From assembly GCF_000737325.1 (NCBI RefSeq), contig NZ_CP011125.1, positions 3,472,001-3,536,000 of the forward strand: a stretch of 64,000 nt of DNA, given 5' to 3'. Below are positions 1 through 64,000 of this stretch, piece by piece. Position 1 is the stretch's first letter; each line of letters opens with the position of its first letter. The stretch is from Sandaracinus amylolyticus (lineage in GTDB: Bacteria > Myxococcota_A > Polyangia > Polyangiales > Sandaracinaceae). Both the position numbers and the translations under genes were made by a program. Below the pieces are notes generated by a model. The model did not search any database, was not told where the DNA came from, and saw nothing but the letters and a program-made list of their open reading frames with translations.

Positions 1-1067
1 TCACGGCGGTCGTGCGCGCGCCGTCGCTCGTGTTCGAGGGCGATCGCGCGGCGATGCTGCGCTTCGGCGGCGGGCGGGTGCGCGCACCGAGCTACGACCT
101 GCAGCGGCTCTTCGGGACGACGTTCGGCGAGGAGCTGCTCGATCGCCGCCTCACGGGCACGGCGACGCTGGGCACGATCGAGCGCGAGCCCGGCTTCGTC
201 GCGGGCCCTGCGCTCGAGGTGGCGATGCGCGCGGGCGCGCGGATCGACGATCGCACGTACGAGCACGTCGCGACGCTCACGATCCCCGAGACGCGCGACG
301 GGCTCGCGCATGTCGTGCTGCCCGCCGACGTGCTCTCCGCGGCGCGCACCGATCTCGCGGATCTGCGCATCGTCGACGGCGACGGAGCGCAGCGTGGGTA
401 CCTCCTCGGCGACACGGCCGCGCCGCTCGACGTCGCGCTCACGGCGCGCGCGCTCGATCGCGGCGAGCTCGAGGAGGGGTGGAGCCGCGTCGCGCTCGAC
501 GCGCCGGTGGAGCGGATCGCCGCGAGCGCGATCGAGCTCGTCACGAGCGCCGGCTTCGTGGAGCGCGAGGTCGTGATCGTCGGCCGCGGCGAGGACGACA
601 CCGAGATCGAGCTCGCGCGCACGTGGGTGTCGCGGACGCCGGGCGAGGATGCGCGGCCGCTGGTGGTCACGACGCGCGCGACGCGCGTGCGCTCGCTCGA
701 GCTCCGCGTGCACGACGGCGACGAGGCACCGCTCGCGATCGAGTCGGCGATCGCGCGCGTACACACGTTCGATCTTTTCGTCACCGCGCCTGCGGGCGAG
801 TACCGCGTGCTCGCGGGCGCGCCCGATGCGTCGGCGCCGCGTTACGAGATCCAGCGCGCGCGCGAGCTCGTGCTCGCGGTGCGAGCAGGCGACGCGAGCA
901 TCGGCGCGGTGACGCGCAACCCCGCGTGGCGCGGGCCCGGGCTCTTCGATCGCGCGGGCGGCGAGACGTTCGTCGTGTGGGCGGTGCTGATCCTCGCGGT
1001 GATCGTGCTCGCGGCGGTCACGCTGCGTGTTGCGCGCAGCGCGCCCGAGCCCGAGCGCGAGGGCTGA
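1..1067 (+). CDS. DUF3999-like membrane protein, 5'-truncated by window edge
   Basis: The reading frame is open from the first bases, so the true start lies upstream; the GTG at 12 is only the first in-frame start codon inside the window. The visible 351 residues contain a segment (about 80-130) with the pattern IPE..DGLAHVVLP...DLADLRIVDGDG, which resembles the DUF3999 family, followed by beta-rich sequence. There is one C-terminal transmembrane helix at about 320-340 and a short basic/acidic tail. The likely location is a membrane-anchored protein with its bulk in the periplasm. DUF3999 has no established biochemical function. The assignment rests on remembered family flavour, so it is moderate; the membrane anchor is seen directly. 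Confidence 0.6.
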   Translation, partial: TAVVRAPSLVFEGDRAAMLRFGGGRVRAPSYDLQRLFGTTFGEELLDRRLTGTATLGTIEREPGFVAGPALEVAMRAGARIDDRTYEHVATLTIPETRDGLAHVVLPADVLSAARTDLADLRIVDGDGAQRGYLLGDTAAPLDVALTARALDRGELEEGWSRVALDAPVERIAASAIELVTSAGFVEREVVIVGRGEDDTEIELARTWVSRTPGEDARPLVVTTRATRVRSLELRVHDGDEAPLAIESAIARVHTFDLFVTAPAGEYRVLAGAPDASAPRYEIQRARELVLAVRAGDASIGAVTRNPAWRGPGLFDRAGGETFVVWAVLILAVIVLAAVTLRVARSAPEPEREG

Positions 1068-1138
1068 GCGCGAGAATGCGCGGGCGGCCCGCCGCGTCGA
1101 ACCGCGCATGGCCCGGACGAGGGCCGAGGAGGCCGATC

Positions 1139-2023
1139 ATGAGCGACGTACGTGTTCCTTCGCGGGAGCGCGACGTTCCCGACGACGAGGTCCCGACTTC
1201 GAGCGAGCTGTGCGCGATGCTCGCGCCCGCACGGCTCGCGCCCGCAGGGCGCGATGACGACGCGCGCGATTCGTTGATCGACATCGTGACCACGCGGCAC
1301 GCACTGGTCCCGACCGAGCCGATCCCGCTGGCCGAGCTCGAGCGTGCGCCGCGCCGGTGGGTGCTCGCGGGCGCGTCGATGCTCGCGGTGCTCACGCTCT
1401 CGATGATCGCGTTCGCCGCAGTGCCTCGCCTGCTCGCGCCCGATGCGCAGCGCGAGCGCAGCATCACGTCGCAGGCGAGCACGACACCGCGCGCGCGTCC
1501 GCCGGAGGTCGTCGCGCCCGCCCCGATCGCGGTGGAGCCCGTGACGCCGAGCGCGACGCTCGCGCCGACGGCGGAGCGTGTGCCGGCGGTGCGCGTCAGG
1601 CCGCACGTCGCGGTCGTGCCCGATGCGGCGCGCACGCGCCCTTCGGCGTCGAGCACGAGCCCGATGCGCACGAGCGATGCGCCGCAGCGCGCGCTCGATC
1701 CCGCGGTCGCGAGCGCGCTCGAGAGCGCCCTCTCGGGTGGCGTGGACGGCGAGGCACGCGAGGCGCTCCCGCTGCTCCCTGCGCAGCGTGACGTGAGCAC
1801 GACGCTGCGCGCGCTCGAGCGTCGCATCGCGGCGTGTCGCGACGGCGAGGGTGGCATCGCCACCGCGCACCTCGTGATCGAAGGGGCGACCGGGCGCGTG
1901 TCGCGCGTCGACGTGCGCGGGGACGGAGCCGACGCGGCGTGCGTCGCTACGATCGTCGAGAGCGCGACCTTCCCGCGGTTCTCGCGCGACGAGCTGCCCG
2001 TCGTGTACCCGTACCGGCTGTGA
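1139..2023 (+). CDS. Membrane-anchored protein with TonB/AgmX-like C-terminal domain
   Basis: Predicted 294 aa. The ATG at 1139 is preceded by a strong AGGAGG six bases upstream, which decides the start over longer readings. The N-terminal about 70 residues are acidic and cytoplasmic. A single transmembrane helix follows at about 74-96, then a long Pro/Ala/Arg-rich linker, then a compact C-terminal domain (about 205-294) with paired cysteines (IAACRDG and DAACVA) and the VIEGATGRVSRVDV strand-turn-strand pattern. That pattern is typical of the AgmX/PglI/TonB-C-like domains common in deltaproteobacteria. The architecture suggests a periplasm-spanning adaptor. It stands 35 bp before the operon starting at 2058, so it may be read into it, though it has no obvious functional link. 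Function is inferred only from architecture. Confidence 0.7.
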   Translation: MSDVRVPSRERDVPDDEVPTSSELCAMLAPARLAPAGRDDDARDSLIDIVTTRHALVPTEPIPLAELERAPRRWVLAGASMLAVLTLSMIAFAAVPRLLAPDAQRERSITSQASTTPRARPPEVVAPAPIAVEPVTPSATLAPTAERVPAVRVRPHVAVVPDAARTRPSASSTSPMRTSDAPQRALDPAVASALESALSGGVDGEAREALPLLPAQRDVSTTLRALERRIAACRDGEGGIATAHLVIEGATGRVSRVDVRGDGADAACVATIVESATFPRFSRDELPVVYPYRL

Positions 2024-2057
2024 TCGCGCGAGCACGCGCGGTGGTATCGTCTCGCGC

Positions 2058-2300
2058 GTGAGCGAACCGGCGGATCCGAAGCACGACGCCAGCGTCGACA
2101 CCCTGCTCGCCGACGTGCCCTCTCTCGCGCCGCGCCCCGACCTCGTGGAGGTCGCGCGCGGCGCGTTCCGCTTCGCGCAGTTCCTCCTCGACGACGAGGA
2201 GAACCTCACGCGCACCGGGAACCTCAGCGGCGCGGCGAAGGAGCGCCTTCGCGCGCGCACGCTCGAGCTCCTCGGCGTCGACGAGGGCGAGAGCGCGTGA
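2058..2300 (+). CDS. Small acidic protein opening the SMC/MoxR/vWA operon
   Basis: An 80-aa protein starting at GTG 2058; I do not recognise the family. It is soluble, helical and charged, with LDDEENL in the middle and a C-terminal helix (KERLRARTLELLGV). Its stop codon TGA is embedded in the GTG start of the next gene (GTGA, four-base overlap), which indicates translational coupling to the SMC-like ATPase. The short length, the helical character and the coupling suggest an accessory subunit or regulator of the following ATPase, but nothing in the sequence proves that. The coding call is supported by strong GC bias at third codon positions and the exact overlap junction. Confidence 0.72.
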   Translation: MSEPADPKHDASVDTLLADVPSLAPRPDLVEVARGAFRFAQFLLDDEENLTRTGNLSGAAKERLRARTLELLGVDEGESA

Positions 2301-4390
2301 TCCTCTCGCTGCGCCTCAAGGGCTTCCGTCGCTATCGCGACGAGACGTTCACGTTCGCGCCCGGGATCAACTTCGTCGAGGGCGAGAACAACGCCGGCAA
2401 GAGCACGGTGTTCTACGCGATCGAGTACGCGCTCTTCGGGCGCGTCACCGGGCACAAGACGATCGCGGCGCTGATGGCGCCCAAGGCGCGCGCGATGGGC
2501 GTGGAGCTCGTGTTCCGCGGTCGCGACGGACATCGCTATCGGCTCCAGCGCATGCACGCGCTCCCGCCGCGGTCGCGCAGCACGACGATCGGGCACTTCA
2601 CGCTGAAGCGCAGCGCGCGCCCGATCGACGCGCCGAGCGAGGAGGGCGAGGACGTCGAGACGTACGTCGCGAGCTCCGACTTCCAGGATCGCGAGGACGC
2701 GCTCGCCCTCGAGCTCTCACGCGCGCTCGGCCTCACGCGGCGCTTCTTCGACGTCGCCGTGCACCTCCGGCAGGGCGAGATCACTTCGATCCTCGAGGGC
2801 GCGCCGCGCGAGCTCGACATCGTGCTCGGCGTCACGTCGGCGGTCGTCGCGGCGGACGAGATGCGCGCGATGGCGCTGGAGCGCGAGAAGGAGTGCGCGA
2901 CGCTCCCGGTGCTCGAGGAGTCGCTGAAACGCATGGACCTCGATCGCGAGGGAGGACGCGCCGAGATCGAGCGGCTCGCGGCCGAGCGTGCGCGCCTCGA
3001 CGAGCGTCTCGCGTCGTTCGACGGTGAGGCCGCGGCGATCGCGAGCGGGCTCGCGGCGATCGCTCCGCTCGCGGACGTCGGGGCGCGCCTCGAGCGCGCG
3101 CGCGCCGAGCATCGTCGTGCCGCGGAGGCCCGTGCCGACGCGGTCGCCGCGCTCGAGTCGCTCCCGAGCGCCGACGCGACCGGCGCCGAAGAGGTCCAGC
3201 GCGCGTCCGAGCTCGCGATGCGCGAGCGCGAGATCGAAGCGCGGCAGCACACGCTCGACGCGGAGCGTCGCTCGCACGATCGCACGCGCGGCGATCTCGG
3301 CGCGCGGATCGCACGCCGTCGCGACCACGCGCACGCGGGTGCCGGCGCGCGCTGCGAGGCGTGTGGCCAGGCGATCGACGCCGCGCTCGCCGCGCGCGAG
3401 ATCGAGGCATGGAGCGTCGAGCTCGCGCGCACCGATGCGCGCCTCACGGAGATCGACGCGGAGCTCGCGACGCTTCGCGAGTCGGGCGCGATCCTCCGCG
3501 CGGAGTCACGCCGCATGGCGGAGTCGCGTGCTCGAGCCGAGGCGCTCGCGGCGCGTCGCGCCGACGCCGTTCGCCTCGTCGAGCGTCGCAGCGCGTCGCT
3601 CGAGGACGCATCGCACGCGCTCGCGTCCTCGATCGACGCCGCGCGGGCGCTCGTGCCCGACCCGCCGGGCGAAGCCGACGCGCTCGCGGCGCTGCTGTCG
3701 TCGAGGCTCGAGCACGAGCGCGATGCGCTGCGGACCCGCCGCGCGCGCCTCGATGCCGAGCGGGACGTGGTGCGCGAGAGCCACGCGCGCATCGCGAGCG
3801 AGCACGAAGCCCGCACGCGTCGGGCCGCCGAGGTCGAGCGCGAGCACGCGCGAACGCGGGAGGCATGCGAGCGCCTGCGCGAGCTCGCTTCGACCGCGAG
3901 CCGCCTGCGCGTGCTCTCCGAAGGCTTCCGCGAGCTCCAGGCGATCCTCCGCGATCGCGCGGCGAGCGCGCTCGCCGAGCACACGCACACGATCCACCGC
4001 GCGCTCCAGGGCGACGCGCACGACGCGAAGAACGCGGAGCTGAAGAGCGTGCGGCTCGACCCCGAGACCTACGCGCTCCTCGTCACCCCGAACGACATCG
4101 GCCGCGAGGTGCCTGCGAGCGCGGCGCAGGGCGGCGGGCATCGTCTGCTGCTCGGGCTGGCGCTCGAGCTCGCGATCGCGCGCCTGGTCGGGCCTCCGCC
4201 GTTCCTGCTCCTCGACGAGCCGACGTACGGCCTCGATCGACCGCGCCGCGCCGCGCTGCTCGCGCGCATCGCGTCGCTCGAGATCACGCCGCAGATCCTC
4301 CTCATCACGCACCACGACACCGAGGGCGTCACCGGACGTCGGCTTCGCGTCGTGCGACACGGCAAGCACAGCCGCGTGGAGGCCGCGTGA
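2297..4390 (+). CDS. Rad50/SbcC-like SMC-family ATPase with zinc-hook CxxC
   Basis: 697 aa. The N-terminal half of an ABC-type head carries Walker A GENNAGKST at residues 29-37. A long Arg/Glu/Ala-rich coiled coil follows, interrupted exactly at the midpoint by CEAC (Cys353, Cys356), the Rad50 zinc-hook pattern. The C-terminal head has a signature-like AQGGGHR (about 608), Walker B FLLLDE (about 636-641), a D-loop YGLD and an H-loop ITHHD (about 670). The family uses ATP to clamp DNA or tether proteins. The length is shorter than most SbcC/Rad50 (about 850-1200 aa), so the coils are short. No Mre11/SbcD nuclease is adjacent. It overlaps the genes on both sides by four bases, so it is probably a subunit of the complex encoded by 2058-8413 rather than the housekeeping SbcC. 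Confidence 0.9.
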   Translation: MILSLRLKGFRRYRDETFTFAPGINFVEGENNAGKSTVFYAIEYALFGRVTGHKTIAALMAPKARAMGVELVFRGRDGHRYRLQRMHALPPRSRSTTIGHFTLKRSARPIDAPSEEGEDVETYVASSDFQDREDALALELSRALGLTRRFFDVAVHLRQGEITSILEGAPRELDIVLGVTSAVVAADEMRAMALEREKECATLPVLEESLKRMDLDREGGRAEIERLAAERARLDERLASFDGEAAAIASGLAAIAPLADVGARLERARAEHRRAAEARADAVAALESLPSADATGAEEVQRASELAMREREIEARQHTLDAERRSHDRTRGDLGARIARRRDHAHAGAGARCEACGQAIDAALAAREIEAWSVELARTDARLTEIDAELATLRESGAILRAESRRMAESRARAEALAARRADAVRLVERRSASLEDASHALASSIDAARALVPDPPGEADALAALLSSRLEHERDALRTRRARLDAERDVVRESHARIASEHEARTRRAAEVEREHARTREACERLRELASTASRLRVLSEGFRELQAILRDRAASALAEHTHTIHRALQGDAHDAKNAELKSVRLDPETYALLVTPNDIGREVPASAAQGGGHRLLLGLALELAIARLVGPPPFLLLDEPTYGLDRPRRAALLARIASLEITPQILLITHHDTEGVTGRRLRVVRHGKHSRVEAA

Positions 4391-4959
4391 GCGACACGCC
4401 CGCGGAGGTCGATCGCAGCTGGCGCTCGCCGGTCTACCGCGTCTGGTACGAGCTGCACGGCTTCGTCGACGACGGGCTGCGCGATCCGATCCTCACGCAG
4501 CCCGAGATCCTCGCGGGCATGGGCCCGTTCGAAGAGGTCGCGGACGCGGTCGCGACCGCGCGCGCGCAGAAGGTCGTGCTCGGCTTGCTCAAGGCGCGCC
4601 TCGATGCGGAGCCCGCGATCGCGCATCGCTTCGTCGCGCAGCCGGGATGGCCGTGGCTCGCGAAGCTCGTCGCCGCGGTGCGCCTCAAGGAGCTCGCGTC
4701 CGCGCGCATCGTGCAGCGCGGCGCGCGTGGTCGCGCGAGCTACGACTGCACCGAGCTCGTCCGCACGTATCACGGCAAGAGCCTGATGCGCAGCCTCGGG
4801 TTCGAGCGACGTCGTGTGCTCGGCAAGGACGAGCTCGCGAAGCTCGAGGAAGCGTGCGCGCGCATCAAGCTCACGCTGCCGCGCGTCGTCGAGCCGACGA
4901 CGACCGAGCGCTTCTTCTCGGGCGAGGACGAGACGGCGAGCGACGAGACGGAGGACTGA
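4387..4959 (+). CDS. Unknown 190-aa protein between SMC-like and MoxR ATPases
   Basis: The GTG start at 4387 overlaps the stop of the SMC-like gene by four bases. The 190-aa product has no signal peptide or membrane segment. It starts with an aromatic stretch (SPVYRVWYELHGFVDDGL), continues with a helical middle (FEEVADAVATARAQKVVLGLLKA), and has a mixed region with YDCTELVRTYHGKSLMRSLGF before an acidic, Ser/Thr/Glu-rich tail. I do not recognise a family. Two bases separate its stop from the start of the MoxR gene, so all three are one transcript. It may be the specificity or adaptor subunit of the system. Its conserved position would be the main clue to its role. Confidence 0.8.
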   Translation: MSDTPAEVDRSWRSPVYRVWYELHGFVDDGLRDPILTQPEILAGMGPFEEVADAVATARAQKVVLGLLKARLDAEPAIAHRFVAQPGWPWLAKLVAAVRLKELASARIVQRGARGRASYDCTELVRTYHGKSLMRSLGFERRRVLGKDELAKLEEACARIKLTLPRVVEPTTTERFFSGEDETASDETED

Positions 4960-4961
4960 TC

Positions 4962-5858
4962 GTGGATCACGTGGAGCTCTTGGCGCGCGCGAAGGTCGAC
5001 GATCCGCGCAGCGAGTCCGGCGTCGTGCTCGAGGGGCAGTATCGCGAGGCGTACGACGCGATGCTCGACGCCCACAACGCCGGGCTCTTCGTCGGCCTGA
5101 TCGGACCGGTGGGCGCGGGCAAGACCGCGCTGTGCCGCAAGTTCGCCGAGGATCTCGGGCGACCGTTCGAGTGGGTCACGTTCAGCGATCTCGTGCGCCC
5201 CGCGAACCTCGTCGGCAGCTTCGATCCGACGCTCGTGTTCAAGTACGGATACGCACCCGAGGCGTTCGTGCCCGGGCCGTTCACGCTCGCCGCGCTGAAG
5301 GGCGGCGTGTTCCTCGCGAACGAGCTCAACCGCGGCGACGAGTACGTGCTCAACACGATGCTCGACGCGCTCGAGGAGCGTCGCCTCTACATCCCCGCGC
5401 TGCGCGCGTGGTACCGCGTGCACGACGACTTCTATCTGATCGCCGCGATGAACCCGGCCGAGAACCGCGGGACGCGCCGGCTCCCCAGCGCGATCCGCGA
5501 TCGCATCAAGGTCTGGATCCGCCTCGCGTACCCGAAGCGCGCGACCGAGCTGAAGATCGTCGCGCAGCACTGCCGCGAGTACGAGCTCGCGCCGGGACAG
5601 ATCGAGCTCGTGCTCGAGATGGTCGAGCAGACGCGCGAAGATCCCGCGATCGAATCGCCCGCGTCGATCCGCTCGAGCATCGGCATCGCGCGCTTCGCGG
5701 CCGAGCGTGCGCGACGCCTCGGACAGCCGGTCGATCACAAGCTGCTCGCGCAGGCCGCGCGCCTCGTCCTCTCCGAGGCGATCCGCGTGAAGCCCGGGCG
5801 CAACCTCGAGCACTACCTCGACTCGCTGCTCACGAAGACGCTGGGGACCACCGGTTGA
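4962..5858 (+). CDS. MoxR-type AAA+ ATPase with altered Walker B
   Basis: 298 aa from GTG 4962. Walker A is GPVGAGKT (48-55). The equivalent of the MoxR Walker B (usually ADEINR) reads ANELNR at about 119-124, so the magnesium-coordinating Asp is Asn120. Sensor 1 is AAMNP (about 161-165) and a DRIKVWI segment follows around 180, as in the arginine-finger region. The family comprises ring-forming AAA+ ATPases that act as chaperones with vWA partners, and the next gene encodes exactly such a partner with a four-base TTGA overlap. The D-to-N change may slow hydrolysis while keeping ATP binding. It could also be read as a related AAA_5 (dynein-like) ATPase. Family membership is secure; the client is unknown. 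Confidence 0.88.
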   Translation: MDHVELLARAKVDDPRSESGVVLEGQYREAYDAMLDAHNAGLFVGLIGPVGAGKTALCRKFAEDLGRPFEWVTFSDLVRPANLVGSFDPTLVFKYGYAPEAFVPGPFTLAALKGGVFLANELNRGDEYVLNTMLDALEERRLYIPALRAWYRVHDDFYLIAAMNPAENRGTRRLPSAIRDRIKVWIRLAYPKRATELKIVAQHCREYELAPGQIELVLEMVEQTREDPAIESPASIRSSIGIARFAAERARRLGQPVDHKLLAQAARLVLSEAIRVKPGRNLEHYLDSLLTKTLGTTG

Positions 5859-8413
5859 GCGAGATCGACGAGGGACGCTTCCGCGGCGACGAGACACCCG
5901 AGTGGACGCCGATCGCGTTCGCGGTCGAGCTCACGCGGAGGCTCCGTCGTCACGCCGGCATCGCGTGCACGCCGAGCCTGCGCGCGACGATCGCGATCCC
6001 GCGCTTCCTCACCGCGCGCTACGCGCGCACGAAGCGCCTCACGGCGCGCGACTACCTCGACGCGGCGATCCTCACCACGCCTTTCGAAGATCAAGCGATC
6101 GCGGAGTCCGTCGCGCGCGAGCTGCTCTTCCCGCGCGCCGAGACCGCGGGCGCGGCGTCGTCGCCCACGAAGGTGCGCGAGGACGCGAAGGTCGTCGCCA
6201 GCGCGCAGCCCGCCGACCCGGTGTCGGGCATCCTCGGCGATCTCGCGGCGCTCGACGTCGATCTCGACGCGCTCGCCGATCTCGCCGACCTCGAGTCGAT
6301 GATCGACGACGGCACGGAGCCCGACGACGGCGATCCATTCGAGCTCTTCGAGCGCCTCTACTCGTCCGCGGATCCCGAGGAGCGCGCGCTCGGCGAGCTC
6401 GTCGTGCTGTTCGGCGGCGCGGCGGAGATGGCGTCGGTGTCGGCGCGCACCGTCGATCACGTGCGCGTGCTGGTGCGCGAGCGTCTCCTCGCGCACGTCG
6501 GCGCGCTCACGCCCGCGCACGTGCTGCACGCGTGCAACGCCGGGTTCGGCACGCTGCTCGCGCACGAGGCGCGTCATCCCTGGGAGATCGCAGGGTTCCT
6601 CGCGGGGCTCGGACGTGATCGCGAGCTCCGCACCCACCTCGCCGACCTCGCGAGCAGCGCATCGCCGCGCGACCTCGGCGCGACACTGCGCTTCGTCGCG
6701 CCGCACGCGATCGACGCACGCGACTTCCGCCGCGCCGCGCTCGCGCGCCCGCTCGATCTCGCGGAGCACGCGGAGCTGCTGCTCGGCTTCGAAGAGTACG
6801 TCGATCCTCCGGCCGCGCTGATCGCGCGCTCCGCGAAGGAGAGCCCGCGGCGCGCGATGAACGCCGCGCGCACGCTGCGCGAGCGCTTCGGGCACAGCGT
6901 CGAAGATCGTGTGCTCGACGCGTGGGCGAGCGCGCTCGGTCGTGCTCCGACGCTGCGCGAGCTTGTCGACGTCGCGGTCGAGTCGACGCGATATCACGCG
7001 CTGGTCGAGCCCGCGCTCGAGACGCACGTGCTCGAGCTGCGCGAGGAGGCGTCGGACGAGTACGCCGATGCGTCCGACGAGGTCCCGCCGGTGCCCCACG
7101 CGCTCGCGGCGAGCGTCGTGCTCGCGCGCGATCTCGCGGGCACGAAGGTGACGTCGGCGGTGAAGGCCGCGCGCCGGCTCGCCACCGAGGTCCCGTGCAC
7201 GGTGCGCGTCGCCGCGCACTTCCTGCCGCTCCTCGACGAGCTCCTCGAGCATGCGCTCATCCCCGACGATCTCGAGCGTCTCGTCGAGATCGCGACGCTG
7301 CTCGGCATCGATCCCAACGAGGTCTACGACCGCATCGGTCAGGCGCTCGAGCAGCTCCGCGCGATGATCCTCGGCGACGCGCACGACGCCGATCGCTACG
7401 CGCGTCTCGTCGATCGCATCGCGTCGATCCCGCAGGCGCTGCTCGACGAGCTCTGCGGCGCGGCGAGCGCGAGCTCGAACCTCGAGGCGATCGCCGCGCT
7501 GCTCGCCATCGATCTCGGCGGGGCCACGCAGCGCCTCCCCGAGGACCTCGTGATGCAGGGCCTCGGCTTCAAGGGAATCGGCGGCGGATCGAACCTGCTC
7601 AAGCAGTGGTTCTCGCACCGCGGCGCGCTCGTCGATCCGCTCAAGTCCCGCATCAAGGCGATCGCGAAGGAAGCGCTGATCGATCTCGCGTTCGAGTGGC
7701 TCGGCAAGTCGGGCGCGAGCGCCGAGCGCGGCTTGATCCCGGAGAGCCGCACCCGTCCGATGCGCGCCGGCGACGACCTCGATCTCCTCGATCTCGACGC
7801 GAGCCTCGAGCGTGTGATCGACGAAGGACGCCGCCTCGACGACGCGCGCGACGACGACCTGCTCGTCTCGGAGACGGTGCGCGGGCGCGCCGCGGTCTCG
7901 GTGCTGATCGACATCTCGGGCTCGATGAGCGGGCCCGACCTCGCGATGTGCTCGATCGCCGTCGTGATGCTCCTCGGCAAGCTGCGCGCCGACGAGGTCA
8001 GCCTCGCGCTCTTCGAGAGTGACACCCACGTCGTGAAGCGCTTCGCCGACGAGGCCGATCTCGACGCGGTCGCGGACGAGCTGCTCGATCTCCACGCGCG
8101 CGGTGGCACCTGCGTCGATCAGGCGCTGCGCTTCGTCGAGGAGGAGATGAGCGGCGTCGAGGCCACGCTGCGCGTGCTCTTCGTGCTGAGCGACTTCGCG
8201 TTCAGCGAGCGGCCCGAAGAGCTGCGTACGCTGGGATCACGCATCGCCGATCACGGCGTGTCGCTGATCGCCGCCGCGCACGGCTACGTGATGAAGGAGA
8301 GCCGCGACGCGCTGGTCTCGTCGATCGGCGGCGAGACGATGACGATGAAGAAGGCCGAGGAGCTGCCCGCGCTACTCCTCGACGTGCTCTCGCGCATCGC
8401 CGACGGCCGGTAG
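5855..8413 (+). CDS. Large vWA-domain protein, partner of the MoxR ATPase
   Basis: 852 aa; the TTG at 5855 overlaps the MoxR stop and is chosen because no earlier start fits the junction. The first about 650 residues are helical and unfamiliar: an N-terminal segment (LTARDYLDAAILTTPFEDQAIAE) resembles MoxR-partner proteins, followed by an acidic linker and repeated Leu-rich helices. The C-terminal vWA domain has a complete MIDAS: DISGS with Asp686, Ser688 and Ser690, a later Thr in GGTCVDQAL (about 750), and an Asp in VLSDFAF (about 779). vWA-MoxR pairs are known chaperone-like modules in which metal-dependent vWA binding selects clients. It ends the operon, five bases short of a convergent gene. 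No signal peptide or transmembrane helix is visible, so it is cytoplasmic. Confidence 0.85.
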   Translation: MSEIDEGRFRGDETPEWTPIAFAVELTRRLRRHAGIACTPSLRATIAIPRFLTARYARTKRLTARDYLDAAILTTPFEDQAIAESVARELLFPRAETAGAASSPTKVREDAKVVASAQPADPVSGILGDLAALDVDLDALADLADLESMIDDGTEPDDGDPFELFERLYSSADPEERALGELVVLFGGAAEMASVSARTVDHVRVLVRERLLAHVGALTPAHVLHACNAGFGTLLAHEARHPWEIAGFLAGLGRDRELRTHLADLASSASPRDLGATLRFVAPHAIDARDFRRAALARPLDLAEHAELLLGFEEYVDPPAALIARSAKESPRRAMNAARTLRERFGHSVEDRVLDAWASALGRAPTLRELVDVAVESTRYHALVEPALETHVLELREEASDEYADASDEVPPVPHALAASVVLARDLAGTKVTSAVKAARRLATEVPCTVRVAAHFLPLLDELLEHALIPDDLERLVEIATLLGIDPNEVYDRIGQALEQLRAMILGDAHDADRYARLVDRIASIPQALLDELCGAASASSNLEAIAALLAIDLGGATQRLPEDLVMQGLGFKGIGGGSNLLKQWFSHRGALVDPLKSRIKAIAKEALIDLAFEWLGKSGASAERGLIPESRTRPMRAGDDLDLLDLDASLERVIDEGRRLDDARDDDLLVSETVRGRAAVSVLIDISGSMSGPDLAMCSIAVVMLLGKLRADEVSLALFESDTHVVKRFADEADLDAVADELLDLHARGGTCVDQALRFVEEEMSGVEATLRVLFVLSDFAFSERPEELRTLGSRIADHGVSLIAAAHGYVMKESRDALVSSIGGETMTMKKAEELPALLLDVLSRIADGR

Positions 8414-8418
8414 CTCGC

Positions 8419-9045
8419 TCAGCGCCAGGCGATCTCGAGGCCGAACCCGTGCGGCCCCACGTCGTGCGCTTCGATCGACACGAGTGTGCGGCTCGACAGC
8501 GCGACGAGCCCGCACGCGCCGATCATCGCGAGCAGGCGCCACGTCGGGTGCTCGAAGAGCGGGCTCTCGAGGTAGCGCAGGCGCGCGCGCGAGCCCTGCA
8601 CGATCGCCTCGGCGCGCCCCTCGCTGCACGCCTGACCGTGGAGCGATCCGGTGCGCGAGAGCAGCGCGCCCGGCCCTGCGGCGCGCAGTGCGAGCTTCGA
8701 CATCGTGCTCGCGTTGCGCAGCGCGTCGTCGATCACGATCGGCGCCAGCGCGCGGCGGTCGCCGTCGAGGAAGAGCTCCACGACGAGCTCGGTCGCCCGC
8801 AGCTGCGCCGCGACCGGCACCCAGGCGTCGTCGCGCGGATCGTCCTCGAGCGCCAGCGTCCCCATCCGCGACTTCACGCGGTCGGCAGCGTCGGCACCGA
8901 AGCGGCGTCGCAGGTTCTCCGCCCAGCGCCGCACCAAGAGCCCGCGCACCGTGCCGGAGAGCGCGCACGTCGCGTCCGCGCTCCACGCCGCTTCGCGCGC
9001 CACGTCGTCGATCGACCGCGCTCGGTCGACCACTGCGCTCTGCAT
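8419..9045 (-). CDS. Hypothetical protein, possible DUF2378-like family
   Basis: About 208 aa from ATG 9045, preceded by GGGGTGAG at good spacing; a GTG at 9060 would add five residues. The pattern VRGLLVRRWAENLRRRFGA near the start and a repeated hydrophobic middle with GALLSRTGSLHG, then ESPLFEHPTWRLLAM, recall a paralogous myxobacterial family (TIGR02265/DUF2378). I hold that only as a possibility. It has no signal peptide, and no catalytic motif stands out. It converges on the vWA gene with five bases between stops and is followed upstream by 260 bp without a gene. Coding potential is clear from codon bias; function is unknown. Confidence 0.6.
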   Translation of the reverse strand: MQSAVVDRARSIDDVAREAAWSADATCALSGTVRGLLVRRWAENLRRRFGADAADRVKSRMGTLALEDDPRDDAWVPVAAQLRATELVVELFLDGDRRALAPIVIDDALRNASTMSKLALRAAGPGALLSRTGSLHGQACSEGRAEAIVQGSRARLRYLESPLFEHPTWRLLAMIGACGLVALSSRTLVSIEAHDVGPHGFGLEIAWR

Positions 9046-9282
9046 CGCCGCACCGCTCACCCCGAAGGCGTGAGAGCAGGCCCGTCCGCGCGCAACACGC
9101 GGTCACGCCGATTCGGCCGACCCGTCGCCAACCGCCCCCGAACGGTCCGAGGGGCCGCCGAACGGATCTGCGGGGATCGAGATCGCCCACCGCGAAGCCA
9201 CCCCACCACGAGCGGCCCGCTCGTCGGGACGCAGACGAAACTGCTGTGAGCGCGAGCGCGCGCCAGCGCGCCCTTGCGCGAA

Positions 9283-9312
9283 CGTGCACACCGAAGCCTC
9301 ACGGTGTGCACG
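9283..9312 (-). terminator. Perfect 11-bp hairpin downstream of the prenyl-synthase fusion
   Basis: CGTGCACACCG at 9283-9293 and CGGTGTGCACG at 9302-9312 are perfect inverted repeats around an 8-base loop. The hairpin sits 10 bases after the stop codon of the minus-strand gene at 9323. No U-run follows, so it would be a non-canonical terminator or an mRNA 3'-end protector. It is the only strong structure in the 9046-9322 gap. Confidence 0.5.
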
Positions 9313-9322
9313 ACCGGAGAAC

Positions 9323-11563
9323 TCAATAATGGCGCTCCAGGACGTACCAGCCGAAGCCGCGGAGCATGACCTTCACGAGGGACGCCTCGACGAGCGGATC
9401 GAAGCGCGCCCACGCGTCCTCGACGAGGTCACGCGCCTGCTGCTTGCACGCCGCGATCGCGCCCGAGCTCGCCATCATCTCCACCGCGCGCGCGACGAGC
9501 TTCGTGTCGCTCGGCTTCGACGCGACGATGCGGAACAGCTCGACGCGCTCCTCGCGCCCGAGCAGCGACATCGCCTTCGCAAAGGGCAGGGTGACCTTGC
9601 CGTGCATCACGTCCTCGCCGCGCGTCTTCAGGTCACCGCGGAAGCCCTCGAGGTTGAGCACGTCGTCGACGATCTGGAACGCGAGCCCGAGCGCCTCGAA
9701 GAACCCGCCGACCGCCTCGATCTGCGCCTCGGTGCCCTGGCCCGCGAGCGCGCCCATCCGCGCGAGCGCGGCCGCCGGCGCCGCGGTCTTCAGCCGATGG
9801 ATCGCGAGCACGCGCTCCTCGAGATCCGCGCTGTCGCCCGACTCGACCGCGGCCGGCACGAACTGGTGCAGGCCCGCGAGGTCGAGCGCCTGTCCGCCGT
9901 GGCCCGCGCGCAGCGCCTCGAAGTAGAGGTCGTAGATGCGCACCTGCCGCGCCGACGACATCGCCTCGTCGCGCAGCAGCTTCTGCCCGAGGAAGTACGC
10001 CGCGGTGCCCGAGTTGATCGCGATCGCGTCGCCGTGGACCGCGTGGCACGTCGGCCCGCCGCGCCGCACCTCCGAGCGATCCTGCACGTCGTCGACGATC
10101 AGCGATCCGGTGTGCATCAGCTCGGGCATCGCGAGCCAGCGCACGTACTTGCGCGAGTCGCCGCCGACCACGTCGCAGCACGCGAGCGCCGCGTACGAGC
10201 GCCACGACTTGCCGCCGCGATCGACGATCTCGCGGATCGGCTTCGTGAGGTAGTCGGCGACGAGCTGCACGTCGACGCCGCGCATGTACTGCTCGCGCTC
10301 GCGCGACGCGATCAGCTCGCGCATCTCCGCGAACGACGGCTCGAGCGGCATGACCGAGTGCACGCTGCGCCGCGTCTCCGTGCCGACCGCGGAGAAGAAC
10401 TCGTCGAGCGTGTCGATGTGCGAGAAGCCGCTGCGCTCGACGAAGCCCACGCCGCGCACCGCTTCACCGGCGATCGTCCCGCGGACCTCGACGCGCCCTT
10501 CCCAGAACGCCGGCTCCGAGAGGACCGTGATGAACTCCTGATCGTCGACCGGCGCGACCAGCTCGAGATCGACGCGCGCGTCGGGCGCGCGCAGGCGCCA
10601 CGCGGTCGGATACTCGTTGAACGTGCGCGTCGACACGAAGCGCCCGCTCGCTTCGAGCGTGAACGCCTCGTGCGTCGCGACGCGTCCGTCGCGCCCGATG
10701 ATCTTCGCGCGTCCCTCGAGCCGCTTCTCGCCCTCGCGCGCGAGATCGAAGAGGTCGTACGCCGAGAGCTCGATGCCGCCCTCGAGCTGCAGCGAGACCC
10801 AGTTCCACGCGACCTCGCGCGGCGTCTCGTCTTCCTCGTCGTCCTTCTCGCGATGACCGCCGAACTCGTGGTCGTACCAGCCGATCGCGCGCTCGACCGC
10901 GACGTGCTGTCCGTCGAGCACGAGCGTCCCGGTGACCGTCGCGCGCGGACAGAAGTAGTAGAACATGTCCTCGCCGCCGGGCCCGCGGACGACGCCGTCG
11001 TCGCCGTGGCGCACCACCGGCTTGTCGAGGCGGAACCGCAGATCGCACCCGACCGCGCGATCGGTGTGACGCAGCGAGAGCGAGTACGTGCCGTCGTCGT
11101 GCTTCACGAAGCGCTGGCCGTCGTAGTCGAGCTCCAGCCGGCGCGTCGCGACGGTCACGTCGCCCTCGAACATGCGATCCGGGAGCGGCACCTCGCCCTT
11201 CACGAGCACCTCGCGGATCGCGCGGCGCAGGCGCGGATCGCGCGTGCCCTCGCCGCGCTCGAGCTTCTCGAGCCCGATGCGCGGCGCCTGCTTGTCGACG
11301 AGCGAGTCCGCGACGTACTCGCCGCGGTCGAGATCGACGATCGCCCACGTGAGCGAGTGCGCGTGCTGGCGCTCCTTCGTGCGTTCGTCGACGCCGCTGA
11401 GGATGCGGAAGAACGACGCGAAGAGCGCCAGTCGCCGCCCGCCCGCGACCTCGAGGTGGCTGTTGACGTACCACCACTCGGTCGTCGACGACGCGTGTGG
11501 AAGGTCGTGAAGGTCGAGGTCGATCGGTCCGGGCAGAGGCCAATCGGTCGGTCGATCCAGCAT
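9323..11563 (-). CDS. Fusion: CrtC/AttH lipocalin-like hydratase domain + polyprenyl diphosphate synthase
   Basis: 746 aa from ATG 11563, which has AGGAG six bases upstream; a longer reading to 11653 lacks such a site. The N-terminal about 390 residues resemble the CrtC/AttH (hydroxyneurosporene synthase-like) fold: TEWWYVN near 28-34, then alternating strands and FFRILSG, FYYFCPR and WYDHEFGGH patches. The C-terminal about 350 residues are an all-helical isoprenyl diphosphate synthase. Its first aspartate-rich motif is DDVQD (491-495) and its second is DDVLN (633-637); Asn in the last position also occurs in some GGPP synthases. KxxQ/RGG-type flanks are present. The domains imply chain elongation of prenyl diphosphates and water addition to a polyene or related lipid, plausibly in carotenoid or terpenoid biosynthesis. 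No other carotenoid genes are nearby, and the substrate is unknown. Confidence 0.85.
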   Translation of the reverse strand: MLDRPTDWPLPGPIDLDLHDLPHASSTTEWWYVNSHLEVAGGRRLALFASFFRILSGVDERTKERQHAHSLTWAIVDLDRGEYVADSLVDKQAPRIGLEKLERGEGTRDPRLRRAIREVLVKGEVPLPDRMFEGDVTVATRRLELDYDGQRFVKHDDGTYSLSLRHTDRAVGCDLRFRLDKPVVRHGDDGVVRGPGGEDMFYYFCPRATVTGTLVLDGQHVAVERAIGWYDHEFGGHREKDDEEDETPREVAWNWVSLQLEGGIELSAYDLFDLAREGEKRLEGRAKIIGRDGRVATHEAFTLEASGRFVSTRTFNEYPTAWRLRAPDARVDLELVAPVDDQEFITVLSEPAFWEGRVEVRGTIAGEAVRGVGFVERSGFSHIDTLDEFFSAVGTETRRSVHSVMPLEPSFAEMRELIASREREQYMRGVDVQLVADYLTKPIREIVDRGGKSWRSYAALACCDVVGGDSRKYVRWLAMPELMHTGSLIVDDVQDRSEVRRGGPTCHAVHGDAIAINSGTAAYFLGQKLLRDEAMSSARQVRIYDLYFEALRAGHGGQALDLAGLHQFVPAAVESGDSADLEERVLAIHRLKTAAPAAALARMGALAGQGTEAQIEAVGGFFEALGLAFQIVDDVLNLEGFRGDLKTRGEDVMHGKVTLPFAKAMSLLGREERVELFRIVASKPSDTKLVARAVEMMASSGAIAACKQQARDLVEDAWARFDPLVEASLVKVMLRGFGWYVLERHY

Positions 11564-11663
11564 GACGACTCCTCTCGGCCGCGCCCCGGGCCCACACCCC
11601 CACGGCCGAGAGCGCGAGTACTGGCCGGGCCGGGGGCTCGTCAATACCGGCACCGGTTAAACG

Positions 11664-11689
11664 TGCTCACACCAATGTTTTCGTGAGCA
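11664..11689. promoter_or_regulatory. Inverted repeat TGCTCAC-N12-GTGAGCA in a divergent intergenic region
   Basis: Seven-base arms (TGCTCAC at 11664-11670, GTGAGCA at 11683-11689) flank 12 AT-richer bases between the divergent genes starting at 11563 (minus) and 11748 (plus). Centre-to-centre spacing of the arms is 19 bases, about two helical turns, which suits a dimeric regulator. An adjacent ACCGG-CACCGGT repeat lies just before it. Only the repeat is seen; the regulator is not identified. Confidence 0.4.
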
Positions 11690-11747
11690 AGAGTTCCGGC
11701 CACACGGCTGCAGTACGATTACGGCGCTCGGACCTGGCCAAAACACG

Positions 11748-12428
11748 ATGCGAGACGGACACAGAAGAGCGGTCGAGGAGCTGGAGCGCGGGGACGACTA
11801 CCTCGCGACGCGCGCGGCCTACGCGCGCATCCCCGGCGGCGTGTATCTGCGGCCGACGGAGCGCGGGCTCGTGGTGCTCGCGCTCGACGGCTCGTGCGCG
11901 AGCATGATCGGCGTCGGAGGTCGTGATCGCGACGATCACGTCGTCGCGCGACTGCCGCCCTCGACGGCGCACGTCGAGCGCGCGCTCGCGGGCTACGAGG
12001 CGAAGCGCGCGACGCTCGCGCGGCCGAGCATCGAGGAGCGACACGCGCTGGCGCTGATCGCGGGAGCGCTCGCGGGCGATCTCTCACTGCCGTGGCCGGG
12101 CGTCTTCTTCGTGCACCAGGAGTGGCGCTTCGCGGACCGGACGAAGATCGATCTGCTCGCGGTCGATCCGTCGCGCGGCCGCTGGACCGTGATCGAGCTC
12201 AAGAAGTCGGAGGCCGCGGCGCGCGCGAACGATCCTCGGAAAGGCGGCGACGCGTGGGCCCAGGCGCGGGCGTACGCGCAGCGATTGCACGCCGAGCGCG
12301 CCGAGCTCTACCCGTTCTTCGAGCGGATCGCGCGGGCGCTGGCGCGTCATCACGGCGCGCCGAGCGCGATGTGCGAGCTGCGGGTCGACGCGGAGCACGT
12401 CCCGGACGTGCTCGTCGCATGGCCGTGA
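11748..12428 (+). CDS. PD-(D/E)XK nuclease-like protein
   Basis: 226 aa from ATG 11748. The second half carries a restriction-endonuclease-fold signature: Asp135 in KIDLLAVD, then Glu150 and Lys152 in VIELKKS, and a helix with Gln172 (AQARAYAQRL), as in many DUF-type PD-(D/E)XK proteins. The first about 90 residues are unrelated beta-rich sequence with no signal peptide. It could be a DNA-repair or immune-type nuclease or a nuclease-fold protein of unknown activity; with no methyltransferase or ATPase partner next to it, restriction is not supported. Its stop is one base before the next small gene. The motif is clear, the family is not. Confidence 0.7.
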   Translation: MRDGHRRAVEELERGDDYLATRAAYARIPGGVYLRPTERGLVVLALDGSCASMIGVGGRDRDDHVVARLPPSTAHVERALAGYEAKRATLARPSIEERHALALIAGALAGDLSLPWPGVFFVHQEWRFADRTKIDLLAVDPSRGRWTVIELKKSEAAARANDPRKGGDAWAQARAYAQRLHAERAELYPFFERIARALARHHGAPSAMCELRVDAEHVPDVLVAWP

Positions 12429-12429
12429 C

Positions 12430-12708
12430 ATGTCGGAGGCGGATCGACACCACCACGCGTGTCAGCCTTGCGCCCTTCGCGCGCGCGACTACAACCTCGC
12501 GCCACGAATGAAGAAGCGCGACCTTTCTCGACGCATCGCTGCAAGGCGGAAGCTGCACGCGATGGCGCACGAGGCGGCCCCGTTCTTCGGTCGAGAGAGG
12601 CTCGCGCGAATGCTGCGCGACCGCGCTCCGGACCTCGTCAAGCTCGTCGGCGAGCGCGAGGTCGAGGCGATGGTGGAGCTCGTCTCGAGACCGTTGGGCG
12701 CCGCCTGA
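12430..12708 (+). CDS. Small basic hypothetical protein
   Basis: A 92-aa reading frame beginning one base after the preceding stop. The N-terminal third (HHHACQPCALRARDY) is poor in codon bias and may be untranslated; an internal ATG at 12508 would give a 66-aa protein (MKKRDLSRRIAARRKL...). The C-terminal part is helical and charged (ERLARMLRDRAPDLVKLVGERE). I do not recognise it. Its GC bias is weaker than that of its neighbours, so the coding call is uncertain. Confidence 0.4.
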   Translation: MSEADRHHHACQPCALRARDYNLAPRMKKRDLSRRIAARRKLHAMAHEAAPFFGRERLARMLRDRAPDLVKLVGEREVEAMVELVSRPLGAA

Positions 12709-12728
12709 TCCCACGTACACTCGCGCGC

Positions 12729-12944
12729 GTGCCGCTGCACCGCGCACTTCTGATCGCGACGATCGCGCTCGCGTCGTCGCTCTCCGTCCGCGCCCACGCG
12801 GATGCGATCCCAGGTCCGTCCCGTCCTGGGCCCGATTGGGACGAGGCGCCGCTCCCGACTCCTCGGCCCTTCGAGGTCGTCGCGGCGATCGGCGCGCTCG
12901 TCATCGTCGTCGCGGTCGTCGCGCGCGCACGGGGGCGATCGTGA
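12729..12944 (+). CDS. Short secreted or membrane protein coupled to pseudokinase-like gene
   Basis: A 71-aa protein from GTG 12729. It has a hydrophobic N-terminal segment (LLIATIALASSLSVRAHA) that fits a signal peptide, a short Pro-rich linker (PGPSRPGPDWDEAPLPTP) and a C-terminal hydrophobic helix (VVAAIGALVIVVAVVARA). Its stop TGA lies within the GTG start of the next gene (four-base overlap), so the two are translated together. A small tail-anchored membrane protein is the simplest reading. No family was recognised. Confidence 0.55.
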   Translation: MPLHRALLIATIALASSLSVRAHADAIPGPSRPGPDWDEAPLPTPRPFEVVAAIGALVIVVAVVARARGRS

Positions 12945-14137
12945 ACGAGCCTTGGCCCGAGTGGCTCGAAGGGGTGCAACCGCTGCGCGCCGGCTGGGCC
13001 GAGGCGCGCGACGCGCGCACCGGGCTGCACGTTCGCATCGCGTACCCGGATGGATCGTGCATCCACGACCCGCAGCCGCTCGGGCGCGACCGACTGGCGT
13101 TCGATCGGCGCGCTCACGTGCGACGCCTGCAAGTGGCGGAGGTCGCAGCGCGCCTGGCGAGCCCAGCGTTCCTGCGCGTGCTCGCGACGGATCCGCTCGT
13201 CGTCGAGGCGACGCCGCCGACGTCGACGCTCGGCGCGTCCGACGCGATCGAGTGCTTGCTCCAGCTCCTCGAGGTGCTCGGCCGGATCCATGCGGCGGGA
13301 TGGGCGCACCGGTGTCTCATTCCGGCGCACGTGGGCGTCGAGCGTCGCGACGACCGTGTGCAGGTGCGTGTCGCGTTCCCCGCCGTCGGACCGTTCGCGC
13401 CGCACGAGGATGCCGCTGCCGAGCGGGCGATCGGTCCGATCCGCACCGATCTCCTCCAGGCCGCTCGCCTCGCGCGAATCTGGGTCGGCGACTTCGATGC
13501 ACCACGCGTCGAAGTTGCGCGGCTCTCTCGGGCGCTCGGCCACGTCGCGAGCGCCGCGCAGCTCGCGCGCGTGCTCGCGCCCGATCACTGGCGCGCTCGC
13601 GCGGCCGTGATCCCCGACGTCGTCGAGCTTCGACCGATGCCGACGGACTGGACGCGGGTGATCGCCTCGCTCGAGGCCGACCTCGCCGCGCCCGTGCACG
13701 CGTCGAGGGAGGAGTACGCGCGCTATCCGCTCGCGTTCGCGCTCGATCAGCGTGCGCGCATCGCGCTCGACGAGGGCGACCTCGAGCGCGCGCTGCGCGA
13801 TGCCGACCGCGCCGTCGAGCTCGACGACGAGCCGAGCCAGCGCCTCACGCGTGCCGTGGTGCGGCTCGAGCTCGGCGATCTCGAGGGCGCGCTCGTCGAC
13901 GCGAAGCGCGCGCTCGCGCCGCCGTCCGTTCCGGTCGATTGGATCGGTGAGGTCCCGCTCCTGCTCGCGCCGGCGCGCATCGAGCTCTCGCCCGCGGCGC
14001 TCGCACGCGCTCACCTCGTCCTCGCTCGCGTGCACCAGGAGCGCGGCGATCACGCCGCCGCGCGTGATGCGATCGCGCGCGCTCGGGCGTGCTCCGACGA
14101 GCCGATCGTCACCGCGATCGAGCGCCCGTCGCGCTGA
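12941..14137 (+). CDS. Degenerate kinase-like domain with C-terminal TPR repeats
   Basis: 398 aa from GTG 12941. Residues 105-150 (LEVLGRIHAAGWAHRCLIP) align by eye with a protein-kinase catalytic loop, but the HRD Asp is Cys125 and the expected Asn is His130. No DFG is visible (AFPAVGPF instead), so catalysis is very unlikely. From about 260 onward there are TPR-like helical pairs (ALDQRARIALDEGDLERAL, VVRLELGDLEGAL, AHLVLARVHQERGDHAAA). Myxobacteria carry many kinase-TPR proteins. This would be a scaffold or regulator. The kinase relation is tentative and the TPR call is good. Its stop abuts a convergent gene exactly, on a shared TGATCA. Confidence 0.65.
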   Translation: MNEPWPEWLEGVQPLRAGWAEARDARTGLHVRIAYPDGSCIHDPQPLGRDRLAFDRRAHVRRLQVAEVAARLASPAFLRVLATDPLVVEATPPTSTLGASDAIECLLQLLEVLGRIHAAGWAHRCLIPAHVGVERRDDRVQVRVAFPAVGPFAPHEDAAAERAIGPIRTDLLQAARLARIWVGDFDAPRVEVARLSRALGHVASAAQLARVLAPDHWRARAAVIPDVVELRPMPTDWTRVIASLEADLAAPVHASREEYARYPLAFALDQRARIALDEGDLERALRDADRAVELDDEPSQRLTRAVVRLELGDLEGALVDAKRALAPPSVPVDWIGEVPLLLAPARIELSPAALARAHLVLARVHQERGDHAAARDAIARARACSDEPIVTAIERPSR

Positions 14138-16483
14138 TCACTCGCTCCACACGCGGCGCGCGACGCCGACCGTCGAGATCTCCTCGTCGTCCTCGCCCGC
14201 GACGGCGATCGCGCCACCGAGCCAGAGCGCGTCGTCGGTCAGCGCCATCGACGCGACTTGCATCGCGCCCACGCCGCCGCCGAGCGGCTCGAAGCGCTCG
14301 CCGTCCCACACGTACACGCTGCGCGGCCGCGCCGTCTCGCCGCCCACGAGGATCGAGCCCGCCGCGATCACCAGCCCATCGCGCGCGACGATCGATCCCA
14401 CCGAGAACGTCTCGGGGTCGACGCCGTTCGCCGCGGTCGCGACGTCGGTCCAGCGCGTCCCGTTCCAGTGCGCGAGCGCGTAGTAGTCGCCGCCCTCCGC
14501 GGCAGTGCTCGCCCACACCACGTCGCCCGCGATCTCGATCGCCATCGGCGTCGACGGCAGGCCCGGCTCGAACGCGCTCCAGGCCGCGCCGTCCCACCGC
14601 GCGATGCGCGTCGCGTCGATCCCGCCGATCTCGAAGAAACCGCCGCCGACGACCACGATCTCGCGCCCGCTCGCGTCCGGTCCGACGTCGACGCGGTACA
14701 CGAGCGCGTTCGCGTCGTCGGCGATCGTCTGCACCGTCGTGCCGTCCCACCGCGCGACGTAGCCCGTCTCCGCGCCGCCGACGATCCACAGCCGACCTTC
14801 GGAGTCGCGCGCGAGATCCTGCACCGGGCCGAGCTCGCCGAGATCGATCGGCGTCCACGTGCCTCGATCGAGGCGCAAGAGTCGCCCGAGCGGCGTGGGG
14901 CCCTCGGGCATGGTCTCGGCGCATCCGACGATCACCGCGCCGTCGTCCATCACCTCGATCGCGGGGCAGTACACGTCCTGTCCGAGCCGCGGTCCGAGCG
15001 TCGTCCACGCATCGCCGTCCCAGCGCACCACGCTCGCGTCCACCGCCGCACCGCTCGCGTGGGTGATCGATCCGAGCCCGTGCACCTCGCACTCGGGCCC
15101 GCCGACCGCGAGCGCATCGATCGATCCCGCGAGCCCCGCGCCCGCGTCGCCCTGCGCGACCCAGGCGTCGGCCTGGCGCGCGATGATCGTCTGCGACGCG
15201 ACACCGCCGACGCCCGCGAACGATCCCGCGAGGAACACGCGATCGCCGTGCACCGCCCAGCGCTGGTACTCCATCTCGAACACGGAGAGCGGCCCTTCGT
15301 CGCCGCACGAGAGCGAGTGGAACCACGACGAGCCCACGCCCGCGGTGCCGTCGTCGAGCGCGGTCCACGCGCCGTCCTGCCAGCGCACGAGCCCGCGCGC
15401 GCGAACCTCGGCGCCCTCCGGCGCGACGAGCCCGTGCGTGAAGCACCCGGCGACGAAGAGCCCATCACCGACGCGCGCGATGTCCGACACCACGCCGGTG
15501 AACGTCGGGTTCGAGAGCCCGCCCGCGACCATCTCCCACGCGCTTCCGTTCCAGCGCAGCAGACCGCCCGGCTCTCCAGGCTCGCCGCCGAAGAGCATCC
15601 CGCCCGCGTGCAGCACGCCGTCCGCGTCACGCGCGAGCGCGTACACGTTGCCGAGCGCGAGGTCGTAGCCGCGCCACGACGTCCCGTTCCACTCCGCGAC
15701 GCGTCGCGCCGACACGCCGCCGATCGACTCGAACGCGCCCCCGACGATCACGTGATCGCGGTCACCGACGCGCTCGACGAGCAGCTCGTACGCCGCTCCG
15801 TCGGTCGCACCGCCGGGCGCGGTCGACCACGTCGTGCCGCTCCAGATCGCGACGTTGTCGACGTCGCCCTCGTCGATCGTCATCGGGCCCGCGGCCCAGA
15901 GCGTGCCGTTCGCCCACGCCAGCGTGCGCACCACGCCGATCACGTGCGCGATCACGCGAAGCCCGGTGCCGGTGTCGACCCAGATCTCGGTGCGACGCTC
16001 CTGGAAGACGTCGTGCGTGGCGAGCGCGAGGGCGCCGCTCTCCGCGTCGACCGCGATCGCGGCGAAGCCCGACAGCGTCGGCGGCACCTCCCACGTGGTG
16101 CGCGCCGGCGTCCACGCGCCGTCGGCGAAGCGCATCAGCGGCGTGACGTGCTCGCCGTTCGCGTACTGGAAGCGGCCGGTCGCGAGCAGGTCGCCGTCCG
16201 CGTCGATCGCGAAGTCGTGCACCGCGGGCGCGAACCCGTCGTGCCCGGTGAAGCCCGCGATCGAGAAGCGCTCGTCCCATCGTGCCGCGTCGAGCGCGTC
16301 CGGCAGCGACGCGGGCTCGCAGCGCGCGCGCGGCCCCGGGCCGGCGTCGGGCGTGTGGCCGCCCGCGTCGCCGGGCACGTGCGCGTCGTTCGTGCCCGCG
16401 TCCGTCACGTCGCTGCGCGTCTCCGATCCACACGCCGCGAGCAGGAGGAACGCGATCGAAGAGAAGGAGTGGAGGTACCGCAT
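14138..16483 (-). CDS. Lipoprotein with kelch/WD-like repeated beta-propeller sequence
   Basis: 781 aa from ATG 16483. The signal peptide ends in a lipobox, LLAAC with Cys18, followed by a D/A/G/P-rich linker (DAGTNDAHVPGDAGG). The rest is built of more than ten repeats of about 50-60 residues with the core hhRWdG.aWt.h..G (for example VRWDGDAWTTLG, LRWNGSAWEMVAGG, ARWDGAAWSAFEPG). This is the pattern of kelch-like or delta-60 propellers that myxobacteria export in large numbers. It is predicted to be an outer-membrane or surface lipoprotein with a binding role. Start choice rests on the signal peptide; no strong ribosome site is visible. No enzyme motif was found. Confidence 0.8.
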   Translation of the reverse strand: MRYLHSFSSIAFLLLAACGSETRSDVTDAGTNDAHVPGDAGGHTPDAGPGPRARCEPASLPDALDAARWDERFSIAGFTGHDGFAPAVHDFAIDADGDLLATGRFQYANGEHVTPLMRFADGAWTPARTTWEVPPTLSGFAAIAVDAESGALALATHDVFQERRTEIWVDTGTGLRVIAHVIGVVRTLAWANGTLWAAGPMTIDEGDVDNVAIWSGTTWSTAPGGATDGAAYELLVERVGDRDHVIVGGAFESIGGVSARRVAEWNGTSWRGYDLALGNVYALARDADGVLHAGGMLFGGEPGEPGGLLRWNGSAWEMVAGGLSNPTFTGVVSDIARVGDGLFVAGCFTHGLVAPEGAEVRARGLVRWQDGAWTALDDGTAGVGSSWFHSLSCGDEGPLSVFEMEYQRWAVHGDRVFLAGSFAGVGGVASQTIIARQADAWVAQGDAGAGLAGSIDALAVGGPECEVHGLGSITHASGAAVDASVVRWDGDAWTTLGPRLGQDVYCPAIEVMDDGAVIVGCAETMPEGPTPLGRLLRLDRGTWTPIDLGELGPVQDLARDSEGRLWIVGGAETGYVARWDGTTVQTIADDANALVYRVDVGPDASGREIVVVGGGFFEIGGIDATRIARWDGAAWSAFEPGLPSTPMAIEIAGDVVWASTAAEGGDYYALAHWNGTRWTDVATAANGVDPETFSVGSIVARDGLVIAAGSILVGGETARPRSVYVWDGERFEPLGGGVGAMQVASMALTDDALWLGGAIAVAGEDDEEISTVGVARRVWSE

Positions 16484-16614
16484 CGACGGAGATCGAAGCG
16501 CGAGCACGCCAGGAGGGCATGATAGAAGAGCGTCCACCCGTCGATTTAATCTCCGTCTCACCCTCGGCCGTGCTGGTCGCGCGCGCGCACGCGTGGGAAG
16601 CTGGAGCCTGCTCG

Positions 16615-18333
16615 ATGGCACGTCGTCCCGCCGCCGCGCCCTCTCGCTCGCGCTCGCGAGGCGCGTCGCCGTCCGCCGCGCGCCGTTCCGCCGACGTCAC
16701 GGAGGCGGTGCGCGAGGCCGCGAAGCTCGCGCCCGTGCTCCGCGAGGCGGTGCTCGCAGGGCGCGACGCACCGACGCCGAAGCTCGCGGCGCGCGCCGAC
16801 GCGCTCTTCACGAAGCTGCTCGAGCGCGGGGCCCGCGCCGTCGCGAAGCAGCCGGCGCTCGCCTCGGAGTGCGCGCTCGCGGCGCTCTCGATCGCGCGAG
16901 GCGAGGAAGCGCGGACGCGCGCGTACGACGTCGCCGCCGCCTCCGCGAACGCGCTCGGTGGCGCGCGCGCGGCCGAGATCTGGCTGCACGTCGCGATCGA
17001 CGCGTGGGCCCACGGCCGCATCGCGCGCGCGCAGTCCGCGGCGGATCGCGCGAGCGCGTGCGCCGGCGACGGCGCGTCCCCCGAGCTGCGAGCGCGCATC
17101 GCGCTCGAGCGCGGCCGCATCGCGTTCGGTCGCAGCGAGTGGGCCGTCGCGCGCGCGCACACCGAGGACGCGCGCGCGATCGCGGCGTCGAACGAGCTCG
17201 TCGCGCTCGAGGCGCTCGCGCACGTCGGGCTCGCCGCGATCGGATCGCACGAGCTCGCGCCCGACGCCGCGCGCCATGCGCGACGGGCGATCCTGCTCGC
17301 CGAGCGCATCGGCTCGAAGGACGTGCTCGGCCGCGCGCAAGCGCAGCTCGGGATCGTCCTCGTCGAGCGCGGCGTGCACGACGAAGGGCGGCGCGTGCTC
17401 GAGAGCGCGATCACGCTCGAGCGCGAGCGCGGCGAGGGCGAGAACGAGTGCCGCGCGCTGCTCTACCTCTCGATGCTCGAGGTCGACGCGGGACGCCCGC
17501 TCCACGCGCTGCACTGCCTCGGTCGTGCGCGCGAGGTCGCGATGGCGCGCGGCTCTCGCGTGGCGCGCGCGATGGTGCATGGCTCGGTCGGCGTGGTGCA
17601 CCTCGTGCGCGGTCATCCGCGTCCCGCGGCGCGCGAGCTCGTCGAGGCCGACCTGGTGCTCGAGGACGTCGGCAACCGTCACGCGCGCATCACGTTCTCG
17701 GCGTTCCTCGCCGCGGCGGAGGCGCTCGCAGGGCGCCCCACCGAGGCGCGCGCGGCGTTCGCCCAGGCGCGCACGCTCATGCAGGAGGGCGTCGGCCCCG
17801 CGTACGGCGTCGAGCTGCTGCGCGTGCTCGAGCAGGTGCTCGCGGTCACCGAGGGCGCGTCGGTCGACGACGCGCGCGACGTGCTCGCGGAGATCGAGCG
17901 CGGCTCGGTCGCCGCGCACTGGGCCGATCTGCGCGTCGCGTGCGCGCTCGCGCGCCGCGCGATCGTCGGCGAGGCCGCGTCGAAGCTGCCGCGCATCGAG
18001 CCCACGCCCGGCCTCGTGATCGCGCACGACGGTCGGTGGTTCTCGCTCGAGGGCTCGCGCCCGATCGACCTCGAGTCGCGCCCGGTGCTGCGCCGCACGC
18101 TCGCCGTGCTCGCCGAAGCGCGCGTGAGCGAGCCGGGCGTGACGGTTGCGCGCGCAACCCTCGTCGAGCGGCTCTGGCCCGAGGACGCGCGCCTCGGCGA
18201 GCGCCTCCTCGAGAACCGCATGAACGTCGCGATCGCGACGCTGCGCCGGCTCGGCCTCCGCGACGCGATCCGCACCGGCGACCGCGGCTATCGCCTGCGC
18301 GAAGACCTTCCGGTCACGATCGACCCCGGCTGA
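16615..18333 (+). CDS. TPR-rich regulator with C-terminal OmpR-type winged helix
   Basis: 572 aa from ATG 16615 (GGAG about ten bases upstream). The N-terminus is basic and low-complexity. Residues about 60-460 form helical repeats of the TPR/SARP type (for example AEIWLHVAIDAWAHGRIARAQ, ALEALAHVGLAAIGSHEL, AQLGIVLVERGVHDEGRRV). The last about 90 residues (TLVERLWPEDARL...LLENRMNVAIATLRRLGL...IRTGDRGYRL) match an OmpR/PhoB-like winged helix, with the beta-hairpin wing at the end. This is probably a DNA-binding transcription factor whose TPRs sense a partner or ligand. There is no receiver domain. The neighbouring convergent gene encodes a receiver-like protein, which could be a partner. Confidence 0.78.
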   Translation: MARRPAAAPSRSRSRGASPSAARRSADVTEAVREAAKLAPVLREAVLAGRDAPTPKLAARADALFTKLLERGARAVAKQPALASECALAALSIARGEEARTRAYDVAAASANALGGARAAEIWLHVAIDAWAHGRIARAQSAADRASACAGDGASPELRARIALERGRIAFGRSEWAVARAHTEDARAIAASNELVALEALAHVGLAAIGSHELAPDAARHARRAILLAERIGSKDVLGRAQAQLGIVLVERGVHDEGRRVLESAITLERERGEGENECRALLYLSMLEVDAGRPLHALHCLGRAREVAMARGSRVARAMVHGSVGVVHLVRGHPRPAARELVEADLVLEDVGNRHARITFSAFLAAAEALAGRPTEARAAFAQARTLMQEGVGPAYGVELLRVLEQVLAVTEGASVDDARDVLAEIERGSVAAHWADLRVACALARRAIVGEAASKLPRIEPTPGLVIAHDGRWFSLEGSRPIDLESRPVLRRTLAVLAEARVSEPGVTVARATLVERLWPEDARLGERLLENRMNVAIATLRRLGLRDAIRTGDRGYRLREDLPVTIDPG

Positions 18334-18345
18334 TCGCGACGCACG

Positions 18346-18825
18346 TCACGCCGCGCCGACGTCGATCGCCGCACGGACGATCGCGTCGAGCTCGATCGGC
18401 TGGCGCAGCAGCACGACGCGGCGCAGCCCGGCGACGAGCGAGCGCGGCGGCGCGTCGGGGCTCACGAAGACGCACGGCACCACGCGCCACGCCGGGTGCA
18501 TCTGCATCCGAGCGACGAGCGCGAGCCCGGGATCCTCGGGCTCGAGGGTGGCCGCTTGGACGACCACCACGTCGACGCGGAACGCGCCGAGCACGACGAG
18601 CGCCTCCGCGGCGGTGCCGGTCGAGATCACCTTCGCGCCGCAGAGATCGGCGTACTCGACGACCATGTCGCGCGTGTCGGGATGACCGTCGACGACGAGC
18701 ATCGTCATGTCGACGAGCGCGGCGCGCCCTTGCACGCGCGGCATCGTGCCGGACGTGGACGTGCGCCGGCGTACGTTCGCGCCGGAGGGAGCGGGTGGGA
18801 TCGACGAGAAGGCTCGAGCGGGCAT
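18346..18825 (-). CDS. Pseudo-receiver (response-regulator-like) protein
   Basis: 159 aa from ATG 18825, which has an excellent GGAGGAGAG upstream. After a 39-residue basic leader the sequence follows a CheY-type receiver: LVVDGHPDTRDMVVEYADLCG, VDVVVVQ, FVSPDA and LLRQP. However, the acidic pair is Asp46-Gly47, the phospho-acceptor Asp is Gln90, and the C-terminal Lys is Arg141. It should therefore bind protein partners without classical phosphorylation. There is no output domain. It converges on a TPR-wHTH regulator (12-base gap), which makes an interaction attractive but unproven. Confidence 0.75.
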   Translation of the reverse strand: MPARAFSSIPPAPSGANVRRRTSTSGTMPRVQGRAALVDMTMLVVDGHPDTRDMVVEYADLCGAKVISTGTAAEALVVLGAFRVDVVVVQAATLEPEDPGLALVARMQMHPAWRVVPCVFVSPDAPPRSLVAGLRRVVLLRQPIELDAIVRAAIDVGAA

Positions 18826-19208
18826 GATCTCTCCTCCGACGTGATCAGGGCTCGAGCGAGCGCTCCACGTGCGCGACCGGCGAGCTCGCTGCGTGCGGGA
18901 ACGGACCACTGCGCTGCGGCGGCGCCGCGCGGCCCTCGGCGGTGGCGATCATGCGCGGGCTCTCCCTTCCAGAGGGACCTCGGCCTCGCGCGGTCCCGGC
19001 GTCGCGAAAACGAACGCGCCGAGCAGCGCGTCCGTGCTCCGCCACCGCGGTCAGCAACGGTCATGCCTTCGCTGTCGTCGTGGATCTCGCCACGGCGCAA
19101 CCGCGCGCCGGTGCGATGCGCCGCGCGTGTGGCGGAATTGTCGCGCGCGACGTCGCACGCTGCTCCGCGCGGGTCCCCGGAGGTCGGTCCTCACGGAGAC
19201 GCAGCGGC
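18826..19208. other. 383-bp intergenic region with no supportable gene
   Basis: Lies between the upstream end of the pseudo-receiver gene and the 3' end of the small lipoprotein gene, both on the minus strand. Codon bias on either strand is poor, and the readings present have no family resemblance. It should hold the promoter of the pseudo-receiver gene near 18826-18900, but I cannot place -35/-10 boxes. No repeat of note was seen. Confidence 0.5.
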
Positions 19209-19523
19209 TCAGTCGATCGATGCGTCGTGATCGATCGCTGCGTCGTCGCCGACGAGCGCAGCGTCGACCTCGACGCCCGCGTCGCGCGACGAGCTCGCGT
19301 CCGCGCGCGGCCCGGCGTCGTTCGCGCCCACGTGGACGGGAACGCTCGCGGACAGCGCGCGATCGCAGATGCAGTCTCCGAACACGTGTCCGTCGCAGAC
19401 GCGCGCGCCTGCGCCTCCGTGCGGGCATGCGCAGACGCGGGTCTCGCCCGGTGCGCACGCGAGCCGTGGTTCAGGGGAGCACGCGGCGAGCAACAAGACG
19501 CCGGCGACGAGGGCGTGGCGCAT
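19209..19523 (-). CDS. Small Cys-rich lipoprotein
   Basis: 104 aa from ATG 19523, with GAGGG four bases upstream. The signal peptide ends in LLAAC (Cys15). The mature region holds seven Cys within about 35 residues (ACAPGETRVCACPHGG, VCDGHVFGDCIC), a motif seen in many myxobacterial surface proteins. It is followed by a Cys-free, Asp/Ala-rich C-terminal tail. It is probably a disulfide-stabilised mini-domain on the outer membrane. No catalytic motif is present. Confidence 0.7.
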   Translation of the reverse strand: MRHALVAGVLLLAACSPEPRLACAPGETRVCACPHGGAGARVCDGHVFGDCICDRALSASVPVHVGANDAGPRADASSSRDAGVEVDAALVGDDAAIDHDASID

Positions 19524-19693
19524 CAACCCTCGACGTAAGTTCCGCGTCAACGCGCAGCACTTTCCCTCGACGGGCTATCGCGCCGCGAGGTCGCGCGGCC
19601 GAGGTGCGGCGGAAACGAGACATCGCTCGCCGCGCTCGCGAGGACGAGGACGACGCGACGGGCGTCGGCGCTCGAGCGAGCGACGGAAGCGAA

Positions 19694-19725
19694 TCGGCCG
19701 GCCGAGGAGCTCCTCGACCGGCCGA
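19694..19725 (-). terminator. Long palindrome downstream of tRNA-Gly, putative terminator
   Basis: Sixteen-base arms with one mismatch (CGGCCGGCCGAGGAG left, CTCCTCGACCGGCCG right) meet at GAGCTC with essentially no loop. It lies 40 bases after the 3' end of the minus-strand tRNA. No clear U-run follows on the minus strand, so termination is an inference from position and stability. Confidence 0.45.
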
Positions 19726-19764
19726 CGTGCTGTGATTCCCGGAACCGACTGCTGCGAGTGTCTG

Positions 19765-19837
<73 letters not shown>

Positions 19838-19848
19838 GTGGGCCCGAA

Positions 19849-19877
19849 CAGTTAGCGAAAACGCGCGAAGGCGTCAA
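19849..19877 (-). promoter_or_regulatory. Sigma70-type promoter of tRNA-Gly
   Basis: Reading the minus strand, TTGACG (plus coordinates 19872-19877) is followed by exactly 17 bases and then TAACTG (19849-19854). Eleven bases separate the -10 box from the tRNA 5' end, leaving only a few leader nucleotides. Spacing and position are ideal; the -10 box deviates from consensus. Confidence 0.6.
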
Positions 19878-19887
19878 GCGCCGCGCG

Positions 19888-20247
19888 TCACCCCGCGTAC
19901 GACGCGCGGCCCTCCACCGCGCGTCCTTCACCGTCGAGCCGCAGCCACTCCGCGCAGCGCTGTCCGCGGTGGTTGCGATAGCCGATGACGACGCAGTCGA
20001 CGCCCACGTACACCGCGTCGAGCTCGAAGCGCAGCTGCGGCGCGCTCGCGAGCGCTCTCGACCAGTACGCGCGCAGCGCCTCCTTGCCGCGCACGGTGCC
20101 GCTCGGGTCGCCCATCACCGTCACGATGCGCGGCGATGCGAACACGCACTCGTCCGCCCAGTGCGCGAGGATGCGGTCGAGGTCCTGCGCGTTCCACGCT
20201 TCGATCCACTCGCGTGCGAACGCGTCCGCGTGAGGTTGGTCCAACAT
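19888..20247 (-). CDS. SnoaL-like / NTF2-fold protein
   Basis: 119 aa from ATG 20247. FAREWIEAWNAQDLDRILAHWADE is the typical opening of SnoaL-like (nuclear transport factor 2 fold) proteins, followed by a VRGKEALRAYWSRAL helix and strands FELDAVYVGVDCVVIGYRN. These small cone-shaped proteins act as isomerases, dehydratases or ligand binders; key residues cannot be assigned here. A longer reading to 20316 would overlap the divergent CoA-transferase gene, so the shorter start is preferred. Only 52 bases separate the two divergent starts. Confidence 0.8.
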   Translation of the reverse strand: MLDQPHADAFAREWIEAWNAQDLDRILAHWADECVFASPRIVTVMGDPSGTVRGKEALRAYWSRALASAPQLRFELDAVYVGVDCVVIGYRNHRGQRCAEWLRLDGEGRAVEGRASYAG

Positions 20248-20299
20248 GCGCGCGTCGTAGCTTGCGGGATCGAGGTCCGCGCGTACGAGACCTCTGCAC

Positions 20300-21577
20300 A
20301 TGCGCGTCGTGTCCACTCCCGAAGAGGCGGTCGCTCCGATCGAGAGCGGCCATCGCGTCTATCTCCACGAGGCCGCGATGGCGCCGGTCTCGCTCATCCA
20401 CGCGATGACCGAGCGCGCGCGCGCGCTGCGCGACGTGGAGGTCGTGCACCTCCACACGAACGCGCCCGCGCCCTACGTCGCGCCGGACATGGTCGGGCAC
20501 GTGCGGCACAACGCGCTCTTCGTGGGCGCGAACGTGCGCGAGGCGGTGCAGTCGGGGCGCGCCGACTTCACGCCGGTGTTCCTCTCGGAGGTGCCCTCGC
20601 TCTTCCGCGACGGCACGCTGCCGCTCGACGTCGCGATGGTGCAGGTCTCGCCGCCGAACCGTCACGGCTACTGTCGCCTCGGGACCTCGGTCGCGTGCGC
20701 GCGCGCCGCGGTCGACCACGCGCGCGTCGTGATCGCGGAGATCAACGAGCAGGTGCCGCGCACCGACGGGAACTCGGCGGTGCACGTCGATCGCATCACG
20801 CTCGCGGTGCACGTCGATCGCGCGCTGCCCGAGCACCACGACGAGCCCCCGGGCCCCGTCGAGCGCGCGATCGGCGCGCTGGTCGCCGCGCAGATCCCCG
20901 ACGGCGCGACGCTGCAGATGGGGATCGGATCGATCCCCGATGCGGTGCTCGATGCGCTGCACTCGCGCAGCGATCTCGGCATCCACACCGAGATGTTCAG
21001 CGACGGAGTGCTGCGCCTCGTGAAGAGCGGCGCGGTGACCGGCGCGCGCAAGACGCGCTTCAAGAACCGCGTCGTCACGTCGTTCGCGATGGGCTCGCGC
21101 GCGCTCTACGAGCACTGCGATCACAACGCGTCGATCGAGTTCCACCCGAGCGACGTGGTGAACGACGCGGTCGAGATCGCGTCGCAGCACGCGATGATGG
21201 CGATCAACTCGGCGATCGCGATCGATCTGACCGGTCAGGTGTGCGCGGACTCGATCGGCGATCGCATCTGGAGCGGCATCGGCGGGCAGATGGACTTCGT
21301 CCGCGGGGCCGTGCAGAGCCCGGGCGGCAAGGCGTTCATCGCGCTGCCCTCGACGGCGAAGAACGGGACGCTCTCGCGGATCGTGCCGCGCCTGTCGCCG
21401 GGCTCGGGCGTGGTGACCACGCGCGGTCACGTGCAGTGGGTCGTCACCGAGCACGGCGCGGTGAACCTGCGCGGCCGCTCGCTGCGCGAGCGCGCGGACA
21501 TGCTGATCTCGATCGCGCACCCCGACTTCCGCGCGGAGCTGCGCGCGGCCGCCGTCGAGCGGAAGCTCTTCGTCTGA
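20300..21577 (+). CDS. Acetyl-CoA hydrolase/transferase family (4-hydroxybutyrate CoA-transferase-like)
   Basis: 425 aa from ATG 20300. Family landmarks in order: PNRHGYCRLGTSV (about 118-130), ATLQMGIGSIPDAVL, IHTEMFSDG with the probable catalytic Glu231, GGQMDFVRGA and TEHGAVNLRGRS near the C-terminus. Members transfer CoA between acyl-CoA and acetate or another carboxylate through a glutamyl-CoA thioester. Length is normal for the family (about 430 aa). The two acyl-CoA dehydrogenase genes 2-7 kb downstream suggest a local theme of short-chain acyl-CoA metabolism, but these genes are not one operon. Substrate is not determined. Confidence 0.9.
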   Translation: MRVVSTPEEAVAPIESGHRVYLHEAAMAPVSLIHAMTERARALRDVEVVHLHTNAPAPYVAPDMVGHVRHNALFVGANVREAVQSGRADFTPVFLSEVPSLFRDGTLPLDVAMVQVSPPNRHGYCRLGTSVACARAAVDHARVVIAEINEQVPRTDGNSAVHVDRITLAVHVDRALPEHHDEPPGPVERAIGALVAAQIPDGATLQMGIGSIPDAVLDALHSRSDLGIHTEMFSDGVLRLVKSGAVTGARKTRFKNRVVTSFAMGSRALYEHCDHNASIEFHPSDVVNDAVEIASQHAMMAINSAIAIDLTGQVCADSIGDRIWSGIGGQMDFVRGAVQSPGGKAFIALPSTAKNGTLSRIVPRLSPGSGVVTTRGHVQWVVTEHGAVNLRGRSLRERADMLISIAHPDFRAELRAAAVERKLFV

Positions 21578-21698
21578 CCCGAAATCACCCCGGGTCGCCC
21601 CCTCGCACGTGAATCGTGCGCGACGCCTGTTCCATGCGCGCGCGATTTGTTGTAATGCGCAAGCATTCTTCGGGCGGGGCTCTTTTCTTGGGGTGATC

Positions 21699-23408
21699 AT
21701 GCACGTGGTCTCGAGGGTCGCAGGGCTGCTCGCGGTCGGCTTCGGGGTGCTCGCGAGCACGGTGGCGGGATGTGCGGACGGCGGGAGCGGCCGCGCGCCG
21801 GACGCGGGTCCAGGCGGCGACGGCATCGACTCCGGCGGAGGCAACGGGCAGATCGACGCGGGCCGCGACGACCAGCCCGACGCGTGGAGCGGCGACGCGG
21901 GCGAGCTGCTGCCGCAGCGATGCAACCCCGACTACGCGTTCTTCGAGGACGAGTTCGGGCGCCAGGCGTACTGCATCTACGTCGCGACGACGGGCAGCGA
22001 CGAGACCGGCGAGGGCACCGCGGACGCGCCCTACGCGACGATCACGCACGGCATCGAGGTCGCGGTCGCGCGCGGCGCGGCGACGGGTCGCGTGCACGCG
22101 GTCGCGGTCTCGAAGGGCACGTACCGCGAGCGCGTGACGATCGAGAACGGCACCTCGGTGTACGGCCAGTTCGACGCCGAGGATCGCTGGTCGCGCGACG
22201 ACGCGAACGAGACGATCATCGAGAGCGCGACCGTCGAGGGCGACCGCGTCGAGGGTGTCGTCGCGATCGGCGTGAGCGCGCCGACGGTCTTCGAGGGCTT
22301 CACGATCGTCGCGGGCCCCGCGCCCGCGGAGTCGCGCAACGTCGACGTCTACGGCGTGCGCGTCGCGGACAGCACGCCGGTGCTGCCCGAGCTCGGCGGT
22401 CTCGTGCTGCGCGAGCTGCGCGTCGAGGCGGGCGCGGGATCGCCCGGCGACGACGGGCTCGCGGGCACCGACGGCGACGACGGTGTGCAGGGCGGTCGCG
22501 GCACCGACGGCACGAAGGCGAACGGCAATCCGCAGCCCGGCGGGCTCGGGGCGGTCACGATCTGCGGCGGGATCACGCTCGATCGCACGCGCGGCGGGGA
22601 CGGAGGATCGGGCGGTGGCGACGACCTCGCGGGATGCGGCACCGGTCCCGACGACGCGCAGTCCGGCGGCTCGCCGCCCTCGCTGACGAGCTGCGGCGGC
22701 GGCACCGCGGGCGACTCGTGCAGCTGCGCGGCGCCCGTCGATCACGACGGCGATCCCGGCGGTCAGGGGAGCGCCTGCGCGACCGAGCCCGCAGCGAACG
22801 GCGACGCCGCGAGCGCGCCGACGGTGCGCGGCTCGGTGGTCGACGGAGCGTGGGCGCCGCGCGCGGGGTTCGCAGGCAACGACGGCGCGGCGGGCGTCGG
22901 CGGATCGGGCGGTGGCGGCGGTGGCTCGGGCTGCGACGCGATCGGCTACGGGCGGACCGGCGGCGGCGGTGGCGGCGGTGGATCGGGCGGCTGCGGCGGC
23001 CTCGGCGGCGGTGGGGGTCGTGCCGGCGGGAGCTCGTTCGCGCTCTTCGTGAGCGGCTCGGCGATCGCGGTGCCGGGATGCTCGTTCACGAGCGGCGACG
23101 GCGCGGCCGGCGGCGCCGGTGCCGCGGGCGGTTTGGGCGGCGATGCGGGCGCAGGCGGAGAAGCCGGCGCGGGCGGCCATGCGGGCGGTGCGGGAGGCCC
23201 GGGCCAGGCGGGTGGCATCGGGGGATCCGGCGCGGGCGGTCCGGGCGGATCGAGCATCGCGGCGCTGCTCTGTGAGAGCGATGTCGATGGTCTCGATCTC
23301 GGCGAGCTCGAAGAGGGCGCGGCGGGTGCGGCGGGCGCGGCACCGGCGCGCGGGGTGGCGGGGATCGCGGGCGTCGCGGCGCGCGTGTTCGACGGCTGCG
23401 AGCTCTGA
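21699..23408 (+). CDS. Glycine-rich lipoprotein with DUF1565/beta-helix-like N-terminal part
   Basis: 569 aa from ATG 21699. The signal peptide ends in VAGC, followed by a D/G/P-rich linker. The segment ATTGSDETGEGTADAPYATI... followed by GTYRERVTIENGTSVYG is typical of DUF1565/beta-helix surface proteins. From about residue 250 onward long Gly/Ala-rich blocks (GGSGGGGGGSG, GGAGGPGQAGG) resemble collagen-like or PE-PGRS-like spacers, with several Cys. This is a surface or outer-membrane protein, probably adhesive or structural. The preceding gap carries a short AATGC-GCAA-GCATT hairpin near 21655. No enzymatic motif was found. Confidence 0.75.
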   Translation: MHVVSRVAGLLAVGFGVLASTVAGCADGGSGRAPDAGPGGDGIDSGGGNGQIDAGRDDQPDAWSGDAGELLPQRCNPDYAFFEDEFGRQAYCIYVATTGSDETGEGTADAPYATITHGIEVAVARGAATGRVHAVAVSKGTYRERVTIENGTSVYGQFDAEDRWSRDDANETIIESATVEGDRVEGVVAIGVSAPTVFEGFTIVAGPAPAESRNVDVYGVRVADSTPVLPELGGLVLRELRVEAGAGSPGDDGLAGTDGDDGVQGGRGTDGTKANGNPQPGGLGAVTICGGITLDRTRGGDGGSGGGDDLAGCGTGPDDAQSGGSPPSLTSCGGGTAGDSCSCAAPVDHDGDPGGQGSACATEPAANGDAASAPTVRGSVVDGAWAPRAGFAGNDGAAGVGGSGGGGGGSGCDAIGYGRTGGGGGGGGSGGCGGLGGGGGRAGGSSFALFVSGSAIAVPGCSFTSGDGAAGGAGAAGGLGGDAGAGGEAGAGGHAGGAGGPGQAGGIGGSGAGGPGGSSIAALLCESDVDGLDLGELEEGAAGAAGAAPARGVAGIAGVAARVFDGCEL

Positions 23409-23460
23409 GCGGCTGACCGCGACGGCCGTTCACGCCACGCGACCTGTCACCCATGTCCTG

Positions 23461-23565
23461 TCCTCGACATGGACACGGACGTGGTCGTGGTCGTGGTCGG
23501 CCGTTCGCGTCGTGGTCGGCCGTTCACGACCACGACCACGCTCACGACCACGACCACGTCGAGGA
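23461..23565. repeat. GTGGTC hexamer tract forming a long imperfect hairpin
   Basis: Tandem GTGGTC units (about 23479-23500) face tandem GACCAC units (about 23526-23558). The outer arms TCCTCGAC (23461-23468) and GTCGAGGA (23558-23565) are perfect complements, and inside them a 15-base GTGGTCGTGGTCGTG pairs with its complement. The centre repeats GTCGGCCGTTC. It lies in the 267-bp gap before an acyl-CoA dehydrogenase gene, 110 bases from its start. It could end the upstream transcript or regulate the downstream one. It is not CRISPR: there are no unique spacers. Confidence 0.7.
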
Positions 23566-23675
23566 CGTGGTCGAGGGCACGACACGGTGGTCGTGGCCGG
23601 CGCCGGCTGGTCGGCTCTCGTGCCGCGCTGCGTCACCTTGCCGAGATCCCAGCCCGCCCGCTACGTTCGCGCCCC

Positions 23676-24818
<1,143 letters not shown>

Positions 24819-24889
24819 AGCGGAGACACGGGGGCGGCCATCGAGCCCCCGCGTCCCCGTTGCAGTGACGCAGGAAAGGGAGCGGGCGG

Positions 24890-25615
24890 ATGGATCGACT
24901 CTGGGTGGGGCGTTCGGCGATCGGGGCCGTGGTGGCACTCGGTCTCGTGGCATGCGGCTCGTCGGAGCCGACGCAGACCGCGGCGCGCGGCGACGCGACG
25001 GTGGGCGCCGAGCGTCCCGCCGAGCGCGACGACGGCAGCGAGATCACCGGTCTGCTGGGCACGATCCGCCCCGACCAGGTCGACAACGCCCTCCAGCCGC
25101 GCATGGACGCGTTCATGCGCTGCCTCGCGCCGCGGCTGAGCGAGGTCGAGTTCCTCGGCGGCGACGTGCGCCTCGCGTTCCGCATCCACACCGACGGCAC
25201 CGTCGCGTGGGTGTACCCGAGCCAGACGACGATCGGCGATCGCCAGGCCGAGCGCTGCGTGCTCGACGTGGCGCGTCGCGCGCGCTTCCCGCGCCCGCAC
25301 GGCGGCGAGGCCGAGTTCACGTGGGGCTTCGCGTTCGATCCACCCGAGGACGTGCGCCCGCCGACGAGCTGGGAAGCGACGCACGTGGGCCAGGCGCTGA
25401 TGAGCGGCGCGCCGGATCTCGCGTCGCGCTGCGGCGTGAGCGGGGTCCGCGTGACGGCGTACGTCGCGCCGGGCGGGCGTGTGCTCGCGGCCGGCGCGAG
25501 CGCGCCGGATGCGCAGACGCTCGAGTCGGTGGACTGCGTCGTCGACGCGGTGCGCGGGCTGACGATGCCCGATCCCGGCTCGTACGCGGCGAAGGTGACG
25601 TTCCTGGTGCAGTGA
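24890..25615 (+). CDS. Lipoprotein with AgmX/TonB-C-like repeats
   Basis: 241 aa from ATG 24890 behind AGGAAAGGGAGCGGG. The signal peptide ends in LVACG (Cys22). Residues about 65-140 (RMDAFMRCLAPRLSEVEFLGGDVRLAFRIHTDGTVAWVYPSQTTIGDRQAERCVLDVARRARFP...) show the Cys...RhhhDGTV...Cys...hF pattern of the AgmX/PglI C-domain. A weaker second copy follows (SRCGVSGVRVTAYVAPGGRV...CVVDAV). The protein is periplasmic or outer-membrane. It shares the domain type with the gene at 1139. Role unknown. Confidence 0.75.
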   Translation: MDRLWVGRSAIGAVVALGLVACGSSEPTQTAARGDATVGAERPAERDDGSEITGLLGTIRPDQVDNALQPRMDAFMRCLAPRLSEVEFLGGDVRLAFRIHTDGTVAWVYPSQTTIGDRQAERCVLDVARRARFPRPHGGEAEFTWGFAFDPPEDVRPPTSWEATHVGQALMSGAPDLASRCGVSGVRVTAYVAPGGRVLAAGASAPDAQTLESVDCVVDAVRGLTMPDPGSYAAKVTFLVQ

Positions 25616-25629
25616 GCGCGGACGACGCG

Positions 25630-25692
25630 CCCGAGCCATGTCCCACTCTGCCGCGCCGGCCCCACTGAGGTCGGGCAGAGACATGGCTCGGG
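25630..25692 (+). promoter_or_regulatory. Large hairpin enclosing a candidate start codon
   Basis: CCCGAGCCATGTC (25630-25642) is perfectly complementary to GACATGGCTCGGG (25680-25692). Inside, CTCTGCC (25646-25652) can pair with GGCAGAG (25674-25680), making a long bulged stem. It follows the lipoprotein stop by 14 bases and contains the ATG at 25683 in its 3' arm and another ATG in its 5' arm. It may act as a terminator-like 3' end or occlude translation initiation of the next frame. No U-run follows. Confidence 0.55.
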
Positions 25693-26183
25693 TGACGACG
25701 TTGGGCGCGCTGCTGTTCGCGCTGATGGCGACCACGACGGCGCGCGCCGACGAGCGCGTGGTGCTGGTGCGATGGCCAGCGGAGCGCGGCGCGGAGATGA
25801 CGTCGGCGTTGCGCCTCGAGCTCGCGGGGCGCGCGACGATGATCGAAGGCGCGGCGCTCGAGGACGACGAGCCGACGGTGAGCGCGATGCGCGACGCGGC
25901 GCGCGCGTCGGGCGCGACGCACGTCGCGTGGGTCGTGTTCCCGAGCGGCGTACTCGCGCCGGCGGAGGTGCGCGTGCTCGACGTGACGCGCGCCGCACCC
26001 GCGCACGCGATGACCGCGCAAGCGTGGGACCGATGTGGCCGTTTCGCCGGCCTGCGCGCGACGAGGCGCGCGAGAGCGTCGACGAGCAGGTGCTGCGCGA
26101 TCTGCTCGCCGACGCGCGCCGCTGGATCGCGCGCTACGCGGGGCCCCGCGCCGACCTCGACGATCTCGTGCAGGAGTCGATGA
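25683..26183 (+). CDS. Secreted protein, C-terminus probably truncated by overlap with the sigma gene
   Basis: From ATG 25683 a signal peptide (TTLGALLFALMATTTARA) is followed by about 100 residues of mature protein (DERVVLVRWPAERG...ARASGATHVAWVVFPSG...RVLDVTRAAPAHAMTAQAWD). Codon bias is good up to about 26030. The frame then runs another 150 bases inside the sigma-factor gene with poor bias and unnatural composition, so the real product either ends as a tail read in the wrong frame or was longer and has been cut. A one-base shift would stop at 26013. An ATG at 25638 gives a longer, less plausible N-terminus. It may be an inactive remnant of a family normally sitting before ECF sigma genes. 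Confidence 0.45.
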   Translation: MARVTTLGALLFALMATTTARADERVVLVRWPAERGAEMTSALRLELAGRATMIEGAALEDDEPTVSAMRDAARASGATHVAWVVFPSGVLAPAEVRVLDVTRAAPAHAMTAQAWDRCGRFAGLRATRRARASTSRCCAICSPTRAAGSRATRGPAPTSTISCRSR

Positions 26184-26602
26184 TCGAGCTCGTCGTCGCG
26201 CTCGAGCGCTTCCGCGGGGACTCGAGCGTGCGCACCTACGCGCATCGCATCGTGCTGAGGACCACGGCACGCGAGCTCGCGAAGCGCCGCGCCACGCGCG
26301 CGCACATCGAGCTCGTCGCGGAGATCGATCGCGAAGGGCAGGGCGGCGATCCCGAGCGTGCGCTGTCCGATCGGCGCGCGATGACGCGCTTCTACGAGGC
26401 GCTCTCCGCGCTGAGCGAGAAGCGCCGCAACGCGTTCGTGCTCTGCGCGATCGAGAAGCTCGCGCACGACGAGGCCGCGGCGATCGAGGGCGTGAGCGTC
26501 GAGACGCTGCGCGCGCGCCTGAAGCACGCGCGCGCCGATCTCGAGCGTGTGCTCGCGGACGATCCGCTGCTCGGCACGTACGTCGCGGGAGGTGAGCGAT
26601 GA
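26033..26602 (+). CDS. ECF-like RNA polymerase sigma factor
   Basis: 189 aa from ATG 26033. Region 2 is at about 40-80 (DLDDLVQESMIELVVALERFRGDSSVRTYAHRIV). Region 4 with its helix-turn-helix is at about 125-175 (LSALSEKRRNAFVLCAIEKLAHDEAAAIEGVSVETLRARLKHARADL). Length and layout fit extracytoplasmic-function sigma factors. The stop overlaps the ATG of a FecR-type membrane protein (ATGA), so the pair is translated together; FecR proteins commonly signal to such sigma factors. The start region overlaps the upstream frame by 150 bases. Confidence 0.9.
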   Translation: MWPFRRPARDEARESVDEQVLRDLLADARRWIARYAGPRADLDDLVQESMIELVVALERFRGDSSVRTYAHRIVLRTTARELAKRRATRAHIELVAEIDREGQGGDPERALSDRRAMTRFYEALSALSEKRRNAFVLCAIEKLAHDEAAAIEGVSVETLRARLKHARADLERVLADDPLLGTYVAGGER

Positions 26603-27792
26603 AGGCGGGCATCGATCGGCTCGCCGAGGCCGCGTCGCGCCGCGCGGTGCCGCCGGCGCGCGATCCCGAGGCGATCCTCCGCGAAGCGCTGATCGTCGGT
26701 CGCGCGCGGTCGCGCGCGGCGTCGCGCCGCCGTCGCGCGATGATCGCCGGCGCCGCGGTGATCGCGCTCGCGGCAGCGGCGCTGCTCGTGTGGACGCCGC
26801 GCGATCGCGAGGACGTCGTCGTCGCCGCGCCGGAGGGCGTGATGGAGCTCGCGCTCGGTGCACACCGCATCGACGCGACGGCGGGCGCGCGCATCGCTTC
26901 GTCGCGGGCCGAGCCGCAGCGCGCGGTGTGGCGGCTCGACGAAGGCGCGGCGCTGTTCGACGTCGCGCCGCTGGCCGAGGGCGGTGCGTTCGAGGTGCGC
27001 ACGCCGCACGCGACGGTGCACGTGCGCGGCACCGTGTTCGCGGTGAGCGTCGAGGACGGCGGCACGCGCGTCGAGGTGTTCGAGGGGCGCGTGGACGTGC
27101 GGGACGCGCAGGGCTCGCGCGCGCTGGGCGCGGGGGAGTCGTACGCGACGAGCGCCGGCGTGCGTGTGCCGGACGTGCTCGCGTCGCGCGGTGCGCGCGC
27201 GGCGGAGCGCAGGCTGGAGGATGCGCGCGACGTCGTGGCGCCGTCGCCCGACGACGCGCCCGTGCGCGCTCCGGAGGCGCCACCCGAAGACGCGCCCGTC
27301 GTGCCGCGCGCTCGCGCGGAGCGTCCCGCGCCCGCGATCGATCTCGCGCACGTCCGCGCGCTGTGCGATCGCGGCGAGTTCGACGCTGCGCTCTCCGCGA
27401 TCGCGTCGGCGCGCCCGCCGCGCGCCGAGCGCGGAGACTGGGCGATGCTCGAGGGCGACGCGCATCGCGCGCTGGGCCACACCGGCGAGGCGGCGAGCGC
27501 CTACGAGCGCGCGGCCGCGAGCCTCACGCCCACGCGCGCCGCGCTCGCGGGCTTCCTCGCGGCAGCGCAGCGCGAGCGCGCCGGTGATCTCGACGCTGCG
27601 CTCGCCGTGCTCGATCGCACCCACGCAGCCGAGCGCGGCTCGCCGCTCGAGGAGCGCGCGCTCGCGATGCGCGCGTCGTTGCTCGCGCGGCTCGGACGCG
27701 ACGACGAGGCCGCGATCACGGCGCGCGCATACCTGGCGGGCTTCCCGGGCGGCGAGGCGCGCGCGCGCATGGAAGCGCTGCTCGCCGACTGA
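26599..27792 (+). CDS. FecR-domain membrane protein with TPR-like C-terminus
   Basis: 397 aa from ATG 26599. There is one transmembrane helix at about 47-65 (MIAGAAVIALAAAALLVW). A FecR periplasmic domain follows at about 75-190, recognisable from WRLDEGAALFDV, FEVRTPHATVHVRGTVFAVSVEDGGTRVEVFEGRVDV and GAGESYAT. The remainder after a Pro/Ala linker has TPR-like helices (VRALCDRGEFDAAL, GDAHRALGHTGEAASAYERAA). It is probably the membrane sensor or anti-sigma-type partner of the ECF sigma encoded with a four-base overlap just upstream. It converges, three bases apart, on a small zinc-ribbon-like gene. No adjacent TonB receptor is present, so iron uptake is not implied. Confidence 0.88.
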   Translation: MKAGIDRLAEAASRRAVPPARDPEAILREALIVGRARSRAASRRRRAMIAGAAVIALAAAALLVWTPRDREDVVVAAPEGVMELALGAHRIDATAGARIASSRAEPQRAVWRLDEGAALFDVAPLAEGGAFEVRTPHATVHVRGTVFAVSVEDGGTRVEVFEGRVDVRDAQGSRALGAGESYATSAGVRVPDVLASRGARAAERRLEDARDVVAPSPDDAPVRAPEAPPEDAPVVPRARAERPAPAIDLAHVRALCDRGEFDAALSAIASARPPRAERGDWAMLEGDAHRALGHTGEAASAYERAAASLTPTRAALAGFLAAAQRERAGDLDAALAVLDRTHAAERGSPLEERALAMRASLLARLGRDDEAAITARAYLAGFPGGEARARMEALLAD

Positions 27793-27795
27793 CGA

Positions 27796-28035
27796 TCACG
27801 GCTCAGCGATCGCGCGGGCGATCGACGCCGCGAGCTCCTCGTCCATCGGGATCACGACGTGCGAGCGCCCGCACGCGGCGCACGTGCTCGGGCTCGCGAC
27901 GCTCTTCGTCGCGACGAACGCGAGATCGTCGCGCGCCTCGTACTGGATCCGCGGCCGGCCGGCGGCCGCGGCCTCGACCCACTCTCGGGCGAGATCGGCG
28001 CGCGGCGCCAGGCACGCGAGGCACAGGGCGATCAT
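27796..28035 (-). CDS. Small protein with two CxxC pairs, zinc-ribbon-like
   Basis: About 79 aa from ATG 28035 (a start at 28071 would add 12 residues). CLAC near the N-terminus and CAAC in STCAACGRSHVVIP form two CxxC pairs separated by about 50 residues, which fits a treble-clef or zinc-ribbon binding one zinc. The product is otherwise acidic, ending SIARAIAEP. It is divergent from the acyl-CoA dehydrogenase gene at 28110 with a 74-bp gap. No ribosome site stands out. Role unknown. Confidence 0.6.
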   Translation of the reverse strand: MIALCLACLAPRADLAREWVEAAAAGRPRIQYEARDDLAFVATKSVASPSTCAACGRSHVVIPMDEELAASIARAIAEP

Positions 28036-28109
28036 CCGCCGAAGGTGCCGCGCCCCCGTGACGAACGCCACGCTCCGTCGCGCGGGGCCCGTGGTAGTCC
28101 TCGCGCACG

Positions 28110-29246
28110 ATGGAGTTCCAGCTCGAAGAGACGCAGCGCTTGGTGCAGGAGACGGCCCGTGAGTACGCGACGCGCGCGATCGCGCCGCGGGCCCGCGAGA
28201 TCGATCGCGACGCGCACATCCCGCGCGCGCTGCTCGCCGGCCTCGCCGACATCGGTCTGCTCGGCGTGAACGTGCCCGAGGCGCTCGGTGGCGCGGGCGC
28301 CGGCGTCGTCGCGTACTCGCTCGCGATGACCGAGGTCGCGAAGGCGTGCGCCTCGACCGCGGTCACGATGGCCGTCAGCAACATGGTCGCCGAGGTGATC
28401 GCGACGTTCGGCACCGACGCACAGCGCACGACGTACGTGCCGCGCCTCTGCGACGGAACACTGGTCGCGGGATCGTTCGCGCTCTCCGAGCCCGAGGCGG
28501 GCAGCGATCCCGGCGCGATGCGCACGACCGCGCGCCGCGAGGGCGGCGAGTGGGTGCTCGACGGATCGAAGCAGTGGATCACGAGCGGCGACTTCGCGGG
28601 CGTGTTCGTGGTGTGGGCGCGCACCGGTGGGCCCGGCACGAAGGGCATCAGCGCGTTCCTCGTCGAGAAGGACGCGCCGGGCCTCTCGGTCGGCCACCAC
28701 GAGGACAAGATGGGCCTGCGCGGATCGAGCACGACCGCGCTGCACTTCGATCGCTGCCGCATCCCGGGCAGCGCGCTGCTCGGCCAGGAGAACGGCGGGT
28801 TCAAGATCGCGATGATGGCGCTCGACGGCGGGCGCATCGGCATCGCGTCGCAGGCGCTCGGCATCGGCGAGGCCGCGCTCGAGAAGGGCATCGCGTACGC
28901 GAAGGAGCGCAAGGCGTTCGGCGCGCCCATCGCGGACAAGCAGGCGATCCAGTGGATGATCGCGGACGCGCGCACCGAGCTCGACGCGGCGCGCCTCCTC
29001 ACGCTGCGCGCCGCGTGGCTCAAGGAGAAGGGCGTCGCGTTCTCGCAGCAGGCCGCGATGGCGAAGCTCTGGTCGAGCGAGGCCGCGTGGCGCGTCTGCG
29101 ATCGCGCGCTCCAGATCCACGGCGGGTACGGCTACGTGAAGGAGTACGACGTCGAGCGTCACTATCGCGACGTCCGCGTCACGCGCATCTACGAGGGCAC
29201 GAGCGAGGTGCAGCGCATCGTGATCTCGCGCGGCGCGATCGGGTGA
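28110..29246 (+). CDS. Acyl-CoA dehydrogenase, paralogue of the one at 23676
   Basis: 378 aa from ATG 28110, with the full acyl-CoA dehydrogenase layout: EETQRLVQETAREYA at the start, FALSEPEAGSDPGAM and GSKQWITSGDFA in the beta domain, GGFKIAMMALDGGRIG, and YEGTSEVQR with the catalytic-base candidate Glu362. The long identical stretch around DGGRIGIASQALGI shared with the gene at 23676 shows the two arose by duplication or have the same specificity class. Its 3' side carries the triple palindrome array. Oxidises an acyl-CoA in fatty-acid or branched-chain degradation; substrate unproven. Confidence 0.94.
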   Translation: MEFQLEETQRLVQETAREYATRAIAPRAREIDRDAHIPRALLAGLADIGLLGVNVPEALGGAGAGVVAYSLAMTEVAKACASTAVTMAVSNMVAEVIATFGTDAQRTTYVPRLCDGTLVAGSFALSEPEAGSDPGAMRTTARREGGEWVLDGSKQWITSGDFAGVFVVWARTGGPGTKGISAFLVEKDAPGLSVGHHEDKMGLRGSSTTALHFDRCRIPGSALLGQENGGFKIAMMALDGGRIGIASQALGIGEAALEKGIAYAKERKAFGAPIADKQAIQWMIADARTELDAARLLTLRAAWLKEKGVAFSQQAAMAKLWSSEAAWRVCDRALQIHGGYGYVKEYDVERHYRDVRVTRIYEGTSEVQRIVISRGAIG

Positions 29247-29263
29247 CTCGCCCGCGGCGTGGG

Positions 29264-29372
29264 AGATCGTTGGTGCTCCAACGATCTCTTCGTCGAGATC
29301 GTTGGAGCTCCAACGATGTGATGCGCCTCGCGTCGCCGATGTAGGTGCGACGCGATCGTTGGAGCTCCAACG
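29264..29372. repeat. Three copies of a large palindrome CGTTGGAGCTCCAACG
   Basis: Copy 1 (29264-29287) is a 24-base palindrome with one central mismatch (TGGTGCTCCA). Copy 2 has a perfect 20-base core at 29298-29317. Copy 3 has a perfect 16-base core at 29357-29372. Centres lie near 29275.5, 29307.5 and 29364.5, so 32 and 57 bases apart. Between copies 2 and 3, GCGTCGC and GCGACGC make another small hairpin. The array fills the gap between the acyl-CoA dehydrogenase stop and the MepA-like gene. It could be an operator, a terminator array or a REP-type element. Confidence 0.8.
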
Positions 29373-29414
29373 GCATCGTTGTATGGGCCGTGCGCGTGGG
29401 CTATCGTCTCCGCC

Positions 29415-30446
29415 GTGCGATGGCCGTCCCGCATCGCGTGCGCTGCCTCGGCGGCGCTCGTCGTCCTCGCCACCTCGCTCGCCATTCGCGCGCAGGAACG
29501 CGATCCACTCGGCGCATCTCGCGACGACGGCGGTGAGCGCATCGCGCGCGCCGGACACGTCTCGCGTCGCGCCCGCAGCGAAGCGCGCGCGCGTGTCGAG
29601 CCGCCCGTCGAGGGGAGCGTCTCGGTCGGGCGCCACAACACGGGACGCCTGCTCGGCGGTCGCGAGATCGTCGAGTCCGAGCACGTGCGTCTCAAGCACC
29701 CGAACGGCGATCAGCACCACGGGACCGACGAGCTCGTGACGTTGCTCGAGCGCTCCGCGGCCACGGTCGCGCAGCAGTTCCCCGGCTCGCGCCTCACCGT
29801 CGGCGATCTCTCGCGTCGTCGCGGCGGTCGCTTCCGCCCGCACCGCTCGCACCGCAGCGGCCGCGACGTCGACGTCGGCTTCTACGTCGTCGACACGTCG
29901 GGACAGCTCGTCTACCACGACCGCTTCGTCGACTTCCGCGCGGACGGCACGACGCGCGCGAACCCCGACTGGCGCTTCGACGACGCGCGCAACTGGGCGC
30001 TCGTGGCCGCGATGGTCGGCCAGGACGACGCGCCGGTGCAGTACATGTTCGTCGCGCGCTGGCTCAAGCAGCGCCTGCTCGACTACGCCGCGAGCATCGG
30101 CGCGCCGCAAGAGCTCATCGATCGCGCGTCGGCGATCCTCGATCAGCCGAGCCGCGGCGGGCGCCACGAAGATCACTTCCACGTGCGCATCTACTGCCCC
30201 GCGGGCGATCGACCGCGCTGCGTCGACGACGCGCCGTGGCACGCGTGGGTCGCGCGACCGAGCGCCGAGGAGCTCGCGCAGATGCGCGCTGCGGACTCGT
30301 CGCGCCGCGCCGAGCGAGCGCGCACGCGTCGCCGTGCGGAGCGCGAAGAGGCGCGTCGTCGCGAGCGCCGTCGTGCACGTCGGGCCGCGGCGGCTGCGGC
30401 CGCTGCGACGGCGAGCGACACGGTCGAAGAGATCCCCGGCGGCTGA
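29415..30446 (+). CDS. Penicillin-insensitive murein endopeptidase, MepA/M74-like
   Basis: About 343 aa from GTG 29415; an ATG at 29379 would add 12 residues and lies only six bases after the palindrome array. A hydrophobic N-terminus (AASAALVVLATSLAIRA) fits a signal peptide. The metal site is clear: HRSHRSGRDVDVGF carries the HxxxxxxD pattern and HEDHFHVRI gives HxDHxH, both typical of MepA. The enzyme hydrolyses D-Ala-meso-DAP cross-links in peptidoglycan in the periplasm. A very basic, Arg/Ala-rich C-terminal tail (about 50 residues) is an oddity, perhaps wall- or nucleic-acid-binding. Confidence 0.85.
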   Translation: MRWPSRIACAASAALVVLATSLAIRAQERDPLGASRDDGGERIARAGHVSRRARSEARARVEPPVEGSVSVGRHNTGRLLGGREIVESEHVRLKHPNGDQHHGTDELVTLLERSAATVAQQFPGSRLTVGDLSRRRGGRFRPHRSHRSGRDVDVGFYVVDTSGQLVYHDRFVDFRADGTTRANPDWRFDDARNWALVAAMVGQDDAPVQYMFVARWLKQRLLDYAASIGAPQELIDRASAILDQPSRGGRHEDHFHVRIYCPAGDRPRCVDDAPWHAWVARPSAEELAQMRAADSSRRAERARTRRRAEREEARRRERRRARRAAAAAAAATASDTVEEIPGG

Positions 30447-30542
30447 GCCGGCCTCGCTCCTCGGGCTGGAGATCCCGGCGCGAGCCCGTGCTAGGGTCTC
30501 GCGCGCCTGGTTTTCGGGCCCGGAGAGAGGTTGTCGACCAAC

Positions 30543-32069
30543 GTGAGTCCGAGGGAGAACGGGGCGCCGCCGCAGGATCGCGACGTGATCGTGGTGGGCG
30601 CGGGGCCCGCGGGGCTGACCGCTGCGCTGCTGCTCGCCGAGAAGGGCTGGCACCCGATCGTGCTCGAGGCCGACCCTCGCTACGTCGGCGGCATCTCGCG
30701 CACCGTCGAGTACAAGGGCTACCACTTCGACATCGGCGGGCACCGCTTCTTCTCGAAGGCGCGCGAGGTCGAGGACTTCTGGTCGCGCGTGCTGCCCGAC
30801 GACATGCTGCTGCGGCCGCGCAAGTCGCGCATCTACTACCGCGGCACGTTCTACTCGTACCCGCTCAAGCCGGTCGAAGCGCTGATGAAGCTCGGCCTGG
30901 TCGAGAGCACCGCGTGCATGCTCTCGTTCGCGCACGCGCGGCTGCGCCCGATCCACGACCCGCAGAACGTCGAGGACTGGGTCCGCAATCAGTTCGGTCG
31001 GCGGCTCTACGAGATCTTCTTCAAGCACTACACCGAGAAGGTGTGGGGCATGAGCTGCCGCGACATCAAAGCGGACTGGGCCGCGCAGCGCATCAAGAGC
31101 CTCTCGCTCGGCACCGCAGTGGTCGAGGCGATCAAGTCGACCCTGCCCGCCGCGAAGCCGACCGGTCGCGATCAGGTGCACACCACGCTGATCGACGAGT
31201 TCCGCTATCCGCGCAAGGGCCCGGGGCAGCTCTGGGAGGAGTGCGCGCGCAAGGTCCAGGCGCTCGGCGGCGAGGTCCGCATGGGCGCGCGCGTCGTCTC
31301 GATGCGCCGCGACGGCGCGCGCTGGATCGTCACCTACGATCAGGACGGCACGCGCCACGAGGTGAGCGCGCCGAACGTGATCTCGAGCGCAGCGATCAAG
31401 GACGTGATCGCGTCGCTCGACCCCGCGCCGCAGCCCGCGCTGCGCGAGGCCGCGGGCTCGCTGAAGTACCGCGACTTCCTCACGGTCGCGCTGATGATCA
31501 AGGAGCGCGACGCGTTCGACGACAACTGGATCTACATCCAGGAGCGCGACGTGCAGGTCGGGCGCATCCAGAACTTCAAGAGCTGGTCGCCCGAGATGGT
31601 GCCCGACGCGAGCACCGCGTGTTACGGCCTCGAGTACTTCTGCTTCGAGGGCGACGGGCTCTGGACCTCGAAGGACGAGGACCTCATCGCGCTCGCGAAG
31701 AAGGAGCTCGAGCACCTCGGGCTCGGCAAGGCGAGCGACGTGTTCGACGGGTGCGTCGTGCGTCAGCCGAAGGCGTATCCCGTCTACGACGAGGCGTACG
31801 CGCGGCACGTCGAGACCGTGCGCGACGTGGTCGAGCGCGAGCATCCCGGTCTGCACCTCGTCGGTCGCAACGGGATGCATCGCTACAACAACCAGGATCA
31901 CTCGATGATGACGGCGATGCTCACCGTCGAGAACATCGTGTCGGGCACGAAGCGCTTCGACCCGTGGCGCGTGAACCAGGACGCGAAGTACATCGAGGCG
32001 GGCACGCACGGCGAGGAGCAGCTGATCGAGAGCGGCGGCCGCTCGGTGCCGCGCGCGACGGCGAGCTGA
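30543..32069 (+). CDS. FAD-dependent oxidoreductase, UDP-galactopyranose-mutase/protoporphyrinogen-oxidase-like
   Basis: About 508 aa from GTG 30543; a TTG at 30531 would leave no spacing after GAGAGAGG, so the GTG is preferred. The Rossmann motif VVGAGPAGLTAALLLAEKG stands near the N-terminus, followed by VGGISRTVEYKGYHFDIGGHRFFSK, typical of the UGM/amine-oxidase superfamily. The FFKHYTEKVWGMSCRDIKADWAAQRIKSLSL block is conserved in a subgroup found next to glycan genes. Position fits sugar or isoprenoid redox chemistry for envelope polymers, possibly furanose formation, but the true substrate is not known. It stands six bases before the GH172 gene, so probably co-transcribed. Confidence 0.82.
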   Translation: MSPRENGAPPQDRDVIVVGAGPAGLTAALLLAEKGWHPIVLEADPRYVGGISRTVEYKGYHFDIGGHRFFSKAREVEDFWSRVLPDDMLLRPRKSRIYYRGTFYSYPLKPVEALMKLGLVESTACMLSFAHARLRPIHDPQNVEDWVRNQFGRRLYEIFFKHYTEKVWGMSCRDIKADWAAQRIKSLSLGTAVVEAIKSTLPAAKPTGRDQVHTTLIDEFRYPRKGPGQLWEECARKVQALGGEVRMGARVVSMRRDGARWIVTYDQDGTRHEVSAPNVISSAAIKDVIASLDPAPQPALREAAGSLKYRDFLTVALMIKERDAFDDNWIYIQERDVQVGRIQNFKSWSPEMVPDASTACYGLEYFCFEGDGLWTSKDEDLIALAKKELEHLGLGKASDVFDGCVVRQPKAYPVYDEAYARHVETVRDVVEREHPGLHLVGRNGMHRYNNQDHSMMTAMLTVENIVSGTKRFDPWRVNQDAKYIEAGTHGEEQLIESGGRSVPRATAS

Positions 32070-32074
32070 GCGAC

Positions 32075-33667
32075 ATGCACGAGCGCGACGCGAGCCTCTC
32101 ACTCCGATGGATCGCGTCGTTGGTGCTCGCGATCCCAGCGCTGGTCGCGTGCGACGAGACGGGCCCAGCGTCCTTCCCCGATGCAGCGGTCGCGCGACCC
32201 GATGGCGGCGGCTTCGTCGCGAGCTCGCAGGACTTCGTCGCAGGGCTCGCCGATGCGCTCGCGCCCGCGCGCTTCCGACCGGGCGTCCCGTACCTCTTCA
32301 CGTCGCGCGAGCCCGAGCCGGCCGAGGGCCTGCGCAACCGCGATCACTCGAACTACCTGCGCATGACGCCCGAGGGGCGCGGCGTGCTCGCGGAGGACAC
32401 CGGCCCGGGCGTGATCACGCGGCTGTGGTTCACGATCGGCGGGCGACCCGAGCCCGACGTCGGCGACCCGGTGCGTCTGCACATCTGGATCGACGGGCGC
32501 GAGCTCGGGCTCGTGCCGGGCGAAGAAGGCGTCACGCTCGCGGCGCTCACCTCGGGCCAGCTGCCCGGCCTGCCGCGCCCGTGGGTGCTCGATCGAACGC
32601 GCGCGAGCGCGGGGTTCCTCGTGAACGTCCCGATGCAGTACGCGCAGAGCATGCGCATCGAGATCGAGCCGATGCCCGAGCTCTGGACCTACTACCAGGT
32701 CGACGGCCGTGCTCTCGCCGAGGGGACGCCGGTGACGTCGTTCGGCGAGTCGCCGAGCGATGCGCACGACGACGCGCTCGCGCGCGCGACGGAGCTCTGG
32801 GTCGAGCATGCGCATCCCGGCGAGGACGTCGTCGACGACGCGCGCGAGCTCGCGATGGGCGATGCGATCGTGCGCGAGCTCGAGGGGCCCGGCGTGATCA
32901 CGACGATCGACGTGGCGTCGATGCGCGAGGTGCGCGACGCGCTCGAGGTCACGATCGAGATCGACGGAGCGATCGCCGCCGAGACGTCGCTCGGATGGCT
33001 CACCGGCAGCGCGCCGCCCGGCGGGACCTACGACTCGTCGCTGAGCGCCGCCGACGCGACGTCGGCGCGTCTGTACGCGCCGATCCCGTTCGAGACGAGC
33101 GCGCGCATCGTCGTGCGCAACGCGAGCGACGCGAGCACGACCGTGGGCATGCGCGTGCGCGTCGACGCGCGCGAGGTCCCGCCCGACGTGGGTCGCTTCG
33201 TCGCGCGCTGCAGCAGCGTCACGATCGACGTGCCCACGAGCATCTGTGAGCAGGCCTCGCCGCTCGAGTACGAGAGCGTCGTCGTCGGCGGCGCGCTCGA
33301 GGGGCGCGGTCAGTACGCGGGGCAGACGTTCGTGATGCGCACCGTCCCGATGGAGGCGTGGTGGTGGGCGCTCGAGTGCGACCACGAGATCCGCGTCGAT
33401 GGCGAGCCCGCGCTGCTCGGCACCGGCACCGAGGACTACTTCGGCGGCGCGTTCTACTTCGCGCTCGGTCCGTTCTCGTCGCCGACGACGGGCGCGTCGG
33501 GCTGGCGGCGACCCGAGGGCGACGCCGACGACGGCTCGGACACGCACATGTTCCGCTGGCACCTCGTCGACGGCGTGCCCTTCGAGCGCGAGCTGCGCTT
33601 CGAGTACGAGAGCTACGTCGACGGCACCACGTGGGACGGTTGCGTGCTCGGCTATCTCGAGCCGTGA
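32075..33667 (+). CDS. GH172 (DUF2961) family lipoprotein
   Basis: 530 aa from ATG 32075. The signal peptide ends in LVAC (Cys26), so it is a lipoprotein. The GH172/DUF2961 core is seen in RNRDHSNYLR (about 88-97), GPGVITRLWF and GTGTEDYFGGAFYF with Glu453 as a likely catalytic acid. Characterised GH172 enzymes act on furanosides such as arabinofuranose or fructofuranose. Here it stands after a UGM-like flavoprotein, which would suit furanose-containing surface glycans. The reaction itself is not demonstrated. Its stop is 37 bases before a PMT-like glycosyltransferase. Confidence 0.85.
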   Translation: MHERDASLSLRWIASLVLAIPALVACDETGPASFPDAAVARPDGGGFVASSQDFVAGLADALAPARFRPGVPYLFTSREPEPAEGLRNRDHSNYLRMTPEGRGVLAEDTGPGVITRLWFTIGGRPEPDVGDPVRLHIWIDGRELGLVPGEEGVTLAALTSGQLPGLPRPWVLDRTRASAGFLVNVPMQYAQSMRIEIEPMPELWTYYQVDGRALAEGTPVTSFGESPSDAHDDALARATELWVEHAHPGEDVVDDARELAMGDAIVRELEGPGVITTIDVASMREVRDALEVTIEIDGAIAAETSLGWLTGSAPPGGTYDSSLSAADATSARLYAPIPFETSARIVVRNASDASTTVGMRVRVDAREVPPDVGRFVARCSSVTIDVPTSICEQASPLEYESVVVGGALEGRGQYAGQTFVMRTVPMEAWWWALECDHEIRVDGEPALLGTGTEDYFGGAFYFALGPFSSPTTGASGWRRPEGDADDGSDTHMFRWHLVDGVPFERELRFEYESYVDGTTWDGCVLGYLEP

Positions 33668-33703
33668 CGCCTGCTCCGGCGGGTGGTAATCACGGGCCGC
33701 TCG

Positions 33704-35749
33704 ATGTCTTCCGCGCCTCACGAGCGCACGCGCGCGCTCCTCGCTGCCTTCGCGGGCGCTGCGCTGGTGCTCTTCGGGGCGTCGCTCGCGGACGTGTTCG
33801 CGCGGCACGGGTGGACGGCGTCGTGGTACGTCGAGCGCGACGGCGAGCGCCTCGAGATGGCGCGCTCGACCGAGCATCGCGTCGTCTTCCCGAACGAGCA
33901 GCGGGCGCTCGCGCGCTACATCCAGCGCTGGGACTACGCGCGCTTCGGCATGCCCTCGTCGCTGCCGGAGATCGACGCGACGCTGCGCGCGCGGCTCCAC
34001 GTGCCGGAGGGCGGTCGCGTGCTCGGCGTGCGATCGCCCGACACGACGCGCATCGAGGTCGACGGTCGCGCCTACGATGAGCGCACGACGGTGCCCGCGG
34101 GCTGGCATCGCGTCGACGTCGAGTGGCAGGCGCGGGTGCGACCGCAGAACGCGCTCGAGCTGCAGTGGGGCCCTTCGCCCGCGACGCTCGAGGCCGTGCC
34201 GCGCGACGCGCTGGTGCCGCTCGAGGGGTCGTGGCCGCCGCTGCGGGTGTGGCTCTGGCTCCTCTCGTCGATCGCCGCGCTGGTCGTCGGGTGGCAGTGC
34301 GCGCGCATCGCGACGTCGCTCGGAACGGTGCGCGCGCAACGGATCGGCGTGCTCGCGACCGCGGCAATTCTGGCACTGGGTGTCGGTTTCCGGCTCTTCG
34401 ACTACGACGTGATGCCGGACTTCCGCGAGAACGACGACGAGCGTTTCGCGATCTGGAACGGCTACTCGCTGCTCGAAGACGGGACGACGCGCGGGCTCAC
34501 GCTGTGGTGGCAGGACTATCTCGCCGCGGGGCAGGGCGAGATCGAGCGCCCGCAGTACTTCGACCGCAACTACCACGTCGTCACACCGTACTTCGAGCAC
34601 CCGCCGCTGCTCCACGCGCTCGTCGGCGTCGCGGGGCATCTCGGCGGCGCGCGCGATCACCTCGAGGTCCCGCTCGCGCACGCGCGGCTCGTCCCGATCC
34701 TGCTCTGCGCGATCACGATCCTGCTGATCGTCGCGCTCGGCCGTCGCCTCGATCCGCGCGGGCCCGCGCCGTGGCTCGGCGCGCTGCTCTGGGCCGCGCT
34801 GCCGTGGATCGCGATGCAGACGCGCGTCGTGAAGGAAGAGGCGCTGGTCGCGCCGCTGGGCATCGGGATGGCGCTCGCGTTCGTGATCTGGCGCGAGCGA
34901 CGTCGGACGAAGTGGCTCGTGCTCGCCGCGGTGCTGGCGGGGCTCGCGCCGCTCGCGAAGGTCACCGGTGTCGCGTTCGTGCTCGCGCTGATGATCCTCG
35001 TCGCGAGCGAGGGGCGGCCGCGCGACTTCGGCGTCGCGCTGCTCGCGTCGCTGCTCACGCTGAGCCTGCTCTTCGTCTTCGGCGCGGTCGTCGACTGGGA
35101 CTCGTTCCTCTTCACGCAGCGCTTGCAGAGCGGACGCCCGGTCCACTGGAACATCTTCCTGCGCTTCTTCGACAGCCCGCTGATCAACCACAGCGTGATC
35201 GGGCGCGGCTGGTTGCTCTTCCTCTGGCTCGCGACGATGGCCGGGCTCGCGAAGCGTGGCCGTCGCGACGTCGCGGTCATCGCGGTGCCGCTGATCTGTT
35301 ATCTCGCCGCGATCGCGCTCGGCAGCGGCACGTGGACGTTCGGCTGGTACGTCACGCCGCTGCTGCCGTTCCTGTGCGTCGCCGCGGGGCGCTTCCTCGC
35401 GGACCTGTGGCGCGCGCCCGATCTCTGGCGCGGCGCGCTCTTCGTCTTCGTGCTCGTGTTCTACTCGCTCAACTTCGTGCTCGATCCCGAGGTCGCGAAG
35501 GACGCGGCGAACTGGACCGACATCCGTCGTGTCATCACGGTCGCGCTCGCGCTCTCGCTCGCGCCGTTCGGGCTCGTCCAGGCGTTCGGCAACAGCGCGG
35601 TCGGGCCGCTCGTGCGCAGCTGGGCGCGCAGCGCGGTGGCGCTCGGGCTCGCGGTCGTCGTCGTGCTCGGCGGGCTCTTCGTGGTCCGCTACGAGACGAA
35701 CGCGCTGACCTATCGCGACTTCGATCGCGACCGCTACTTCGATCGATAG
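33704..35749 (+). CDS. Polytopic ArnT/PMT-type (GT39-like) glycosyltransferase
   Basis: 681 aa from ATG 33704 (GTG 33683 would add seven residues). An N-terminal helix is followed by a soluble beta domain (ASWYVERDGERL...RLHVPEGG) that is unusual for this family. About a dozen transmembrane helices follow from residue about 180 on. The acidic loop FRENDDERFAIWNGYSLLEDG near 242 matches the DE motif of GT-C enzymes such as ArnT, and HPPLLHALVGVAGH is the usual second signature. Such enzymes transfer sugars from polyprenyl phosphate. A GT2 polyprenol-phosphate mannosyltransferase at 41162 could supply donors. Confidence 0.82.
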   Translation: MSSAPHERTRALLAAFAGAALVLFGASLADVFARHGWTASWYVERDGERLEMARSTEHRVVFPNEQRALARYIQRWDYARFGMPSSLPEIDATLRARLHVPEGGRVLGVRSPDTTRIEVDGRAYDERTTVPAGWHRVDVEWQARVRPQNALELQWGPSPATLEAVPRDALVPLEGSWPPLRVWLWLLSSIAALVVGWQCARIATSLGTVRAQRIGVLATAAILALGVGFRLFDYDVMPDFRENDDERFAIWNGYSLLEDGTTRGLTLWWQDYLAAGQGEIERPQYFDRNYHVVTPYFEHPPLLHALVGVAGHLGGARDHLEVPLAHARLVPILLCAITILLIVALGRRLDPRGPAPWLGALLWAALPWIAMQTRVVKEEALVAPLGIGMALAFVIWRERRRTKWLVLAAVLAGLAPLAKVTGVAFVLALMILVASEGRPRDFGVALLASLLTLSLLFVFGAVVDWDSFLFTQRLQSGRPVHWNIFLRFFDSPLINHSVIGRGWLLFLWLATMAGLAKRGRRDVAVIAVPLICYLAAIALGSGTWTFGWYVTPLLPFLCVAAGRFLADLWRAPDLWRGALFVFVLVFYSLNFVLDPEVAKDAANWTDIRRVITVALALSLAPFGLVQAFGNSAVGPLVRSWARSAVALGLAVVVVLGGLFVVRYETNALTYRDFDRDRYFDR

Positions 35750-35834
35750 CTCACACGACCGTGCTCCGGGGGTCTTGCGCGTGCGAGTAGAGTCTCGTGC
35801 GGGCGGTGGTGCTCGTTCTGCGCGGAGGCTTCAC

Positions 35835-37106
35835 ATGCGCACGGTCGACCGGGTGTCTCGGGGTGGGGTTCTGGCGGTTGCGATCCTCGCGACCGTGACG
35901 GGTTGCACCGATCGCGAGCCGGGCGCGCGCCCGCCACGCGGTGATGGCGACGGCGGCGTCGTGCTCCCGCCGGGCGTCGACGGCGGCGATCCGCGCCCGC
36001 GCGTCGACGCGGGCTGCTACGAGGGCACGCGCGACGACGACGTCGACGGCGACGGCTGGACCGAGGCGATGGGCGATTGCTACGACTGCTCGCCGCAGGT
36101 CAACCCGGGCGCGTTCGACGATCCCGGCAACGCGGTCGACGAGGACTGCCGCGACGGCGTCGCCACCGCGGCCGAGGCGTGCGACGTCGGGCTCGCGCTC
36201 GCGTCGGAGGATCCCAGCGACGGGGCGCGCGCGGTGGGTCTCTGCCGCTTCACGACCGAGACGTCGCGCGAGTGGGGCGTGCTCTCCGCGCGCTGGACGC
36301 GCGCCGATGGCAGCGGCGGGCCCGCCGATCCGCGGCAGCACGCGATGATGCCGCAGTTCGGTGCGCTCTCGGCGCGCGGCGGCGGGACGATGCTCGGCCT
36401 CTCGTCCGGCGCGGCGCGCGCGCCGGGTCAGGCGGGCTTCACGTCGGGCTGCGACGTCTACACCGACGAGCCGCAGGGCTCGTGGCCCGCCGGGCTCGAT
36501 CGCCGATCGCCCGCGTGCCCCGGCGTGGTCGCGGGCGACGTCTACGATCCGATCGCGCTCGAGGTGCGGGTGCGCGTTCCGTCGAACGCGGCGGGCCTGC
36601 AGTTCGAGTCCAACTTCTTCACGTACGAGTACCCGGACTTCATCTGCTCCGAGTACAACGACTTCTTCGTCGTGCTGATGGAGCCGCGCCCCGAGGGCTC
36701 GACCGACGGCAACATCGTGTTCGACACCGCGGGCAACAAGGTCAGCGTCAACAACTCGCTGCTCCGCGCGTGCTCGCCGGGAACGTTCGGTGGGCGCAAC
36801 TTCGCGTGCGATCTGGGCACGGGCCCGCTCGCGAGCACGAGCTACGACGACACCGCGGAGTGCGGGCAGTCGCCCGAGTCGCCGTTCCCGATCCCGTTCC
36901 CGATCCCCGGCGGTGGCGGGCCGGTCGGCGCGTCGACGGGCTGGCTGCGCACGCAGGTGCCGGTCGAGGCCGGATCGATCATCACGCTGCGCTTCGCCAT
37001 CTGGGATGCGGGCGATCCCGATCTCGACTCGCTCACGCTCATCGACTCGTTCACGTGGCTCGTCGAAGATCCGGGTGAGGTCTCGACCGATCCGATCCTC
37101 TTCTGA
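35835..37106 (+). CDS. Lipoprotein with MopE-like and choice-of-anchor L domains
   Basis: 423 aa from ATG 35835, which has GGAGG five bases upstream. The signal peptide ends in VTGC, then a D/G/P-rich linker. The segment DVDGDGWTEAMGDCYDCSPQVNPGAFDDPGNAVDEDC is the MopE-like calcium-rich repeat. FESNFFTYEYPDFICSEYNDFFVVLME matches the choice-of-anchor L domain, which contains a jelly-roll-like fold. It is a surface protein, probably anchored to the outer membrane. Its stop meets the next, convergent gene exactly at TGATCA. Confidence 0.8.
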   Translation: MRTVDRVSRGGVLAVAILATVTGCTDREPGARPPRGDGDGGVVLPPGVDGGDPRPRVDAGCYEGTRDDDVDGDGWTEAMGDCYDCSPQVNPGAFDDPGNAVDEDCRDGVATAAEACDVGLALASEDPSDGARAVGLCRFTTETSREWGVLSARWTRADGSGGPADPRQHAMMPQFGALSARGGGTMLGLSSGAARAPGQAGFTSGCDVYTDEPQGSWPAGLDRRSPACPGVVAGDVYDPIALEVRVRVPSNAAGLQFESNFFTYEYPDFICSEYNDFFVVLMEPRPEGSTDGNIVFDTAGNKVSVNNSLLRACSPGTFGGRNFACDLGTGPLASTSYDDTAECGQSPESPFPIPFPIPGGGGPVGASTGWLRTQVPVEAGSIITLRFAIWDAGDPDLDSLTLIDSFTWLVEDPGEVSTDPILF

Positions 37107-38552
37107 TCACCGTCGAACGACGGCGATCCCGCCGGTGCCCGCGATGCGGAACGCGACGTCGATGGCGTCGCGCGCGGGCACCGTGCTCATCGCCTCGAGC
37201 GACACGCTCTCTTGCCGCTGGGCGCTCGCCACGCGCGCGAGCTGATCGAGATCGTGGCGCAGCGCGCCGCCCTCGCGCACGCGGTCGATCGAGATCTCGC
37301 GCGCCGCGCCACGCTGCACCGCGAGACCACCGGCGCGCACGCGCACGTGCAGGTTGCCGCGCAGCGCATCGAGGTCGTCGGGCTCGAGCAAGCGCACCGG
37401 CACGCCGTGCAGGAGCCCCGCGTCGTCGCGACGCGCGAGGAACGACGCGGGTGCACCGCCGCGCGCGAGCGAGAGCAGCGTCCGAACGAGCACGTGCGCG
37501 GGCGCGTCGGTGACCGTGACCGCGACCACGGGTGCGTTCGCGCCGGCTGCGATGCGCTGGGCGAGCGCGGCGACCTCGTCGATCGCGACGATCACGGGAC
37601 GGAACTCGCGCGGCAGCGCGGTGCGCTCCGGCGCGGCGAGCGTCGGCCCGGGCGCCTCGACGCGGAGCGCGTGACCCTCGACGCGCACCCGCGGCACCCA
37701 CGCGACGTGCACGGCGTCGGCGCCGACGGAGACGATCACGTCGGGACGGATCGGTGCGCCACCGTCGCCCCGCTGCGCGAGCTCGGGCGCGATGCGCGGC
37801 GTCGGCGCGAGCACGAGCGCGCGGAGCGTCGCGGCCGCCTGGGTGATCGCGGGGCGCACCGCGCCGACGAACGCATCGTCCTCGGCGCTCGCCTCGAGGC
37901 GCGTGATCGCGGCGTCGGCGAGCGTGAGCGCGTGCACTGCGCGCCGGCCCGGCTCGTCCATCCACGCGTAGCTCGCGTCGCACGCGCCGCGACACGGATC
38001 GTCGGCGAGCGCCGCCAACGCCGCGAGCGCATCGGAGCTCGACGACACTGCGCGCGCGGCGGCGAGCACGCGCAGCACGTCCCGGCGAGGGCCGCTCGAG
38101 GCGCTCGCGAGCGACGTCGTCGCCGACCCGTCGCCGAGCGCGTCGAGCGCGGCGATCGACTCGTCGGCGGGACGACGAAACGGTCCGCGCCGCATCGCGA
38201 CGAGCTCGCTGCGCAGGTGCGCGACGAGCGCGTCCTCGGGCATGCCGGTGGCCTCGGCGATCTGCGCGGGCGCGGGCGAGCGCGTCGGGTCGAGCGCGGC
38301 GACGAGCAGGAGATCGGTCGCGAGCGCGGCGCGCAGGAAGCGCGCTTCGGCGATCGCGGGATCGCGCTCGCTCCCGGTGCGGACGAGGATCGCGAGCGTG
38401 CGCAGCGCGTCGAGCGATCGCGCGCCGCCTTCGTCGTACGTGCGCAGCGACTCGCGGATGCCGATGAGCTGCGAGGCCGCGCTCTGCGCACGAGCCGTCG
38501 CGACCGGCGCGATCACGAGGACGAACAGGAGCGAGATCAGTCGAGACCGCAT
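37107..38552 (-). CDS. Secreted hypothetical protein
   Basis: 481 aa from ATG 38552, with a signal peptide RLISLLFVLVIAPVATARA. The mature protein starts with helical sequence (ASQLIGIRESLRTYDEGG). In the last third it has an ExbD-like alternation (IVSVGADAVHVAWVPRVRVEG...VIVAIDEVAALAQRI...PVVAVTVTDAPAHVLVRTLLSLARGG), which is suggestive only. It has no lipobox, so it is periplasmic or exported. The neighbouring minus-strand gene at 38623 is a membrane protein 70 bases upstream, so it may be co-transcribed. Family unrecognised. Confidence 0.6.
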   Translation of the reverse strand: MRSRLISLLFVLVIAPVATARAQSAASQLIGIRESLRTYDEGGARSLDALRTLAILVRTGSERDPAIAEARFLRAALATDLLLVAALDPTRSPAPAQIAEATGMPEDALVAHLRSELVAMRRGPFRRPADESIAALDALGDGSATTSLASASSGPRRDVLRVLAAARAVSSSSDALAALAALADDPCRGACDASYAWMDEPGRRAVHALTLADAAITRLEASAEDDAFVGAVRPAITQAAATLRALVLAPTPRIAPELAQRGDGGAPIRPDVIVSVGADAVHVAWVPRVRVEGHALRVEAPGPTLAAPERTALPREFRPVIVAIDEVAALAQRIAAGANAPVVAVTVTDAPAHVLVRTLLSLARGGAPASFLARRDDAGLLHGVPVRLLEPDDLDALRGNLHVRVRAGGLAVQRGAAREISIDRVREGGALRHDLDQLARVASAQRQESVSLEAMSTVPARDAIDVAFRIAGTGGIAVVRR

Positions 38553-38622
38553 CGCGCCCGATGGTCGACGGAACGCTCCGCGCGCGAAAGGACGTCTTCC
38601 GCCTACACTGTGCACGTCCGCT

Positions 38623-41157
38623 TCAGCGCGAAACCGCGTCGAAGCAGAGCCAGCGGCGGTTCGGGTCCTCGGCGTCGATCTCGAAGCGCAGCGCGTGGGT
38701 CCCGCCGTCGGTCTCGACGTCGCGCTGCACCCACTCGCGCCCGTTCGGGATCACCAGCTGCGCGCGCTCGGTGTCGTCGACGATCACGCGCAGCGCGAGG
38801 GGCGCACCGACGCCGCCTGCGTGGGTCTCGTCGCTGATCCCGGCGCCCACGCGCAGCGCGCCGCGCAGCGGCGCCTCGGGCCACTCGATCACGAGCGTGC
38901 CACTCGGCGGCGGGTGCGCGGTGATGCAGCCGCGGAACCATCCGTCGACGATCTGCGACGTGCGCCGGATCGAGACGTGGGGCGCCGACGCGCACTGCCA
39001 GCCTTCGTCGTCCTGCGGGGTGTCGGTGCAGAGCTCGCTGCGTCCGTCGTCGTGACGGATCGAGACGCGCGCGCGCTCGAGGTCGTACGCGAAGTGGTGG
39101 CCCGACGCGGCGCGCAGCATCGCGAGCAGGATCGCGAGGAAGGGCAGCGCGATCACGACGAGATGCGCGTTCGCACGGAGGCGCGACGGCACGCGAGCCC
39201 AGACGCGATCACGCAGCGCGATCACGCGCGCGCGGTGTCGCTCGGGCACGCGCGGCCAGGCCGCGTAGAGCACGATCACGAGCGCGCCGATCAGCGTGAG
39301 CAGCATGCCCATCGCGGTCGGAAAGAAGAGCGCGCCGTAGCGCAGCTCGACGCGCGATGCGCCCTCGGGCACCGCGACGCGCATCAGCCGCAGGCGCGCG
39401 CTGCCGGGCACGGGCTCGGGCGTGATCTCGAGCGCGCGACCGTTCGCGTACGCGCGCCAACCGGGCGCGAAAGCGCGCCGCACCACGACCTCGCGGGCGC
39501 CGCGCGGATCGAACACCACGCGCTCGCGCTCGAGGTTCGTCACGTCGGCGCGCGCGCCGGTGCTCGCATCGACGACGACCGCGCCGGTCCAGCCGTCGAG
39601 CTCGAACACGCGCTGGCCACCGAAGCGCTGCACCTCGTGCGCGGCGCGCCGCAGCTCGCCCGGGAGCGACGTCGCGACGACGTAGCGCACGTTGATCGCG
39701 CGCAGCGCGTCGGGGTCGAGGGTGTCGGGCGTGTTGCGGAACGCTTCGCCCACGAGCACGCCGTGGATGATCCCGGGGTGCCCCGAGAACGCGGGCGCGG
39801 CCTGCGGCAGGTGCGTGCTCTGATCGAAGTGCAGCACGCGGAAGAAGGGCGTCGAGGGTTGCGCACGCAACCATGCCCACGCCGCGCGACGATCCTCCCA
39901 GTCGGCGAGCGTGCTCGTGTACGTCGCCTCGCGCGTGATCAACACGCGCGCGAGCGTCTCCGGCGCATCGGCGAGGAAGGGCGCACAGAGCGCGAGCGTG
40001 AGCGCGAGGCTCACGCGCCCGCGCCACGTGGACCAGGTGCGCGCGAGCATCGGCGCGACGCGCGCGACGAGGTCGTGCACCACGCACCCGGCGAGCGCGA
40101 AGAGCAGCGGCTTCGCGATCATCATCATGCGCGGGAAGACGATGCGCCCGAGCGGCGGCAGCCACCGCACCATGTCGAGCTGCAGCAGCCAGCCCGGCGT
40201 GGAGATCAGCATCGCGATCAGCGCGCCGACGGCGAGCACGCGGCGATGGCCGCGCGAGAGCACGCCCGTCAGGAGGCCGAGGCCGACGAGCGGACCGACC
40301 CATGGCCCGCCGTTGAGAATGCCGGTGCCGTCGAGGAAGCGCGCGCCGATGTCGGGCGCGCTTCGATAGAGCTGCCCGTGATCGTCCATCCACGCGGTGT
40401 GCGCGAACATCGGCAGCATCCACCAGCACGCGACCAGGCCGGCGACGACGAACACCGACGTCAGCCGCGCGACGTCGCGGCGAAGGTGCGGCTGCTCGAC
40501 CGCGCGCATCACGAGGAGCGCGGGGCCGATCGCGCCGAGCGCGAGGAGGCTCGCCTGGTGCGAGAAGAGCGCGATGCCGAGCAGCGCCATCGCGCGCGCG
40601 CCCTGGGCGCGTCTTCCGCCGTCGAGGAACGCGAGCAGATCGGCGAGGCCGAGGAAGAAGACGCTCATCGCGAGCGCCATCGGCCAGACGCCGAAGAGCA
40701 CGTCGTAGAACCAGCCGCCCTCGCTGTGGTCGCCCCAGTCGGCGAGCATCAGCAGGCCCGCGGCGAGCGCGCCGATGCGGCCCGCGCCCGCGACGCGCGC
40801 GAGCCGGTACACCGAGAGCGACACGAGCGCGCGGAAGCCGACGAACGCGAGCGCGTACGTCTGGTGCCACTCGAGGTGCGGCGTGAAGAGCCGGAAGAGG
40901 AGGATCCAGATCGTCCCGGTCGGCGTGTACAGCGTGTGCTGCGGGACGCCTGCCTCGACGCGATCGGTCCAGCCGCGCAGCCACGGGAGCAGCTCGTCCC
41001 AGACGAGCGCGGCCTTTCCGAAGTGCGAGCCGTGATCCCAGGAGATCGGCGGGGAGAGATCCGCCGAGAGGCCGGGCCAGAGCTGCGCGATCGCGACGCC
41101 GATCAGCGTGAGCGGCGCGAGCAGCGCCAGGAGGCGCGCGGCGGACGGCGCCCGCAT
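38623..41157 (-). CDS. Large polytopic membrane protein, YfhO/GT-C-like
   Basis: 844 aa from ATG 41157. About 12 transmembrane segments from residue 8 to about 620, with a periplasmic N-terminal loop DLSPPISWDHGSHFGKA and EGGWFYDVLFGVWPMALAM in the first part. A soluble domain of about 250 residues follows with TPFFRVLHFDQSTHLPQAAPAFSGHPG and PGWRAYANGRALEI, typical of YfhO/DUF6541-type glycan-modifying proteins. It is four bases downstream of the polyprenol-phosphate mannosyltransferase gene (41162), so it likely uses that donor. The C-terminus is a beta-rich sugar-binding-like module. Confidence 0.75.
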   Translation of the reverse strand: MRAPSAARLLALLAPLTLIGVAIAQLWPGLSADLSPPISWDHGSHFGKAALVWDELLPWLRGWTDRVEAGVPQHTLYTPTGTIWILLFRLFTPHLEWHQTYALAFVGFRALVSLSVYRLARVAGAGRIGALAAGLLMLADWGDHSEGGWFYDVLFGVWPMALAMSVFFLGLADLLAFLDGGRRAQGARAMALLGIALFSHQASLLALGAIGPALLVMRAVEQPHLRRDVARLTSVFVVAGLVACWWMLPMFAHTAWMDDHGQLYRSAPDIGARFLDGTGILNGGPWVGPLVGLGLLTGVLSRGHRRVLAVGALIAMLISTPGWLLQLDMVRWLPPLGRIVFPRMMMIAKPLLFALAGCVVHDLVARVAPMLARTWSTWRGRVSLALTLALCAPFLADAPETLARVLITREATYTSTLADWEDRRAAWAWLRAQPSTPFFRVLHFDQSTHLPQAAPAFSGHPGIIHGVLVGEAFRNTPDTLDPDALRAINVRYVVATSLPGELRRAAHEVQRFGGQRVFELDGWTGAVVVDASTGARADVTNLERERVVFDPRGAREVVVRRAFAPGWRAYANGRALEITPEPVPGSARLRLMRVAVPEGASRVELRYGALFFPTAMGMLLTLIGALVIVLYAAWPRVPERHRARVIALRDRVWARVPSRLRANAHLVVIALPFLAILLAMLRAASGHHFAYDLERARVSIRHDDGRSELCTDTPQDDEGWQCASAPHVSIRRTSQIVDGWFRGCITAHPPPSGTLVIEWPEAPLRGALRVGAGISDETHAGGVGAPLALRVIVDDTERAQLVIPNGREWVQRDVETDGGTHALRFEIDAEDPNRRWLCFDAVSR

Positions 41158-41161
41158 CGCG

Positions 41162-41887
41162 CTACCGCTGGTGCTCGGGGCGCTCGAGGCGCAGCTTCCA
41201 CACCATCGTGATCGCTTCCATGAAGATGCGGCTCGACATCTTCGACTGGCCGTTCTTGCGATCGACGAAGTGGATCGGGACCTCGACCACGGCGAACCCG
41301 CGCTGGATCGCGCGGTAGGTCAGCTCGATCTGGAACGAGTAGCCCTCGCTGCGCACCGCGCCGAGATCGATCGCGCGCAGCACGTCCGCGCGGAACGCCT
41401 TGTACCCGCTGGTGAGATCGCGGATCGGCAGGCCGAGGATCGTGCGGCTGTAGAGCGAGCCGCCCTTGCTGAGGAAGTGACGGCCGACGCCCCAGCCGGT
41501 CACGCCGCCGCCCGGCACGTTGCGCGATCCGATCACGACGTCGGCGCCGCGCTCGAACGCCTTGAGGAACTGCGGCAGGTGCATCGGATCGTGCGAGAGA
41601 TCCGCGTCCATCTCGAAGAAGAGCTCGTAGCCCTCCGCGAGGCCGCGCTGGAACGCCTGCACGTACGCGGTGCCGATGCCGAGCTTGCCCGGGCGGTGCA
41701 TCACCTTCACGCGCGGGTCGCTCGCCGCGAGGCGGTCGGCGACGTCGCCGGTGCCGTCGGGCGATGCGTCGTCGACGACGAGCACGTGGGCCTCGGGCAC
41801 CCAGCGGAGCACACCTTCGACGAAGCGCTCGAGGTTGTCGCGCTCGTTGTAGGTCGGCGTGACGATCAAGGTGCGCGGAATGGCCAT
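41162..41887 (-). CDS. Polyprenol-phosphate mannosyltransferase (GT2, Dpm1-like)
   Basis: 241 aa from ATG 41887. GT2 landmarks: TLIVTPTYNERDNLERFVEG, LVVDDASPDGTGDVAD, EMDADLSHDPMHLP (DxD metal site), VIGSRNVPGGG and LTSGYKAFRADVL. This is the length and layout of single-domain Dpm1/Ppm1-type enzymes, which transfer mannose (or glucose) from GDP/UDP to polyprenyl phosphate at the inner face of the membrane. The downstream gene (38623) and the GT39-like proteins nearby are plausible consumers. Start chosen by the conserved N-terminus; ribosome site is weak. Confidence 0.92.
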   Translation of the reverse strand: MAIPRTLIVTPTYNERDNLERFVEGVLRWVPEAHVLVVDDASPDGTGDVADRLAASDPRVKVMHRPGKLGIGTAYVQAFQRGLAEGYELFFEMDADLSHDPMHLPQFLKAFERGADVVIGSRNVPGGGVTGWGVGRHFLSKGGSLYSRTILGLPIRDLTSGYKAFRADVLRAIDLGAVRSEGYSFQIELTYRAIQRGFAVVEVPIHFVDRKNGQSKMSSRIFMEAITMVWKLRLERPEHQR

Positions 41888-41984
41888 GTCGGATGCAGCC
41901 GAGAAGAAAGGCGGCGGACGATAGCACGGGGGCAATGCGCGCCCAGCCCGTGCTATACCCGTCGGCCCCGGCGGCCACGGCAAG

Positions 41985-44738
41985 GTGAGAGGACGTCGGC
42001 TGATCGAAGTGCCGATTCCCGCTGCATCCGACGTCCCGCGCGCGCCCTCGTCTTCCTCGCCGCAGCCCGCTGCTGCCCCGGCGCGCGGAGGCAGGCCGAT
42101 CGCGGTGAGCGTCGTCGTCACGATGCTCGCGTCGGTCGTGCTCGCGATCGCCGACATCGCGCAGTCGCCGATCCGCACGACGGCGCCGCGCGTCGGCCCC
42201 TCCGACTTCGTCGTGGCGGCGCTGCACATCGGCGCGCTGTACGTCGCGTGCGGCGCGGCCGTCGGCGTCGCGCTCGGTCTCGCGGTGGCGATCGTCGGTC
42301 GTGGTCGCGCCGCCGGCGCCACGCTCGAGCGTCTCGGGACGGGCGCGCACTGGCTGAGACCGGACCCGCCCGGCGTCGCGCGCGTGATCGCCACGGCGAT
42401 CGCCGCGATCGGGCTGTTCGCGACCGCGGCGGGCCTGCACGTCGTCGCGGTGTCGCGCTTCCACCGCGCCGATCTCGCGGGGTACCTCGTCGGCGCGGTC
42501 GTCGTCGCGGCGGCGTGGGTGCTGTCCGCGCTGCGCGCCGCGATCGCCGTCGCGTTGCGCCCGGTGATCGCGGGGCTGGGCCGCGCCGGGACGCGCGCGT
42601 CGATCGCGATCCTCGCGCTCGTGCTCGTCGTGGCGGTCACGGCGATCTTCCTCGCGCTCCACCCGGAGATCCTCCTCGCGTACGACCCGGTGGCGCTGGC
42701 GTGGATCCCCGCGATCGGGGTGGCGTGGATCGCCTGCGCAGCGCTCTCGGTGGCGCGGATGCGGCGTGCACGTCGTGCTCGCGTCCGCGCGCTCGCCGCA
42801 GTGCTCGTCGTGCTCGCGACGGTCGCGCTGCTCACGAGCGCGACGACGTTCGGCGAGTCGAACCGCGTTCGCAGCGTCGTCGAGCAGCGCAGCGTGATCG
42901 GACGGCGTGTGATCCGGCTGCTCTCGCCGATCACCGATCGCGATGGCGATCGCTACTCGTGGGCGTTCGGCGGCGGCGACTGCGACGACACGAACGCGTC
43001 GATCCATCCCGGCGCGCTCGACGAGCCGGGCGACGACGTCGACCAGGACTGCTTCGGCGGCGATGGATCGCCGAACGTCGTCGAGCGCGGGCTGGGTCGG
43101 TTCGGCGCGCCGGTCGAGGGGCTCGCGCAGCCCAACTTCCTCGTGGTCACGATCGACGCGCTGCGGCGTGATCACCTCGGGGCGTACGGTTACTCGCGAC
43201 CGACGTCGCCGAACATCGACGCGTTCCTCGGCGACGCCGTCGACTTCCGCGAGGTCGTGCCGCAGTCGTCTCGCTCGCTGCGCTCGATCCCGGCGATGTG
43301 GACGGGCAACTACGCGTCCGAGGTCGCCTACGGGCCGGAGTACCTCTGGCCCTCGTTGCTCCAGGAGAACGTCACGGCGCCGGAGCTGCTGCGCGATCGC
43401 GCCGGATACGAGACGTCGGTGATCATGGCCACCGACTACTTCGAGCGGATGACCGACTTCTTCCAGGGGTTCGAGCAGGTCACCCAGTTCGAGATGCCGG
43501 ATCCGCCGCGTGAGCGCGCGGTGAACGAGGCGCTGCCCGAGATGCGCCGACTGGCTGCCTCCGGCCAGCCGTGGCTCCTCTGGGTCCATCTCTACAACTG
43601 CCACGTTCCCTATCTGCAAGACGGAGTGGAGTCGCAGTTCGGCAGCGAGCAGGTCGACCTCTACGACACCGAGATCACGCTCGCGGACCGGCAGTTCCAG
43701 CGGCTGCTCGATGCGCTCGACGAGCTCGGGCTGCGCGATCGCACCGTCGTCGTGCTCGCGTCGGATCACGGCGAGGGCTTCGGTGAGCACGGCACGTTCG
43801 GGCACTCGACGACGCTCTACGAAGAGGAGCTGCGATCGCTGCTCGCGGTGCGCGTGCCGGGCGTCGCGGCGCGTCGAGTGGACCAGCCCGTCGGCTTGCT
43901 CGACGTCGCGCCGACGATCCTGAACCTCGCGCGCGTCGAGCCGAACCAGGAGATCTCGGGCGTCAGCCTCGTGCCGTTCATGACGGGCGAGCGCGAGCCC
44001 GACGCGGATCGCCCGATCTTCGCGGAGCTGTTGCCGGACGGGCTCCACCCGTACGACGTCAAGGTGATGCGGCGCGGCGCGCGGAAGCTGATGTGGTGGG
44101 TGCGCGACGGGACGTTCCAGTACTTCGATCTGCAGGCCGATCCCGCGGAGGAGCACGACCTCTCGGACGAGCGGCGCGCCGACGCGCTCGAGATGATGTC
44201 GGCGCTGCGTGCGTGGATCGCGGGATCGGCGCGCGCAGAGAATCGCACCGACACGTTCGTCGACCGGAACCGACTGCGCGCGATGCCGACGGTCACACAC
44301 CCGGTCGAGATCCGCTATCCGGGGATGTTCACCGTCGTCGGGATCGACATGCCGCGTGATCGATTCACGCACGGCGAGGCGATCCCGCTGACGTTCTATT
44401 ATCGAGTCGACGGTCAGATCGACTCCGATCTGTTCTTCTACGTCGACATCGCCGGTCCGCCGGGCGTGCGCATCCCCGCGCACTTCCACGCGTGGCACTT
44501 CCCGCTGCACTCGCGATATCCGACCTCGCGCTGGGTGCCCGGGGAGATCGTGCGCGACCCGACTCCGATCGTGATCCCCGAAGAGCTCACCGCGCCGGTG
44601 CGACTGCACTTGTCTCTGCGTGTGAGAGACGGAGATCGCATCCTCTCGGCCGACGTCGACGGCGAGTCCCTCACGACGGTCCCGCTGATGGATCTCGACG
44701 TCGTCCCGCGCGCGGAGCTCTCGACTTCGCCGCGCTGA
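41985..44738 (+). CDS. Membrane-anchored sulfatase/phosphoglycerol-transferase-like protein
   Basis: 917 aa from GTG 41985. Six or so N-terminal transmembrane helices run to about 285. A MopE-like calcium segment (DRDGDRYSWAFGGGDCDDTNASIHPGA) follows at about 320-345. The alkaline-phosphatase/sulfatase core is VVTIDALRRDHLGAYGY, ASDHGEGFGEHGTFGHS and a final beta domain. The nucleophile region reads PQSSRSLRSIPAMWTG, so the CxPSR sulfatase signature is absent; a Ser or Thr nucleophile, as in phosphoglycerol transferases, would be expected. Probably modifies or cleaves a sulfated or phosphorylated envelope glycan. Overlap with glycan genes supports this. Confidence 0.8.
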   Translation: MRGRRLIEVPIPAASDVPRAPSSSSPQPAAAPARGGRPIAVSVVVTMLASVVLAIADIAQSPIRTTAPRVGPSDFVVAALHIGALYVACGAAVGVALGLAVAIVGRGRAAGATLERLGTGAHWLRPDPPGVARVIATAIAAIGLFATAAGLHVVAVSRFHRADLAGYLVGAVVVAAAWVLSALRAAIAVALRPVIAGLGRAGTRASIAILALVLVVAVTAIFLALHPEILLAYDPVALAWIPAIGVAWIACAALSVARMRRARRARVRALAAVLVVLATVALLTSATTFGESNRVRSVVEQRSVIGRRVIRLLSPITDRDGDRYSWAFGGGDCDDTNASIHPGALDEPGDDVDQDCFGGDGSPNVVERGLGRFGAPVEGLAQPNFLVVTIDALRRDHLGAYGYSRPTSPNIDAFLGDAVDFREVVPQSSRSLRSIPAMWTGNYASEVAYGPEYLWPSLLQENVTAPELLRDRAGYETSVIMATDYFERMTDFFQGFEQVTQFEMPDPPRERAVNEALPEMRRLAASGQPWLLWVHLYNCHVPYLQDGVESQFGSEQVDLYDTEITLADRQFQRLLDALDELGLRDRTVVVLASDHGEGFGEHGTFGHSTTLYEEELRSLLAVRVPGVAARRVDQPVGLLDVAPTILNLARVEPNQEISGVSLVPFMTGEREPDADRPIFAELLPDGLHPYDVKVMRRGARKLMWWVRDGTFQYFDLQADPAEEHDLSDERRADALEMMSALRAWIAGSARAENRTDTFVDRNRLRAMPTVTHPVEIRYPGMFTVVGIDMPRDRFTHGEAIPLTFYYRVDGQIDSDLFFYVDIAGPPGVRIPAHFHAWHFPLHSRYPTSRWVPGEIVRDPTPIVIPEELTAPVRLHLSLRVRDGDRILSADVDGESLTTVPLMDLDVVPRAELSTSPR

Positions 44739-44792
44739 GCGGCGCCATGTAGATCTCCCGCGCGCTCTATCCCGAGCGCTCAGGAGGTAGAG

Positions 44793-46562
44793 ATGGTCGA
44801 TCGGAGATCCCCAGGAACGATTGCGTTGTTGGCGCTCGTCGGTGCAGCCGCGAGCGCGTGCGACGACCCAGGAGCGGCTCGTGTCGATGACGCGCTGACC
44901 GGCGGTACCGTGACCGGCGCGGACCAGCGACCCGAGATCGGACGATTCGACAACGAGTGTCATGGCACGCTCATCCACCCGCGCTGGGTGCTGAGCACGG
45001 CGAGCTGCCCGTGGGGATCGGGCCCGCTCTACGCCCTCGGTGGGGCCTGGAGCGACGTCATCGACACGCCTTCCGTCGATGGCTTCGAGCTGAGCATCAC
45101 GCACGACGGCGTGGCGTTCTCGTGGGACGCGTGTGATGGCGGGCCCTGTGAGGTCGAGCGCACGATCACGCTCCACGGCGAGACCGTTCGGGGCGCGAAC
45201 GATCTCGTGCTGGTGCGACTGGCGAACCCGGTGCGCGCATCCGAGGCGGTGCCCACTTCGATCGCGACTGGATATCCCAACGAGTTCTCGACAGTGACGG
45301 CCTGGGGGAGCAGCAGCTGGCTCCCCGGGCCGCCCGACGGTGGCGGCGGCGTGCCCTCGCCGCGCCCGATGCAGTGGCGCGAGCACGTGTATGGCACTCC
45401 CTCGGGGGCAGGGACGCCGGATGTCGGGGGCCCGCGCACGCTCGGAGTCCGCACCAGCGGTGGCGCGGTGTATGCGCTGACGAGCAACGATGACGTCGTC
45501 GCGGAGCCGATCCCCCGACGTGCAGAGATCATGGCGATCGTGAACGAGTGGGAGGCGCACGGCGCGCAAGACATCAGCCGCAACGGCTGGTGCACGCAGT
45601 CCACCGGGCGCGTGCACTGGGGCGACGTCGACGCGAACGGCACCCCCGACGCGATCTGTCACGACGTGAGCTCGGGGGCACTTCAGGTCGCCGAGAACCG
45701 GAATCGCGTGATTCGTCAGCAGTTCAGCTCGGCGTCCGCGTTCTGCGCGGGCACGGGAAGGACGCTGCTCACCGGCGACTTCAATGGTGATGGCCGGACC
45801 GACCTGCTCTGCCGCACCTCCGGCGGAGTCATCGAGATCGACTACGCATCGTCGTCTTCGGCGACACGCTACCGCTCGAGCACGACCTCCATCGTCAGCT
45901 CTGCGTGGTGCACGCACTCCACGGCGACGCTGCAGGTGGCGGACGTCAACGGCGATCGGCGCTCGGATCTGCTCTGCCGCGACCGTGTGACCGGCCAGAT
46001 GTGGATCGACCTCGCGAGCACGGCCGCGACCGGACAGTTCGCGGCCGCGACCGACCTCGGCTACTCGACCTCGTGGTGCACGCATTCCGGAGCGCGCCTC
46101 TACGTCGGCGACTTCAACGGAGACCATCGGAGCGACCTGCTCTGCCACACCACGACGACGGGCCACCTGCACCTCCAGCTCGCGAACGCCGTCGCCCCCT
46201 ACTACGACGCGACGACGGATGCCGAGCTGGCGAGCGGTCGGAGCACCGGAATCGCTTGCACGGGCACCGGACAGGGCACCTGCAGCGAGGGGCAGCAGTG
46301 CGAGTCGGGCGCGTGTCGGGAGCGCCTGTGCGTGGGCGCCGGGAGCCGACTCTCGACCGCCGACCACAGCGGCGATGGTCTGAGTGACGTGCTCTGCGAG
46401 TACCCCAGCGGGCGTACCGCTGGGCTCCGCAGCTACGGTGGACGACCGAGCGCCGGTGGGGCGCTCTTGCGGACCACGGCCGACGGCCGGTTCGGTTGGC
46501 TCGGGCGCGTGCGCGCGCGTCGTACGGACGCCGCGTCGCAGCCGTGGTCGACGGGGAGCTGA
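44793..46562 (+). CDS. Lipoprotein: inactive trypsin-like domain plus FG-GAP repeats
   Basis: 589 aa from ATG 44793, with a perfect AGGAGG upstream. The signal peptide ends in ASAC (Cys23). Residues about 35-260 follow a trypsin-like (S1) layout: ECHGTLIHPRWVLSTASC, NDLVLVRLANPV and DVGGP. But the catalytic His is Ser71 and the catalytic Ser is Val211, while the Asp137 position remains. The C-terminal half has five FG-GAP-type repeats with DxNxDGxxD calcium loops (GDFNGDGRTDLLCRT and variants), each with a WCTHS lead. A calcium-binding surface protein with a dead protease domain is the simplest reading. Confidence 0.85.
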   Translation: MVDRRSPGTIALLALVGAAASACDDPGAARVDDALTGGTVTGADQRPEIGRFDNECHGTLIHPRWVLSTASCPWGSGPLYALGGAWSDVIDTPSVDGFELSITHDGVAFSWDACDGGPCEVERTITLHGETVRGANDLVLVRLANPVRASEAVPTSIATGYPNEFSTVTAWGSSSWLPGPPDGGGGVPSPRPMQWREHVYGTPSGAGTPDVGGPRTLGVRTSGGAVYALTSNDDVVAEPIPRRAEIMAIVNEWEAHGAQDISRNGWCTQSTGRVHWGDVDANGTPDAICHDVSSGALQVAENRNRVIRQQFSSASAFCAGTGRTLLTGDFNGDGRTDLLCRTSGGVIEIDYASSSSATRYRSSTTSIVSSAWCTHSTATLQVADVNGDRRSDLLCRDRVTGQMWIDLASTAATGQFAAATDLGYSTSWCTHSGARLYVGDFNGDHRSDLLCHTTTTGHLHLQLANAVAPYYDATTDAELASGRSTGIACTGTGQGTCSEGQQCESGACRERLCVGAGSRLSTADHSGDGLSDVLCEYPSGRTAGLRSYGGRPSAGGALLRTTADGRFGWLGRVRARRTDAASQPWSTGS

Positions 46563-46574
46563 TCGCAGAGAAAC

Positions 46575-46610
46575 GAGAAACGGGAGCGCGATTCTCGCGC
46601 TCCCGTTCTC
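46575..46610. terminator. Bidirectional hairpin terminator between convergent genes
   Basis: ACGGGAGCGCGA and TCGCGCTCCCGT pair perfectly (12 bp) around a TTC loop. Flanking GAGA/TCTC extends the stem with one bulged A. It lies 12 bases after the stop of the plus-strand lipoprotein gene and about 25 bases beyond the stop of the minus-strand gene at 46636. No long T-run, so it is a GC-type terminator of either strand. Confidence 0.75.
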
Positions 46611-46635
46611 CATGTCCGTCACCCGCGTCGCGTGC

Positions 46636-47808
46636 TCATTGCCACTCGAGCTCGCTCAATCCGGCGCTCGTGCGGTGATGGCTCACCACCACGAACCGGA
46701 TCCGCATGACGCCGTCGAGGTCGACCTGCTGCTCGACCCACTGCGGGTCGGGGCGGAACGGGATGTCGCCGTCGATCGAGCGGAGCACCTGGCCGTCTTC
46801 GCCGTAGAGCTCGAGGCGGTACTGGTTCGTGCCGCGATCGTGGTGCGGCGCGTTCGACGTGTTGAGCATGCGGACACGCTCGATGTGGTGCGGGCTCGAG
46901 AAGCGCACCTCGAGCCAGCCCGGCTGGCCGTCGGGAACGAGCCACCACGTGTCGGTGCGACCGTCGACGGCCTTGTCCTGATCGTATGCGGGCGCGTCGG
47001 CCCACACCGCCGACGCGTGCACCGTGTACTCGGGCTTGCGCGTGAGGAAGTACGTCGCGGTCAGCGCGCCGACCGCGAGGAGCACCGCGCTGGCGGTGCG
47101 GGCGACGCGCGTGAAGACCAGCGCGCGGCGATCGAGCGCGGCCGACGCGAGCCGGCGATCCGCCGTGTGTCGCGCGTGCGTGACCTGCTGGTAGAGGTCG
47201 CCGTGGGCGGGGCTGATCTCGGCGTCGAGCAGCGGGAGCGACGCCGCGTGGAACGCGGCGCGCGCGGCTTCGATCGTCTCGATCTCCTTGTCGCTCGCAC
47301 CGCGTGCGCGAAGCACCGTCGCGCGGAGCGCGCGCTCGTCGACGACGGGCGCTTCCACGCGCGCGACCGGCGCCGCCGGGGCGGCTTCCGCGTCGACCTC
47401 GGCCGCGGCGTCGACCTCGGCCTCCGCGTCGACCTCGAGCTCCGCGTCGGCGGCGCTCGTCGGATCCTCCGCTGCCGCTTCGGTCACCGGCGGTGCCGGC
47501 GCGACCGCGGCGTCGAGCTGGAGGCTTCGCGCGAGCGTCGGCGCGGCCGTGAGCGTCGCGTCGAGCGCGGACCCTGCGAGGCGCAGCCCTTCCGCGGTGT
47601 GCCCGTTGGCCCACAGCGTGTCGGCCGCGTCGCTCCGCTGGCGACCGAGCGCGAGCGCATCGGCGATCGCACGTCGCGCGCGCTCGTCGACGCGCGCGAC
47701 CAGCTCGCCGTCACGCCGAAGCGTGAAGTACTCGATGAGCGAGGTGAGAGGGCTCGTGCGACCCGCGCTCGAGCGCGTCGGCGTGCCAGGGTTCGTCGCG
47801 GACGTCAC
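46636..47808 (-). CDS. Membrane protein with C-terminal discoidin (F5/8 type C)-like domain
   Basis: About 390 aa from GTG 47808; the start is uncertain, as no strong ribosome site is seen and longer readings exist. The N-terminus is cytoplasmic and Asp/Glu/Ala-rich with a repetitive EVDAEAEVDAAAEVDAEAA stretch. A single transmembrane helix (TASAVLLAVGALTATYFLT) stands at about 240. The C-terminal about 130 residues (VHASAVWADAPAYDQDKAVDGRTDTWW...GWLEVRFSS...IERVRMLNTSN...YRLELYGEDG) match the discoidin carbohydrate-binding fold. It likely binds surface sugars. Confidence 0.75.
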   Translation of the reverse strand: MTSATNPGTPTRSSAGRTSPLTSLIEYFTLRRDGELVARVDERARRAIADALALGRQRSDAADTLWANGHTAEGLRLAGSALDATLTAAPTLARSLQLDAAVAPAPPVTEAAAEDPTSAADAELEVDAEAEVDAAAEVDAEAAPAAPVARVEAPVVDERALRATVLRARGASDKEIETIEAARAAFHAASLPLLDAEISPAHGDLYQQVTHARHTADRRLASAALDRRALVFTRVARTASAVLLAVGALTATYFLTRKPEYTVHASAVWADAPAYDQDKAVDGRTDTWWLVPDGQPGWLEVRFSSPHHIERVRMLNTSNAPHHDRGTNQYRLELYGEDGQVLRSIDGDIPFRPDPQWVEQQVDLDGVMRIRFVVVSHHRTSAGLSELEWQ

Positions 47809-47921
47809 TGAGAGATCACCCGAGTCGTGGGAAGTGGCTCCGGATGTACCGAGGTGCCGCCGGAGAAGCAAGGGCGCCGGGCGTTGGCCCGGGGTCGAAC
47901 GTCGTCTATGGTGCGCGCCTC

Positions 47922-49412
47922 GTGAACGCGGTACCAACGCACGAGACCCGCCCAGAACGTCGCGCTCGAGCTGCCTGGGCCCTCCGTGCGCTCCTCGTCG
48001 TCGTCGCCACCGGCGCGTCGATCGCGGCGTGGGTCTACGGCCTTCCTGCCGCGCTCGACCTGCGGAATTGGTTCTACCCGGTGCGCTGGCGCGAGCTCGA
48101 TGCGAGCCCGCTCGCGTTCGTGCTCGGCGCGCTCGTGCCGCTGCTGCTCGTGATCGTCTGGCGCGCAGCGCGCGCGCGGCGGCACGTGGTCGCGCTCGCC
48201 TTGCTCGTCGGGACGAGCCTCGCGGCGCAGACCGCGTCGCTGTTGCTCGTCGGGCCCGAGCTCGAGACCGCGCTCGAGCGCTTCGAGGGCGGGCACGGCG
48301 ACTTCTTGCGCGCCGCGCACGCCGCGCGCGAGCGGCGTCTGCGCGACCTGCTCGCTGCGTATCCGGAAGAGGCCGAGGCCGGGACCTTCAGCAACTTCGG
48401 CAAGAGCAAGCCACCCGGGACGTTCGCGCTCTACGCGTGGATCGAGCGCGAGGGTCGGACCGGACCGGCGCGGACGCTCCTCGCGCCGCTGCGGCGGCTC
48501 GCCGATCGGAGGCCGCGGCTGCGCACGCACCCCGAGGCCGTCGCCGCCGCGATCGTCGCGTTCCCGGTGATCACGTCGCTCGTCGTGATCCCGATCGTGT
48601 TGCTCGGCTGGGCGCTCTCGGGCCGCAGCGCGCCCGGCTACGCGGCGGCCGTGCTGTGGGCGACGTGCCCGGCCGTGCTCGTCGTGACGCACCACGCGGA
48701 CGGCTCGTGGTACGCGCTGCTCGCGACGACGGCGTGCGCGCTCGCCGCGCTCGGCGGGCGGACGCGGCGCGCGTGGATCTCGGGCTGCGGCGGGCTCGTT
48801 CTCGCGCTCGGAATCTGGAGCAGTTACGGGCTCTTACCGGTGCTCGCGCTCGCGCTGGGCGCGCAAGGCGCGGCGGTGCTCGCGGTGACGCGCAGCGGCG
48901 CACGGCTCGCGCTGATCCGCGCCGTCGCGCGGCAGGCGATCGCGTTCGTGCTCGGTCTCGCGACCGGCATCGCGGCGCTCGTCGAGGGCGGCGTCTTCCC
49001 GCAGCCGCTCGAGGGGTATCGCACCGCGATGCGGTACCACACGCTCTGGAAGATGGAGTACGTCGGTGGCGTGTGGGGCCTGACCGGCGGGCTCGAGCTC
49101 TGGATGTGGGTCGGCTTCCCGTTGCTCGCGCTGATGCTCGTCGCGATCGCCACATCCGCGCGCGATCTGCGGTCGCGATCGTCGCGCGTGGTCGCGGCGC
49201 TCGGCGCGGCGTTCGTCGCGGTGCACGTCGTCGTGATGCTCGTCGCGGGATCGAACGAGTCGGCGCGCCTCTGGCTCTTCCAGGTGCCGATCGTCGCGGC
49301 GATCGCCGGGCTCGGGCTCGCTCGCGTGCGCGGCGGGTCGTCGCTGCTCGCGCTCGCCGTCCTGGCGCAGCTCGCGCTCGTGCCGATCACGCGCGCGTGG
49401 CAGCCGTGGTGA
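47922..49412 (+). CDS. Polytopic GT-C-like membrane protein
   Basis: About 496 aa from GTG 47922 (an ATG at 47844 would add 26 residues). Around eleven transmembrane helices; first loop LRNWFYPVRWRELDASP and a periplasmic FSNFGKSKPPGTFALYAW that recalls the substrate-binding loop of GT39/GT83-type enzymes. No acidic DE motif as clear as in neighbours. 74 bases separate it from the next gene, so the two may be co-transcribed. Likely a glycan-assembly enzyme or flippase-like protein; exact family unassigned. Confidence 0.7.
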   Translation: MNAVPTHETRPERRARAAWALRALLVVVATGASIAAWVYGLPAALDLRNWFYPVRWRELDASPLAFVLGALVPLLLVIVWRAARARRHVVALALLVGTSLAAQTASLLLVGPELETALERFEGGHGDFLRAAHAARERRLRDLLAAYPEEAEAGTFSNFGKSKPPGTFALYAWIEREGRTGPARTLLAPLRRLADRRPRLRTHPEAVAAAIVAFPVITSLVVIPIVLLGWALSGRSAPGYAAAVLWATCPAVLVVTHHADGSWYALLATTACALAALGGRTRRAWISGCGGLVLALGIWSSYGLLPVLALALGAQGAAVLAVTRSGARLALIRAVARQAIAFVLGLATGIAALVEGGVFPQPLEGYRTAMRYHTLWKMEYVGGVWGLTGGLELWMWVGFPLLALMLVAIATSARDLRSRSSRVVAALGAAFVAVHVVVMLVAGSNESARLWLFQVPIVAAIAGLGLARVRGGSSLLALAVLAQLALVPITRAWQPW

Positions 49413-49486
49413 TCGCGCGCCGCGGCTGACGCCGATCCGAGGCGCCTGGTCTTGCGCTCGCCACGAGCGCGTGGTCCAAAGGGGCC

Positions 49487-51436
49487 GTGCGGTCCCCGGT
49501 TCGTCTGCCCTCGCGTGGAGCGCGGTGGGTCCTCGCCGGCACGTTCGTGTGGCTCGTCGTGCTCGCGATCGTCGAACCGATGAACGCCGGCGTGCACGGC
49601 GACGGGTACTACACGTGGCTCTGGGCGCGCTCGATCGTCTTCGATCGGGACGTCGACTTCGAGGCCGATTACCGCCTGTGCGACGATCCCTGGGGCCTCG
49701 CGCACACGGACCAGGGCGACGTCATCAACCAGTGGAACCCGGGGCCGTCGCTGTTCTGGATCCCGATCCTGCTCTTCGACGTCGCGACGGATCACCCGGC
49801 GCTCCATCACCGCGATCCGCGCTACGCGAACGGCTGCATCGGTCCGCTCGCCGAGCGCGCGGTGCACGGCTCGCTCCTCGCCGGCTTCCTGACGGTGGTG
49901 CTCGCGTACCTCGTCGCGCGACGCGCGTTCGGAGAGAGCGCCGCGCTCTTCGCCGCCGTCGCGATCGGCGTGATGAGCCCGCTCTCGTACTACACGACGA
50001 TGCTCCTGTCGTACGGGCACGCCGCGTCGGCGTGCACCGGCGGGCTCGCGGTCTGGGTGTGGGATCGCGAGCGGCGGACACCATCGCGCTGGGGCTGGGT
50101 GTGGATGGGCGCCGCGACCGGGCTCGCGATGCTGACGCGCCCACAGAACGGCGTGCTCGCGATCCTGCCGCTCTGTCTCTGGCTCGAGCGCGCGTACGTC
50201 ACGTTGCGCGCAGGGGATCGTCGTGCGCTCGCGCGTCTCGTCGGCATGGGCGTCGTGTACGTCGCCGCGACGCTGCTGGTGTTCGCGCCGCAGATGCTGC
50301 AGTGGTGGGACAGCCAGGGAGAGCTCTTCTTCCTGCCGCAGGGGCGCCAGTACCTGCGCTGGGGCGCGCCGCGCATCGTGCAGATCCTCTTCTCCACGAC
50401 GAACGGGCTCCTCGTGTGGAACCCGATCCTGTACCTCGCGCTGATCGGGCTCGTGATGCTCGCGTGGCAGCGGAGGACGCGCTCGCTCGGTCTGCCGCTG
50501 CTGCTCCTCGTCGCCGCGATGACGTACGTCAACGCGAGCGTGTTCGACTGGTGGGGCGCGATCGGGTTCCCGGGCCGGCGCTTCGACTCTGTGCTCGTGC
50601 CGTTCGCGATCGGGATCGCGGCGGTCGCGGAGCGCGTCGTGCGAGCCCAACGCCAGCGGCCGGGCGTGGGCCTCGTGGCGCTCGCCACGGTCGTGATCGT
50701 CGCGCTCGGCGCGTGGTCGACCGGGACGCAGGTCGCGGTCGCGACCGCGACGCGCCTCGATCTCGCGCATCGCTCGGATCGCATGTGGCACGACGTCTGG
50801 GGGCGCGTGACGCGACCGCTCTGGGAGCACGTCGGCAATCCGCTCGCGTGGCCCGGATCGATCCCGTTCGCGCTTCGCTACGGCGTGTCGCCGCGCGTGT
50901 GGGACTTCGCGGGCGCGCAGGAGCTCTTCCTCCACGACTGGCTGACGCTTCGTCGCAGGCCCGAGGACGCGACGTTCGACTTCGTCGAGCGGCACCAGGA
51001 GCTGCTCGTCGGGTTCGAGGAGGACGTGCGCACCGTGCGCGGCCGGCGCGTCCGCGGCGTCCGCGCGCAGTACGCGCGCATGATCGTGCCGATCAGCTGG
51101 CCCGAGATCGGCGCGATGCGATTCACGGTCGCGCGGCCCGACGACGCGACCGGGCCGGTGCACGTGTGGCTCGCGATCGACGACGAGGACCTCGGATCGT
51201 TCCGCATCGATCCCGATGAGCGCGAGCTGCGCGTGCCCGTTCGGGGCGAGCACCAGGGCATCGTCGAGATCCGGATGCGCGTGGTGGGTGGCTGGGTCGG
51301 CTTCGGGACGCTCGAGTTCCTCGACGTGCACCCGACGCCGCAGGAGCGTGAAGCGCCGCATCTGCGCGAGGTCGCGGAGCGTCGTCGTGCGTGGCGCGCC
51401 GCGCGTCACGCGGAGCCGACCGCCGAGTCACCGTGA
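49487..51436 (+). CDS. Polytopic GT39-like glycosyltransferase with C-terminal beta module
   Basis: 649 aa from GTG 49487. A first helix is followed by NAGVHGDGYYTWLWARSIVFDRDVDFEADY, a GT39/PMT-like donor loop, and about ten more helices. The last about 130 residues are soluble and beta-rich (AMRFTVARPDDATGPVHVWLAIDDEDLGSFRI). Resembles dolichyl/polyprenyl-phosphate-sugar protein glycosyltransferases. The last three codons overlap the end of the convergent gene at 51428 by nine bases, an unusual coding overlap. Confidence 0.78.
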   Translation: MRSPVRLPSRGARWVLAGTFVWLVVLAIVEPMNAGVHGDGYYTWLWARSIVFDRDVDFEADYRLCDDPWGLAHTDQGDVINQWNPGPSLFWIPILLFDVATDHPALHHRDPRYANGCIGPLAERAVHGSLLAGFLTVVLAYLVARRAFGESAALFAAVAIGVMSPLSYYTTMLLSYGHAASACTGGLAVWVWDRERRTPSRWGWVWMGAATGLAMLTRPQNGVLAILPLCLWLERAYVTLRAGDRRALARLVGMGVVYVAATLLVFAPQMLQWWDSQGELFFLPQGRQYLRWGAPRIVQILFSTTNGLLVWNPILYLALIGLVMLAWQRRTRSLGLPLLLLVAAMTYVNASVFDWWGAIGFPGRRFDSVLVPFAIGIAAVAERVVRAQRQRPGVGLVALATVVIVALGAWSTGTQVAVATATRLDLAHRSDRMWHDVWGRVTRPLWEHVGNPLAWPGSIPFALRYGVSPRVWDFAGAQELFLHDWLTLRRRPEDATFDFVERHQELLVGFEEDVRTVRGRRVRGVRAQYARMIVPISWPEIGAMRFTVARPDDATGPVHVWLAIDDEDLGSFRIDPDERELRVPVRGEHQGIVEIRMRVVGGWVGFGTLEFLDVHPTPQEREAPHLREVAERRRAWRAARHAEPTAESP

Positions 51437-53245
51437 AGGCGCGAAGGGGCTCCGGTACTCGCCGCGACGCTCGAACACGTACACCGGCATGTGATCGAAC
51501 GCGACGGCGAACGCCTCGGCGTCCGACTCGTCCCAGCGGAACGGACCGAACGAGGGCGCCCGCGGGAACGTCGCGACGAGCTCGAACCCGGTCTCGCCGT
51601 CGAACAGCGCGCGATAGAAGCGCGCGTGCGCGGGCGCGCGCCACGGGCTCTCGGGATGCATGCCGCGACGGCGATAGAGCTCGCCGACGACCACGAAGCG
51701 CGCGTCGCGCAGCATCGAGTCCACGTGGGATGGCACGTCGGTCGGGCGCGACTGCCACAGCCGGCGCACACGGACGCCCGGGATCGCCGTGCGATCGACG
51801 CCGACGCCGTCTTCGTTCGCGCCGAGCGGAGCGGTGTACGAGCCTTCGGGATCCACGACGATCGTGTCGCCGGGCTCGAGCCGCTCGAGCAACCAGCGGC
51901 CCGCGAGGACGCGCGGATCGTCGTGCAGGAACATCCCCGTGAACGCGACGCCGCGCGCGATCCCCGCGGCGAGCACGAGCGCGGCGATCGCGCGCACGAC
52001 TGCGCCGCGATCGAGCGCGCGAGCGAGGAGGACACCGGCCGCGAGCACCAGCCCGGGCACGATGGGTAGCGCGTAGCGGATCGTCTTCACGCCCCACGAG
52101 CCGACGAGCAGGAACGTCGGGAGCGCCGCGGCGAGCGCGATGCGCGCGTCGACGGTCGCGTCGCGCCGGAGCCCGCGCAGCAGCCCCGCGATGCCCGCGA
52201 GCATCACCGGGACGCCGAGCGCGTACGGCAGCACGTGCGTGAGCTGATAGAGGTAGCGCGGCGTGCCGTTGAACGGATAACGCCAGTCGTAGAAGCCGTA
52301 CTCGCTGTCTCGATACTGCTGGAGGAGCACGCCGCGCCCGCTGAGGTGCTCCGGCACGTCGAAGTACGCGTCGCGATCGACGATCGCCCACGGGCAGAGC
52401 ACCGCGTACACCGCGAGCATCACGACGACGACGATCACGAAGCGTCGCGTCGTCATCGCCGCGGCGAGGCGCGGCACGACGCGCCACGCGATCGCGCGAT
52501 CACTGCGCAGCGCGCCTTCGCCCGCGCCGCTCGATGCGATCGCGATCGGCACGACGGCGAGCAGGAGCAGGCCGGTCATCTTCGTGGCCGCCATCGCGCC
52601 GAGCGCGAGCCCTGCGTAGATCGCGGGCCACGTCGATCGAGCGCGCGCCAGCAGCGCCGACGCGTGCAGCAGCATCGCGATCTGCACGATCAGGAGGCTG
52701 TCCGTCGTCGCGTAGTGCGATGCCTGGACGAGCCCTGCCGACGACGCGGTGAGCACGGCGGTGATCGCGCCCGCGCGCGGGCCCGAGAGGCGCCACGCCG
52801 CGAGCCCCATCAGCAGAATCGCGAGCGCCGATCCGATCGCGCCCGCGGCGCGCACGAGGTGCGTCCAGCGCAGGAACGAGAACGGCTCGCCCTCGCGCCA
52901 GCGCTCGTTCGCGGCGGTGACGTAGGCCCACTCGTCGCCGTACTGCGCGGCCTCGCGTCGCGCCTCGTCGATCCCGCCGAGGAAGGTCCACTTGAGCCCG
53001 ATCGCGAGCTCGTACATCAGCGGACCGTAGGTCGTCGTGCGTGGGCGCCAGTCGTCGTGCACCAGGCCGCGCCACTCGATGCCCGCGGCCTCCCACATCA
53101 CGAATCCGCGCTCGTCCGGATGGAACAGGAACGGCGACCCCCACGTCACGGTGACGAGCCGCGCGGCGCCTCCGAGCAACGTCGAGAGGACGATGATGAT
53201 CGCCGCCAGGCGCGCGCTCGCCGCGGTTGCGCGCGGTGCTCTCAT
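51428..53245 (-). CDS. Polytopic GT39/PMT-like glycosyltransferase
   Basis: 605 aa from ATG 53245. N-terminal helix, then FLFHPDERGFVMWEAAGIEW (acidic DE motif of GT-C enzymes) and YGPLMYELAIGLKW. Ten or more transmembrane helices to about 440, then a soluble C-terminal domain (VVDPEGSYTAPLGANEDGVGV...). One base separates its start from the stop of the YfhO-like gene (53247), so they are one operon. Transfers a sugar from polyprenyl phosphate to an unknown acceptor. Confidence 0.8.
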   Translation of the reverse strand: MRAPRATAASARLAAIIIVLSTLLGGAARLVTVTWGSPFLFHPDERGFVMWEAAGIEWRGLVHDDWRPRTTTYGPLMYELAIGLKWTFLGGIDEARREAAQYGDEWAYVTAANERWREGEPFSFLRWTHLVRAAGAIGSALAILLMGLAAWRLSGPRAGAITAVLTASSAGLVQASHYATTDSLLIVQIAMLLHASALLARARSTWPAIYAGLALGAMAATKMTGLLLLAVVPIAIASSGAGEGALRSDRAIAWRVVPRLAAAMTTRRFVIVVVVMLAVYAVLCPWAIVDRDAYFDVPEHLSGRGVLLQQYRDSEYGFYDWRYPFNGTPRYLYQLTHVLPYALGVPVMLAGIAGLLRGLRRDATVDARIALAAALPTFLLVGSWGVKTIRYALPIVPGLVLAAGVLLARALDRGAVVRAIAALVLAAGIARGVAFTGMFLHDDPRVLAGRWLLERLEPGDTIVVDPEGSYTAPLGANEDGVGVDRTAIPGVRVRRLWQSRPTDVPSHVDSMLRDARFVVVGELYRRRGMHPESPWRAPAHARFYRALFDGETGFELVATFPRAPSFGPFRWDESDAEAFAVAFDHMPVYVFERRGEYRSPFAPSR

Positions 53246-53246
53246 C

Positions 53247-55022
53247 TCACGGTGTCGCGCGCGGCGCGCGAGCCCGTCGCCAGGGGCGCGCGACGACGAT
53301 CAGACAGCCGAACGCACCGAGCGCGCTCGCGACGACGGACCACGGCAGGTCGTCCGGTGCGAAGCGCACCTCGACGCGATGACGCCCCGCGGGGAGATCG
53401 ACCGCGAGCCGCAGATCGTCGTCGACCACCGTGCCGATCGAGCTGACCCACTGCTGCTCGTAGTTCTGATTGAAGATCACGCGTCCCGGCGCGCCGAGCG
53501 TCACGTCCGCCCACGCGCGATGGTTGGTGCGGCCGTAGCCGTGCAGGACGTCGCCGTCGCGCGTCTCGCCGCTCTCGGCATCGACGATGCGCACCTGCGG
53601 GACCTCGCCGGTCCACAGCGAGCGCGAGCGATGCCACGGCACCGCGTCGTAGCACTCCATCGTGCCGACGTTGCGGCTCGGATAGTCGGCGAACTCGTCG
53701 AGATAACGATGCGTGCGCACGAGGTGCGGCGTCTCGACGGCGCGCGTCCCGAGCGGCTCGCCGTCCCAACGATCCGTGATCGTGAGGCCGACGACGTAGA
53801 GATCGAGCGCGATCGCGAGCGTGAGCGCCCAGGGCGCGAGCGGCCGGATCCAATCGAAGTCGCGATGGAAGCGCCACGCGGAGAGCGTCGCGTCGAGCGA
53901 GCTGACGACGCGCCCCGCGAGCAGCGCCATGAACATCGTGCACACGACCTGCCATCGCGAGGGCAGGTGCAGGTTCGAGAAGAACGGCAGCGCGTGCAGG
54001 AGCGACGAGGGCCAGAGCGGCCCGTGATAGCCCATGCTGAACGCGAGGAAGAAGAGCGCGCCCGCGACGGGGTAGAGGTGCCGGCGACGCAGCGCCAGCG
54101 CGATCCCGATCACGCACAGCGCGAGCACGGACCAGCCGACGTACGTGCCGTACTCGGCCCAGACCCACTCGTGCCCGTCCCACCGCCACGCGTGCTCGCG
54201 CGCGGTCCACATCTCGACGACCTCGTCGAAGCGGATGCGATCCGTGTCCTCGATGGGCCGCGGGTGACGCGACATCGCGATGAGAATCGGCACCCAGCGC
54301 ATCGCACCGAGCAGCCCGGTCAGCACGCCGGCGACGATCATCGTGCGCACGAGCGGCCACGCGTTGCGACGCCGCAGCCGCATCAGGCTGTCGAACCCGA
54401 GCACGACGACGGCGTACGGGAACGGGTAGTGGCCGCCCTCGAGCAGCAGCTCCGCCATGATCGCCGCGACCGCGGCGGCCCAGCGGACGTCGCGGTCCGC
54501 GCGCCGCCAACAGTAGATCAGCCACGGGTAGTAGAGGAAAGCGAGGAACGTCGAGTGGCCACCTGCGAAGTGCCACGCCGCGAAGCCGCTCGACGTCCAC
54601 ACGATCGCGGCGAGCAGCGCGCCCGGCCTCCGCAGCTTCTCCTCCTGCCGCGCGAGCACGTAGAGGCCGGTGAAGCCGATCACGTGGTGCACGAGGATGA
54701 ACAGCTTGTGACCGACCACCGTGCCGAACGGCACCGCGAGCAACAGGTAGAGCGGCGACCAGTTCTGCGCCTGCGGTTGGCCCCACTGCGAGACGCCGCC
54801 GCAGTGATGCGGATCCCAGAACGGCCACTCGCCCCAGCGTCGGATCGAGACGACGCCGATCTCCCACCAGTGGTGGAACTGCTGCCAGTCGCCCCAGCCG
54901 GATCGATCCCACGCGAGGAACGCTGGGGACCAGAACCCGAGCCCGCACACGAGCCCCACGAACGCGAGGCCGAGAGCACGACGGGCACGGGGGGAGAGCA
55001 CGGGGGCGCGAGTGTAGTGCAC
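53247..55022 (-). CDS. YfhO-like polytopic membrane protein
   Basis: 591 aa from ATG 55022. Twelve or so transmembrane helices with a conserved loop GGWSQWGQPQAQNWSPLYLL-like (here GGVSQWGQPQAQNWSPL) and AWHFAGGHSTFLAFLYYPW, both typical of the YfhO family. The C-terminal about 120 residues are a beta-rich periplasmic domain (VPQVRIVDAESGETRDGDVL...AGRHRVEVRFAPDD). The family glycosylates lipoteichoic acid in Firmicutes; in this organism the acceptor must be another envelope polymer. It leads an operon with the GT39-like gene downstream. Confidence 0.8.
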   Translation of the reverse strand: MHYTRAPVLSPRARRALGLAFVGLVCGLGFWSPAFLAWDRSGWGDWQQFHHWWEIGVVSIRRWGEWPFWDPHHCGGVSQWGQPQAQNWSPLYLLLAVPFGTVVGHKLFILVHHVIGFTGLYVLARQEEKLRRPGALLAAIVWTSSGFAAWHFAGGHSTFLAFLYYPWLIYCWRRADRDVRWAAAVAAIMAELLLEGGHYPFPYAVVVLGFDSLMRLRRRNAWPLVRTMIVAGVLTGLLGAMRWVPILIAMSRHPRPIEDTDRIRFDEVVEMWTAREHAWRWDGHEWVWAEYGTYVGWSVLALCVIGIALALRRRHLYPVAGALFFLAFSMGYHGPLWPSSLLHALPFFSNLHLPSRWQVVCTMFMALLAGRVVSSLDATLSAWRFHRDFDWIRPLAPWALTLAIALDLYVVGLTITDRWDGEPLGTRAVETPHLVRTHRYLDEFADYPSRNVGTMECYDAVPWHRSRSLWTGEVPQVRIVDAESGETRDGDVLHGYGRTNHRAWADVTLGAPGRVIFNQNYEQQWVSSIGTVVDDDLRLAVDLPAGRHRVEVRFAPDDLPWSVVASALGAFGCLIVVARPWRRARAPRATP

Positions 55023-55053
55023 CGGAGTCGACGCGCGAGCCCGTGCGCGCGCG

Positions 55054-56541
55054 TCAGGCGATGGCGCCCGCGCTCTGATCCACGGTGCGCGCGGGCGCCG
55101 CGGTGGCGCTCAGCATCTCGTCGATCACCGCCGCGTAGTCGAGCAGATGGCGGATGCCGAGGAAGTGCTCCGTCGCGCGCGCCCTCGCCGCCGCGCCCAT
55201 GCGCCGGCGGCGATCGGGATCGGAGACCAGCCCCGCGAGCGCGTTCGCGAACGCGTCGAGGTCGAGCGCGTCGTCGATCATGATGCCGCTCTCGCCCTGG
55301 ACGATCTGATCCTGGATGCCGCCCGTGCGCGTCGCGATCACGGTGCGCGACTTCCACATCGCCTCGGTCACCGTGAGCCCGAAGCCCTCGTGCAGGCTCT
55401 TCTGCACGACGATCTCACCGTGGCGCTGCAGCGCGTTCACGATCGCCGCGTTCTCGTCGACGTCGGCGGTCGGCAGCATCGCGAGCGTGATGCGCGCCCG
55501 CGCCGAGGGCGGCAGCTTGTACCAGCCGTCGAGCACGTCGTGATAGACGCGCGGCCCCTCGGGATCGTCGGCGACCGCGTGCACGTTCGGACCGGCGAGA
55601 ACGAGCGCCGAGTCGCCCGCGCGACCGCTCGCGATCAGCTTCGCGAACCCGCACATGACGCCGTGCATGTCCTTCAGCGGGTCCCACCGCGAGACCTGCA
55701 CCACGAGCGGCACGTCGACGTCGGGCGCCGGCCCGGCGCGCACGATGTCGGCCACGCGCTCGACGCGCGCCGGCGATCCGTCGCGCCGCGTGTACACCGG
55801 CGACGCGCGATCCGGGCACGGCCCCGAGAGCACGCCGACGTGCGCGAGGATCGCCCGCACGACGTCGACGTCCATGTCCTCGTTCTTCGGCGAGAACGCA
55901 TCGATCGAGGGCTGGATGATGCGCACCCGCGGCCCGTCGAGATCGCGCGGCACGTACTCGCGACGCGAGAAGACCAGCACCGGCACGCGCTCGAGGTACG
56001 GGCGCAGGAACGCCCAGCCCTGGTCGACCTCGGGCGTGCGCACGTCGGCGCCGATGTGACAGCGCCAGATCACGCGCGCGCCGCGATCGATGAGGTGCGG
56101 CGCCATGCCCGCGGTCTGCGGGTCGTGGAGGATCACGACGTCGCCCGGACCGAGCCGCAGCGCGAGCTCCGACGCGTTCGCGGTGCACGTCGCCTCGTAG
56201 AGCGCGCGGTCGACCTCGTGCGGCGGCCCGCCTTCGCCCACGCTCCCGTGCAGCGCGTGGTGGACGCGCTTCGTGAGCACGAAGAAGTCGTGCTCGCCGT
56301 GGATCACGACCCACCGCGCATCGATCTGCATGCCGCGCGCGTACGCGAGCAGCGGCGGCAGCATCTCCGCGACGCCGCCGCCCACCGCGGTCGAGTTCAC
56401 GTTCCACACCGCGCCGCCGTGCAGCTTCTCGCGCACCGAGGCGGCGATCCCGAGCGTCGTCGCCACGCGCTCCGGCCCGAGCACCGGGACGAAGCGGTCG
56501 AGCGAAACGGCGCCGATCTCCACGTCCGAGATGAGGCCCAT
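55054..56541 (-). CDS. TreT-like GT4 trehalose synthase
   Basis: 495 aa from ATG 56541; a longer reading to 56613 would run into the divergent trpE start. WNVNSTAVGGGVAEML (about 46-60), VIHGEHDFFVLTKRVHHALHG and DVVILHDPQTAGM are landmarks of the trehalose glycosyltransferring synthase/GT4 group. The donor-binding part has QVSRWDPLKDMHGVM and HEGFGLTVTEAMWK with the EX7E motif. Members join NDP-glucose and glucose to trehalose, reversibly. A stress/osmoprotection role is likely. No other trehalose gene is adjacent. 63 bases separate it from trpE. Confidence 0.85.
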   Translation of the reverse strand: MGLISDVEIGAVSLDRFVPVLGPERVATTLGIAASVREKLHGGAVWNVNSTAVGGGVAEMLPPLLAYARGMQIDARWVVIHGEHDFFVLTKRVHHALHGSVGEGGPPHEVDRALYEATCTANASELALRLGPGDVVILHDPQTAGMAPHLIDRGARVIWRCHIGADVRTPEVDQGWAFLRPYLERVPVLVFSRREYVPRDLDGPRVRIIQPSIDAFSPKNEDMDVDVVRAILAHVGVLSGPCPDRASPVYTRRDGSPARVERVADIVRAGPAPDVDVPLVVQVSRWDPLKDMHGVMCGFAKLIASGRAGDSALVLAGPNVHAVADDPEGPRVYHDVLDGWYKLPPSARARITLAMLPTADVDENAAIVNALQRHGEIVVQKSLHEGFGLTVTEAMWKSRTVIATRTGGIQDQIVQGESGIMIDDALDLDAFANALAGLVSDPDRRRRMGAAARARATEHFLGIRHLLDYAAVIDEMLSATAAPARTVDQSAGAIA

Positions 56542-56604
56542 GGAGGTCGACGTAGGCCCATCACCCAGGCTCACGACGGGGAGTCGCGGACAGCGCGTCG
56601 TGTT

Positions 56605-58122
56605 ATGACGCACCTCGTCATGGGACCCGCACGCCCGTCGTTCGAGGAGTTCGTCGCGCTCCGGCGCGAGTCATCGATCGTTCCCGTCACGCGCGAAGTG
56701 CTCGCCGACACGCTCACTCCGGTCGCCGCGTACGCGGCGCTCGGCGGCGGCGAAGGCAGCTACTTGCTCGAGAGCGTCGTCGGCGGCGAGAAATGGGCGC
56801 GCTACTCGTTCGTCGGGTTCGATCCCGATCTGCGCGTGCGCGGTCGCGGCGACCGCTACGAAATCCGTAGCGGCTCGCTCAGCGGGGGCCGCGTCGAGAC
56901 CAGGACCGGCGTCGATCCGTGGAAGGAGCTGCGCGCGACGCTCGCGCAGTACCGCGCGCCCGAAGTGCCGTGGCTGCCGCGCTTCTGGGGCGGCGCGGTG
57001 GGCTACGTCGCGTACGACGCGGTGCGCGCGTTCGAGCCGAGCGCGCTGCGCAAGGACGACCGCCGACCCGCGGAGGAGTGGGACTTCTCGTACGCGATCG
57101 GCGGTCCGATCGTGATCTTCGACTCGCTCAAGCAGACCGCCCGCGTCGTGCTTCCCGTGCGCTCCGACGTCCCCGACGCGCGCGCCGCGTACGACGACGC
57201 GCTCGCGCGCATCGACGGCGTGATCGCGCGCATGCAGCGCAACGTGTCGCTGCGCCCGATGAGCCCGCCTGGCCCGCCGCGTCACGATCGCCCGCTGCCC
57301 GCGAGCTCGTTCGATCACGATCGCTTCTGCGCCGCGGTCGAGCAGGCGAAGGAGCACATCCGCGCGGGCGACATCTTCCAGGTGGTCGTCTCGCAGCGGT
57401 TCCGCGTGCCGAGCGACGGTGTCGATCCCTTCGACGTCTACCGCGCGATGCGCGCGATCAATCCGTCGCCGTACATGTTCTTCCTGCGCTTCCAGGAGTG
57501 CCGCATCGCGGGCGCGAGCCCGGAGACGCTGGTGCGCCTCGAGCACGGCCGCGCCGAGGTACGGCCGATCGCCGGCACGCGCCGTCGCGGCGCGACGGAG
57601 GAGGACGACGCGCGCGCCGCCGAGGAGCTGCTCGCGGATCCGAAGGAGCGCGCCGAGCACGTGATGCTCGTCGATCTCGGCCGCAACGATCTGGGTCGCG
57701 TCTGCCGGCCGGGCACCGTACGGCTCACCGAGAAGATGGTGATCGAGCGATACAGCCACGTGATGCACACGACGTCGAACGTCGTCGGCGAGCTCGAGCC
57801 CGGCCGCGACGCGCTCGATCTGCTCGGCGCGACGTTCCCGGCGGGCACGCTCAGCGGCGCGCCGAAGGTACGCGCGATGCAGATCATCGACGCGCTCGAG
57901 CCCGAGCCGCGCGGCATCTACGGCGGCGCGGTCGGGTACCTCTCGTGGAGCGGCAACATGGACGTCGCGATCGCGATCCGGACGGTCGTCGAGCAGGGCG
58001 GCGAGCTGCGCGTCCAGGCCGGCGCGGGCCTCGTCGAGGCGAGCGTTCCGGAGCTCGAGTACGACGAGACGGTCAACAAAGCGCGCGCCGCGCTCGCCGC
58101 GATCGAGGCCGCGAAGGGCTGA
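56605..58122 (+). CDS. trpE: Anthranilate synthase component I
   Basis: 505 aa from ATG 56605 (ATG 56620 is the alternative). The N-terminal Trp-binding part has YLLES as in TrpE. Chorismate-binding motifs are complete: PIAGTRRRG, ERAEHVMLVDLGRNDLGRVC, YSHVMHTTSNVVGEL, TFPAGTLSGAPKVRAM, RGIYGGAVGYL and the final AGAGLVEASVPELEYDET. It converts chorismate and glutamine-derived ammonia to anthranilate with TrpG. No trpG, D, C or B follows, so the gene is solitary here; the LLES element predicts feedback by tryptophan. Confidence 0.95.
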   Translation: MTHLVMGPARPSFEEFVALRRESSIVPVTREVLADTLTPVAAYAALGGGEGSYLLESVVGGEKWARYSFVGFDPDLRVRGRGDRYEIRSGSLSGGRVETRTGVDPWKELRATLAQYRAPEVPWLPRFWGGAVGYVAYDAVRAFEPSALRKDDRRPAEEWDFSYAIGGPIVIFDSLKQTARVVLPVRSDVPDARAAYDDALARIDGVIARMQRNVSLRPMSPPGPPRHDRPLPASSFDHDRFCAAVEQAKEHIRAGDIFQVVVSQRFRVPSDGVDPFDVYRAMRAINPSPYMFFLRFQECRIAGASPETLVRLEHGRAEVRPIAGTRRRGATEEDDARAAEELLADPKERAEHVMLVDLGRNDLGRVCRPGTVRLTEKMVIERYSHVMHTTSNVVGELEPGRDALDLLGATFPAGTLSGAPKVRAMQIIDALEPEPRGIYGGAVGYLSWSGNMDVAIAIRTVVEQGGELRVQAGAGLVEASVPELEYDETVNKARAALAAIEAAKG

Positions 58123-58136
58123 TCCGCGCCGGGGGC

Positions 58137-58152
58137 GTGCAGTCCGCTGCAC
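58137..58152 (+). terminator. Short hairpin after trpE
   Basis: GTGCAG (58137-58142) and CTGCAC (58147-58152) flank a TCCG loop, 15 bases after the trpE stop. A second, weaker CGTGCA/TGCACG pair lies about 30 bases on. No T-run follows, so termination is only suggested. Confidence 0.3.
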
Positions 58153-58259
58153 ACCCACGATCGAGATGACGTGCACGCGATTGCACGCCGTCTCGTTCGC
58201 CGTTCGTTCTCTACGGGCGCGTTTCGTGCGATCGTCGCCGCCACTTCGGAGGGACTGGG

Positions 58260-59531
58260 ATGGCGATGACTGGAACGAAGGTGGTCACACGTGTGGTGCT
58301 CGGGCTCACGCTCGGGCTCGCGGCGTGCGGTGGCGACGATGGGCCGCCCGAGGGATGCGATCGTTGGGTCGATCCCGGCGGCGACGCGCGCGCGAACGTG
58401 CAGACGATGTTCGAGGAAGCCGTCGACGGCGACGTGCTCTGCTTCACCCCGGGCACGTACGAGTTCGACGACGGCGTGACCATCTCCGACAAGGCCGACA
58501 TCACGATCCGCGGCACCGGCGCGGAGCGCGAGGACGTGCTGCTGAACTTCGCGGGGATGGGCACCGGCAACAGCGGCATCAACGCGAGCTCGATGACGAA
58601 CTTCACCATCGCGAACATGCGCGTGGTCGACGCCGCGGCGAACGACGTCTTCATCACCGACTCGGACTTCGTCACGATCCGCAACGTGAGCGCGGGCTGG
58701 ACCGATCTCCGCGCGCCCGCCGAGCACGGCCGGTACGCGCTCTATCCCGTCCAGTCGTCGCACGTCATCGTCGAGGACAGCGAAGCGTTCGGCAGCGTCG
58801 ACGCCGGCATCTACGTCGGTCAGACCGATCGCTGCATCGTGCGCAACAACGTCGCGCACGGGAACGTCGCGGGCATCGAGATCGAGAACTCGACGAACTG
58901 CGAGGTCCACAACAACGTCGCGCGCAACAACAGCGCGGGCATCCTCGTGTTCGAGCTGCCGGGCCTCGAGCGTCAGGGCAGCCGCACGCTCGTGCACCAC
59001 AACGAGATCGTCGACAACAGCGAAGAGAACTTCGCGCCGTCGGACGTCGGCATCATCGCGCTCGTGCCGCCCGGCATCGGCCTGATGATCCTCGCGGCGA
59101 ACGAGGTCGAGGCGCACGACAACACGATCACCGGCAACGTCAGCACGGGCGTGGCGGTCGTCTCGTACGTGGTGCCGATCGCGCTCGGCGCGCCGGTCCC
59201 GGACGACGCGGAGTACGACTTCTTCCCGGAGAGCATCTATCTCCACGACAACACGTACTCGAACAACGGCCAGATGCCGGCGTCCGCGATCCTCCTGATC
59301 CCCGGGTCGCAGGATCCGCCGGGCTCGACCGTCGAGGACATCGTCTGGGACGGCATGATGCGCGAGGGCATGGAGGCCGGCGACGTGCTCTGCATCGACG
59401 ACGGCGGCAGCTATCGCATGGCGGTGATCGACAGCGATCCGACGAGCACGTCGGACCCGCCGTTCGCCGTGCAGTCGACCGATCGCGCTCCGGTCACGTG
59501 CACCGGGATGACGATCGATCCCGAGTTCTGA
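58260..59531 (+). CDS. Parallel beta-helix lipoprotein (TIGR03805-like)
   Basis: 423 aa from ATG 58260 behind GGAGGGACTGGG. Signal peptide ends in LAAC (Cys23). The rest is a right-handed beta-helix: TPGTYEFDDGVTISDKADITIRG, NFTIANMRVVDAAANDVFITDSD, CIVRNNVAHGNVAGIEIENSTNC, LVHHNEIVDNSEENF, LHDNTYSNNGQMP. This type is known as gene neighbour of a dihaem cytochrome (next gene), the TIGR03805/TIGR03806 pair. Probably an outer-membrane or periplasmic protein of unknown role in that pair. 22 bases separate the two genes. Confidence 0.88.
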   Translation: MAMTGTKVVTRVVLGLTLGLAACGGDDGPPEGCDRWVDPGGDARANVQTMFEEAVDGDVLCFTPGTYEFDDGVTISDKADITIRGTGAEREDVLLNFAGMGTGNSGINASSMTNFTIANMRVVDAAANDVFITDSDFVTIRNVSAGWTDLRAPAEHGRYALYPVQSSHVIVEDSEAFGSVDAGIYVGQTDRCIVRNNVAHGNVAGIEIENSTNCEVHNNVARNNSAGILVFELPGLERQGSRTLVHHNEIVDNSEENFAPSDVGIIALVPPGIGLMILAANEVEAHDNTITGNVSTGVAVVSYVVPIALGAPVPDDAEYDFFPESIYLHDNTYSNNGQMPASAILLIPGSQDPPGSTVEDIVWDGMMREGMEAGDVLCIDDGGSYRMAVIDSDPTSTSDPPFAVQSTDRAPVTCTGMTIDPEF

Positions 59532-59553
59532 TCCCGCGCGAGGTGGTGACGTC

Positions 59554-60615
59554 GTGAAGCGCTCGTTCTCGATCCTGGTGGTGATGGCGCTGCTCGCGAG
59601 CTGTGACGGCTCGGGCGGTGAGAGTGGTGCTCCGATCTCGACGCGCGGCCTCTTCGCCGACGCGCGCACGCAGACGCCGAGCGAGGGCGTCGAGCCGTAC
59701 GAGATCGTCGCGCCGCTCTTCTCCGACTACGCGAGCAAGCATCGCTTCATCCAGGTGCCCGAGGGCGAGCGCATCACGGTGCGCGACGACGGCTACTGGG
59801 AGTTCCCGGTCGGCACGATCCTCGTGAAGACGTTCGGGTTCCCCATCGACGCGCGCGATCCGTCGCTCGGCGAGCGCATCATCGAGACGCGCCTGCTGAT
59901 CCGCGAAGAGGATCGCTGGCGGCCCGAGGTCTACATCTGGAACGACGACACGAGCGAGGCGTACCTCACGCCCGCCGGGCGCATCGTGCCCGTCTCGTTC
60001 GTCGACGCCGAGGGCGAGACCGTCGAGCTCGACTACCGCGTGCCGAGCCACACGCAGTGCAGCAACTGTCATCGCTCGAGCGACGGTCTGCGGCTGCGCC
60101 CGCTCGGCCCGCGCACCGCGCAGATGGATCGCGCCCACGGGTACGCCGGTGGCGAGGAGAACCAGATCGATCATCTCGTCGAGGCGGGATGGCTCGAGCA
60201 GCGCCCCGCGGCCGACGACGTGATCATCGACTACGACGCGGTGCGGAACGATCCCGACGCGACGTTCGAGGAGCTCGACTCCGCCGCGCGCTCGTACCTC
60301 CACTCGAACTGCTCGCACTGCCATCGCGACGGCGGGCCGGCGGACCAGAGCGGGCTGTTCCTCGAGATCGAGGCGATGGACCGAGGGCACCTCGGCGTCT
60401 GCAAGATCACGGTCTCGGGCGGCTGCGACTTCGGCCGCGCGGTGATCCAGCCGGGCAGTCCCGACGCATCGATGATGGTGTGCCGCATGGAGAGCACGGA
60501 GGCGGGCGTGAAGATGCCCGAGCTCCCCACGGTGCTCGCGCACACGGAAGGCGTGGAGCTGATCCGCCGCTGGATCGCGGCGATGCCCCCGGACGACTGC
60601 GGCTTCAGCGAGTGA
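59554..60615 (+). CDS. Dihaem c-type cytochrome lipoprotein, SO2930/HNE_0200-like (TIGR03806)
   Basis: 353 aa from GTG 59554 with AGGTGG upstream. Signal peptide ends in LASC (Cys17). Two CxxCH haem sites are visible: CSNCHRS (about 169) and CSHCHRD (about 253). Other family landmarks are EPYEIVAPLFSDYASKHRFIQVPEG, YWEFPVGTILVKTFGFP, and a C-terminal PELPTVLAHTEGVELIRRWIAAMP. Predicted electron-transfer protein at the outer membrane or periplasm, partner of the beta-helix protein just upstream. Its stop shares TGATCA with the convergent gene. Confidence 0.9.
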   Translation: MKRSFSILVVMALLASCDGSGGESGAPISTRGLFADARTQTPSEGVEPYEIVAPLFSDYASKHRFIQVPEGERITVRDDGYWEFPVGTILVKTFGFPIDARDPSLGERIIETRLLIREEDRWRPEVYIWNDDTSEAYLTPAGRIVPVSFVDAEGETVELDYRVPSHTQCSNCHRSSDGLRLRPLGPRTAQMDRAHGYAGGEENQIDHLVEAGWLEQRPAADDVIIDYDAVRNDPDATFEELDSAARSYLHSNCSHCHRDGGPADQSGLFLEIEAMDRGHLGVCKITVSGGCDFGRAVIQPGSPDASMMVCRMESTEAGVKMPELPTVLAHTEGVELIRRWIAAMPPDDCGFSE

Positions 60616-61899
60616 TCAGAAGCGCGCGCCGACGTTGAAGAGATGCATGAAGTGCTCTCTGTCGACGTCGTACTCGAGCGTGTACGAGAGCAGCATCGGG
60701 CCGTGCATCAGGTTGATCACGGCCATCGGGCGCACCGACCAGTCCTCGGTCTCCTCTTCTCGCCAACGCACGACCGGGCCCGTGCCCTCGTCGACGATCT
60801 CCGCGATGCGCGCCTCGCGGCTCCAGCGCGTGACCGACGCGCCGAGCGCGAGCTCGAAGTGCATCGCCATGCGGCCGAAGACGAGGATCTGCCGCCAGCC
60901 CACGTACGCGTCGCCGCGGATGCGATCCTTGTTCACCGACGCGACGTCGCTGCCGGTCGGCTCGAAGTCGGAGAAGAAGTACGACGCGCGGCCGACGAGC
61001 ACGAACGCGTCGAGCCCGACGAGGCCGATCATCAGTGTGCCGCCCCAGAGCCAGTCGGGATCTTCGTAGACCGCGCCGAGCGCGAGGCCGCCCGTGAGGT
61101 TCCACCGTCCGCCGTAGCCCTCCGGGCTGTCGAGGCGCGACGTGAGATCGACGAGCGCGGGCACGGCGGGCATCGAGTGCACCGTCGGGCCCATCGGACG
61201 TTCGTGCGCGGGGCCGAGGATCGCGACGACCTCGCCCGCGCAGGTGACGATCGGGCTGCCGCGCATGGTCGAGATGCGCGCGTCGGTCTGGATCGCGCGC
61301 TCGCCGCGTGACGCGACGACCCCTTCGCTGACCGCCCAAGGCAGCGTCCCGCGGAACGTCTCGGGCAGGAAGCGCGGCCCTTCGCTCGGGGGCGCGCCCA
61401 CGAGCACGACCGGCATGCCCACGGCCACGACGTCCCACGGCGCGATCGGAAGCGCCGTGCCGGGCAGCGGCGCGTCGAGCTCGAGCATCACGAGCTCGTC
61501 GGAGCCCGCCGTGAGCACGATGCGCGCGCGACGACGGTTGCCCTGTCCGTCGGTGACGGTGATGTCGTGCCCCTGCTCGACGATGCGCAGCACGCTGACG
61601 ACGTGCCGCGAGTCGACGACGAGCACGCCCGCGCCCGAGCGACCGCCGCTCTCGACGTGCACGACCGAGTCGCGAGCGCGCGTGTGGGCCTGCGCGGCGC
61701 ACGTCGTCGCGGGCATCGCGACGGTCTCGGGCGGCGTCGGCGGAGGTGGCGTCTCGACCGGTGGAGGCGGCGTCTCGACCGGTGGAGGCGGCGTCTCGAC
61801 CGGTGGAGGCGGCGCGTCCTGCGCGGACGCGAGCCCGGCGACGAGCACCGACGGCGCGCCGATCAGCGCGACGGTGAGGAGGAGTGCGCGCGACTGCAT
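60616..61899 (-). CDS. Degenerate S1C-like protease domain fused to a beta-barrel-like C-terminus
   Basis: 427 aa from ATG 61899. A signal peptide (LLLTVALIGAPSVLVAGLASA) is followed by a proline-rich tandem repeat (PPPPVET x3) and an HtrA-like domain at about 75-235. There the expected T-N-A-H reads VSVLRIV, so the His is lost, and the GNSGGP reads TMRGSP, so the Ser is lost. The C-terminal 170 residues alternate in a beta-barrel pattern (GGLALGAVYEDPDWLWGGTLMIGLVGLDAFVLVG...NVGARF) and end in Phe, as outer-membrane proteins do. Likely a peptide-binding outer-membrane protein. Confidence 0.75.
   Translation of the reverse strand: MQSRALLLTVALIGAPSVLVAGLASAQDAPPPPVETPPPPVETPPPPVETPPPPTPPETVAMPATTCAAQAHTRARDSVVHVESGGRSGAGVLVVDSRHVVSVLRIVEQGHDITVTDGQGNRRRARIVLTAGSDELVMLELDAPLPGTALPIAPWDVVAVGMPVVLVGAPPSEGPRFLPETFRGTLPWAVSEGVVASRGERAIQTDARISTMRGSPIVTCAGEVVAILGPAHERPMGPTVHSMPAVPALVDLTSRLDSPEGYGGRWNLTGGLALGAVYEDPDWLWGGTLMIGLVGLDAFVLVGRASYFFSDFEPTGSDVASVNKDRIRGDAYVGWRQILVFGRMAMHFELALGASVTRWSREARIAEIVDEGTGPVVRWREEETEDWSVRPMAVINLMHGPMLLSYTLEYDVDREHFMHLFNVGARF
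61751..61813. repeat. Three exact 21-bp tandem repeats inside a coding region
   Basis: Three identical 21-base units (plus-strand unit beginning GTCTCGACCGGTGG) lie at 61751-61771, 61772-61792 and 61793-61813. They encode the PPPPVET linker of the minus-strand gene, seven residues per unit, so copy number can change without a frameshift. Confidence 0.95.
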
Positions 61900-62015
61900 C
61901 GTCGCATCGATGTAGACGCGCCGGGTGGACGCTCCACGCGCGGTCCGGAGCGAGGCGGTCGCGAGCGTCGAAGGTGCCAGTCGAGGATGGCGATCGACGC
62001 GCTACGCTCGCCGGC

Positions 62016-62285
62016 GTGTCCGTGTCGTCTCTCGCTTGGCTCGCGCTCGCGGTGCAGATCGGCGCGGCCGCGCTCAGCGCGCGCGAGAGCGCGCTCGCGT
62101 TCCTCGTCGTGCCGGCGTCGTGGGCGCTCGCCGTGGTCGCGTGCGTGAGCGTCGCGCGCGCGAAGGGCTATCCGCGGTGGCTCGGGATCTTCTGCGCGGT
62201 GCTCGGGCTCGGCATCGGACCGCTGATGGTGATCGCGCTGCCCACGCTCCCGGAGCCGGAGGTGCGCGGCGACAGTGATTGCTGA
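62016..62285 (+). CDS. Small two-helix membrane protein
   Basis: 89 aa from GTG 62016. Three hydrophobic stretches (LAWLALAVQIGAAALSA, LAFLVVPASWALAVVACVSVA, WLGIFCAVLGLGIGPLMVIALPTL) suggest two to three membrane helices, with a Lys/Arg loop AKGYPRWL between. Ends in an acidic short tail. No family recognised; it stands 35 bases before the PEGA gene. Alternative upstream starts lack hydrophobic fit. Confidence 0.65.
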   Translation: MSVSSLAWLALAVQIGAAALSARESALAFLVVPASWALAVVACVSVARAKGYPRWLGIFCAVLGLGIGPLMVIALPTLPEPEVRGDSDC

Positions 62286-62320
62286 GGCAAGATGACACGT
62301 GCTACACGCCCGCACCTTCC

Positions 62321-63955
62321 GTGACGCGCGCTCTCGGCCTGGTGGTGGTGATCGCGATCGCGCTCTGGCCTACGAAGGGCTCCGGCCAGGCGCGCGCGAG
62401 CCTCGTGGTGCCGGTGACGATCGGCGCGGATCCACCGAGCGCCGCGGCGGCGGTGATCGCGCGGGAGATCGGCGCGCTCCCGCTCGACGAGGCGTGGGCG
62501 AGATACGAAGCGCGCGCGTCGACGCCGCCGCCCGCGCCGACGACCGAGGAGCTCGATCGATGGCTGTCCCGGTCGCGCGATGCCGTGCGCATGCTCGCCC
62601 TCGCGGAGCACGCCGCCGCGCGTGAGGCGCTCGCCGAGGGGATGGCGATCGCGGAGCAGCACGTGGTCGAGCTCGGCCGTGATCCCGAGCGCGTGCGGCA
62701 GGTGCTCGACACGTGCCTCGACGACGTGCGTGCGAGGCTCGAGACGCACGACGACAGCGCGGAATCGCGTGCGCGCGCGTGCCGCGCGCTGATCCCGCGG
62801 GGAGCGCCGAGCCCGTATCGACATCCGCCCGAGGTCGTCGAGCTGCTCGCGCGTCTCGACGCCGAGCTCGAGCGCGCACCGCGCGGCGCGCTGCGCGTCG
62901 AGAGCGAGCCCGCCGGGTGCATCGTGCGCGTGCACGGCATCGAGGTCGGACGGACGCCGTGGGCGAGCGAGCGCCTCGCGCCGGGCGAGCTCCGCGTGCA
63001 GGTCGAGTGCGGCGACGAGCGAGGCCGCGTCCACCGTGTGATCGCGGGGGAGGGCGCGTCGCCGCTCCACGTCGATGCGCGGTTCGAGCGCGCGGTGCGG
63101 AGCGACGGCGTGCTCGCGCTCGCGTACCGAGATCGCGCCGACGCCGACGCGCACCGGTTCGACGATGCGATCCGGCTCGCGACGTCCTTCGACGCCCGCG
63201 AGGTCTGGCTCGTCGAGGCGCGCGGCTCGACGTTGCACGTCGATCGCGTCGACGTCGTCGCGCAGCGCGTGATCGCGTCGGCGCGTGCCACGACAGAGCG
63301 CGTCGCTGCGGCGATCGCCGACGTGCGCGCGGGCCGATCTCGCGACCACCGGGGCGCGACGGCGTCCGAGATGACGCCGTGGGATCCGCATCCGACGCCG
63401 CCTCCACCGGCGGATCGCACGATCGAGCACGTGATCGGATCGGTGCTCGGCGGAGCCGGCGTCGCGGCGTTCGTGGCCGCGTGGGCGACGTACGGATCGC
63501 GCGTCGATCTCGGCCCCGAGCTCGACGCGACCCAGCCGACCGACCGCGACTTCATCCCGATGCGCGACACGTGGCTCAACCGCCGCTACGCGGTGTGGAG
63601 CTTCGCAGCGAGCGGCGCGGCGCTCGGCATCGCGGCGCTGCCGTGGCTGATGATCGAAGCCGACGGAGCGCCCTGGTGGTCGTGGATCGTCGCGGGCGTC
63701 GGGCTCGCGACCAGCGCGATCGGCATCGTCGAGATCGCGACCGCGGGCACGTGCGCCGACGACGCCGATCACGATCAGCGCTGCGTCGACGCGGCGGCCG
63801 CCGTCGATCGCGGAGCGATCGTGATCGCGACGAGCGCGCCGCTGATCGCGGTGCCGATCGTGTACGCGGTGCGCGACGCCACCGGCGGAGCGACGCAGGT
63901 CGTCGTCGAGGCGAGCCGCGATCGCGTCGTCGTCGGAGCGCGAGGCGCGTTCTAG
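62321..63955 (+). CDS. PEGA-domain periplasmic/membrane protein
   Basis: About 544 aa from GTG 62321; a TTG at 62279 would overlap the previous gene. Signal-like N-terminus ALGLVVVIAIALWP. Helical mid part, then a PEGA domain at about 197-250 (GALRVESEPAGCIVRVHGIEVGRTPWASERLAPGELRVQV). The C-terminal third carries three hydrophobic helices (VLGGAGVAAFVAAWATYG, YAVWSFAASGAALGIAALPWLMI, WWSWIVAGVGLATSAIGIVEIATAG). PEGA proteins of myxobacteria are commonly surface or envelope sensors. No enzyme motif. Confidence 0.75.
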   Translation: MTRALGLVVVIAIALWPTKGSGQARASLVVPVTIGADPPSAAAAVIAREIGALPLDEAWARYEARASTPPPAPTTEELDRWLSRSRDAVRMLALAEHAAAREALAEGMAIAEQHVVELGRDPERVRQVLDTCLDDVRARLETHDDSAESRARACRALIPRGAPSPYRHPPEVVELLARLDAELERAPRGALRVESEPAGCIVRVHGIEVGRTPWASERLAPGELRVQVECGDERGRVHRVIAGEGASPLHVDARFERAVRSDGVLALAYRDRADADAHRFDDAIRLATSFDAREVWLVEARGSTLHVDRVDVVAQRVIASARATTERVAAAIADVRAGRSRDHRGATASEMTPWDPHPTPPPPADRTIEHVIGSVLGGAGVAAFVAAWATYGSRVDLGPELDATQPTDRDFIPMRDTWLNRRYAVWSFAASGAALGIAALPWLMIEADGAPWWSWIVAGVGLATSAIGIVEIATAGTCADDADHDQRCVDAAAAVDRGAIVIATSAPLIAVPIVYAVRDATGGATQVVVEASRDRVVVGARGAF

Positions 63956-63971
63956 CTCGGGGGGAGCATCG

Positions 63972-64000
63972 ATGTCCAAGAGGGTCGCCATCTCGTCGCT
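63972..64000 (+). CDS. Start of a further gene, truncated by window end
   Basis: ATG 63972 preceded by GGGGGAG at good spacing. Nine codons are visible (MSKRVAISS), a basic start that could begin a signal peptide. It follows the PEGA gene by 16 bases in the same direction, suggesting one operon. Nothing more can be said. Confidence 0.5.

What the first reader, a model, noticed from the sequence alone, without database searches (positions are those of the whole stretch)
2058..8413. Five-gene overlapping operon joining an SMC/Rad50-like ATPase to a MoxR-vWA pair
Every junction is a four-base overlap or a two-base gap, and all five genes begin with GTG or TTG. The order is an 80-aa protein, a 697-aa SMC-like ATPase with a central CxxC hook, a 190-aa unknown, a MoxR AAA+ ATPase and an 852-aa vWA protein. 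vWA-MoxR pairs are known chaperone-like modules, and vWA-MoxR-centred ternary systems have been proposed as conflict systems. An SMC-like DNA or cluster-binding subunit added to such a pair, with two unknown partners, is not a combination I recognise. It could be a DNA-sensing or defence complex or a MoxR-driven assembly machine.
Basis: partly seen in the sequence, partly recalled or inferred. Interest (0 to 1): 0.75.

Follow-up and report, generated by a model that had tools for sequence, protein, structure and literature searches.

The report
Five-gene Rad50-like/MoxR-vWA cassette
A rare set of five genes that always travel together in scattered myxobacteria appears to couple a DNA-clamping ATPase of the Rad50 type to a ring-shaped protein-remodelling motor, a pairing I found described nowhere, whose job (DNA surveillance, defence or repair) is unproven.

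Summary
Genes A (80 aa), B (697 aa, Rad50-like ATPase with CxxC hook), C (190 aa, unknown), D (298 aa, MoxR AAA+) and E (852 aa, C-terminal vWA with intact MIDAS) lie at 2058-8413 with the stated junctions. The same order A-B-C-D-E recurs in six other loci, covering four myxobacterial families, mostly with 4-base overlaps. In 377 sampled Myxococcota genomes, B, C and full-length E occur in exactly the same four. Gene trees are correlated (r 0.85-0.96) and all five genes are under purifying selection. No Lamassu effector, no adjacent Mre11/SbcD, no known third component of MoxR-vWA conflict systems and no defence-gene neighbourhood was found. New details: D has a Walker B Asp-to-Asn change, shared with nearby two-gene MoxR-vWA pairs; B keeps its catalytic Glu but has Gly in its signature motif; C ends in an invariant IKLTLPxxxExTTTExFF motif. 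Best reading: MoxR-vWA remodels or resets a DNA-bound Rad50-like clamp, with A and C as adaptors. Defence versus genome maintenance is undecided.

The parts
2058..2300 (+). Gene A, 80-aa acidic small protein, no known family; conserved core LLDD(D/E)(D/E)xLTRxGNLxG...LRxRxxELLG
   Evidence: First gene at all 7 loci; no Pfam, NCBIfam or PADLOC family
2297..4390 (+). Gene B, 697-aa Rad50/LmuB-like coiled-coil ABC ATPase: Walker A GENNAGKS (29), Q-loop, CxxC zinc hook (353-356), signature AQGGGHR (611), Walker B/D-loop LLLDEPTYGLD (637), H-loop THH (671)
   Evidence: motifs aligned in all loci
4387..4959 (+). Gene C, 190-aa unknown, predicted mostly helical with a beta-hairpin (108-120) and an invariant C-terminal motif IKLTLPxxxExTTTExFF (160-177)
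   Evidence: 7 of 7 loci; no family; AlphaFold pLDDT 73; no fold match
4962..5858 (+). Gene D, 298-aa MoxR-clade AAA+ ATPase; Walker A GPVGAGKT (48), Walker B variant FLANELNR (117) with Asp replaced by Asn, Arg-finger region AIRDRI (177)
   Evidence: AAA_5/AAA_3, GvpN-like and midasin-like; best conserved gene, 71-84% between families; Asn in 7 of 7
5855..8413 (+). Gene E, 852-aa MoxR partner: short helical N-terminal domain (1-95), low-complexity linker (95-158), all-helical solenoid-like middle (160-550), pre-vWA segment, C-terminal CoxE-like vWA (about 683-845) with MIDAS D686-S688-S690/T752/D780
   Evidence: VWA_2, VWA_CoxE; MIDAS in all complete copies; AlphaFold helical solenoid

Best explanation
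The five genes encode one ATP-driven complex. A Rad50-like homodimer (B), joined through its zinc hook, clamps DNA or DNA ends using its ATPase heads. A and C are small adaptors that take the place of the absent Mre11/SbcD. A MoxR ring (D) carries the large co-chaperone E; E's vWA MIDAS grips an acidic residue of the client, most simply the invariant glutamates in C's C-terminal motif or a site on B, and E's helical scaffold holds the complex. D's ATP cycle twists or pulls E, so that the B clamp is loaded, opened or reset. Shown: gene order, co-occurrence, motifs, selection. Inferred from the NorQ-NorD and midasin precedents: that D works through E on a bound client. Inferred only: that the client is B/C, and that the substrate is DNA. 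The biological role that I favour slightly is surveillance of abnormal or foreign DNA; genome maintenance is nearly as likely.
For: Strict unit: the same order at 7 loci; B, C and full-length E found in the same 4 of 377 genomes; pairwise distances of the five proteins correlate at r 0.85-0.96. Translational coupling: all four junctions are 4-base overlaps in L003 and L004. B is Rad50-like with hook and intact catalytic Glu. E has a complete MIDAS and D is a MoxR with Walker A and Arg-finger region. In NorQD, MIDAS residues are needed for client activity but not for binding the ATPase, and an acidic client residue is the ligand (PMC9976466); NorQ twists a linker in NorD (PMC13036017). C's invariant tail holds the kind of acidic residues a MIDAS can bind.
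Against: No interaction data of any kind and no complex prediction was possible. D has Asn for the Mg-binding Walker B Asp, so its hydrolysis may be weak. B has Gly at the signature serine position. In L002 a foreign gene sits between D and E, so D/E coupling is not always strict. The AlphaFold model of E is poor in the vWA.
Confidence: 0.45

Rival explanations
1. It is an anti-phage or anti-plasmid abortive system of the Lamassu/ABC-3C kind: B senses DNA ends or structures of an invader and switches on the MoxR-vWA pair, which is itself the effector, for example by dismantling an essential complex.
For: B matches PADLOC LmuB over its full length (E 7e-25) and MADS mad3 (E 2e-25). LmuB is about 650 aa with short coiled coils and often a CPxCG-type hook (PMC10586767). 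Patchy presence: 3 of 10 genomes in the family, 4 of 377 in the phylum. Different neighbours in each family.
Against: B scores about as well against archaeal Rad50 (E 1e-23), so the LmuB match is not specific. LmuB generally has a Walker B Glu-to-Gln change; B keeps the Glu in all 7. No LmuA or effector domain and no LmuC match. The immediate flanks are metabolic or unknown genes; a single STAND/NACHT-like gene lies near one locus. Absent from plasmid, phage and viral collections. No fast evolution: dN/dS 0.055-0.23.
Confidence: 0.28
2. It is a housekeeping-type DNA repair or chromosome-structure accessory: an SbcCD-like end or hairpin binder without a nuclease, turned over by MoxR-vWA much as midasin strips factors off pre-ribosomes.
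For: Rad50 architecture; strong purifying selection; same syntenic place in the two congeners; D is 71-84% conserved across families; D's profile matches midasin best among solved structures (E 1e-27).
Against: Absent from about 99% of sampled Myxococcota and from 7 of 10 genomes of its own family, so it is not a core function. The genome already has SbcCD. No nuclease, helicase or repair gene in the unit.
Confidence: 0.22
3. D and E are an assembly or metal-insertion chaperone (NorQD/CbbQO/CoxDE type) whose client is not DNA-related; B is an accessory ABC ATPase, not a DNA clamp.
For: E is CoxE-like and D is of the GvpN/NorQ/CbbQ type. The nearest relatives are two-gene MoxR-vWA pairs without B.
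Against: No oxidoreductase, Rubisco or other metalloenzyme gene is part of the unit at any locus. B carries the full coiled-coil, hook and Rad50 head arrangement.
Confidence: 0.05

Closest known systems
NorQ-NorD, CbbQ-CbbO, CoxD-CoxE and other MoxR-vWA remodellers
   Same: MoxR AAA+ ring ATPase next to a large partner with an N-terminal helical part, a linker and a C-terminal vWA with intact MIDAS
   Different: Walker B Asp is Asn in D; E has an extra helical middle of about 400 aa; three further subunits including a Rad50-like ATPase; no metalloenzyme client gene
MoxR-vWA-centric ternary conflict systems (VMAP, iSTAND, FtsH, beta-propeller; PMC7159879)
   Same: MoxR-vWA core plus further dedicated subunits, in bacteria with a multicellular habit
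   Different: Third component is a Rad50-like ABC ATPase, which that paper does not mention; no effector domain after the vWA; no VMAP, iSTAND, FtsH or propeller domain; bpMoxR match below its cut-off
Lamassu / ABC-3C (LmuA-LmuB-LmuC, DdmABC)
   Same: Short Rad50-like ATPase of about 650-700 aa with hook, plus a small subunit beside it
   Different: No LmuA effector, no LmuC match, catalytic Glu kept; MoxR-vWA pair instead
Rad50-Mre11 / SbcCD
   Same: ABC head, coiled coil, zinc hook
   Different: Much shorter than SbcC; no Mre11/SbcD partner; the genome has its own SbcCD elsewhere; signature motif QGGGHR
Two-gene MoxR-vWA pairs of Myxococcota (L091-L093)
   Same: Next closest vWA relatives of E found; same Asn in Walker B; MoxR and vWA genes overlap
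   Different: vWA protein only about 300 aa; no A, B or C beside them

Membership tests
MoxR-vWA pair | MoxR-clade AAA+ with Walker A and Arg finger | tested here: met
   AAA_5 E 9e-20, AAA_3 E 2e-13; GPVG(A/S)GKT and DRI in all copies
MoxR-vWA pair | Canonical Walker B Asp-Glu | tested here: not met
   ANEL in 7 of 7 copies; paralogues have ADEI; the two-gene pairs also have NE
MoxR-vWA pair | Adjacent vWA partner with MIDAS DxSxS-T-D | tested here: met
   DISGS, GGT and SD in all 6 copies that reach the vWA
MoxR-vWA ternary conflict systems | Third component is VMAP, iSTAND, FtsH or beta-propeller | tested here: not met
   No such family in any of the five proteins at E up to 1; bpMoxR 18.4 bits against a cut-off of 27
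MoxR-vWA ternary conflict systems | Effector domain fused after the vWA | tested here: not met
   The vWA ends the protein (matched to 823 of 852)
Rad50/SbcC | Split ABC head with coiled coil and CxxC hook | tested here: met
Rad50/SbcC | Adjacent Mre11/SbcD nuclease | tested here: not met
   No nuclease family among A, C, D and E; SbcD lies elsewhere, beside another SbcC-like gene
Lamassu/ABC-3C | LmuB-like ATPase | tested here: inconclusive
   PADLOC LmuB E 7e-25 over the full length, but Rad50 profiles score alike
Lamassu/ABC-3C | Walker B Glu-to-Gln in LmuB | tested here: not met
   LDEPT in 7 of 7; feature as given in PMC10586767
Lamassu/ABC-3C | LmuC middle component | tested here: inconclusive
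   No LmuC or ABC-3C middle-component match for C or A, but such proteins diverge fast and may be missed
Lamassu/ABC-3C | LmuA effector | tested here: not met
   No effector domain in the unit
SMC-kleisin complexes including Wadjet | Hinge domain, kleisin and KITE subunits | tested here: inconclusive
   B has a hook, not a hinge match; no kleisin or KITE profile for A or C; the fold search of C found nothing clear
MoxR-vWA pair | ATP-dependent client remodelling | not testable with these tools
   Needs biochemistry

The most novel reading that the evidence does not exclude
A fifth class of MoxR-vWA-centred system in which a Rad50-like DNA sensor hands its signal to, or is reset by, an AAA+/MIDAS remodeller: a new anti-invader or DNA-surveillance machine with two new protein families.
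Probability: 0.35. Interest if true: 0.78.

Novelty: new variant of a known kind. Interest (0 to 1): 0.55.

Why it matters
MoxR-vWA motors are known mainly as enzyme activators and as cores of proposed conflict systems; Rad50-like ATPases are DNA sensors. If the two work on each other here, this would be a direct case of a AAA+/MIDAS machine controlling an SMC-type clamp, and it would give two new protein families (A and C) a testable role. The cassette is small and self-contained, so it can be moved into a laboratory host and tested as a whole.

Tried and rejected
Rejected: that B is the genome's own SbcC (SbcC/SbcD lie at 6,301,874-6,303,861). Rejected: that the pieces occur apart from each other in Myxococcota. 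Rejected as evidence: the GTG/TTG starts. Rejected: that the D-to-N Walker B is unique to this cassette; the two-gene pairs share it. Led nowhere: fold search of C (best VIA Z 4.6 over 57 residues, to an XPB/TFIIH domain, within noise); fold search of E (only generic helical solenoids, Z up to 7.4); sequence search of A and C against solved structures; plasmid, phage and viral collections; a weak match of one C copy to PADLOC PDC-M14B (E 0.004, one of the copies tested); an empty-site comparison, because the neighbouring CrtC/prenyl-synthase gene is itself confined to the two congeners. A weak profile likeness between E's N-terminus and D's AAA lid (hhalign probability 69, 43 columns) is recorded but not used. 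Limit: the only scan outside Myxococcota used exact 8-residue peptides of D, so presence in other phyla is not excluded.

Full report
What is there. The window lies at 3,472,001-3,536,000 of a single 10.33-Mb chromosome of a myxobacterium. Near-identical loci and a Sandaracinaceae MAG place it in Sandaracinaceae; the size suggests Sandaracinus (own knowledge). They are called A to E here: A 2058-2300, B 2297-4390, C 4387-4959, D 4962-5858, E 5855-8413.

What each protein is. A has no family. B is a short Rad50-like ATPase: AAA_23 E 6e-15, archaeal Rad50 profile E 1e-23, PADLOC LmuB E 7e-25 and mad3 E 2e-25; solved Rad50 heads match its profile at E 3e-24. Its motifs in the aligned copies are Walker A GxNNAGK, a CxxC hook, a signature QGGGHR in which Gly stands where the LSGGQ serine would be, Walker B LDEPT with the catalytic Glu, and an H-loop. 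C has no family. D is a MoxR AAA+ nearest to GvpN-type profiles (E 1e-21, far below that family's cut-off) and to midasin among solved structures. E ends in a CoxE-like vWA with a complete MIDAS. Its residues 160-500 are modelled as a helical solenoid at pLDDT of about 80; the vWA itself is badly modelled because only three sequences could be used.

The unit is conserved. One genome scan with D found L002 (Sandaracinaceae), L003 and L004 (both Kofleriaceae). Whole-genome searches added G288 (same genus), G214 and G331. All have A-B-C-D-E in this order. In L003 and L004 all four junctions overlap by four bases; L007 has similar tight junctions. In L002 a GH123-like gene on the opposite strand sits between D and E, the only break seen. 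In 377 Myxococcota genomes full-length E, C and B each occur in the same four genomes and no other; the next-best E matches cover only the vWA. Pairwise distances of the five proteins correlate at 0.85-0.96. Between the two congeners dN/dS is 0.23, 0.18, 0.11, 0.055 and 0.15 for A to E. D is the most conserved (71-84% between families), the others 36-62% apart from the closest relatives.

It is rare and scattered: 3 of 10 Sandaracinaceae genomes have D at over 80% identity, 2 of 30 genomes of the Kofleriaceae family have E, and 1 of 5 in G214's order. The flanks differ between families and are ordinary or unknown: CrtC/prenyl synthase, GMC oxidoreductase and cytochrome c, M23 peptidase, GH1 and FKBP. 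One locus (L066) has a STAND/NACHT-like gene two genes away. In the two congeners the place is the same. No relative was found in plasmid, phage or viral collections.

The genome has an SbcC-like gene at 6,301,874 directly beside an SbcD at 6,303,034, and a second Rad50-like/SbcD-like neighbour pair near 6,938,163. So B is not the sole SbcC and has no need of a distant SbcD. B and C were not found apart from E (above). Both refutations fail.

New details. (1) D has Asn where Walker B has the Mg-binding Asp: FLANELNR in 7 of 7, against ADEINR in the paralogues of the same family. Two-gene MoxR-vWA pairs L091-L093, which hold the next-best vWA matches, also have NE(L/I)NR. So the change belongs to a wider MoxR clade from which this cassette probably drew its pair (inference; the deeper branches of the tree are weakly supported). 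(2) C ends in IKLTLPxxxExTTTExFF, invariant in seven copies whose remaining sequence is down to 36-46% identity. It precedes a disordered tail, so it is a good candidate for a docking peptide (inference). (3) B keeps its catalytic Glu, unlike typical LmuB (PMC10586767).

How it probably works. In NorQ-NorD the vWA sits on the MoxR ring by a finger in the pore, the MIDAS contacts an acidic residue of the client, and the ring's ATP cycle twists the linker of the vWA protein (PMC9976466; PMC13036017). D and E have the matching parts. The only other constant products of the cassette are A, B and C, so the simplest client is the Rad50-like B with its small partners. I infer that D/E load, open or reset the B clamp on DNA. 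Whether the signal ends in defence or in repair is not shown. Patchiness and LmuB likeness favour surveillance of foreign DNA; lack of an effector, of defence neighbours and of fast evolution argues against a classical abortive system.

Known or new. No paper in the held library joins these parts. The census of MoxR-vWA conflict systems lists four kinds, none with a Rad50-like part (PMC7159879). Preprints and subscription journals were not searched. I call it a new variant of a known kind: a MoxR-vWA-centred multi-subunit system with a Rad50-like ATPase and two orphan subunits.

Noticed in passing
window 9323-11563 (-): CrtC-type lipocalin (carotenoid 1,2-hydratase-like) fused to a polyprenyl synthetase in one 746-aa protein; found only in the two congeners among 10 genomes of the family.
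   Followed up: partly
L002 7578-9830 (-): A secreted GH123-like gene inserted on the opposite strand between D and E of the cassette in a Sandaracinaceae MAG.
   Followed up: partly
L091 2-2139, L092 6565-8249, L093 6056-7821: Overlapping two-gene MoxR-vWA pairs with vWA proteins of about 300 aa, and with Asn in place of the Walker B Asp, as in the cassette.
   Followed up: partly
L066 5524-7998 (-): An 824-aa STAND/NACHT-like NTPase two genes upstream of the cassette in G331, the only defence-like neighbour seen.
   Followed up: no
G000:C1 6938163-6939469: A second Rad50-like/SbcD-like neighbour pair in the same genome, apart from the main SbcCD.
   Followed up: no
window 1217-2023 (+): The 268-aa gene just upstream (34-base gap) is on the same strand but is absent from the cassette in other families; unknown in Pfam.
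   Followed up: partly
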